A stretch of 34,532 bases of DNA from Moraxella sp. (GTDB taxonomy: Bacteria; Pseudomonadota; Gammaproteobacteria; Pseudomonadales; Moraxellaceae), in the NCBI GenBank assembly GCA_030528385.1, contig JAUMYZ010000017.1, positions 1 through 34,532 of the forward strand, written 5' to 3'. Below the pieces are notes generated by a model. The model saw nothing but the letters and a program-made list of their open reading frames with translations. It ran no database searches and was not told where the DNA came from. A program made the position numbers and the translations under genes. This document shows, piece by piece, positions 1 through 34,532 of this stretch (positions are counted from its first letter, which is position 1; the number at the start of each line of letters is the position of its first letter).

Positions 1-760
1 CCGTCTTGCCGCTTTTATCAATAAAGCCGTATTTCCATTTATCGCCCTTGGTAACGCTGACCGCCGCCAAGCCCTCTTGAAAGCGATGGGCAGGCTCATA
101 ATAAACGTCCCAGCCATTGTATCTAAATGGTATCGCCACCTTGCCTGTCTTGTCAATAAAGCCCGCCTTATCCCCTATCATCACCGCTGCCAAGCCTTCA
201 TGAAAATCATCGGCGGCGTCATATTTAAGCGGCACCACGGTCTTGCCTGTCTTGTCAATAAAGCCGTATTTTTCTGCGTACTCCTCACCATCGCTGACCA
301 CCGCCAAGCCTTCGCTAAAGTCATAAGCTGCGCTGTACTTTAGGGAGATGACTACCTTGCCTGTCTTGTCAATAAAGCTCACCTTGTCATCTTTATAAAC
401 GCGCGCCAAGCCCTCGCTAAAATCATAAGCAGCATCATACTGCAGGGGAATCACCAGCTTGCCTGTCTTGTCAATATAACCATAGCGTTCACCATCATAA
501 ACGCGCGCCAAGCCCTCGTGAAACACCCCGACAAACTCATAGCTGTCTGTATCAACAATGCGCTGCCCTGCACTATTAACATACGTCCACTCGCCTTCTT
601 TGAGTGCATTTGCCACCCCCGCTTTTAGGCAACCGACATGATCATAACCCTTTACTTGCGGCTTTTCACACGCCGACGCCCCCTGACTGGCAGCAAATAC
701 AGCAACCACCGCAGCTGCGGCAAGCTTAGCAGGTCTGCTAAAATGGACTGAAGATTTCAT
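1..760 (-). CDS. Exported WG-repeat protein, partial (C-terminus beyond window)
   Basis: The first 253 codons are visible and the gene runs off the window edge with no stop. The start is ATG at 760, preceded by AAGGAG eight to nine bases upstream. Residues 1-30 form a signal peptide (basic start, long Ala/Val core, ASA before Cys31). After a header motif CEKPQVKGYDHVGCL the protein is a string of WG-type units of about 45 residues, each ending in a (Y/F)G(Y/F)IDKTGK-like motif; at least five are visible. WG repeats are presumed beta-rich binding modules, but no enzymatic role can be assigned. The neighbour at 977-2244 is a clear paralogue with the same header and units. The position before Cys31 does not give a good lipobox, so I infer periplasmic or secreted rather than lipid-anchored. 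Confidence 0.85.
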   Translation of the reverse strand, partial: MKSSVHFSRPAKLAAAAVVAVFAASQGASACEKPQVKGYDHVGCLKAGVANALKEGEWTYVNSAGQRIVDTDSYEFVGVFHEGLARVYDGERYGYIDKTGKLVIPLQYDAAYDFSEGLARVYKDDKVSFIDKTGKVVISLKYSAAYDFSEGLAVVSDGEEYAEKYGFIDKTGKTVVPLKYDAADDFHEGLAAVMIGDKAGFIDKTGKVAIPFRYNGWDVYYEPAHRFQEGLAAVSVTKGDKWKYGFIDKSGKT

Positions 761-872
761 CACTTAAGACTCCTTAGGTCAAAACAAGCTGCACGACAAC
801 ACGCGTGCGACACACAAAAATAAGCGCAGCGCCAAACGCCCCATAAATGGGCAAATACACCACGCCATGTCC

Positions 873-901
873 ATGCTAGCAAAATTATCCAGCTAAGACA
901 A
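873..901 (-). promoter_or_regulatory. Promoter candidate for the first WG-repeat gene
   Basis: On the minus strand a -35 box TTGTCT (896-901) and a -10 box TAGCAT (873-878) are separated by 17 bases. The site lies downstream of the terminator at 925-953 and about 110 bases before the ATG at 760, so it would give this gene its own transcript. Assigned by consensus only. Confidence 0.4.
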
Positions 902-924
902 GTGTGCATTTTAGGTTTACTAAT

Positions 925-953
925 AAAAAACGACAAACCGTAATGATTTGTCG
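925..953 (-). terminator. Rho-independent terminator after the second WG-repeat gene
   Basis: In the minus-strand RNA a seven-pair stem CGACAAA/TTTGTCG (931-937 with 947-953) encloses a nine-base loop and is followed directly by a T6 run (925-930). It lies 24 bases after the stop at 977. The stem has modest GC content but the geometry is typical. Confidence 0.65.
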
Positions 954-976
954 CATTAAAACACAGATAACCAATC

Positions 977-1555
977 TTAGTAATCAACAGGGTAAATCTC
1001 GCTACGCTTCACCCATTTATTTACAGAATTCGTGATAGAATTTTGACAGTAACCCCGATAATCTCTTTGGGTGCACTGTTCTTCGGTAGTCTGCACCTGC
1101 ACAAGGTCACCCTTGAACTCTAAAATCATACCTTTATCAACAACATCCCCCTGTCTGAGCTTTTTACGGAATTCCGCCAATGATGAGCGCTTAGTCAAGA
1201 CCTTACCTGCTTTGTCAATGTAGAAGTAGTAGGGTGTTTTGCCATCTCGCGCCCCTACTTGTGCTTGACCATTTTGAAAGCCACCAGCATAGTCATATTG
1301 AAAGGCAATGACTGCTTTACCATTTTTATCAATATAACCGTACTTACCATTCTTTTTAACCGCTGCCACGCCTTCGCTAAAATCGCTCGCGCCATCATAT
1401 TGCAACGGAATAATCACCTTGCCATCTTTATTAACAAAGCCATATTTACCGCCGTTGTACACCCACATTAAATCAGCATAAACTTCGCTTACCGCCTCAT
1501 ATTCATCACCTTGTTTGCTAACATAAGAGTTTTTGCCATTCATCACCTTTCTCAC
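977..1555 (-). pseudogene. 3' part of frameshifted WG-repeat gene
   Basis: This reading frame carries the second half of the WG-repeat protein whose first half lies at 1552-2244. It contains three more WG-type units (KYGFVNKDGKVIIP, KYGYIDKNGKAVIAF and a diverged YFYIDKAGKVLTK) and a distinct tail of about 65 residues that has two Cys and no repeat motif. Reading back across the G8 tract with six or nine G gives FRG(G)AFAAVRK, which continues the repeat consensus, so the two frames were one protein of about 421-422 residues. The ATG at 1555 lies inside a repeat, lacks a good ribosome site and has no signal peptide, so I do not regard it as an independent gene. The stop is followed by a terminator. 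Confidence 0.8.
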
Positions 1556-2244
1556 AGCAGCAAAAGCCCCCCCCTAAAGTCATCAGCGGACGCATATATC
1601 GCTGGAACTGCCAACTTGCCTGTTTCATCAATAAAGCCTACGTAATATCGACTAGCGCCCTCCACTTGAACCCATGTCATTCCATTCAAAGAAGACATAG
1701 ACAAATCTACATATTCAATTGGTGTTACCGCCCTGCCAGTTTTATCAATAAAACCCCACTTACCACCCTTTTTTACTGGCGCTAGACCTGTTTCTCGAAA
1801 AAAATCAAAGTCATCATACTGTGGCGATACAACCTCTTTACCAGTCTTATCAACAAATCCCCACTTATCCCCCTTTTTTACTGGTGCAAAACCGCGACTA
1901 AAATTATTGACGCTATCGTACTGCGGTGATACCACTTCTCTACCAACTGTATCGACAAACCCCCATTTACCGCCCGCCATTACCACTGCCAAGCCTTCAG
2001 AGAAACTCCAAGCACTATCATACTGCAATGGAACAACCACTTGACCTGCTTTATCGACAAAGCCCCTTTTACGATTCTTTACAACTATTGCCAAGCCTTC
2101 ACTCAAACAATCCACTCTGTCATACCCACTGACCTGTGGCTTTTCACATGCCCATACCCCCTGACTGACAGCTAAAACACCAACGGTAGCGATGGCTAGG
2201 CACAGCTTACGGACTGGACTGGACTGGACTGATATTGTCATCAT
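1552..2244 (-). CDS. Exported WG-repeat protein, 5' part, ending early at a G8 tract
   Basis: The start is ATG at 2244 (or the adjacent ATG at 2241), with AAGGA six or nine bases upstream. Residues 1-32 form a signal peptide ending VWA before Cys33, followed by the header CEKPQVSGYDRVDCL and five WG-type units (for example KWGFVDKTGKEVVSPQYD). Codons 4-12 contain four tandem AGTCC pentamers and are in frame in this sequence. At the G8 tract the frame runs into LLLL and a stop, giving a 230-residue truncated product. The remaining repeats follow in another frame (977-1555). WG repeats suggest a surface or periplasmic binding role, otherwise unknown. The gene is either phase variable and currently off for the full-length form, or carries a homopolymer sequencing error. 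Confidence 0.8.
   Translation of the reverse strand: MMTISVQSSPVRKLCLAIATVGVLAVSQGVWACEKPQVSGYDRVDCLSEGLAIVVKNRKRGFVDKAGQVVVPLQYDSAWSFSEGLAVVMAGGKWGFVDTVGREVVSPQYDSVNNFSRGFAPVKKGDKWGFVDKTGKEVVSPQYDDFDFFRETGLAPVKKGGKWGFIDKTGRAVTPIEYVDLSMSSLNGMTWVQVEGASRYYVGFIDETGKLAVPAIYASADDFRGGLLLL
1567..1574 (-). repeat. Homopolymer tract, eight G on the coding strand
   Basis: C8 on the plus strand, G8 in the WG-repeat gene. In this state the frame ends four codons later. Seven G also ends soon after, while six or nine G restores the downstream WG repeats. This is the classic layout of a slippage switch in coding sequence. Confidence 0.85.
2211..2230 (-). repeat. Four tandem AGTCC pentamers in signal-peptide codons
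   Basis: The coding strand reads AGTCC four times, codons 5-12 of the WG-repeat gene. Four copies keep the frame open. Three copies give TCC AGT CCG TAA and five copies give GTA AGC TGT GCC TAG, both early stops. The paralogue at 760 has one AGTCC at the matching place (745-749), so this looks like expansion of an ancestral single unit. Confidence 0.85.
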
Positions 2245-2323
2245 TGATATTCCTTATGTCAAGATAAAACAAGTGCCACAGACTGACACCAAACAAACAC
2301 AGTAGATACACCGTGCATAACAA

Positions 2324-2352
2324 ATCATAACAAATATGCACAGATATTGCAA
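2324..2352 (-). promoter_or_regulatory. Promoter candidate for the second WG-repeat gene
   Basis: On the minus strand TTGCAA (2347-2352) and TATGAT (2324-2329) are separated by exactly 17 bases, about 80 bases before the ATG at 2244. It lies in the 151-base gap after hrpA and is a strong match to the housekeeping consensus. Confidence 0.5.
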
Positions 2353-2395
2353 GTATGTGTCTCTTAAAATGCCCAAGTTTTAGACATATCAGCCA

Positions 2396-5300
2396 TCAAC
2401 GAGTAGTTAACATCGCCCACAACTTTTCCAGCCGTTTTGCCGACACAGGCACAGCCGTTTTCATTGGCTGAGCAAACAGCTGTATGCGATACTCTTCCAC
2501 CAGCCAGCGGTATTCACTGATTTTAGGGTCATGGCTACGGTTTGCCAGTCGCTCCATGTGTTCATCAAGCAAATATACGCCGTCCACATCATTGTCCAAA
2601 TTATTTGGCAGTCTGTCTAGGCGCACTTTTAGTGCCGACAGATAGCGGGGATAGTTTTGCCAAACCCCATAAGGCACACGATAAATAAAATCCGCCAGTG
2701 CCAAATCATCAAGCTGGTCTTCTATATCATCAATACTCTCAGCAAAAATCTCACGCTCAAGCATCAGCAGTTGCCCACGCACCGTCTGCCATGTGGTGTA
2801 AATCTCTTTGAGCGTTTTTAACACCGTTTGTCCTTCGCCCAAAAAGTGGGCAAGCACATTATCGGCACAGCGGGCAAACTCCGCCCCATCAAAGGGCAAA
2901 TGCTCCAAGTGCCACAGCAGTGCTGGCGTCTTTGCCAGTCCTGTCAGTGCCTGCCTGTCGTGATTGGCTTGGCTAGTTTGACTGGCTTGGCTGTTTTTGC
3001 CAGTTTGATCGTCCAAAGCAAAATTTATCCCATGTTTGTCCAGCGTGGCTTGTAAGGTGGCATCTATCAGGAGCGTTTTTAGTTTTTCCAAATCGCCCAG
3101 CGGAGCAAAGGCGAGTTTAAACGCCTTGTCAATCTGACTGGCAAGCTGTTTTTGTTTTGCTCCGAGTTTTAATTTAATCAGCGACAACACGCCTGCCTTG
3201 TGCGTTGCCATCGCTTCGCCAAAATCGCTAAACTCCGCCACCGCCACCTTGCCTGTTTTGTCTGCAAGTAGCGCAAAAAACACCTGCATGACCACGCCTT
3301 TTTGGTGGCTGTTTTTAACTAGGGCAAAATGCTCAGGGAATCTGTCGTGAATGCCTTCACCAACCTGCGTCATCTCTTGGGTGGCACGCTTGTATTTAAG
3401 CTGTAATTTTGCCAAATCACGGTCTTTGTCTATAATGCGGTTTTTATCGTCCAGCACGCAGATTAAGGGTTGTAAATATTTGTCAATCGCTGATGGCACA
3501 AAGTCTTGGCTGTCGGCACGCACGCCTAGACCCATCAGCGCCTGACACAGCTGGTCAAGCAGTCCAAAGCTCGCCCTGCTGTCTAATTTATCAAAAATCT
3601 TATCAGCCGTATCAGGAATGGGGACAATCTGACGGCGTATGTCTTTGGGCAAAGATTTTAATAATTGACAAACCAATTCATAGCGCCAGCCTGCCACGCC
3701 CCAGAGTAAATCCACGCCATTTAACTGCGATAAGGCTTTGACAGGCACTTTAACGCTCACGCCGTCATCATCAGAGCTGGGGTCAAAGACATAAGACAAG
3801 GGCAGTTTTAATGCCCCCGCCTGCCAATATTCAGGAAACTCGCTACCTGCTTTGGCGGTTTCTTTAAAGACATCGTCATCACTAAAATACAGCAGCCCTT
3901 CATCGCCTGTCTCACCGAGCCAATCTTCAAACGCCTTAGCGGACGCGATGTGGGCGGGGATTTTGTCGTCATAAAACTGATACAAACACTCTTCGTCCAC
4001 CAACAAATCTCGCCGTCTAAGCTTGTCTTCTAAGGTTAAGGCGTGGTTGATTTTTTGTTGGTTGTGGTTTAAAAACGCCAAGGGCTTGGGATAAGCGTTC
4101 GCCACCAAGGCATCACGGATAAAAATCTCCCGACTGGCGGTCAAATCAATGCTTTCATAGCTAATCAGCTGTTTATGCTCAATAATCAGCCCAAACAAGC
4201 TAATCTGGGCATAAGCACGCACCCGCCCGTCCTTTTTTGACCAATGTGGTTCAAAATAATGGTATTTGAGCAAGTTTTTGCCCGCTGATAAAATCCATTC
4301 AGGCTCAATCTTAGCAAGTGTACGCATATACACTTGACTGGTTTCCACCACTTCAAAGGCAAGCAACCAGCTTATGCCTTTTTTGTGTAACACACTGGCA
4401 GGGAAAATGCGCACCTTTTGGCTTCTTGCCATCAGATATTCGCCCACGTTATCGGTTTTGTGTGCCACAAAAGACAGCAACGCCGTCAATAACGCCCGAT
4501 GAATGTTGGCATAATCCAAGGCGGATTTGTCAAGTTTGCCACTGTCGCCTTTTAGACTTTTTAATAAGTCGGTTTTGGCTTTGGGCTTGGTGGTTTTGCC
4601 TTTTAGGGACAAACGTGTGCCTTTTTGGGTGTCTATTTTTTGGGTGTTGGCGTTGTCTGCTTGTGTTTGTTTGTCGTCCTTAATCACAAAGCCAAGCTCT
4701 GCCAGCATTTGCGACAGCTGTTCGTGCGTTTTTTGCCACTCTTTGATACGAGTAAAGCTCAAATAATGCTTTTTGGCAAAGTTTTTGCGTCCATTGCCTG
4801 TGAGCTTATCGCCATCGTGCATGGCGTGGGGACTAAATAAGACATCAAATAATTCCACAAAAAACAAAAAGTCTGAATGGTCTTTTTTAAATAAGGCGTG
4901 TTTTTGGTCGGCTTGGGCTTGTTTATCTATGGGTCGCTCACGCACGTCTTGCACCGCCAGTGCCGAGACGATTTTTAGCATATCCGCCAAGCAAGCAAAG
5001 GCATTGCCCGCAATGAGCATACGAGCAAGGCGTGGGTCTATGGGCATTTTTGCCATTTGTTTGCCGATGACGGTCAAAGCAGACGGCGTGTGCCTGCCCT
5101 TTTTTTGGGCGGTTTTGGTGGGTGTGTCGCTGATTGCCCCCAGCTCGTGCAGCAGTTTACGCCCATCGTTAATCAGGCGAAAATCAGGCGGCGTGATAAA
5201 GTCAAAGTCTTCCACCCGCCCAAGCCCCAAACTTTCCATCTGCAAAATCACGCTTGCCAAGTTGGTGCGTAAAATTTCAGGCTCGGTAAATTCTGGGCGG

Positions 5301-6601
5301 GCGTGAAAATCTTCTTCGCTGTACAAACGTATGCACACGCCATCGCCAATCCGCCCACACCGCCCCTGACGCTGATTGGCAGCCGCTTGGCTGATGGCTT
5401 CAATGGGCAGGCGTTGAATGCGAGAGCGGTAGTTATAACGGCTGATACGAGCAAAGCCCAAATCAATGACATAGCGGATATTGGGCACGGTCAAGGCGGT
5501 TTCGGCAACGTTGGTGGCGATGATAATCCGTCTGCCCGTACTGGGGGCAAAAATACGCTGCTGCTGGGCAAAACTTTGACGAGCAAACAGCGGTAAAATT
5601 TGTGTGTGCGGTGGGGCGTGGGCGGTCAAAATATCGCCAAGCTCACGAATCTCCGCTTCGGTACTGGCAAAAATCAAAATATCGGCTTGATTAGGATGTC
5701 CCTTCGCCTGTGCGTCTGCCAAACATTCTGCCACCGCTGATGTCAAAGCCCGTGGCAATTTGTCGTCAATTTCATCAAAAGCATCATCGTCATGGCTTTT
5801 GACAATCTCATCAATCAAAGGGCGATAGCGTACTTCTACGGGATAGCTACGCCCTTCTACGTTGATGATTGGCACATCTGTCTTGACGGCGGTTTGAAAA
5901 TATTTAGCAAATCGCTCGGTATCTAGCGTGGCAGACGTGATAATCACTTTTAAATCAGGGCGTTTGGGCAATAGCCGCTTTAAATAACCCAAAATAAAAT
6001 CAATGTTAAGACTGCGTTCGTGGGCTTCGTCAATGATGATGGTGTCATAGCGGGTCAAAAATTTGTCCGTGCCAAGCTCCGCCAGTAAAATCCCATCGGT
6101 CATCAGCTTTACCAAGCTGTCTTTACTGCCTTCTTCGCTAAAGCGTACCTTAAAACTCACCGTTTGCCCGAGCGGCTCACCCAATTCACTGGCAATCCTT
6201 TGTGCCACCGAGCGAGCCGCCAATCTGCGTGGCTGGGTGTGTCCGATTTGCCCTGTAATGCCACGCCCCGCGAGCATGGCAAGTTTGGGCAGCTGGGTGG
6301 TTTTGCCCGAGCCTGTCTCGCCTGCAACAATGATGACTTGATGGTCTTTGATGGCTTGGATAATGTCATTTGCCTTTTGGGCAACGGGCAAATCGGCATT
6401 TAGGGTATCTGCCAAATTGGCAGGTATGCTATCCATGCGTGCTTGTACTGCCCTTTGTGAGCGTTCAAGCACGCTTTGTAAATGGGCTTGTTTTTTGGCT
6501 TTGTCATCGCCGTGGGCGTGTTTGATGGCTTGGGAGAGCTTGGCAAGATAATGGCGGTCTTTGGCGAGTGTAGGTAGCAACTGGGGCATTTTGGTTGTCA
6601 T
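2396..6601 (-). CDS. hrpA: ATP-dependent RNA helicase HrpA
   Basis: A 1401-residue DEAH-box helicase of the HrpA class, close to the family's usual length of about 1300. Visible motifs are Walker A GETGSGKTTQ at 94-103, DEAH at 191-194 and the SAT motif (ITSATLDTERF) soon after, followed by a second RecA lobe with the QRQGRCGRIGDG arginine-finger region. The long C-terminal half matches the helicase-associated and HrpA-specific regions. HrpA proteins use ATP to rescue stalled or collided ribosomes and to remodel RNA in the cytoplasm. A Lys/Gln/Thr-rich stretch near residues 635-685 looks like a flexible linker insertion. It is divergent from tolQ, and I see no strong ribosome site before the ATG at 6601. 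The many overlapping open frames on the plus strand here are shadows. Confidence 0.95.
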   Translation of the reverse strand: MTTKMPQLLPTLAKDRHYLAKLSQAIKHAHGDDKAKKQAHLQSVLERSQRAVQARMDSIPANLADTLNADLPVAQKANDIIQAIKDHQVIIVAGETGSGKTTQLPKLAMLAGRGITGQIGHTQPRRLAARSVAQRIASELGEPLGQTVSFKVRFSEEGSKDSLVKLMTDGILLAELGTDKFLTRYDTIIIDEAHERSLNIDFILGYLKRLLPKRPDLKVIITSATLDTERFAKYFQTAVKTDVPIINVEGRSYPVEVRYRPLIDEIVKSHDDDAFDEIDDKLPRALTSAVAECLADAQAKGHPNQADILIFASTEAEIRELGDILTAHAPPHTQILPLFARQSFAQQQRIFAPSTGRRIIIATNVAETALTVPNIRYVIDLGFARISRYNYRSRIQRLPIEAISQAAANQRQGRCGRIGDGVCIRLYSEEDFHARPEFTEPEILRTNLASVILQMESLGLGRVEDFDFITPPDFRLINDGRKLLHELGAISDTPTKTAQKKGRHTPSALTVIGKQMAKMPIDPRLARMLIAGNAFACLADMLKIVSALAVQDVRERPIDKQAQADQKHALFKKDHSDFLFFVELFDVLFSPHAMHDGDKLTGNGRKNFAKKHYLSFTRIKEWQKTHEQLSQMLAELGFVIKDDKQTQADNANTQKIDTQKGTRLSLKGKTTKPKAKTDLLKSLKGDSGKLDKSALDYANIHRALLTALLSFVAHKTDNVGEYLMARSQKVRIFPASVLHKKGISWLLAFEVVETSQVYMRTLAKIEPEWILSAGKNLLKYHYFEPHWSKKDGRVRAYAQISLFGLIIEHKQLISYESIDLTASREIFIRDALVANAYPKPLAFLNHNQQKINHALTLEDKLRRRDLLVDEECLYQFYDDKIPAHIASAKAFEDWLGETGDEGLLYFSDDDVFKETAKAGSEFPEYWQAGALKLPLSYVFDPSSDDDGVSVKVPVKALSQLNGVDLLWGVAGWRYELVCQLLKSLPKDIRRQIVPIPDTADKIFDKLDSRASFGLLDQLCQALMGLGVRADSQDFVPSAIDKYLQPLICVLDDKNRIIDKDRDLAKLQLKYKRATQEMTQVGEGIHDRFPEHFALVKNSHQKGVVMQVFFALLADKTGKVAVAEFSDFGEAMATHKAGVLSLIKLKLGAKQKQLASQIDKAFKLAFAPLGDLEKLKTLLIDATLQATLDKHGINFALDDQTGKNSQASQTSQANHDRQALTGLAKTPALLWHLEHLPFDGAEFARCADNVLAHFLGEGQTVLKTLKEIYTTWQTVRGQLLMLEREIFAESIDDIEDQLDDLALADFIYRVPYGVWQNYPRYLSALKVRLDRLPNNLDNDVDGVYLLDEHMERLANRSHDPKISEYRWLVEEYRIQLFAQPMKTAVPVSAKRLEKLWAMLTTR

Positions 6602-6739
6602 AGGGATTATCTAAATACAATTATCTAAAAATTTATTCTAAAATGGGTTAAAAATCAGCATATTGTAGCGGTTTTTGCAGTTAAGTACAATTTTATGGCT
6701 TTTTGGGTAATTGTCATGGCATTTTGCCCATAAGCACTA

Positions 6740-6745
6740 TATAAT
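6740..6745 (+). promoter_or_regulatory. -10 element of the tol operon
   Basis: A perfect TATAAT lies 29 bases before the tolQ ATG in the hrpA-tolQ divergent gap. The best-spaced -35 (TGGCAT at 17 bases) is poor, so the promoter may be weak or activated. Confidence 0.4.
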
Positions 6746-6774
6746 AAAGTCGTTTTTGGTATCCTTTTATAAGC

Positions 6775-7455
6775 ATGAGTGAACTCAACATTTTAGAGCT
6801 GATTTTGCAAGCCAGTTTGCTGGTTCAGCTTGTCATGGGACTGTTGTTATTGCTGTCTTTGCTTGGTTGGGGGTTAATTTTTCACCTTGCCAGTAAATTT
6901 GGTCGCGCCAGCAAGTTTGACAATCAATTCCAAGCGTGGTTTTGGAGCAGCAACAGCCTTAACAAGCAGTTTCAGGCGGTCGCTGGCGAACCAGAACGCA
7001 TGGGACTTGAGCAAGTGTTTTATGTGGGCTATGAAAGTTTTTTAAAAAACCAAAAAATGGGAGCAACGCACACCCAATTACTGCAAGCCAGCGAGCGCAA
7101 ATTTCGCGTTGCCCTTGGCAAACAACAAGCCGTTTTGGAGCAGGGTCTTGCCACCCTTGCCAGCATTGGTTCGGTATCGCCTTATATTGGACTGTTTGGC
7201 ACGGTGTGGGGGATTATGAACGCTTTTATTGGCTTGTCCAGCGCCGACAATGTCAGCTTAGCCACCGTCGCCCCTGGGATTGCTGAAGCGCTCATCGCCA
7301 CCGCTATGGGGCTGTTTGCCGCCATTCCTGCCACTTTGGCATTTAACCATTTCACCGCCAAAGCCAACGCCCTGTACGAAGCCCGCTCACTGTTCTGTGA
7401 AGAATTGACCAGCGCTTTTGCTCAGCAAGCCATCATCAAAGGCAATCATCAATGA
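6775..7455 (+). CDS. tolQ: Tol-Pal system proton channel subunit TolQ
   Basis: A 226-residue inner-membrane protein of the TolQ/ExbB/MotA family. One transmembrane segment lies near residues 17-40 and two more near 135-157 and 170-192. The conserved segment SIGSVSPYIGLFGTVWGIM and the proline/alanine-rich third helix are visible. TolQ with TolR conducts protons and energises TolA, which keeps the outer membrane attached during division. It is the first gene of the operon, and its TGA overlaps the tolR ATG (ATGA), which suggests coupled translation. The Shine-Dalgarno sequence before the ATG is weak. Confidence 0.95.
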   Translation: MSELNILELILQASLLVQLVMGLLLLLSLLGWGLIFHLASKFGRASKFDNQFQAWFWSSNSLNKQFQAVAGEPERMGLEQVFYVGYESFLKNQKMGATHTQLLQASERKFRVALGKQQAVLEQGLATLASIGSVSPYIGLFGTVWGIMNAFIGLSSADNVSLATVAPGIAEALIATAMGLFAAIPATLAFNHFTAKANALYEARSLFCEELTSAFAQQAIIKGNHQ

Positions 7456-7910
7456 ATCCTTATGCACGCCACAAAAAACCCCTAAATAGCGACATGAACG
7501 TTGTGCCCTACATTGATGTCATGCTGGTGCTTTTGGTGATTTTTATGGTAACTGCGCCCATGCTCACCACAGGCGTAGACGTCAATTTGCCCAGCGAAAA
7601 AGTAACCAACATCGCCAAAAACGAGCTGACGCCTGTGATTATTTCTATGACCAAAGATGGCGCACTCTTTATCAGCTCTGAGCATGGCATAGACCAAGCA
7701 GTCAGCGAAGCAACACTCATAAACACACTTAGCGAATTGGTGCAAGAACAAAACAAACGACAAGGTCAACTACAAGTTTTTATCAACGCCGACAAAGACA
7801 ACGAATACAGCAAAGTCATGCACCTGATGGCAATTGTACAAGGTGCTGGCATCAGCAAGGTGGGTTTGCTTAGTGGACAAACCAACAAAACAAACAAACA
7901 ACGACCATGA
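7452..7910 (+). CDS. tolR: Tol-Pal system protein TolR
   Basis: A 152-residue ExbD/TolR family protein. A short cytoplasmic N-terminus precedes one transmembrane helix around residues 17-38 (VVPYIDVMLVLLVIFMV) holding Asp22, the proton-carrying aspartate of the family. A periplasmic domain of about 110 residues follows. It partners TolQ in the proton-driven motor acting on TolA. Both ends overlap neighbours by ATGA, so tolQ-tolR-tolA form a tight translational chain. Confidence 0.95.
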   Translation: MNPYARHKKPLNSDMNVVPYIDVMLVLLVIFMVTAPMLTTGVDVNLPSEKVTNIAKNELTPVIISMTKDGALFISSEHGIDQAVSEATLINTLSELVQEQNKRQGQLQVFINADKDNEYSKVMHLMAIVQGAGISKVGLLSGQTNKTNKQRP

Positions 7911-8800
7911 CAGAACCAATCACACAGCACATTGGTGCAGCCAAACCCAGACTGATGTCGGCACTGCTTGCCAGTTTGCTGGTGCACGTCTTGGTTTTGT
8001 TGGTGTTGTTTTTTGTTGGCAGTCCAACGCCCCTGCCCGAAACCACCCCCATAGAAGCCAGCTTTATTGATGGCAACACACTCTTTGACATTCAAACGCA
8101 GCTTGCTGGCGCACACGCAGCCAAACAAGTTCTTCAGCAGTCCCAGCAAACAACCCCAGCAGCCACACCCACAACCAGTTACAATGACGACATCGCTGAA
8201 CGTGAGCGCGCCTATCAAGCCCAAATGCAACAATATGCCGACAATCTTGAACAACAAATGCTGTCAGAGATGCGCCTACAAAAACAAAGATGGGACGAAG
8301 CAGACCAAGAACGCCAACGTCAAGTTGATGAATTACAACGCCGCGAGCGCAGCAACGATGACATTGCCCAACAAAACAACAAAGAACTCAACAAAGCCCG
8401 AGAACGCATTGAACAAACAATCAACGAAGCCAAAAACACCGTCGCCAATCAAACCGCACACGCCAGTGATGGTGATGGCGCACCAAGCACGCCCACGGTT
8501 GGTCGGGGGGGCAAAATCGGCAAAACTGGTGATGGCACTTCATCAGCCAGTCGCACCCAAGCCCAAGCCAGCATCGCCAGCCGTGTTCAAGCCATTTGGG
8601 AGCGTTACGACAACCCACCCAATCGCCGTCTGTCTGCAACCATCAGCATTGACGAAGTTGGCAACCTACAAAACGTACGTTTTGGCGCTGGCGACAAAGA
8701 CCTTGAGCCTTCGCTGCAAGCATCCATCAAAGAAGCGGCACCATTTCCCGAAATAGCAGGCATTGCCAAAACCTTTACGATTAACTTTTCTACCAAATAA
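7907..8800 (+). CDS. tolA: Tol-Pal system energy transducer TolA
   Basis: A 297-residue protein with TolA architecture: a short cytoplasmic start, one transmembrane helix near residues 17-38, a charged Gln/Glu/Arg-rich helical stretch (about 90-185) that would span the periplasm, a Gly/Ser/Thr hinge (about 195-220), and a C-terminal TolA/TonB-C-like domain (about 222-297) ending in TFTINFSTK. It links the TolQR motor to TolB and Pal at the outer membrane. The helical domain is shorter than in the 421-residue E. coli protein. The start overlaps the tolR stop. Confidence 0.92.
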   Translation: MTEPITQHIGAAKPRLMSALLASLLVHVLVLLVLFFVGSPTPLPETTPIEASFIDGNTLFDIQTQLAGAHAAKQVLQQSQQTTPAATPTTSYNDDIAERERAYQAQMQQYADNLEQQMLSEMRLQKQRWDEADQERQRQVDELQRRERSNDDIAQQNNKELNKARERIEQTINEAKNTVANQTAHASDGDGAPSTPTVGRGGKIGKTGDGTSSASRTQAQASIASRVQAIWERYDNPPNRRLSATISIDEVGNLQNVRFGAGDKDLEPSLQASIKEAAPFPEIAGIAKTFTINFSTK

Positions 8801-8817
8801 TTGACAGGAGTTTAATC

Positions 8818-10089
8818 ATGAAAGTCAAACCCTTAGCCATTACCCTTGCCATTGTGTCGGCAATCATCAGTCCAAGTCTTGCCCAAGACATCGTCTTTGA
8901 AGTCAGCAAACAAGGCGTACAAAACCCCTATCAAATCGCTTTTGTGCCTTTTTTGGGCGACACCATGATAAGCAGCATTGTGGTCAATGACTTATCGCAT
9001 ACCGAACTAAAAACCACCAGCCAACACCTGCCCCAAAAGGCGCATTCTTCCATTGAAATCAACCAAAACCTGCCCCACTGGCAAGCGTCAGGCTTTCATT
9101 ATGCGGTGGTGGGCAATCTACAAAACGCTGGCAATAAAGTTGCCATCAACTTTGAAGTCATCGAACTGGCAACAGGCAGAGTGATGATGGGACGACAAAC
9201 CCAGCTTGCTGACAACAACCAAAGCGCACTGCGCCATGCCGCCCATGTGGTCAGCGACAAGATTTATGAAATCATCACAGGCGAAGCGGGCGACTTTACT
9301 GGCAAGATTGCCTATATTGAAGAAACGGGAGACCCCAGAAACAAAACATCAAGCCTGCGCGTGATGGACGCCGATGGACAAAATGTGCGCACTTTGTTTA
9401 CGGTGCAAGGCTCAATTTTTAGTCCTGCTTGGTCGCCTGATGGCACACGCCTTGCCTACGCGGTACAAAAACCCAATGGACTGCCCGTCATCTATGTACA
9501 AAGTGCCACTGGCGGCATGGGTCAGTTGGTTACGCCTTTTAAGGGCAATAATTTGGGGCCTTCGTTTTCTCCTGATGGCAGCAGTCTGCTGTTTTCTGGC
9601 AGCCATGAAAACAACGACCCCGCCATTTATGAACTGCATTTGGCGTCAAGACAAGTCAAAAAATTGACCCACATGCGCGGCGCCGAAAACTCACCCAGCT
9701 ACGCGCCCGATGGTCGCTCCTTTGTCTTTACAGCAGACAACGGCTCGCGCACGCCACAGCTGTATCGCTACAACATCTACAACAAACAAGCATCTGCCAT
9801 TGGTGGCAGCGCTGCCAACCCAAGGGTCAGTCCAGACGGCAGCAAAATCGCTTTTGTTTCGGGCAGAAGTTTGATGATTGCCAACACTTCGGGCGGCTCA
9901 ACCAACATTGGCACAACGGGCATTGATGAGTCTGCCAGCTTTTCACCCAACTCCAATCGCATCATTTATTCATCATACGCGGGCGGACGCGGACAAATGA
10001 CCATTCGCTCCCTAAAAACAGGTCAATCATTTGTCATCAACACCCAAGGCACGGTTCGTGAGCCCACTTGGTCGCGTGGACAAAAATGA
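8818..10089 (+). CDS. tolB: Tol-Pal system periplasmic beta-propeller protein TolB
   Basis: A 423-residue exported protein with AGGAG (8806-8810) seven bases before the ATG. Residues 1-22 are a signal peptide ending SLA before Gln-Asp. An N-terminal TolB domain (to about residue 155) is followed by a six-bladed propeller with repeated WSPDG/FSPDG-type motifs (SPAWSPDGTRLAY, SFSPDGSSLLF, SYAPDGRSFVF). TolB shuttles between TolA and Pal in the periplasm. Its stop overlaps the ATG of a small lipoprotein-like gene. Confidence 0.95.
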   Translation: MKVKPLAITLAIVSAIISPSLAQDIVFEVSKQGVQNPYQIAFVPFLGDTMISSIVVNDLSHTELKTTSQHLPQKAHSSIEINQNLPHWQASGFHYAVVGNLQNAGNKVAINFEVIELATGRVMMGRQTQLADNNQSALRHAAHVVSDKIYEIITGEAGDFTGKIAYIEETGDPRNKTSSLRVMDADGQNVRTLFTVQGSIFSPAWSPDGTRLAYAVQKPNGLPVIYVQSATGGMGQLVTPFKGNNLGPSFSPDGSSLLFSGSHENNDPAIYELHLASRQVKKLTHMRGAENSPSYAPDGRSFVFTADNGSRTPQLYRYNIYNKQASAIGGSAANPRVSPDGSKIAFVSGRSLMIANTSGGSTNIGTTGIDESASFSPNSNRIIYSSYAGGRGQMTIRSLKTGQSFVINTQGTVREPTWSRGQK

Positions 10090-10355
10090 CCCAACATGGC
10101 TTTTGGTGGGTGTGCGGGTGGGTTTGCTTGCTGACGTGCACAGGCTGTCAGCAACTGCAAATCGCCCCCCACCCCATTCCTGTGAGTCTTGCACCAACTG
10201 CCCAGCAGTTACAACAAAAACACCAGTCGCCCATTTTACCCAGCTGTGATGAGTTGCCACCAGTCAAAAACCGTCGTCCGACGCCACCTTGTTTGCCAAA
10301 CAAAGCACCCAACAAACCTGCCACACCGTTATTTCTTTTACAAGATTGGCTTTAG
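10086..10355 (+). CDS. Small putative lipoprotein at the end of the tol operon
   Basis: An 89-residue open frame whose ATG overlaps the tolB stop (ATGA), the same coupling used inside the operon. The N-terminus is hydrophobic and Trp/Cys-rich ([16 protein letters not shown]) and runs into LTCTGCQQ, which resembles a lipoprotein cleavage site with Cys21 as acceptor, although Cys rather than Leu at -3 is unusual. The rest is rich in Pro and Gln with two more Cys and resembles no family I know. It has no OmpA-like domain, so it is not Pal. Its stop overlaps the convergent rpiA end. It may be a bona fide operon member or a chance frame; the overlap and lipobox favour a gene. Confidence 0.55.
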
Positions 10356-11020
10356 TCAAAGCAAACGGTTTGCACCCCTTGTTCGGTGGCTTTTAGCATG
10401 ATGTGAGCGGCTTGCTTGGCAAACACGCCATGACACACCACGCCAACAATGTTGTTAAGCGTTTGTTCCAGTTGCTTGGGGCTGCTCATGTCCAAGTCGT
10501 AGGTGTCCAAAATTACATTGCCATAATCGGTAACAAAACCCGAACGATACACAGGCTCACCACCGAGTTTGACCAGCTCACGCGCCACATAAGAACGCGC
10601 TTGGGGCAACACTTCTATCGCCACAGGAAAATTGCCCAGCTTGTCCACCACTTTTGAGTTGTCCACCATACAAATAAAGCGCTTGGACGCTGCTGCCACA
10701 ATTTTTTCGCGCGTTAACGCGCCACCGCCGCCCTTTATCATACAGCCTGTGCCATCAATTTCATCGGCACCATCAACATACAAATCCAGCTCGCCAACAT
10801 GATTTAAGTCCATAATCTCAATGCCAAGCGCCCGTAGTCGGTCTTCGGTCGCCTGCGAGCTGACCACCGCGCCCTTGAGCTGAACGCTGGGCAACAGCTC
10901 AATCAAACAGTTTACCGTGCTGCCAGTGCCCACACCCAAAATCATGTCTTTTTCTATATATGCCAGAGCAGCTTTGGCGGAAGCTTGTTTTTGTGGCAGT
11001 TTGGGGTCGTGATTGGTCAT
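10352..11020 (-). CDS. rpiA: Ribose-5-phosphate isomerase A
   Basis: A 222-residue protein from the ATG at 11020, matching the family's usual length of about 220. RpiA interconverts ribose 5-phosphate and ribulose 5-phosphate in the pentose phosphate pathway (cytoplasm). Visible motifs are the phosphate loop GVGTGST (29-35), DGADEID with the catalytic aspartates, and [11 protein letters not shown] with the catalytic lysine. In-frame ATGs at 11035 and 11032 are also possible, but they sit directly after the T-run of a terminator, leaving almost no leader. GGAT lies about seven bases before 11020. The gene converges with the small tol-operon lipoprotein gene. Confidence 0.93.
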
Positions 11021-11035
11021 AATATTATCCATCAT

Positions 11036-11069
11036 TAAAAAATCCGCTTTTATTGTAGTCAAAGCGGAT
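11036..11069 (-). terminator. Rho-independent terminator between kptA and rpiA
   Basis: A perfect nine-pair stem ATCCGCTTT/AAAGCGGAT (11042-11050 with 11061-11069) with a ten-base loop is followed on the minus strand by TTTTTT (11037-11042). A T-run also precedes the stem, so it could act on both strands. It ends transcription of kptA 18 bases after its stop. Confidence 0.8.
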
Positions 11070-11086
11070 AAAAAAGAAAACAATTT

Positions 11087-11653
11087 TTACACCAAAGTGC
11101 CTTCAAAGACACTCAAATACGCCACAGGCACATGTTCGGTCAGCCACACCCCATTATCGGCCTGATAAAACTTCATGCCCGCTTGGTGCATTTTGCCCGC
11201 TTGCACCACAAACACCACCACCTTGCCATGACGCCGACCTACCTTGATGGCGGTTTGAGTGTCGGCACTTAGATGCACGTATTGGCGCTGTTGTTTGTCA
11301 ATGCCTTGCGCCATGATACCGTCAATCGCGCCGCGCGCTGTGCCATGATACAAAGTCTCTGGGGGCGCCACTTCAGGCAAATTAAGACACACATCAATAG
11401 AATGCCCCTGATTGGCGCGAATTTTTTGTTTGTGTGTGTCAAAAGCAAAACGCTGTTTGTCGTTGGTGGCAACAATGTGCTCAAGCCTTGCCATATCAAT
11501 GTGATGATGGTGGTTATTTAGCGCCCTTAACAAGGTCTCTACGTCTGCCCAGCCTTCATTGTCTAGGCTAATGCCCACCGCGTGTGGTTTGTGGCGCAAA
11601 ATCAAACTCAAAAATTTACTGATTTTTTTATCTTGTTTTTCTGTTACTGACAT
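11087..11653 (-). CDS. kptA: RNA 2'-phosphotransferase KptA
   Basis: A 188-residue protein from ATG 11653; E. coli KptA has 184. KptA/Tpt1 enzymes move an RNA 2'-phosphate to NAD+, releasing ADP-ribose 1'',2''-cyclic phosphate; the bacterial substrate is not settled. Family motifs are visible: KFLSLILRHKP near the start, YHGTARGAID, VHLSAD and GRRHGK, which hold the Arg-His-Arg-Arg active-site residues. An open frame continues upstream to 11770, but that part is the 4.5S RNA gene read through, so I use the internal ATG. No clear Shine-Dalgarno is present. The gene begins about 30 bases after the ffs terminator tract. Confidence 0.9.
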   Translation of the reverse strand: MSVTEKQDKKISKFLSLILRHKPHAVGISLDNEGWADVETLLRALNNHHHHIDMARLEHIVATNDKQRFAFDTHKQKIRANQGHSIDVCLNLPEVAPPETLYHGTARGAIDGIMAQGIDKQQRQYVHLSADTQTAIKVGRRHGKVVVFVVQAGKMHQAGMKFYQADNGVWLTEHVPVAYLSVFEGTLV

Positions 11654-11690
11654 CGTATTTTTATTATTTATAAATGCTGGATAAAAAAAT

Positions 11691-11794
11691 GACTTCACCA
11701 GCACATCTTCGGCACACTTTAAATCTACTACCGCTGCTACCTTCCGATCCTGACGGGGTTCATAAATCAAAGTTGCGAAGCTACCGATGAAGCC
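11691..11794 (-). ncRNA. ffs: Signal recognition particle RNA, bacterial 4.5S type
   Basis: Read on the minus strand, this roughly 104-base segment holds the 4.5S core: CGTCAGGATCGGAAGGTAGC followed by AGCGG, the conserved domain IV loop bound by Ffh. It then has GTGTGCCG and GATGTGCTGG as in E. coli, and CGCAAC on the 5' side. The ends pair: GGCTTCATCGGTA with the 3' GTGCTGGTGAAGTC, about thirteen pairs including G-U. A T7 run (11682-11689) follows as terminator and a promoter precedes it. Its protein partner Ffh is encoded at 27700-29253. An open frame crosses it and must not be taken as part of kptA. Confidence 0.95.
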
Positions 11795-11801
11795 AGAAAT
11801 T

Positions 11802-11829
11802 ATTCTACACTTTTTTTAGAAATTTGCAA
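11802..11829 (-). promoter_or_regulatory. Promoter of the 4.5S RNA gene
   Basis: On the minus strand TTGCAA (11824-11829) and TAGAAT (11802-11807) are 16 bases apart. The -10 box lies seven bases before the predicted RNA 5' end at 11794, the spacing expected for a direct RNA start. Confidence 0.65.
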
Positions 11830-11836
11830 GCATTTT

Positions 11837-12538
11837 TTAAGCGGTGATTGTGCGTGCATAGGCGTCCACCATCGCCAAACGCTCCAGCGTGCCAACATCC
11901 ACCCACATTTGGGTCATCAGCTCGCCCGTTACCTGCCCCTTGTCCATTGCTTGGCGCAGGCGTGGTGCCAGTGGCGCTATTTGCCCAACACCCACATCAG
12001 CAACAATCTTTGGCGACAAAACGCTCAGCCCTGCAAAAGTACAACTAGGCAATCCGTCAGTCTTGGGAGCGACTTGCTCACCGCACAAAACAAAATCGCC
12101 TGCAGGATTATGCTCGGGGTTGTCGGTCAGTACCAAATGTGCCAACCGCTCGTTCAGTTGCACGGCAGCCAAAGTCGCCAAATCAAACTGCGTCCACACA
12201 TCGCCATTAATCAGCACAAAGGGAGCGTCATCAAGCAGTCCGCCTGCCAAAGCATAGCGAATGCCACCTGCGGTCTCTAGTGGCTCGGGCAATTTACTCT
12301 CATCAGAGATTTTTAAATTCACCCCCAAAGACATCGAGCTAAGGGCATTGATGATGACATCGCCCAAATACCCCACATTGATGGTAATCTCATCAATACC
12401 CGCTTGACGCAGCCGCTCAATATGCCACACAATCAGCGGCTTGTCTGCCACACATACCAAAGGCTTTGGGGTCGTTAGGGTCAAAGGTCGCATACGCGTG
12501 CCCTTGCCTGCCGCCAAAATCATGGCTTGCTTAATCAT
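11837..12538 (-). CDS. murU: N-acetylmuramate alpha-1-phosphate uridylyltransferase MurU
   Basis: A 233-residue nucleotidyltransferase. The signature LAAGKGTRMRP at residues 8-18 binds the nucleotide, with metal ligands in NGDVWT and near the C-terminus. MurU makes UDP-MurNAc from MurNAc-1-phosphate in the recycling route that bypasses de novo UDP-MurNAc synthesis and contributes to intrinsic fosfomycin resistance in Pseudomonas. The start is the ATG at 12538, which overlaps the amgK stop (ATGA); a longer frame to 12592 is only a shadow over amgK. Co-occurrence with amgK distinguishes it from generic sugar nucleotidyltransferases. Confidence 0.92.
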   Translation of the reverse strand: MIKQAMILAAGKGTRMRPLTLTTPKPLVCVADKPLIVWHIERLRQAGIDEITINVGYLGDVIINALSSMSLGVNLKISDESKLPEPLETAGGIRYALAGGLLDDAPFVLINGDVWTQFDLATLAAVQLNERLAHLVLTDNPEHNPAGDFVLCGEQVAPKTDGLPSCTFAGLSVLSPKIVADVGVGQIAPLAPRLRQAMDKGQVTGELMTQMWVDVGTLERLAMVDAYARTITA

Positions 12539-13554
12539 TTTAGCGCCCCAAATACTCGTTGATAAGCGGGCAGCACACACGCTTTGAGCCACGCCAAAAA
12601 CTCACCATACTGTCCATAGTGCTCAAACAGCCACGTCAGCTCTGTCAATAAATCCTGCATGACTTTGGGAATGTTTTGCAAATATCGGTCTTTGCCATCG
12701 CGCTGCGACAAACGCACAAAAATCCCCAGCACCTTTAGGTGGCGCTGCACGCCCATGACATTGACGTCTTTGACAAATGTTTGCAAATCCACAGCAGGCA
12801 ATTTTTGTTGATAAAAATCCTTAATGATTTGGTTGACCCACGCTTCATCAAATCCAATATAAGCGTCGCGCACAAGGCTGACCAAATCATAAGTATAAGC
12901 CCCAATCAACGCGTCTTGAAAATCAATAACTCCCAGCTCGCCGCTGCTTTTGTCCACCATCAAATTGCGGCTGTGATAATCGCGGTGAACGATGACCTTG
13001 GGCTGCGTTTGAATGTCTTTGATGAGCGCATCTTTGGTCTGTTGCCAAAGCTGCATGCCCTTATCGTCTAAGACCACGCCAATATAGGGCAAAAACCACT
13101 GAGCAAACAAATCCATCTCTTGGGCGAGCTTATCGTCATCATAATGCGCCAGTGGCACATCAATCTCAATGCTTTGTAAATCCAGCAACGTGGCAAGCGC
13201 TTTTTGGTAATATCTGTCGCGTTGTGTTTGCTCGTCAATCACCTGAGCAAACTCCACCGTGCCAAAATCTTGTAGCAGCAAAAAGCCTTTTTTAAGGTCG
13301 CTGGCGATAATCTCTGGCACGTTGATTGTTTCGCTCATGATGTTGGCAACGTGCACAAAGGCATCAACGTTTTCTTTTTGGGGCGGCGCGTCCATCAGCA
13401 AATAGGTCATGCCCGTCTTTTCATGCTCACTTTTAACATCAAAAAAAATACGATGATAACGGCGAAAACTGGCATCGCCTGCCAAACTCTGCACAAAAAA
13501 CCCTTGAGTTAAGTGCGCATTTAAAAAGTCCATCATCTCATCAGAGCGGTTCAT
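12535..13554 (-). CDS. amgK: Anomeric MurNAc/GlcNAc kinase AmgK
   Basis: A 339-residue aminoglycoside-phosphotransferase-fold kinase. Catalytic HRDYHSRN lies around residues 190-197 and the metal-binding VIDFQ around 209-213. AmgK phosphorylates C1 of MurNAc or GlcNAc in the cytoplasm and hands MurNAc-1-phosphate to MurU. The start is ATG 13554 with GGGGA six bases before it; the open frame reaches a TTG at 13566 that adds only four residues. It lies back to back with lptD, an arrangement also found in Pseudomonas. Confidence 0.92.
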   Translation of the reverse strand: MNRSDEMMDFLNAHLTQGFFVQSLAGDASFRRYHRIFFDVKSEHEKTGMTYLLMDAPPQKENVDAFVHVANIMSETINVPEIIASDLKKGFLLLQDFGTVEFAQVIDEQTQRDRYYQKALATLLDLQSIEIDVPLAHYDDDKLAQEMDLFAQWFLPYIGVVLDDKGMQLWQQTKDALIKDIQTQPKVIVHRDYHSRNLMVDKSSGELGVIDFQDALIGAYTYDLVSLVRDAYIGFDEAWVNQIIKDFYQQKLPAVDLQTFVKDVNVMGVQRHLKVLGIFVRLSQRDGKDRYLQNIPKVMQDLLTELTWLFEHYGQYGEFLAWLKACVLPAYQRVFGALK

Positions 13555-13743
13555 CACATTCCCCAACGTCAGTCAAATTGAACTAGTTTAGCCGATTTTT
13601 GCCACTTTCTCTAGCATTTTAACAATTTATCCAATCTTTGCACATAATCGGCTCATCATCGCCATGATTTGTTTATTCAAATGACAAAAAATAGTGTAAA
13701 ATGAGCGCAATCACGCATTCTACCCAAAAGGTCAGCGCCAGTA

Positions 13744-16191
13744 ATGACAGCCCATGCTTTATTTTTTTATCACAAAAAAACCGCACTTGCCACCAGCGTT
13801 CAGCTTATGTTGTGGGCGGTTGCGCCAGTTGCCGTTGCCCATGCCACAAATGCCAACCAAAGCCTAAGCACACTTGCCCAATATTACCAAAGCAAACCCA
13901 CCGCCGATGCTCGCTGTCATGGCGCATGGGTACAACCCACAAAAACACCCCTAAACACAACCTTGACACCAAGCTCTGATAACGCCTTTTATGCCCAAGC
14001 AGATTATGGCTACTGGGACAACAAAAGTTACGCTGAACTGGCTGGCAATGTGGTGGTTGAACAAGACGGACAACAAATCAGCGCCGACAAAATCACTTAT
14101 GATTTTGCAGGCAAACAAGCCATCGCCCAAGGTCAAGTGCTCTTTGGTGAATACAAACAAGAAGCGTCGTCCACACAAGGCCTTGGCATGATTGGCGTTG
14201 CCCAAAAACTGCACTACCACACAGACGGCACCCAAGCGCTTGCCCAAGACGTCGCCTTTGCCAGCAGCAGCATTGGCGCACACGGCTACGCCAAACAATT
14301 GCAAAAAATAGACCAGCAGCATTATCAGATGCAAGATGTTATGTTCAGCACCTGTCCGCCCACCCAACAAAAATGGCACCTACAAGCCGACAGCATTGAC
14401 ATCAACAGCGACACAGGGCGTGGCGTTGCCAAAAACAGCACTCTTAAAATCGGCAAGGTGCCCGTGCTGCGCCTGCCTTATTTTAATTTCCCCATTGATG
14501 ACAGGCGCGCCAGCGGTTTTTTGTTGCCCAAAGTGGGTTTTTCAGACAACCTTGAAGTCAGCGCGCCTTATTATTTAAATCTTGCGCCCAATTATGACGC
14601 CACATTGACCCCCACGCTGTTTGCCAATCGCAACCCCATGCTGACAGGCGAGTTTCGTTATTTGACCAGCCGTTATGGCTCGGGCAATTTGACCGCTTCT
14701 TTTTTACCCCAAGACCGCAGATACGGCGACAATAACCGCAGCAGGGTGTTTTTTAATCACGATTGGCGCTCAAAAAGCCACCCCCACTTACACGCTTATG
14801 CCACTTATCGCTATGTATCAGACAAGGACTATCTGAGCGACTTTGACAGCTTGGGGCTTGAAAACAATCCACTCAACCTACCAAGACGCCTTGGTGGCGG
14901 CTATTATAACGATTATCTCACTGCCGATGTGCGCGCCGAGACCTTTCAGACACTGGGTGGCACCAACAACGATGGCACCCCCATCCAAGACAAAGACAAA
15001 CCTTATTCACGCCTGCCGCAGCTGTCCATCAATTATCGTTTGCCAAAGGTGTTTCGTCAACTTGACAAACTACAAATCACTGGCACCCACCAAAGCGCCT
15101 ATTTTAAAAAATCCATCAAGGACGACTCCGAAACAGAAAAAAGCGGTGTGCGCATGTACAACCAAATCAGCGCCAGCTATCCCATGTTAAAGCCTTGGGG
15201 CTACATCACCCCCAAGCTGGGGTTGGCGCAGCTGTACGTTTCTTATGACGAAGACAGTTTGGCAGGACAAAACTTAAGCAAAGCCGAAGGCAGTTATTTG
15301 GTGGTTGCACCACAAATCAGCCTTGACACGGGGGTATTTTTTGAAAAAAAAGGCTCTCCTTTTGGTTGGTATGATGCCACATTGGGGGGCTATCAGGTTG
15401 TCAGCCCACGCCTAAAATACAATTACACCCCCTACAAAAACCAAAGCAAAATTCCCAACTTTGAAACCGCCATTGCCGCCATCAGCTACGACCAACTGCT
15501 CTCTGACAGCTGGTTTTTGGGCTATGACCGTATCCAAGACCTGCACGCCATCACCCCTGCCGTCAGTTATCGTTATGTGGACAAGCATGGCTTGACCCGT
15601 TTTGAAGGCAGTGTTGCTGAGCAATTTTTTCTTGATGACGCCAAAGTTGGTATCAACGACAGTCAAGTTTTCACTGGCAAAAGCTCAGGCATGGCATGGC
15701 AAGCAAGCGCCCAACCCAGCCAGTCTTTGTGGATAGAGATGGCAGGCGCTTTGACGCCCAACTACGACCTAAACTCAGCCGTGCTTCAGCTTCGCTACCA
15801 ACCAAACAACAAAAGCCTATACAACTTTGGCATCATAGAGCGCAAAGCACACAAAGCCACCAACCAGCAAAGCCTGTCTGCTTATACAGCGTCGGCAGTG
15901 TTTCCTATCAACAACCGTTGGCGATTGTTGTCTCAGGCTCAATACGACCACAAAAACCAACGCTGGCTGGGTGCGCTCATCGGAGTCAATTATGAAGACT
16001 GCTGTTATGGCGTGTCCGTTTATGCGCGCCACTATCGCAACGACTTATCACCCAACGCCAAAGCCAACAACGCCATCATGGCAGAAATCCGTCTTAATGG
16101 CATTGGTGGACAAAGCAATCTTGACCGCTTGATGAACGACAAAGTCATGGGTTATGAGCGCGCCAAAAACGCATGGCAAGGCAATCATTAA
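13744..16191 (+). CDS. lptD: LPS-assembly protein LptD
   Basis: An 815-residue outer-membrane protein. A signal peptide covers roughly residues 1-34 (AVAHA). An OstA/LptA-like periplasmic domain (about 85-240) follows, then a long beta-barrel with alternating aromatic strands. Cys58, Cys204 and the adjacent pair Cys753-Cys754 match the four cysteines that form the essential disulphides of LptD. LptD with LptE places lipopolysaccharide (lipooligosaccharide in Moraxella) in the outer leaflet. It is followed by surA, whose product folds LptD, a conserved pairing. The start is ATG 13744; the Shine-Dalgarno is weak. Confidence 0.96.
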   Translation: MTAHALFFYHKKTALATSVQLMLWAVAPVAVAHATNANQSLSTLAQYYQSKPTADARCHGAWVQPTKTPLNTTLTPSSDNAFYAQADYGYWDNKSYAELAGNVVVEQDGQQISADKITYDFAGKQAIAQGQVLFGEYKQEASSTQGLGMIGVAQKLHYHTDGTQALAQDVAFASSSIGAHGYAKQLQKIDQQHYQMQDVMFSTCPPTQQKWHLQADSIDINSDTGRGVAKNSTLKIGKVPVLRLPYFNFPIDDRRASGFLLPKVGFSDNLEVSAPYYLNLAPNYDATLTPTLFANRNPMLTGEFRYLTSRYGSGNLTASFLPQDRRYGDNNRSRVFFNHDWRSKSHPHLHAYATYRYVSDKDYLSDFDSLGLENNPLNLPRRLGGGYYNDYLTADVRAETFQTLGGTNNDGTPIQDKDKPYSRLPQLSINYRLPKVFRQLDKLQITGTHQSAYFKKSIKDDSETEKSGVRMYNQISASYPMLKPWGYITPKLGLAQLYVSYDEDSLAGQNLSKAEGSYLVVAPQISLDTGVFFEKKGSPFGWYDATLGGYQVVSPRLKYNYTPYKNQSKIPNFETAIAAISYDQLLSDSWFLGYDRIQDLHAITPAVSYRYVDKHGLTRFEGSVAEQFFLDDAKVGINDSQVFTGKSSGMAWQASAQPSQSLWIEMAGALTPNYDLNSAVLQLRYQPNNKSLYNFGIIERKAHKATNQQSLSAYTASAVFPINNRWRLLSQAQYDHKNQRWLGALIGVNYEDCCYGVSVYARHYRNDLSPNAKANNAIMAEIRLNGIGGQSNLDRLMNDKVMGYERAKNAWQGNH

Positions 16192-16203
16192 ACAGGCGCT
16201 CAT

Positions 16204-16232
16204 TTGACGGCAATACGCCCAAATGCTAAACT
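16204..16232 (+). promoter_or_regulatory. Promoter candidate for surA
   Basis: TTGACG (16204-16209) and TAAACT (16227-16232) are separated by 17 bases in the short gap after lptD, 28 bases before the surA ATG. This would allow surA expression independent of lptD. Confidence 0.45.
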
Positions 16233-16259
16233 TAGCCAAAATCATTCAAGGAACACCCA

Positions 16260-17252
16260 ATGAAACTCCCTTTTTTGCTTCTGATAAAAGCCTTAGCGCT
16301 CACCAGCGTGCTTGCCAACACGTCCGCCTTTGCCCAAGCCATCAGCACCACCCAAGCCACCGACGGCATTTTGGCGCAAGTCAATGACGAAATCATCTTA
16401 AAAAGCGAATTTATCGCCGCCAGCAGTGCCCTTGACGCCCAATATCGCGCCCAACGTCTCAATGTCAGCCCCGAACAGCTCCAAGCCCAAGTATTGGACG
16501 CTTTGATTGTGCGCAAACTTCAACTTGGTATCATCAACAAAGCCGGTTTTAGCCCTGACGAAAACACCATCAACCGCCAATTACAACAAATCGCCCAGAG
16601 TCAAGGCCACAGCAATCTTAGTGAGTTGCAAAAAGCACTAGACAGCAAACAACAAGGCAGTTATAGCGCCCTGCGCAATCAGCTCATTGAAGACGCTTCT
16701 TTGGCAGCACTGTGGCAAGCACAAGTTGCCCCCCGCATCAACATCAGCAATCACGAAATTGACACATTTTTAAACTCACCTGAAGGCGCAAAAATCCCGA
16801 GCGAAACTGTGCTCGTTCCCCAATGGCAAACCAGCCACATTTTGGTGCGCGTAGACAGCCAACAAAGCGCCACCATCGCCCAACAAAAAATCAATGCGCT
16901 CTATCGGCAATTACAAGAAGGCGCAGATTTTAAAAGTTTGGCAGCGACTTATTCAGACGACACTGGCTCAGCCAGCCAAAATGGCAGCCTTGGTTGGGTT
17001 GGCGAAGGCGAAATGGTCAGCGAATTTGAAACGGTGATGAAAAACACCCAAGCTGGCGATTTTTCTGCGCCTTTTCGCTCACAGTTTGGTTGGCATATCT
17101 TAAAAGTAGACAATGTTCGCCAGCATGACGTTACCACCCAAACGCGCCGCGACATTGCCAAAGAGATTTTGTTTGAGCGCATTGCTCCCCAAGCCGAAGA
17201 CGACTGGATACAAGAGTTGCGCGCAGGCGCCTATATCAACATCTTTGATTGA
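16260..17252 (+). CDS. surA: Periplasmic chaperone/peptidyl-prolyl isomerase SurA
   Basis: A 330-residue exported protein with AAGGA (16248-16252) seven bases before the ATG. The signal peptide ends around residue 25 (SAFA before Gln). A SurA N-terminal domain (about 33-165) is followed by a single parvulin domain (about 190-285) with SHILVRV, GSLGWVGEGEMV and GWHILKV. SurA escorts outer-membrane proteins, including LptD, across the periplasm. E. coli SurA (428 residues) has two parvulin domains; only one is present here. Confidence 0.92.
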   Translation: MKLPFLLLIKALALTSVLANTSAFAQAISTTQATDGILAQVNDEIILKSEFIAASSALDAQYRAQRLNVSPEQLQAQVLDALIVRKLQLGIINKAGFSPDENTINRQLQQIAQSQGHSNLSELQKALDSKQQGSYSALRNQLIEDASLAALWQAQVAPRINISNHEIDTFLNSPEGAKIPSETVLVPQWQTSHILVRVDSQQSATIAQQKINALYRQLQEGADFKSLAATYSDDTGSASQNGSLGWVGEGEMVSEFETVMKNTQAGDFSAPFRSQFGWHILKVDNVRQHDVTTQTRRDIAKEILFERIAPQAEDDWIQELRAGAYINIFD

Positions 17253-17304
17253 CGCTGGTTTAGGGTTTTGCCCAGTGGCTTTGTTGGCAAAAAAAGACGG
17301 CGTT

Positions 17305-18534
17305 TTGCGCGTGCTGCACACGTCTGATTGGCATCTTGGCAAACGTTTGTACCACCAAAATCGTTATGATGAATTTGACGCATTTTTGCGTTGGCTCTTG
17401 GACACCATCAACAACAACTGCGTGGATGTTTTGTTGGTTGCTGGCGACGTTTTTGACACCATGACGCCCAGCCATCGTGCCCAAGAGTTGTATTATCAGT
17501 TTTTGGCACAAGTTGCGCGCAGCCATTGTCGGCACGTCATTTTTATTGCGGGCAATCATGACAGCCCAAGTTTTTTGGAAGCGCCAAAAACCCTGTTGCA
17601 CGCACTTAACATACACGTTGTTGGCGCAGTCAGCGATGACCCGACAGACGAATTGCTCGTCTTGTACGACAAGCAGCGCCCCATCGCCATCGTGGCAGCT
17701 GTGCCTTATTTGCGCGACAAAGACATACGCGGCAGCGACTTTGGCAGCAGCAACAGCCAAAAAGAACAACAAACCACGTGCGCCGTTGCCCGACACTACC
17801 AAACGCTTGCTCGCCTTGCCCAAGAAGCCCAGCAGCAACTACAGTCCGACCACCAGACCACCGTACCCATCATCGCCACGGGACATTTGTTTGTTGCAGG
17901 TTGTCATGCTTCATCAGGCGACGATGGCATGCGTGAGCTGTATGTTGGCACACTGGGGCGTATCTCTGCAGATGTCTTTGACGCTTGTTTTGATTATGTG
18001 GCACTCGGACACATTCACGCACCACAACAAATCGGCACTCACGCCCATATCCGCTACAGCGGTTCGCCCATTGCCATGGGTTTTGGCGAAGCAAACAAAG
18101 CAAAACAAGTGCTTATTGTGGATTTTAATGGACAAACACCCAGCATTTCCCCCTTGGCTGTGCCAGTATTTCAAAAATTGGCGCGCATCAGTGGCGACTG
18201 GCAAGCCATCAAAGACGCACTCACCCATCTGCTTGAGCAACAACAAAGCGTCTGGGTGGAGATTGTTTATACAGGCAAAACTCTAGAGCCCAATTTGACT
18301 GGTCATATTTATCAGCTGCTTGCCAACACCCAAGTACAAGCGCTCAATGTCCAAAACAAAACGCTGTACCAACAAAGTCTGGGACAAACACAGCTGGGCG
18401 ACACGCTCAAACATCTGTCGGTTACTGACGTTTTTTTGCGCTTGCTTGAACAGCACGCCATTGACACTGACGAAAAAACCGCCCTAACGCACGCTTACCA
18501 AACCTTACTGACCCAGTTGTATGACAGCGATTGA
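17305..18534 (+). CDS. sbcD: Nuclease SbcCD subunit D
   Basis: About 409 residues from a TTG at 17305, giving MRVLHTSDWHLG, which matches the start of SbcD/Mre11 proteins. The five phosphodiesterase motifs are visible: DWHLG, AGDVFD, GNHDS, ATGHLF and LGHIHAPQ. SbcD is the Mn-dependent nuclease of the SbcCD complex, which cuts hairpins and processes double-strand ends. In-frame GTG 17275 (with AGGG nine bases upstream) and TTG 17281 or 17284 are alternative starts; the open frame to 17113 overlaps surA and is unlikely. sbcC follows within 20 bases. Confidence 0.9.
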   Translation: MRVLHTSDWHLGKRLYHQNRYDEFDAFLRWLLDTINNNCVDVLLVAGDVFDTMTPSHRAQELYYQFLAQVARSHCRHVIFIAGNHDSPSFLEAPKTLLHALNIHVVGAVSDDPTDELLVLYDKQRPIAIVAAVPYLRDKDIRGSDFGSSNSQKEQQTTCAVARHYQTLARLAQEAQQQLQSDHQTTVPIIATGHLFVAGCHASSGDDGMRELYVGTLGRISADVFDACFDYVALGHIHAPQQIGTHAHIRYSGSPIAMGFGEANKAKQVLIVDFNGQTPSISPLAVPVFQKLARISGDWQAIKDALTHLLEQQQSVWVEIVYTGKTLEPNLTGHIYQLLANTQVQALNVQNKTLYQQSLGQTQLGDTLKHLSVTDVFLRLLEQHAIDTDEKTALTHAYQTLLTQLYDSD

Positions 18535-18554
18535 CGGCTGATGGCTACCGACTT

Positions 18555-21500
18555 ATGAAAATACTTCATCTGCATTTTTGTAACCTAAATTCACTCAAAG
18601 GCGCTTGGCAAATTGATTTTACCGACCCTGCATTTGCCGATGGGATTTTTGCCATTGTTGGACAAACAGGCGCAGGCAAGACCACCATTTTGGACGCCAT
18701 TTGTTTGGCGATTTATGGACAAACACCCCGCATTGGCAACATCAGTAACACCCATAACGAGCTGATGAGCGTGGACACAGGCGAATGTTTTGCAAGTGTT
18801 GAATTGGCAATTGGACAAAAATTATACCGATTTTACTGGGGGCAGCGGCGCGCCAACAACAAAGCCACGGGCAAACTCCAAGCCATCAAACGCGAAATCA
18901 GCCAGCTGCACCACCCCAAACAAAATGGCGGCGTCATTTTAGAAAGCAAAGCCCATTTATGCCAACGCCTAGCCATCAACATCATGCAGATGAATTTTTG
19001 TCAGTTTACGCGTTCGGTGATGTTGGCTCAAGGAGCATTTAGCGCTTTTTTGAGTGCCAATGCCAACGAAAAAGGCGAAATCTTAGAACAAATCACAGGC
19101 ACAACCATCTATGGCGAACTCAGCGTCAAAGCTCACCAAATCGCCAAACAAAAAAACGACGCGCTTTTTGCCTTACAAAACGCACTTAACAACCAGCACA
19201 CGATGGACGACGAAGCGTTTTTTGCCCTAAAGCAGCACATCGGTGCGCAACAAAAGCAGCTTGACGAACACAAAAAAACCCACCAACAACTTGAACAACA
19301 CATCAAACTGTTGGAACAAAAACAACAGCAAGAACAGCGCATTGACGCCTTACGCGAAGCCATTTGTCGCAGTCAGCAATCTTTGGAGAGCTTTCCTAAG
19401 GCTGAGCTTTTGCATAAAGCCAATCGCGCCTTTGCCATTGAGCAGCAATATCAGCTGACACTCATGCTCAAGACACAAATCAAAGCGCAGCAGCAAGACT
19501 TGAGCAAGCTACAACAGCAATTACCAACGCTTCTTGCAAACCAACAGCGCAGCAGTGCCACCAAAACGCAATGTTTGCTGGATTTGCAGCAGCACAAAGA
19601 AACCCATCAGCGCGCTTTTTTGCTATTTAAACAGGTCAGACAATTAGACGAAAACATCAATCACGTCAGCAACCACCGCTGCCAACTTCTCCAAAAAAGC
19701 AAAGAATTAAAACATCAAGCACAAGAAATACAAACACAATTAACCACATGGACTAAGGAGCAATCCATAGCCAACAAAGAATTGACCGCCATCAATCAAC
19801 AATTAACAAAAATTCACCGCTCGGACAACATAGGCGATGATTTAAACCAACTTAATTTATACCATTCACACTTACAAAAGAATTTTTCAGACATACAAAT
19901 TGTTAAAAATGCGCTTAATGACCACCAACAAGCCTTGTTGTCTCACCAAGAAAATCTTGACACAAAAAGAGCCCAATACCAAGCAGCAAAGCAACAATTT
20001 GAGCAAGAAAATCAACAATATCTGTCTTTGTTACAAGACATCAAAAAGTCTTTGGCGACAGACGGCGACGTCAGCGATAAAACGTGGTTTTTTCAGCAAG
20101 CTGCCATCATCAAACAAAAAATTTATCACCATCAATCCATCGCCCAGATGGTGCAATCCATACTAGAATGCCGCCAGCAAATCCAACTGACAACAACGGC
20201 ATCGCAAAAAATCAGCGACGCCATAACACAAACCGCGCAGCAAAAACAACAAATAAAAGCGCAAATCAACCAGCACCAACAAAAATTGGAACAAGAAAAC
20301 GCCACGTTGTCTGTACTGCAGCAGTCTTATGAACTAGAACAAGCATTGGCGTTATTTAAACAACATGTTGAACACCTCCAAGACGGCAAGCCTTGTCCTT
20401 TGTGTGGTGCACTGACCCACCCCTACAAAAACACACCCCCCAACAAAGGCGGTGATGACGCCATCAAACAATCCATGGCACACATCAGCCAAAACATCCT
20501 TCACCATCAGCAGCGCCTACAAAACCATCAGCAAACAATCGTCAGCCTAGACAGCAGCCTTGAGCACTTGCAACAAAAACACAACGAAAACCAGCAACTT
20601 CTTATTGAGCAGCAACAAAAATTGCAGCGGCTCATCACAGAAGTCAATACCCTTAAAAAAGCCCAAGCCATTGACATCAAAAACGCCGATGGCGACGTCT
20701 CCGTGCTCAATCACCAAAGCAGCGCAGCGGATATTCAGGCGCATTTGTCGGCAATCCAACAAACGCTTTGCCAATTAAACAAACAAGACGAATGTCATCG
20801 CCACCATCAGCCCATCATCACCGAAAAACAAAAACACATACAAGCATTTAGCCAAAAACTTGAGCGCATCAAAAGCGAAGGGCTGCTATTGACCCATCAA
20901 TTACAAATCAGCACAGAGCAAATCGCTCAAGAAACACAAAAGTTGGACACACTTGTTGAGCGGTCTTTATCACTGATTGATGACGTCAACCGCCTATTGT
21001 CTTACCACCAAACAGACACCATCAACATCGCCTGTGATGACTTTGACGACAAAATCATCAACCAACTGTCCAACAGCATTGACGCCATACAACAAAAGCA
21101 GCGGCATTATCTGGCTTGTCTAACAAAAAAAGACGCGCTGTTGCAAAAACTGTCTCATCAGGACATTTATATCGGCAATGCCGAGCAAAAACACCAAGAG
21201 ATTTTGGCGCAGATTGATGACAACGACCAGCACTTAGCAAAAACACAGCAGCAACTGGCAGCCTTGACACAAAATAGGCAAACGCTGTTTGATGATAAAG
21301 ACACAGAACAAGAAGAGCGGACGCTAAGAGCGGCCATAGACGCCGCCCAACAACGCTTTGACACATCACTGGCAGAATTTAATCAACAAAAAGAACAACT
21401 GAACATCACCAATCATCAAATCGCCCAAATCCAACAAACGCTGCAGCACCTACAAGCAGACCATGACAAAAAGTTTGGAGAATTTGGGCAGTCATTGAGC

Positions 21501-22370
21501 GACAATGGTTTTGTTGATTGTCAAGATTTTTTGTCATCCAGAATGCAAGACGCTCAGCGAGAAGCACTCAATCAAACTTACCACCACCTACACCAACAGC
21601 TTGACAGTCAACAACAAAACCTAAACTTACATCAGCAGGAGTTAAAAACACTGACACAAAACAATCCAGAAATTTTGCCATTGGATTTATATCAATTAAC
21701 AAAAGACCAGCACGCACTCCAAAACCGCATTGATGACTTATTGCAAGCCATTGGCAAAGACAAACAAAAATATCACCACGCAGCACAAGACAGAAACGCC
21801 CATCAGCGGCTTTATCAACAAATACAGCAGCACAAACAAAACAACGAAATATGGCTCAAACTTGACGCCTTGATTGGTTCGTCAGACGGCAAAAAATACC
21901 GCAATTTTGTTCAAGGATTGACGCTCAATATGGTGTTATTTTATGCCAATCAAGTGCTGCAACAAATGAACAAACGCTACATCTTATATCACAACCATCA
22001 AAACACCAAAGAGCTTTTGCACATTGATGTGATTGACACCCACCAAGCCAATGAAAAGCGCAGCACAAAAAACTTGTCAGGCGGCGAAAGTTTTATCATC
22101 AGTTTGGCATTGGCAATGGGGCTTTCTATGATGAACAGCGACAAGATTGATATTTGTTCTTTGTTTTTAGATGAAGGCTTTGGCACACTAGACGATGAAG
22201 TTTTGGACGTTGCTTTGTCCACACTGGCACTGTTGCAAAAAAACGGTAAAATGATTGGCGTCATTTCTCACGTTGCCGCCATCAAAGAAAGCATTCACAG
22301 CAAGATTGTGGTGCAAAAACGCAGCCATGGCACAAGCGTTTTGAGCGGAGCGGGCGTACATAGGTCATAA
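18555..22370 (+). CDS. sbcC: Nuclease SbcCD subunit C (ATPase)
   Basis: A 1271-residue SMC/Rad50-type ATPase, longer than E. coli SbcC (1048). Walker A GQTGAGKT lies at 36-43, the zinc-hook CPLC at 614-617, the ABC signature LSGGESF and Walker B LFLDEGFGTLD near the C-terminus. Between them are two long coiled-coil arms very rich in Gln and His. SbcC closes the complex around DNA and controls SbcD. ATG 18555 gives MKILHLHF as in homologues; a TTG at 18531 is in frame but adds only eight residues that fit no homologue. Confidence 0.93.
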   Translation: MKILHLHFCNLNSLKGAWQIDFTDPAFADGIFAIVGQTGAGKTTILDAICLAIYGQTPRIGNISNTHNELMSVDTGECFASVELAIGQKLYRFYWGQRRANNKATGKLQAIKREISQLHHPKQNGGVILESKAHLCQRLAINIMQMNFCQFTRSVMLAQGAFSAFLSANANEKGEILEQITGTTIYGELSVKAHQIAKQKNDALFALQNALNNQHTMDDEAFFALKQHIGAQQKQLDEHKKTHQQLEQHIKLLEQKQQQEQRIDALREAICRSQQSLESFPKAELLHKANRAFAIEQQYQLTLMLKTQIKAQQQDLSKLQQQLPTLLANQQRSSATKTQCLLDLQQHKETHQRAFLLFKQVRQLDENINHVSNHRCQLLQKSKELKHQAQEIQTQLTTWTKEQSIANKELTAINQQLTKIHRSDNIGDDLNQLNLYHSHLQKNFSDIQIVKNALNDHQQALLSHQENLDTKRAQYQAAKQQFEQENQQYLSLLQDIKKSLATDGDVSDKTWFFQQAAIIKQKIYHHQSIAQMVQSILECRQQIQLTTTASQKISDAITQTAQQKQQIKAQINQHQQKLEQENATLSVLQQSYELEQALALFKQHVEHLQDGKPCPLCGALTHPYKNTPPNKGGDDAIKQSMAHISQNILHHQQRLQNHQQTIVSLDSSLEHLQQKHNENQQLLIEQQQKLQRLITEVNTLKKAQAIDIKNADGDVSVLNHQSSAADIQAHLSAIQQTLCQLNKQDECHRHHQPIITEKQKHIQAFSQKLERIKSEGLLLTHQLQISTEQIAQETQKLDTLVERSLSLIDDVNRLLSYHQTDTINIACDDFDDKIINQLSNSIDAIQQKQRHYLACLTKKDALLQKLSHQDIYIGNAEQKHQEILAQIDDNDQHLAKTQQQLAALTQNRQTLFDDKDTEQEERTLRAAIDAAQQRFDTSLAEFNQQKEQLNITNHQIAQIQQTLQHLQADHDKKFGEFGQSLSDNGFVDCQDFLSSRMQDAQREALNQTYHHLHQQLDSQQQNLNLHQQELKTLTQNNPEILPLDLYQLTKDQHALQNRIDDLLQAIGKDKQKYHHAAQDRNAHQRLYQQIQQHKQNNEIWLKLDALIGSSDGKKYRNFVQGLTLNMVLFYANQVLQQMNKRYILYHNHQNTKELLHIDVIDTHQANEKRSTKNLSGGESFIISLALAMGLSMMNSDKIDICSLFLDEGFGTLDDEVLDVALSTLALLQKNGKMIGVISHVAAIKESIHSKIVVQKRSHGTSVLSGAGVHRS

Positions 22371-22424
22371 ATAACCGACTGTCGTTTTGTGTGCACTTTG
22401 TCCAAAAATTACCCACTGCCAACA

Positions 22425-22453
22425 TTGCCAAAATGTTACTCTCATGCTATTAT
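22425..22453 (+). promoter_or_regulatory. Promoter candidate for ppk2
   Basis: TTGCCA (22425-22430) and TATTAT (22448-22453) are separated by 17 bases in the 206-base gap between sbcC and ppk2. Nothing else is recognised in that gap. Confidence 0.45.
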
Positions 22454-22576
22454 TGTTTGAGTGAACAGAGTACAATCTCATTACCCACAAGCACAGCCAC
22501 AAGTGATGACAAACCAGTCGTCAAGGCAGCACTGTATTTGATTTTTTGATTTTTCGTTATTTATTGGAGACATCTT

Positions 22577-23638
22577 ATGGCAAGCACCCCGCGAACAAGC
22601 AAAACAACAAAAACCGACACGCCAGACATCCAAAACCCAGAAACACCCAATCAAGAATCGGTCATGTCCAAAACCATGAGCAATCTTGAAGACATCATCA
22701 ATCACGCCACACCAGATGAATTGGCGGAGTTGAGCTTGTTTTTGAACAAATATTTGCCCACCGGTCAAGTGGTCAGTCAAGTGCGCACAGACAAAAACAA
22801 AGACACCGAGCTGTCTGCCACGTGGCGCGAAGGTGGCTACCCCTACAAACACCGCCTTAGCCGCAAAAACTACGAAGCTCAGAAGTACAAATTACAAATT
22901 GAACTGCTCAAACTGCAACATCACGTCAAAGCCACTGGACAACGCGTGGTTATCTTGTTTGAAGGGCGCGACGCTGCTGGCAAAGGCGGCACAATCAAGC
23001 GTTTTATGGAACATCTCAATCCGCGTGGCGCACGTGTTGTTGCCCTAGAAAAACCCACTGAACAAGAACGCGGTCAGTGGTACTTTCAGCGTTATGTGCA
23101 ACATCTGCCCACCGCTGGCGAAATCGTGTTGTTTGACCGCTCTTGGTACAACCGCGCCGTTGTAGAGCGCGTGATGGGTTTTTGTACCGACGAAGAGTAC
23201 AAAACCTTTATGCGCCACGTACCACAGTTTGAAAAACACTTGGTAGAATCTGGCATTCATCTGATTAAATTTTGGTTTTCAGTAACACGCGACGAACAAC
23301 GCGCGCGCTTTCACAGTCGTGAAAACGACCCCTTAAAACAGTGGAAACTCTCGCCTGTGGACAAGGCTTCACTGGACAAATGGGACGACTACACCGTTGC
23401 CAAAGAAAACATGTTTTTTAATACCGACACCGCCGAAGCGCCTTGGATTGTCATTAAGTCCGATTGCAAAAAACGCGCGCGTCTTAATGCCATGCGTTAT
23501 GTGCTCAACAAATTAAATTATGAAGACAAAGACAGCGCACAAATCGGCAACATTGACCCATTGATTGTGGGACGCGCTGGAGCACTGTACGAAAAAGATG
23601 AGCACATTGACCTATTTCTTCATGACAAAAGAAAATAA
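22577..23638 (+). CDS. ppk2: Polyphosphate kinase 2
   Basis: A 353-residue single-domain PPK2 with TGGAG about seven bases before the ATG. Walker A GRDAAGKGG at 130-138, the lid segment DRSWYNRAVVERVMGF from 187, and SVTRDEQRARF are family hallmarks. PPK2 enzymes transfer phosphate between polyphosphate and nucleoside di- or monophosphates; which nucleotide is preferred cannot be read with confidence here. The first 60 residues are a Thr/Pro/Asn-rich low-complexity extension. The gene stands alone between a promoter and a terminator. Confidence 0.92.
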   Translation: MASTPRTSKTTKTDTPDIQNPETPNQESVMSKTMSNLEDIINHATPDELAELSLFLNKYLPTGQVVSQVRTDKNKDTELSATWREGGYPYKHRLSRKNYEAQKYKLQIELLKLQHHVKATGQRVVILFEGRDAAGKGGTIKRFMEHLNPRGARVVALEKPTEQERGQWYFQRYVQHLPTAGEIVLFDRSWYNRAVVERVMGFCTDEEYKTFMRHVPQFEKHLVESGIHLIKFWFSVTRDEQRARFHSRENDPLKQWKLSPVDKASLDKWDDYTVAKENMFFNTDTAEAPWIVIKSDCKKRARLNAMRYVLNKLNYEDKDSAQIGNIDPLIVGRAGALYEKDEHIDLFLHDKRK

Positions 23639-23653
23639 GCCATCATAACAAAT

Positions 23654-23680
23654 ACCACCCAATGCTTTGGGTGGTTTTTT
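23654..23680 (+). terminator. Rho-independent terminator after ppk2
   Basis: A perfect nine-pair stem ACCACCCAA/TTGGGTGGT (23654-23662 with 23667-23675) with loop TGCT is followed by T6. It lies 15 bases after the ppk2 stop and immediately before the convergent pyrF stop. Confidence 0.9.
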
Positions 23681-23681
23681 G

Positions 23682-24380
23682 TCAGCTTATCAGCGTCAAA
23701 ATCTGTTGTAATTTTGCCTTTGGGTCATCAGCCATACTGATGGGACGACCAATCACCAAATAATCAGCGCCATTTGCCAAAGCTTCTTGGGGCGTGCATA
23801 TGCGCTGTTGGTCATCTGTGTTGTCTTGGGCTAGGCGAATGCCTGGCGTAATCAACTTAAATTCCTGACCCAGTGCCAGTTTTAGTGCATTGGCTTCTTG
23901 GGCTGAACACACCACTCCGTCAAGTCCAGCATCTTTGGCCAACGTTGCCAGCTGCATCACTTGCTTGGGCAAACTGTGTGCCACGCCAATTTGTGTCAGC
24001 GTCTCTGGCGTCATTGACGTCAGCACCGTTACTGCGATGAGCAAGGTGTCATAACCGCCTGTGAGCAATTTTGATTTGCACAGCTGCATGGCTTGACTGC
24101 CAATACTGGCATGCACGTTCACCATCCACACACCCATGTCTGCCGCTGCCAACACGGCTTGGGCGGTGGTGTTGGGAATGTCATGAAATTTTAAATCCAA
24201 AAATATCTCAAACCCCCTGTCTTGTAGGGATTTTACAACTTGTGCGCCACACGCAGTAAACAACTCTTTACCCACTTTTAGACGACACAATGCAGGGTCC
24301 AAACTGTCTGCCAACGCCAAAGCTGCAGACAACTCATGTTTATCTAGCGCCACTATGATGGGCGAACCAATACTTGACAT
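23682..24380 (-). CDS. pyrF: Orotidine 5'-phosphate decarboxylase
   Basis: A 232-residue TIM-barrel enzyme that converts OMP to UMP, the last step of pyrimidine synthesis. The signature [10 protein letters not shown] with the catalytic Lys/Asp pair, the N-terminal IVALDK and the C-terminal ITPGIR and [11 protein letters not shown] phosphate-binding motifs are visible. Two ATGs are adjacent (24383, 24380); GGAAGG is five bases before the second and only two before the first, so I use 24380. It lies downstream of ihfB-lapA on the same strand. Confidence 0.93.
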
Positions 24381-24452
24381 CATAACCTTCCAAATCATCA
24401 AAACGCAGCTCAAGCAAAAAGCGCCGCTGCACGTCTTAAGGTGCTGGGCTTC

Positions 24453-24812
24453 TTAGTTTTTATCGTCCAGCGCGGTGGTTTGCGATTGGGCTGGCTGAGC
24501 AACCGTCTGCGGCGTTTGGCGCGCCATGTCCAATGCTGAATTCACTTCGCTGAGTTTATATTCTAGCACGCTGACATCTTTTTTGAGTTTGCGAATCTCC
24601 AATTTGTTTTGTAGCACCTTAAAGAGCAAAATGGCAAGCAACACACCAATCAGCACCCCAAGCGCAATGGTCAAAATCAGCACCAAACCCAAATTGGTGT
24701 TTGGCAACTGCGAAAACAGCAAATCCACTGCCACTTCGCTGTTATTGGCAAGCACCAAAGCAATAGAATAAGCAAAAAATACAACCAGCAAAATAATGAT
24801 AAATAACGACAT
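24453..24812 (-). CDS. lapA: LapA-domain inner-membrane protein
   Basis: A 119-residue protein with two transmembrane helices (about 2-22 and 42-66), the NNSEVAVDLLF loop typical of the LapA/DUF1049 domain, and a cytoplasmic helix that may form a coiled coil (about 68-95), followed by a Gln/Thr-rich tail. In E. coli LapA acts with LapB in regulating LPS synthesis and sits next to pyrF. Here it lies between ihfB (19-base gap) and pyrF, but no lapB is in the window. Assignment to the domain family is firm; the exact role is inferred. Confidence 0.85.
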   Translation of the reverse strand: MSLFIIILLVVFFAYSIALVLANNSEVAVDLLFSQLPNTNLGLVLILTIALGVLIGVLLAILLFKVLQNKLEIRKLKKDVSVLEYKLSEVNSALDMARQTPQTVAQPAQSQTTALDDKN

Positions 24813-24831
24813 AAAGGTATCTCAACAAAAA

Positions 24832-25134
24832 TTAGACTTGATTGACCAGCTCACGCAGCGCCTTGCCAGGTTTAAAATGTGGCACAGCCTTGGCATCAAC
24901 CGCCACCGACTCACCCGTTCTGGGGTTACGCGCCATGCGCGCTTCGCGGTGATGCAAACGAAAGCTGCCAAACCCCCGCACTTCAATACGCCCATCATAA
25001 CACAACACATCTACCATCAAATCCAAAATCTCGCGCACCGCTTCGTCAACCAGCTGTTCGTCTAAATCATGACATACCAAAGCAACGTTACCAATCAAAT
25101 CTGATTTTTTTACCACTTGTTTTGTGCACTGCAT
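24832..25134 (-). CDS. ihfB: Integration host factor subunit beta
   Basis: A 100-residue HU/IHF-fold DNA-bending protein. The beta-arm motif RNPRTGESV and the core GFGSFRLHHR are visible, and the N-terminal MQCTKQVVKKSDLI aligns with IhfB. It pairs with IhfA, not in this window. GGAG lies seven bases before the ATG. It heads the ihfB-lapA-pyrF cluster. Confidence 0.93.
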   Translation of the reverse strand: MQCTKQVVKKSDLIGNVALVCHDLDEQLVDEAVREILDLMVDVLCYDGRIEVRGFGSFRLHHREARMARNPRTGESVAVDAKAVPHFKPGKALRELVNQV

Positions 25135-25251
25135 AACTTCACTCCAAATTTAACCATCGTTTATTAAAATAATTACTCGTTACTTTATGGCTAATGATAG
25201 CCCAATTTTATTAAAATAGGAAATGGTATTTTGTTAATTTTGACCATAAAT

Positions 25252-25279
25252 ATTATATTTATTATATAGTTATCATCAA
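25252..25279 (-). promoter_or_regulatory. Promoter candidate for ihfB
   Basis: On the minus strand TTGATG (25274-25279) and TATAAT (25252-25257) are 16 bases apart in a very AT-rich stretch about 120 bases before the ihfB ATG, overlapping the rsmJ stop. Several alternative AT-rich -10 boxes lie nearby. Confidence 0.4.
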
Positions 25280-26061
25280 TAAACATCAAACCGCAACGCG
25301 GCGTTGGCATACGATTGTACTGGCTGACGCCTTGCCAAATATTCCGCCCCCACAGGTCGCTTGACCACCACTTTGGCGCGCTCATCTACAGACAGTTTGG
25401 CAGCGTCCAACAAAGCCCGCTCTTGATTGAGTGATGGCGGACAGAGTAAATGGTGCAATATTTGCATGCGTTTACCAACCTTGGCTTGGTGGCTGTTTTG
25501 TGGAAACATGGGGTCAAGATACACCAAATCCACACGCGACAACCGCGGCAGCCATTCTAGTGCGCTGCCAAAAATAATGTGCACACGCCCCAATAATTTT
25601 TGCCAGTTTTTATGCGCTTTCATGCTTTGGTGTTCATAAAACAACAACAGTGCCATGATGGGATTTTGTTCTATTAAGGTTGCTCTTGCGCCTGTGCTGG
25701 CAAGGATAAGACCATCATGACCAAAACCTGCGGTGGCATCAACCACCTTCATCTCTTGGGTGATTTTGCACGCTTGCAGCAGCAGCTCTGATTTGCGCCC
25801 TGCTCTTACAATGCGTCCAGCCAAAGACTGCCAGTTGGGAGAAAGTTTAATCAGCGCACTGCCGTCATAATAAACCAGTGTTGGCACATTTTTAAGAATC
25901 GCCACAAACACAGGCTCAGTGGCAGCAAAATGCGGCAGCGATTTTTGGCTAAGTTGCTCTGATGTGCGCCATTGCAGCTGCAGCCCCAACGCCTTTTCTT
26001 GGTTAATGCGCTCCAAAGTCTGCAAAAACGCTTTATCGCTGGGCGCGCCCACAACGAACAT
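25276..26061 (-). CDS. rsmJ: 16S rRNA (guanine1516-N2)-methyltransferase RsmJ
   Basis: A 261-residue methyltransferase. The SAM-binding motif I VVDATAGFGHDG and the motif IV DPMFPQ are characteristic of RsmJ, as are the KVVVKRP segment and the ending PVQSYANAALRFDVY. It methylates G1516 of 16S rRNA. AGGAG lies five bases before the ATG. It starts nine bases after the uppP stop, so the two are probably cotranscribed. Confidence 0.92.
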   Translation of the reverse strand: MFVVGAPSDKAFLQTLERINQEKALGLQLQWRTSEQLSQKSLPHFAATEPVFVAILKNVPTLVYYDGSALIKLSPNWQSLAGRIVRAGRKSELLLQACKITQEMKVVDATAGFGHDGLILASTGARATLIEQNPIMALLLFYEHQSMKAHKNWQKLLGRVHIIFGSALEWLPRLSRVDLVYLDPMFPQNSHQAKVGKRMQILHHLLCPPSLNQERALLDAAKLSVDERAKVVVKRPVGAEYLARRQPVQSYANAALRFDVY

Positions 26062-26070
26062 AACACTCCT

Positions 26071-26913
26071 TTAACCTTGTATTTGGTAATCAAACAGCAA
26101 CCAAGCCAGCAGCACAACAACGCCCGTTATCATGCGCAAATAAGCAAAAATCATAAAGTCTTTTTTGGACACCCACGCCACCATAAAACGAATACACAAA
26201 AGCGCCACCACAAATGACACCACAGTGCCCACAGCCAGCACCAACCAATCTGCACCGCTTTGTAAAACGTCTTTATTGTCAAGCAAATCCAAAAGCGCTG
26301 CGCCGACAATCACTGGAATGCCCAAAAAAAACGAAAATTCGGTGGCCGCTTTGCGCGAAGCCCCCAACCACAACGCCCCAATGATGGTTGAGCCTGAGCG
26401 CGACGTTCCTGGAATCAGCGCCAAACACTGACACAAACCAATACCCAAAGCGGTCTTAAAATCAATGTGCTCAGCTTCTTTGGCTTTGATGGGGTGTGGA
26501 CGCCGTTCTACATAAGCAATCAGTATCGCCCCCACAATCAACATGATTGCCACCACCAATGGGTGAAACAAGACGCTCGTAATAAAATCTTTGAACAAAA
26601 AGCCCACCACCATCACTGGCACAGTTGCTATCATCAAGGCAATGCCTAAGCCGCGTGGGTTATCCAAGCCTTCTGCCTTGCCTGTCAATAAGCCCAAAAA
26701 AGCGTGCCAAAGCCGCGCCCAATAATCATAAATGACCGCCAATATCGCCCCAAGCTGGATAAAAACAATGAACAAATCGCGTTTGTCTTTATCCCAAAAA
26801 TCCATCAAATCGGCCGACAAAATCAAATAGCCTGTGCTAGAAATGGGTAAGAATTCAGCAACACCTTCTACAATACCCATGATGACAGACTCAATGAGTA
26901 AGACAATGTCCAT
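26071..26913 (-). CDS. uppP: Undecaprenyl-diphosphate phosphatase UppP (BacA)
   Basis: A 280-residue polytopic inner-membrane protein with about seven to eight hydrophobic helices. It recycles the C55 lipid carrier for peptidoglycan and LPS sugars and gives bacitracin resistance when abundant. The motifs EGVAEFLPISSTG (Glu16, Glu20) and PGTSRSGST are visible. The residue after SSTG is Tyr29, where E. coli has His. AAGGA lies five bases before the ATG. Cotranscription with rsmJ is likely. Confidence 0.93.
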   Translation of the reverse strand: MDIVLLIESVIMGIVEGVAEFLPISSTGYLILSADLMDFWDKDKRDLFIVFIQLGAILAVIYDYWARLWHAFLGLLTGKAEGLDNPRGLGIALMIATVPVMVVGFLFKDFITSVLFHPLVVAIMLIVGAILIAYVERRPHPIKAKEAEHIDFKTALGIGLCQCLALIPGTSRSGSTIIGALWLGASRKAATEFSFFLGIPVIVGAALLDLLDNKDVLQSGADWLVLAVGTVVSFVVALLCIRFMVAWVSKKDFMIFAYLRMITGVVVLLAWLLFDYQIQG

Positions 26914-26979
26914 AAAAATCCTTAATAATATTGTTATTTAATTATTATTTGTTATGTTATCAGAACAAAGCCAGACAAC

Positions 26980-27657
26980 CTAGTTGTTTGCTCGCTGCTG
27001 CGCCAGTGTTTTCCACGCGTTGTTACGCAAATAGACAGGCAAAGCGGCTTCGGCAGACACGACTTGCCCCTGCAAAAAACGCTGATAGGCAAGACGGGCA
27101 ATGTGGGTGGCGTTGGGCGTCAAACGCCAAGTTGGCGCATCGGTTTTTATCTGTGTTGCTGCTTGGTTAAAAGCCACCACCGCATCTGCCACCACCGCAC
27201 AACCATAATCCAACAAACACTCATGATGCGTCTTGGCAGGAACAACGCGCCGCTGACAAATGACAAACTCACCAGCATAAACTTGGTTTTGGCGCGCATC
27301 AATCAAAGAAACAACTCTACTGTTGTCAGCAAAGTTTTGTTCATCATGCGCCTGATAAGCCAGCGCTTCAAGGCTTGAGACGCCAATACAAGGGGCGCCG
27401 CTTGCAACAGATAAGGCTTGCACCACCGCTGTGTTAATACGAATGCCACTAAAGGCTCCAGGCCCTTGGTTAAATGCCCACGCCTGCACATCAGCAACGC
27501 CAGCGCCCATTATTTTTAGTGCCTTATCCAGCATGGGTAAAATCCTTTGGGTCTGCTCTCTGGCGCCACTGATGGTCTCTGCATACTCAACAGAACCGTC
27601 CACCAACACAGCCAGTGAGCACTGCTCAAAAATACTATCAAATGCCACCAACATCAT
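26980..27657 (-). CDS. tsaB: tRNA threonylcarbamoyladenosine biosynthesis protein TsaB
   Basis: About 225 residues from ATG 27657 (the adjacent ATG 27654 is equally possible). The start MMLVAFDS and the motif NQGPGAFSGIRI are typical of TsaB, an ASKHA-fold partner of TsaD in the t6A37 tRNA modification of ANN-decoding tRNAs. Upstream codons as far as 27696 are open but lack an ATG fitting homologues. It follows ffh with a gap of about 42 bases, probably in one transcript. Confidence 0.92.
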   Translation of the reverse strand: MMLVAFDSIFEQCSLAVLVDGSVEYAETISGAREQTQRILPMLDKALKIMGAGVADVQAWAFNQGPGAFSGIRINTAVVQALSVASGAPCIGVSSLEALAYQAHDEQNFADNSRVVSLIDARQNQVYAGEFVICQRRVVPAKTHHECLLDYGCAVVADAVVAFNQAATQIKTDAPTWRLTPNATHIARLAYQRFLQGQVVSAEAALPVYLRNNAWKTLAQQRANN

Positions 27658-27699
27658 CACCCCCACGCCTTTTTGGGCAAACACAGACACAACCAACCA

Positions 27700-29253
27700 T
27701 CAAAAACGTTTTTTAAATTTGCCAGTCATGGCATTTTGGGCGTTTTGTAGTTCGTTCATTTTTTGGCGAATGTCTTCTTGGCTCATGTTTAGGTTAATCG
27801 TTGATGGGTCAATGCCTAAATTGTGCACATCTTGGCTCATCTGCGCCAAGTCGTTTTGTCCTGCCTTGCCACCAAACAAAGGTCCACCGCCACCGCTCAT
27901 ACCACGGGTTAGCCCTTGTACCGCTTTCATCATTTTGGAAATGCCATCAGGACGGCTTATCATTTTCATCATTTTTGCCATCTGTTTGTGCTGTTTTAAT
28001 AGGGCATTGACATCTTGGATTTGCTTGCCAGAGCCAGCAGCGATACGGCGTTTACGGCTAGGGGTGATTTTGTCAGGGTTTTGACGCTCAAAAGGCGTCA
28101 TAGAATGAATGAGCGCTTCCATTTCTTTGACCTTTTCTTCGGGTTTGGCTTGTGCCAAAGCGTCTTGGATATTGGCTCCGCTCATGCCTGGCATTTTGTC
28201 CAAAAAGCCTGCCATGCCGCCCATGTTTTTCATTTGCTGAAATTGGGTGAGCAAGTCTTCTAAGTCAAATTCACCGCCCTTTTGGATTTTTTTTGCCATG
28301 CGTTCGGCTTTTTCGCGGTCAATTTTGTTTTCAACTTCTTCTACCAAACTTAGCACATCACCCATGCCCAAAATCCGCTGGGCAATACGCTCAGGGTGGA
28401 ACAGCTCTAGGGCTTCTAGTTTTTCGCCACGCCCCAAAAACTTGATGGGCTTACCTGTGATGGCGCGCACCGACAACGCCGCCCCACCACGAGCATCACC
28501 ATCGGTTTTGGTTAAAATCACCCCCGTCAAAGGCAGAGCATCATTAAAGGCTTTGGCGGTATTGGCAGCGTCTTGACCGGTCATGGAATCCACCACAAAC
28601 AAGGTCTCGGTGGGATTAACCGCCGCTGTCAATGCCTTAATCTCGTCCATCATCTCATCATCAATGGCAAGGCGACCTGCAGTATCAATGATAAGAATGT
28701 CAGCAAATTTGATTTTGGCTTCGTTGATGGCACGCTTAGCAATGTCAATGGGGTTTTCGCTGGTGCTGGACGGCACAAACATCGCCCCTACCTGATTTGC
28801 CACAAATTCTAGCTGATTGATGGCGGCAGGGCGATATACGTCTGCCGACACCAGCATGACTTTTTTGTTTTGTTTTTCTTGTAAAAACTTGGCAAGTTTG
28901 CCTGCGGTGGTGGTCTTACCTGCCCCTTGCAAGCCCGCCAAAAGATAGACCACAGGGGGTTTGCCTGTCATCTCCAAGGCTTGGTTGGCAGAACCCATCA
29001 TCTCGGTGAGCTCATCATAGACGATTTTGACAAAGGCTTGACCAGGGGCGAGCTCTTTTAGCACTTCTTGACCTAAGGCTTTTTCTTTGACGCGAGCCAC
29101 AAAATCACGCGCCACGCCAAGTGCCACGTCCGCTTCTAAAAGCGCCATACGCACTTCACGCAAAGTGTCTTTGATGTTGTCTTCGGTCAGCTGACCTGTG
29201 CCAGCGATGTTGCGCAAACTGCCTGAAAGCCGTTCGGTTAAGGTATCAAACAT
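27700..29253 (-). CDS. ffh: Signal recognition particle protein Ffh
   Basis: A 517-residue SRP54-type GTPase; E. coli Ffh has 453. The N domain (1-90), G domain with GLQGAGKT (107-114), DTAGR and TKTDGDARGG, and a Met-rich M domain with the RNA-binding RRIAAGSG are all present. The protein binds 4.5S RNA (encoded at 11691-11794) and nascent membrane proteins and docks at FtsY. After the usual M-domain end it carries about 60 extra residues (Gly-rich linker then a predicted helix ending GKFKKRF). It is divergent from the ypjD-like gene, a widespread arrangement. Confidence 0.96.
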   Translation of the reverse strand: MFDTLTERLSGSLRNIAGTGQLTEDNIKDTLREVRMALLEADVALGVARDFVARVKEKALGQEVLKELAPGQAFVKIVYDELTEMMGSANQALEMTGKPPVVYLLAGLQGAGKTTTAGKLAKFLQEKQNKKVMLVSADVYRPAAINQLEFVANQVGAMFVPSSTSENPIDIAKRAINEAKIKFADILIIDTAGRLAIDDEMMDEIKALTAAVNPTETLFVVDSMTGQDAANTAKAFNDALPLTGVILTKTDGDARGGAALSVRAITGKPIKFLGRGEKLEALELFHPERIAQRILGMGDVLSLVEEVENKIDREKAERMAKKIQKGGEFDLEDLLTQFQQMKNMGGMAGFLDKMPGMSGANIQDALAQAKPEEKVKEMEALIHSMTPFERQNPDKITPSRKRRIAAGSGKQIQDVNALLKQHKQMAKMMKMISRPDGISKMMKAVQGLTRGMSGGGGPLFGGKAGQNDLAQMSQDVHNLGIDPSTINLNMSQEDIRQKMNELQNAQNAMTGKFKKRF

Positions 29254-29398
29254 AAAAAATCCATAAAAATCAAAAACGAAAATTGTTTTGGCAAATACAC
29301 CTATAAATCAGACGTATTTTATGATAAATTAGCCAATTATGCCACACTTTTGACAGGTGTTGCACAAAACGTACCATTTTAGACAGATTGAGACCTTG

Positions 29399-30190
29399 AT
29401 GTTTTTGCTGTATAGCATAAGTGCCATTCTTTACGCGGTTACAGGACTGTATTTATACAACTGTTTAATCAAAAACACCCGCATTCACAAGGCGATGACC
29501 CTAAGCGCCATCTTGGTTGCCGCACTGACACACGCTCTGCTGTTAATCCCCCAAATCCTGACGCTTTATGGATTAAATTTTAATATTTTCAATACCTTAA
29601 GTCTGACCAGTCTGTTTTTTTTGATTTTTTATGGGTTGTTCAGTGCCTATCGTCCGATATTGAGCTTGGGCGTGCTGGCACTGCCCACAGCGCTGCTTGG
29701 TTTGAGTGTGGGCTATTTTGGCAAAGCCGCCTATGAGCCTTTGACCAACCTAAGCATTGTCCTGCAAGTGCACATCTTATTGTCATTTGCCGCTTATTGT
29801 GTGCTGTTGATGGCGGCGCTGCAAGCCATTATTTTGCGCCTACAAATCCGAGAACTCAAACGGCGCAGCACCCACCGTTTTTGGGTCAGCAAACTGCCTA
29901 GCCTGCAAAGCATGGAAAGTTTGTTGTTTGACATGATTTTGCTGGGATTTGTCATCTTGAGCCTAGCGCTGGGACTGGGAGTTGTTGCCACTTATGATAT
30001 TTTGGCGCAACACATCGCCCACAAATTGGCATTTAGTTTGTTAAGCTGGCTAATTTTTGGCATATTCATCGTTGGACACTACAAAAAGGGGTGGCGCGGC
30101 AAACGCGCGGCAAATTTCACCATCTATGGATTTGGTCTGTTGGCGGTTGGTTTTGTGGGCAGCAAGGCGGTACTTGAACTGATACTATAA
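29399..30190 (+). CDS. YpjD/HemX-like inner-membrane protein of the cytochrome c assembly (CcsA) superfamily
   Basis: A 263-residue hydrophobic protein with about eight predicted membrane helices. The start is ATG 29399; the open frame reaches a GTG at 29357 that adds 14 unlikely polar residues. The overall pattern and the location next to ffh match E. coli YpjD and other CcsA/HemX-family proteins. A role in cytochrome c biogenesis has not been shown for this branch, so I give none. It converges with dusA with no bases between the stop codons. Confidence 0.82.
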   Translation: MFLLYSISAILYAVTGLYLYNCLIKNTRIHKAMTLSAILVAALTHALLLIPQILTLYGLNFNIFNTLSLTSLFFLIFYGLFSAYRPILSLGVLALPTALLGLSVGYFGKAAYEPLTNLSIVLQVHILLSFAAYCVLLMAALQAIILRLQIRELKRRSTHRFWVSKLPSLQSMESLLFDMILLGFVILSLALGLGVVATYDILAQHIAHKLAFSLLSWLIFGIFIVGHYKKGWRGKRAANFTIYGFGLLAVGFVGSKAVLELIL

Positions 30191-31177
30191 TCAAAAATCA
30201 TTCAATCGCAATACTTGCTCACCTGCTCGCCTAATGTCATCAACCGTCAAATGACGCTGACCACTGAGTGTCTGTCGCCATTTTCTTGCCCCTGTCAAGC
30301 CCTGAAACAAGCCTAAATAATGACGCACTAAGGTTGCCAGATTTGCCCCTGCTTTGGCTCGCTTATCTAAATAAGAATACAGTTGTTCTAAAATCTGTCT
30401 GTGTGTTGGCACAGCTTGCCCCCACAGCGTATTGCATTGCCCCATCAACATGGGATTGTGATAAAATGCCCGCCCTATCATCACACCGTCTACATGGGCT
30501 AGATGGGTTTTGATGTCGGCAAGATTATCAATACCGCCATTGATTTCTATAAAAAGGTTGGGAAACTCTTGTTTTAGGCGGTACACATCATCATAACGCA
30601 AAGGCGGGATTTCACGGTTTTGTTTGGGGCTTAGTCCTTGTAGCCACGCAATACGGGCATGAGCAATAAAATGCACACACCCTGCCTGTGCCACTTCCCC
30701 AACAAAATCGCGCATAAACTCATAGCTATCAAATTCATCAATGCCAATGCGGTGTTTGACTGTGATGGGTTTGTCGGTGCTGTCTTTCATCGCACGCACC
30801 ATATCCGCCACCAGTTTTGGCTCTGCCATCAGACACGCCCCGATTTTGTTGTATTGCACGCGGTCAGACGGACAGCCCACATTGATGTTAAATTCATCAT
30901 AGCCCATGTCGTCTGCTATTTTGGCACATTTTGCCATCTGGCTGGGGTCTGAGCCACCAAGCTGTAAAACCAACGGGTGCTGACTGCCATCATATCTGAG
31001 CACATAACCGCTATCACCTTTTAAAATGGCACTGGCACTAATCATTTCAGTATACAGATAAATGTGTGAATTAAACAGGCGAGCAAAGTGGCGAAAGTCG
31101 CTGGTCGTCCAATCAATCATGGGGGCAACAGATATTCGCTTAGCCCCTGATTTTAAATGATTTTGTAAAGAAAGCAT
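30191..31177 (-). CDS. dusA: tRNA-dihydrouridine(20/20a) synthase DusA
   Basis: A 328-residue flavoprotein that reduces U20/U20a in the tRNA D loop with NADPH. Visible are SVAPMIDWT near the start, the catalytic Cys102 in NINVGCPSDRVQ, KHRIGID, and the DusA-specific HARIAWLQGLSPKQNRE. The gene is intact. Its 5' end faces a degenerate integrase gene, and the 5' end of dusA is a recognised integration site for a family of tyrosine integrases. Confidence 0.95.
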   Translation of the reverse strand: MLSLQNHLKSGAKRISVAPMIDWTTSDFRHFARLFNSHIYLYTEMISASAILKGDSGYVLRYDGSQHPLVLQLGGSDPSQMAKCAKIADDMGYDEFNINVGCPSDRVQYNKIGACLMAEPKLVADMVRAMKDSTDKPITVKHRIGIDEFDSYEFMRDFVGEVAQAGCVHFIAHARIAWLQGLSPKQNREIPPLRYDDVYRLKQEFPNLFIEINGGIDNLADIKTHLAHVDGVMIGRAFYHNPMLMGQCNTLWGQAVPTHRQILEQLYSYLDKRAKAGANLATLVRHYLGLFQGLTGARKWRQTLSGQRHLTVDDIRRAGEQVLRLNDF

Positions 31178-31283
31178 TGATTTATAAGCCTTTGAATGAG
31201 TTTTTATTGTTGGTTATTTTTGCGTATTTTAGCTTATTTTTGTAGAATTTTGCGAAAAATTATTTTATAAAAAGACCATCAAA

Positions 31284-32120
31284 ATGGGCAGTATTCGTAG
31301 TAAAAAGTTAAAAGACGGTACAAATCACTATTATGCCGAAATTCATATCAATCAAAAAGTCACCCAAAATGGATGCTACACGAAAAGCCGAACTTGAAAA
31401 TGACCCCAAACAGCTTTTAGGAGCAAAAGGTATTGATAAAAGTATGACGATAGGACAAGCCATAGACCGTTATATTAGTGAGCTGGGTGCAGAATTTGAG
31501 CGACCCAAAGTGCAAGCCTTAAAATTACTTAAAAAATTCCCCATTGCCAAAATTCCCATCACCGCCCTTTCACCCTTAGATGTTGCTGACCATGCCAATT
31601 TACGCAAAAATGGCGTGCCAGAAGTTGCCCTTGACCCTATCACCCCTGCCACGCTTGGCTGGGAATTTACTTACCTTTTGGGGTGCTAGACCACGCAGAA
31701 ATTATATGGGGTGTGAGCTGGGTATGAACGCCCTAAAACGAGCATTAAGGCAACTCAAAAAGACTCTCAATGTCGCCCCGTCTAAAAAACAAGACCGTTT
31801 GCCAACGGCGGATGAACTCATCAAATCAACCGCTCATTTTTACCAAAAATGGCAAAACGGTTCTATGGCAATGCACTTGATTATGTGGTTTGCCATTGTG
31901 TCAGCTCGCCGTCAAGGGGAAATTGTCCGTCTTGCCTTAGATGATGATATGGGGGATTATTTTGTTGTGCGTGATGTCAAAAACCCCAAAGGGAGTGCTG
32001 GCAATCATCAAAAATTTAAGGTGTTACCAGAGATACGGCAGATTGTAGATTTGTTAAAAGAGCATACCGCCAATGATACTTATTTGGTGGCACAAAGCAA
32101 TAAAACGATATACAGGTTAT
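31284..32120 (+). pseudogene. Prophage tyrosine integrase, degenerate (dusA-type)
   Basis: Coding remnants appear in successive frames. ATG 31284 gives MGSIRSKKLKDGTNHYYAEI, a typical integrase start, and stops at about 31394. The next frame (from about 31378) reads AELENDPKQLLG through the SAM-like core to 31689. A third short frame from about 31680 reads VLDHAEIIWGVSWV. A further frame from 31723 reads NALKRALRQLKK through ARRQGEIVRL (the Arg-I catalytic box) to about 32120. The normal C-terminal His-X-X-Arg and Tyr region is missing, replaced by the antisense prtN-like gene. I infer one internal deletion, two frameshifts and loss of the 3' end, so it should be non-functional. Confidence 0.85.
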
Positions 32121-32381
32121 TTATAGAAGCATGTCATTTGCTTGCTCGCCAATGTGGACGAAATAAGGCGACTTTTGGCTCTCGGCAAGAAGAAAGCATG
32201 GAAATGGAAAGCCTTGCACACTTACCTTTTTGTTAATTTGACTTAGGTTTAAATGTGGGTAATAAGTTTGGCATACTTCACGCAATTCCACAACCAATTT
32301 ACCAAATTGCAAAAATAAATAATCTTGGATAGAGATTTTGGCGGTCATTTGTTCGCCCCCACTTGATAATTGTTTTTTCAT
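32121..32381 (-). CDS. PrtN-family (pyocin activator) regulator
   Basis: An 86-residue protein with AGGGG seven bases before the ATG at 32381. The pattern from residue 20, QDYLFLQFGKLV then VCQTYYPHLNLSQINKKV, SQKSPYFVHI and a terminal EQANDMLL, resembles PrtN proteins, small DNA-binding activators of pyocin genes that recur as regulators near prophage integrases. It occupies the end of the prophage next to the broken integrase, on the opposite strand. Its target here is unknown; family assignment is by pattern only. Confidence 0.65.
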   Translation of the reverse strand: MKKQLSSGGEQMTAKISIQDYLFLQFGKLVVELREVCQTYYPHLNLSQINKKVSVQGFPFPCFLLAESQKSPYFVHIGEQANDMLL

Positions 32382-32391
32382 TTTTATACCC

Positions 32392-32670
32392 CTACATAAA
32401 AATTTTACAAAAATAGTAAAAACTCGTTAGTAAAATACAAGCAAACATAGAGCCAATTTTGTATTTTAGTTTATCTGCCTGTTTTATATGTTCATCATAA
32501 TAAATATATACCGTTTCACTTCTAAAAATAGCCATGCCAATATTTATCATGAAAATAATACCCATAAATTGTGCCAAGCTGAAATACGGCAAATTTGCAA
32601 CATCTTGATAAACACACCAAAACAAAATAGAATTAAACAATTCCGCAAAAAACATTGCCATAGCAAACAT
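32392..32670 (-). CDS. Small hypothetical membrane protein
   Basis: A 92-residue protein from ATG 32670, which has AGGGG six bases upstream; ATG 32676 directly abuts that site and is less likely. Three hydrophobic stretches are visible: the N-terminal 20 residues, a middle segment around SLAQFMGIIFMINIGMAIF, and a C-terminal segment. A short charged loop (YYDEHIKQADKLKYK) separates the last two. I recognise no family. It lies just upstream of the PrtN-like gene on the same strand (10-base gap), so the two may be cotranscribed as prophage cargo. Confidence 0.55.
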   Translation of the reverse strand: MFAMAMFFAELFNSILFWCVYQDVANLPYFSLAQFMGIIFMINIGMAIFRSETVYIYYDEHIKQADKLKYKIGSMFACILLTSFYYFCKIFM

Positions 32671-32708
32671 CACCATCCCCTAACAACCGCAAATCACTTT
32701 AATTACAT

Positions 32709-32725
32709 ATTCTTTTAAAAAGAAT
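32709..32725. repeat. Perfect 8-base inverted repeat upstream of the small membrane protein gene
   Basis: ATTCTTTT and AAAAGAAT are separated by one base. The site lies about 40 bases before the membrane-protein start in an 84-base gap with no gene. Its size and symmetry suit a regulator-binding site; it has no T-run placed for a terminator. Confidence 0.35.
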
Positions 32726-32760
32726 TAAACCGTATACGATTACTTCAATATAAATCATGC

Positions 32761-33057
32761 TCAAAATTGTAATTGATACAAGAATAAATTCAATGAATGT
32801 CTGAAACGCCTGTTTGATTTTCTCACTCCCTTGGGTTTGGGATAAAATTTACCGTCCCTTTCCACCGCCACCAGTGCCAAAACTCTCATGGTGGTTTTGT
32901 AGGATATACCTACCGATTTTTGCACAGTTGCTACAGTCAAGCCCTGCGGGCTTTTTCTAAGCAATTTAATAGCCTCCATGCAAAAATCATTAAAAATATG
33001 CTCTTGTCTTTGATGACAGTGAGTAAAAGCCTCTGCTGAAATTGTTGTTGGTTTCAT
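32761..33057 (-). CDS. Hypothetical prophage protein with helix-turn-helix-like segment
   Basis: A 98-residue basic protein. Residues about 40-66 (LTVATVQKSVGISYKTTMRVLA) look like a helix-turn-helix followed by a short beta wing (VERDGKFYPKP). The start is ATG 33057, in a TGATG overlap with the expected original stop of the gp10-like gene, which suggests the two were translationally coupled in the phage. No specific family is recognised. Confidence 0.6.
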   Translation of the reverse strand: MKPTTISAEAFTHCHQRQEHIFNDFCMEAIKLLRKSPQGLTVATVQKSVGISYKTTMRVLALVAVERDGKFYPKPKGVRKSNRRFRHSLNLFLYQLQF

Positions 33058-33388
33058 CACACACCTTTTTGCTCTTCATAGGTCTCAAAAATAAATCCCC
33101 CATTGCCACACCATGTCCGCCAAGCTCGCCCATTTCACGCTTTGGTACTTTGCGTTTGCGGATAGCCGAGCAGAGTAGCCCACACTGGACTAGCACCCTG
33201 CGACCGCCTTTGGTTATCATGATATGGGGTTCTGGGGCGACTGACGCATAAAATTTAGCATCTTTGCGTATTGGATTTAAGGCTTGATTTAGGGCTTTGG
33301 ATAGAGCTTTGTCTTTCATCTTATCGTCTAATGTAGTGATAACTTCGTCTAGCACGTCCAAACCAGTAATTTCAATACTACCTATCAT
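32990..33388 (-). CDS. HK97 gp10-like phage protein, frameshifted near its end
   Basis: The frame begins at ATG 33388, overlapping the head closure gene by 11 bases. The first 100 residues (ALSKALNQALNPIRKDAK, VLVQCGLLCSAIRKRKV, GDLFLRP) fit the HK97 gp10/minor tail family. After FLRP the frame goes off: inserting one base restores a short tail YEEQKGV and a stop at 33057-33059, exactly overlapping the next start. The remaining residues down to 32990 are therefore antiphase reading of the neighbour. The usual FGT segment before the FLRP motif is also missing, which suggests an internal deletion. Confidence 0.7.
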   Translation of the reverse strand: MIGSIEITGLDVLDEVITTLDDKMKDKALSKALNQALNPIRKDAKFYASVAPEPHIMITKGGRRVLVQCGLLCSAIRKRKVPKREMGELGGHGVAMGDLFLRPMKSKKVCDETNNNFSRGFYSLSSKTRAYF

Positions 33389-33713
33389 CTGACACGCCCT
33401 TTAACATTAAGGTCAAACATTCTTTACTGCTCTCATTATCCGTCAACGGCTCGCCCACAACGGCATACATACACCCCGCGTATTGCACACGCATATCATG
33501 GGTTAAGTCGGTGCGGTAGCGGATTTTGGCTCGTGCGGTGATGGCGGTTTGCTCGGCTTGTCCTGCAATGATGTCTTTGACAGATAAGGGGCCAAATTGC
33601 CCCCAAATCGTCAAGATATGTTCCCATTGTCCGACACGCACCGCCCCAGTTGGGGAGCGTGTGGTCGTTTGTTGGCAAATTTTAAGTCTATGGCGTAATG
33701 GCGTGGCTTTCAT
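33378..33713 (-). CDS. Phage head closure / head-tail adaptor protein
   Basis: A 111-residue protein with AGGA six bases before the ATG. The order of features (RHRLKICQQTTTRS near the start, GQWEHILTIWGQFGPLS, then ARAKIRYRTDLTHDMRVQYAG, with a conserved basic end) matches the SPP1 gp16/HK97 head-tail joining family, which seals the capsid portal before tail attachment. It sits between the gp6-like connector and the gp10-like gene as in HK97-type head modules. The frame is intact. Confidence 0.78.
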   Translation of the reverse strand: MKATPLRHRLKICQQTTTRSPTGAVRVGQWEHILTIWGQFGPLSVKDIIAGQAEQTAITARAKIRYRTDLTHDMRVQYAGCMYAVVGEPLTDNESSKECLTLMLKGVSDDR

Positions 33714-33721
33714 GGTTTATC

Positions 33722-34003
33722 CTAAATCGTGGGTGTGCGATAAAGGGCAAGCATTTGACGGACTGGGGCGGGCAAAAAGTTACCAAACTCCGCTCCGTTC
33801 TCGCTGTTTCGGTTGTCGTCAAGATAGCCGACCATGAGTAGCGTTGCCGTTTTTAATGCAGGCAACATCTCGTCTGTGATTTCGTCTGTGATGTGGTTTT
33901 TGACCGACAGCGTAGCAGATTGTAGATAAATGCTTAAAATCTCGTCATGGTCATCATCATATTGCAGATAATGTTTCACTTCGTCAAGCGTGGCAAACGT
34001 CAT
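33722..34003 (-). CDS. Phage gp6-like head-tail connector protein
   Basis: A 93-residue protein starting MTFATLDEVKHYL, with the helical LQYDDDHDEILSIYLQSA pattern and an ending PAPVRQMLALYRTPTI typical of the HK97 gp6/phage DNA-packaging connector family. It would form a ring below the portal. Its ATG overlaps the stop of the portal remnant (ATGA), and the head closure gene follows after eight bases. Confidence 0.82.
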   Translation of the reverse strand: MTFATLDEVKHYLQYDDDHDEILSIYLQSATLSVKNHITDEITDEMLPALKTATLLMVGYLDDNRNSENGAEFGNFLPAPVRQMLALYRTPTI

Positions 34004-34345
34004 GGTTTATTCCCTTTATCCAGTGTCGCCCTTATACGTAAACTTGGCTTGACCGCTTTTGGCTCACTTGTGCCAAACGGATTATCGCTGTTATCACGTT
34101 TAGCAAGGGCGGATAGGCTGTAATTTTGCTGTTGCATAAGCGGACTTTCACCACCAACGACAGGGGGCAAGCCTAATGTCGCTCGTGCTTCATTTGGCGA
34201 GAATATACCGCTTGATGTGCCTTCTTAAATATGCCATTTGGCTTGTGCTGTCCATTCTGATTAAGGGCGACAAGTTAGCTTCGCACTCCACGCCTTTTTT
34301 CCAAATCCAAATGTTCATCAAGCAGGTTTTCTATGGCTTCAATAT
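34000..34345 (-). pseudogene. Phage portal protein, C-terminal remnant with two frameshifts
   Basis: The last 73 codons (from 34221) read GTSSGIFSPNEARATLGL, then PPVVGG and QQQNYSLSALAKRD, a typical HK97-family portal C-terminus, ending at 34000-34002. Upstream the coding sense continues in another frame (VECEANLSPLIRMDSTSQ then MAYLR, stop at about 34222) and before that in a third (IEAIENLLDEHLDLEK). One excess base near 34225 and one in an A-run near 34288 account for both shifts. Similarity ends at about 34345, where a plus-strand tail gene remnant begins, so the N-terminal part is absent. Confidence 0.8.
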
Positions 34346-34415
34346 AATGTTACAGGCAGTCAGAATGGCAGAGTATCACCGCAACCGTAAACGCCAAGGG
34401 TGGGATAGACAATGA
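34346..34415 (+). other. C-terminal fragment of an upstream phage gene on the plus strand
   Basis: The open frame ending MAEYHRNRKRQGWDRQ and stop overlaps the tail-protein ATG by ATGA, as expected for a coupled upstream tail gene. Only about 20 residues plausibly belong to it; before that the sequence is antisense to the portal remnant. Family not recognised. Confidence 0.3.
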
Positions 34416-34532
34416 CTTTAAAAACATTTAAGTGGGCAATGAACATGGGCGCCGCTGCCGATGTTCGCCACAATGTAACCACAACCCAATTCGGTGATGG
34501 CTATACTCAGCGTGTATCACACGGCATTAACA
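34412..34532 (+). CDS. Phage minor tail protein, partial (start only)
   Basis: Forty codons from ATG 34412 run off the window. The reading TLKTFKWAMNMGAAADVR followed by TTTQFGDGYTQRV matches the start of the lambda gpM-like minor tail family, whose hallmark is QFGDGY. It would belong to the tail-tip module. It lies on the strand opposite to the head genes. Confidence 0.75.
   Translation, partial: MTLKTFKWAMNMGAAADVRHNVTTTQFGDGYTQRVSHGIN

What the first reader, a model, noticed from the sequence alone, without database searches (positions are those of the whole stretch)
2211..2230. Pentanucleotide repeat in signal-peptide codons acts as a predicted on/off switch
Four AGTCC units lie directly after the start of an exported WG-repeat protein. 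Working out the frames by hand, three or five units each create a stop codon within about 14 codons, while four units keep the gene open. This mirrors the logic of Neisseria opa genes (pentamers in leader codons), but in a WG-repeat family where I know of no such switch.
Basis: partly seen in the sequence, partly recalled or inferred. Interest (0 to 1): 0.78.

Follow-up and report, generated by a model that had tools for sequence, protein, structure and literature searches.

The report
Short repeat in secreted protein gene
A Moraxella gene for a probably secreted repeat protein carries four copies of a five-letter DNA repeat in its export signal, which could act as a random on/off switch, but the gene is already cut in two by a frame break at a run of eight Gs further down, and nothing yet shows that the repeat changes length.

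Summary
The array is real: four perfect GGACT units at 2211-2230 (AGTCC on the coding strand), the longest pentamer array in 499,537 sampled bases of this genome. The frame logic holds: of 0-8 units only 1, 4 or 7 stay open; 3 and 5 stop at codons 11 and 18, and no other start codon lies before codon 44. But the gene is not open to its end. It stops at codon 231, just after a G8 tract (1567-1574); about 190 residues, including a conserved C-terminal domain, lie in another frame. A syntenic ortholog has leader and domain in one frame, and the out-of-frame part shows purifying selection, so the break looks recent. The assembled state is 'leader open, protein cut short', not 'ON'. Four pentamers can switch (H. 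influenzae hsdM, as summarised in one paper), though a Neisseria survey asks for five. The array occurs in 1 of 22 Moraxella genomes. No second isolate or reads were available, so length variation is untested. Most likely a young slippage-prone locus in a duplicated WG gene; a decaying duplicate is nearly as likely. Known kind of switch, possible new target.

The parts
2211..2230 (-). (AGTCC)4 array, codons 5-11 of the ORF, in the n-region of the presumed signal peptide
2149..2244 (-). presumed Sec signal peptide, 32 codons (by eye; no predictor run); no ATG/GTG/TTG in frame between codons 3 and 43
1552..2244 (-). ORF1, 230 aa, WG-repeat protein (PF14903, 5 stretches), ends just after the G8 tract
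1567..1574 (-). G8 tract at which the reading frame is lost; second slippage-prone tract of the same gene
977..1555 (-). ORF2, 192 aa, two more WG stretches and a conserved C-terminal domain, in another frame than ORF1; same gene by comparison with paralog and ortholog
2324..2352 (-). sigma-70-like promoter TTGCAA-17-TATGAT, with a counterpart in the aligned ortholog; a consensus match only, one of 9 in 700-2500 (3.5 expected)
930..954 (-). hairpin terminator-like site after ORF2; counterpart visible in the ortholog's sequence
1..760 (-). tandem WG-repeat paralog, runs off the contig end; its 3' part is probably on contig C11; only one AGTCC in its leader

Best explanation
This is one gene of a large family of probably secreted WG-repeat proteins in Moraxella, tandemly duplicated beside a helicase gene. 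It carries two slippage-prone tracts: (AGTCC)4 in the signal-peptide codons and G8 in the middle. Shown: the tracts, the frames, the frame break at G8, the conservation of the part behind it. Inferred: slipped-strand mispairing changes the tract lengths reversibly, so that cells differ in whether they export the protein (pentamer) and in whether it has its C-terminal domain (G tract). In the sequenced genome the pentamer is in the open state and the G tract in a cut-short state.
For: Array far above composition-based chance and the longest pentamer in a 24% sample of the genome. 3 and 5 units stop within 18 codons, and no start codon rescues the signal peptide. The C-terminal domain behind G8 shows purifying selection (88 codons against the ortholog: dN 0.126, dS 2.1 by NG86; 0.147 and 0.95 by YN00), so it was translated for most of its history. 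The ortholog is a single frame through leader and C-terminal domain. 3 of 13 G tracts of eight or more split an ORF, while 0 of 33 A/T tracts of eight or more in the sample do by a rough rule (18 in intact ORFs, 15 elsewhere), which speaks against a general homopolymer artefact. Longer G tracts (G12, G11) lie at or just upstream of the starts of two other genes, which suggests poly-G switching in this genome. Precedent for four pentamers: H. influenzae hsdM (GACGA)4, four to three at a high rate (summarised in PMC2651432, passage).
Against: No length variation was seen; no second isolate or reads were available. Array in 1 of 22 Moraxella genomes for this unit and in 1 of 54 WG segments for any pentamer of 3 or more units. 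The leader of the ortholog differs by 3 bases, not a unit. Four pentamers and G8 both lie below cut-offs used for Neisseria (5 and 9; PMC5953494), and the M. catarrhalis study dropped mononucleotide tracts that reached only 7 or 8 (PMC7302503). G8 tracts are no more frequent than base composition predicts (13 tracts, about 28 expected), and 4 of 13 sit in intact long ORFs. Frame splits also occur at 4 of 239 A/T tracts of seven by the same rough rule. The N-terminal part, leader and first repeats, is less constrained (91 codons: dN/dS 0.27 by NG86, 0.47 by YN00). Pentamers of 3 to 3.6 units occur in other, ordinary-looking genes.
Confidence: 0.45

Rival explanations
1. Decaying duplicate: after tandem duplication one copy became dispensable, slipped at G8 and is now a pseudogene; the pentamer is a neutral low-copy repeat that never switches anything.
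For: Second WG copy next to it and further WG matches in the genome (19 in all). Frame lost at G8. Array in 1 of 22 genomes. Pentamers of 3-3.6 units elsewhere in the genome.
Against: Apart from the G8 break both halves are open, and the domain behind the break shows purifying selection; promoter-like site and terminator-like site are kept. This only shows that any decay is recent.
Confidence: 0.37
2. Stable truncated gene: the pentamer does not vary and the 230-aa product, without the C-terminal domain, is the working protein.
For: ORF1 alone has five WG stretches; the C-terminal domain was found in 2 of 22 Moraxella genomes while WG matches were found in 21 of 22, so most WG proteins do without it.
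Against: The C11 copy and the ortholog keep the domain in one frame with WG repeats and it is conserved in the window copy.
Confidence: 0.08
3. Ribosomal or transcriptional slippage at G8 makes both products at once, without any change in the DNA.
For: ORF2 is in the -1 frame and the tract reads G GGG GGG in the phase of a slippery site (frames; the motif is recalled).
Against: No stimulatory structure: RNA behind and around the tract folds no better than shuffles (z 0.48 and 0.98). C11 copy and ortholog have no G tract of seven or more in the WG gene.
Confidence: 0.05
4. Assembly or sequencing error at G8 (and perhaps at the array).
For: Draft assembly of 20 contigs; the gene lies near a contig end within a WG gene; reads could not be seen; 2 of 2 G/C tracts of eight or more in the sample split an ORF.
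Against: 4 of 13 such tracts in the whole genome lie in intact long ORFs, and 0 of 33 A/T tracts of eight or more split an ORF by the rough rule.
Confidence: 0.05

Closest known systems
Neisseria opa genes, CTCTT repeats in leader codons
   Same: Pentamer in leader-peptide codons, translational on/off by frame, constitutive transcription (passages of PMC6803597)
   Different: Different protein family; opa loci with 1-4 units fall below the survey's cut-off (PMC5953494, passages); here a second tract further down already breaks the frame; variation not shown
Haemophilus influenzae type I hsdM, (GACGA)4
   Same: Four pentamers inside an ORF; reported to change from four to three at a high rate (Zaleski et al. 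2005 as summarised in PMC2651432, passage)
   Different: Restriction-modification gene, not secreted; switching was measured there, not here
Moraxella catarrhalis mid/hag (G6-G10 in ORF), modM (CAAC in ORF), modO (CAACG upstream)
   Same: Same genus; G tract in an ORF near the length seen here; a pentamer at modO (PMC7302503, section 12)
   Different: No gene of the table read is named as a WG-repeat gene; tract lengths differed between strains there

Membership tests
SSR-mediated phase-variable (contingency) locus | Tandem repeat whose unit is not a multiple of three, inside the ORF near the 5' end | tested here: met
SSR-mediated phase-variable (contingency) locus | Change by one unit ends the frame early | tested here: met
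   3 units stop at codon 11, 5 units at codon 18; no start codon between codons 3 and 43
SSR-mediated phase-variable (contingency) locus | Repeat number at or above a length known to switch | tested here: inconclusive
   Below the Neisseria cut-offs of 5 pentamers and G9; above the search thresholds for pentamers in M. catarrhalis and H. influenzae; four pentamers switch in H. influenzae hsdM as summarised in PMC2651432
SSR-mediated phase-variable (contingency) locus | Repeat number differs between isolates or within a culture (the decisive feature) | not testable with these tools
   One genome per species held; no reads. The locus is therefore a candidate only
SSR-mediated phase-variable (contingency) locus | Supporting, not defining: tract shared by related species | tested here: not met
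   AGTCC x3 found in 1 of 22 genomes of the genus; the ortholog has only two AATCC units. Other strains of the same species could not be tested
Neisseria opa family | Opa outer-membrane beta-barrel protein | tested here: not met
   Only PF14903 WG repeats match in Pfam
WG-repeat proteins (PF14903) | Match to the WG repeat profile above the curated cut-off | tested here: met
   ORF1 197.2 bits, ORF2 91.9 bits, cut-off 25.6

The most novel reading that the evidence does not exclude
A two-tier switch in one gene: the pentamer in the signal peptide decides whether the WG protein is exported at all, and the G tract decides whether it carries its C-terminal domain, giving none, short and long forms from a tandemly duplicated secreted WG gene in Moraxella; the first phase-variable WG-repeat protein that I know of (from recall and the listings).
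Probability: 0.2. Interest if true: 0.6.

Novelty: new member of a known kind. Interest (0 to 1): 0.36.

Why it matters
WG-repeat proteins are widespread and poorly understood; 21 of 22 Moraxella genomes have matches to this one. If one is switched at random, that would hint that these proteins face the host or competitors and that being without them pays at times. It would also show that a pentamer array as short as four units deserves attention outside Haemophilus, since the Neisseria cut-offs would pass over both tracts of this gene.

Tried and rejected
Repeat tracts as a general habit of Moraxella WG genes: rejected for what was looked at; of 54 WG segments (71,594 bases with flanks, in 44 stretches from 15 of 22 genomes, chosen by hand from the listed hits, a list that was cut) only the window gene has a pentamer of three or more units or a G/C tract of eight or more. 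Programmed -1 frameshifting at G8: no structure support. A unit-step difference between window gene and ortholog: rejected, the gap in the array is 3 bases. A solved structure of a relative: none by sequence at E 0.01. Fold prediction: machine busy four times, not obtained. Literature: no paper on WG-repeat proteins in Moraxella or on their phase variation among the papers listed (20 of 187; 20 of 122; 30 of 37; 2 of 3); the unlisted ones were not seen, and the WG terms mostly hit unrelated papers.

Full report
What is there. The window is contig C15 of a 2,046,605-base draft genome in 20 contigs. The genus is taken to be Moraxella: six genomes held under the same genus have contigs of the same length as named Moraxella records; the species was not identified. 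Four perfect GGACT units lie at 2211-2230, with one further base. On the coding strand these are AGTCC units from base 15 of an ORF that starts at 2244. A run of 16 matches at lag five is far beyond chance: the maximum in 120 second-order Markov copies of the window was 11, and 7e-6 are expected from base composition.

The frame claim. I recomputed the reading frame for 0 to 8 units. Only 1, 4 and 7 units stay open past the leader. Three units stop at codon 11, five at codon 18. Between codons 3 and 43 there is no ATG, GTG or TTG in frame, so no common start codon would save the presumed signal peptide. The signal peptide itself is my reading of the sequence; no predictor was run.

ORF1 is not the whole gene. 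It ends at codon 231, right behind a run of eight Gs (1567-1574). The next ORF, 192 aa (1555-977), is in another frame and goes on with two WG stretches and a C-terminal domain. That domain was found in 2 of 22 genomes of the genus: twice in this genome and once in G011. In G011 the gene sits between a helicase gene and a ketoacyl-synthase-like gene (names recalled from the sequences), and leader and domain form one 189-aa frame. In the window genome a second copy begins at 760 and runs off the contig; contig C11 begins with WG repeats and the same domain in one frame, followed by a like ketoacyl-synthase gene, so it is probably the other end of that copy. The window gene is thus a gene split at a G8 tract.

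How old is the split? Over 88 codons of the C-terminal domain, window against G011, dN is 0.126 and dS 2.1 (NG86) or 0.147 and 0.95 (YN00). Window against C11 gives dN 0.162 with dS saturated under NG86, and 0.20 against 1.13 under YN00. The WG part of ORF2 against C11 (104 codons) gives 0.356 and 1.85 under NG86; YN00 failed. The N-terminal 91 codons against G011 are less constrained: 0.176 and 0.64 (NG86), 0.207 and 0.44 (YN00). The neighbouring helicase gives 0.142 and 0.99 (NG86), 0.142 and 0.84 (YN00). The part behind the break has been under selection as protein for most of its history. This fits a recent break, reversible or not; it does not tell a switch from early decay. A promoter-like site at 2352-2324 has a counterpart in the aligned G011 sequence; it is one of nine such matches in 700-2500, with 3.5 expected, and a better-scoring match (10 of 12) overlaps the start codon at 2262-2234. 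The hairpin terminator-like site at 954-930 has a counterpart in the G011 sequence.

Is it an artefact? The genome has 22 overlapping G8 matches, which I collapsed to 13 tracts. On inspection three split an ORF (the window gene, a G9 at C4:28263, a G8 at C16:22014), four lie in long intact ORFs, and six are elsewhere, at gene edges or in a short frame. In the 499,537 sampled bases a rough rule found splits at 0 of 33 A/T tracts of eight or more (18 in intact ORFs, 15 elsewhere), 4 of 239 A/T tracts of seven, 0 of 6 G/C tracts of seven and 2 of 2 G/C tracts of eight or more. A general homopolymer error is therefore unlikely, but an error special to G tracts is not excluded, and reads were not available.

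How special is the array? In the same sample, which was partly chosen for WG genes, there are eight pentamers of three or more full units; this one is the longest (4.2), the next is 3.6, near the start of a gene that looks like a pseudouridine synthase (recalled). So the array is the tail of a background of short pentamers. AGTCC x3 occurs in 1 of 22 genomes. Of 54 WG segments from 15 of 22 genomes, this gene alone has a pentamer of three or more units. The ortholog's leader has two AATCC units and a 3-base gap, so the two do not differ by a whole unit. The genus does have repeat arrays: 9 of 22 genomes hold CAAC arrays of five or more units, though not this one.

What is known. Opa genes switch through CTCTT repeats in leader codons (PMC6803597, passages). 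A survey of Neisseria set cut-offs of five pentamers and G9, and by them counted opa loci with 1-4 units as not phase-variable (PMC5953494, passages). A study of M. catarrhalis searched for more than two pentamers and more than seven mononucleotides, dropped mononucleotide tracts that reached only 7 or 8, and lists mid/hag with G6 to G10 in the ORF (PMC7302503, passages and section 12). A paper on H. influenzae summarises that (GACGA)4 in hsdM goes from four to three units at a high rate (PMC2651432, passage). Four units can thus be enough, at least in another genus.

Conclusion. The most likely reading is a low-copy, slippage-prone locus with two tracts in a duplicated, probably secreted WG gene (0.45); a young pseudogene is nearly as likely (0.37). 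The missing test is tract length in further isolates or reads.

Noticed in passing
L169:1501-1512 (G000 C5:50012): G12 tract, C12 on the coding strand, just ahead of the first ATG of a capsule polysaccharide gene (PF05159) that follows another PF05159 gene; may be a phase-variable capsule locus.
   Followed up: partly
L166:1501-1509 (G000 C4:28263): G9 tract splits a gene into a 105-aa and a 504-aa open frame; the longer part has no Pfam match, the shorter was not scanned.
   Followed up: partly
L180:1501-1508 (G000 C16:22014): G8 tract splits a gene whose second part matches PAP2 and, below the cut-off, a dual-specificity phosphatase.
   Followed up: partly
L184:1501-1511 (G000 C20:175971): G11 tract about 55-65 bases upstream of the start of a DUF4407 protein; possible promoter tract.
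   Followed up: no
L123:1-745 against L124:5731-6300: The C-terminal domain of the C11 copy is much closer to the G011 gene (98 codons, dS 0.22-0.27) than the neighbouring helicase is between the two genomes (dS 0.84-0.99), which suggests exchange of WG gene ends between species.
   Followed up: no
window 2316-2335: Two tandem copies of CATAACAAAT overlap the -10 box of the promoter-like site of the WG gene.
   Followed up: no
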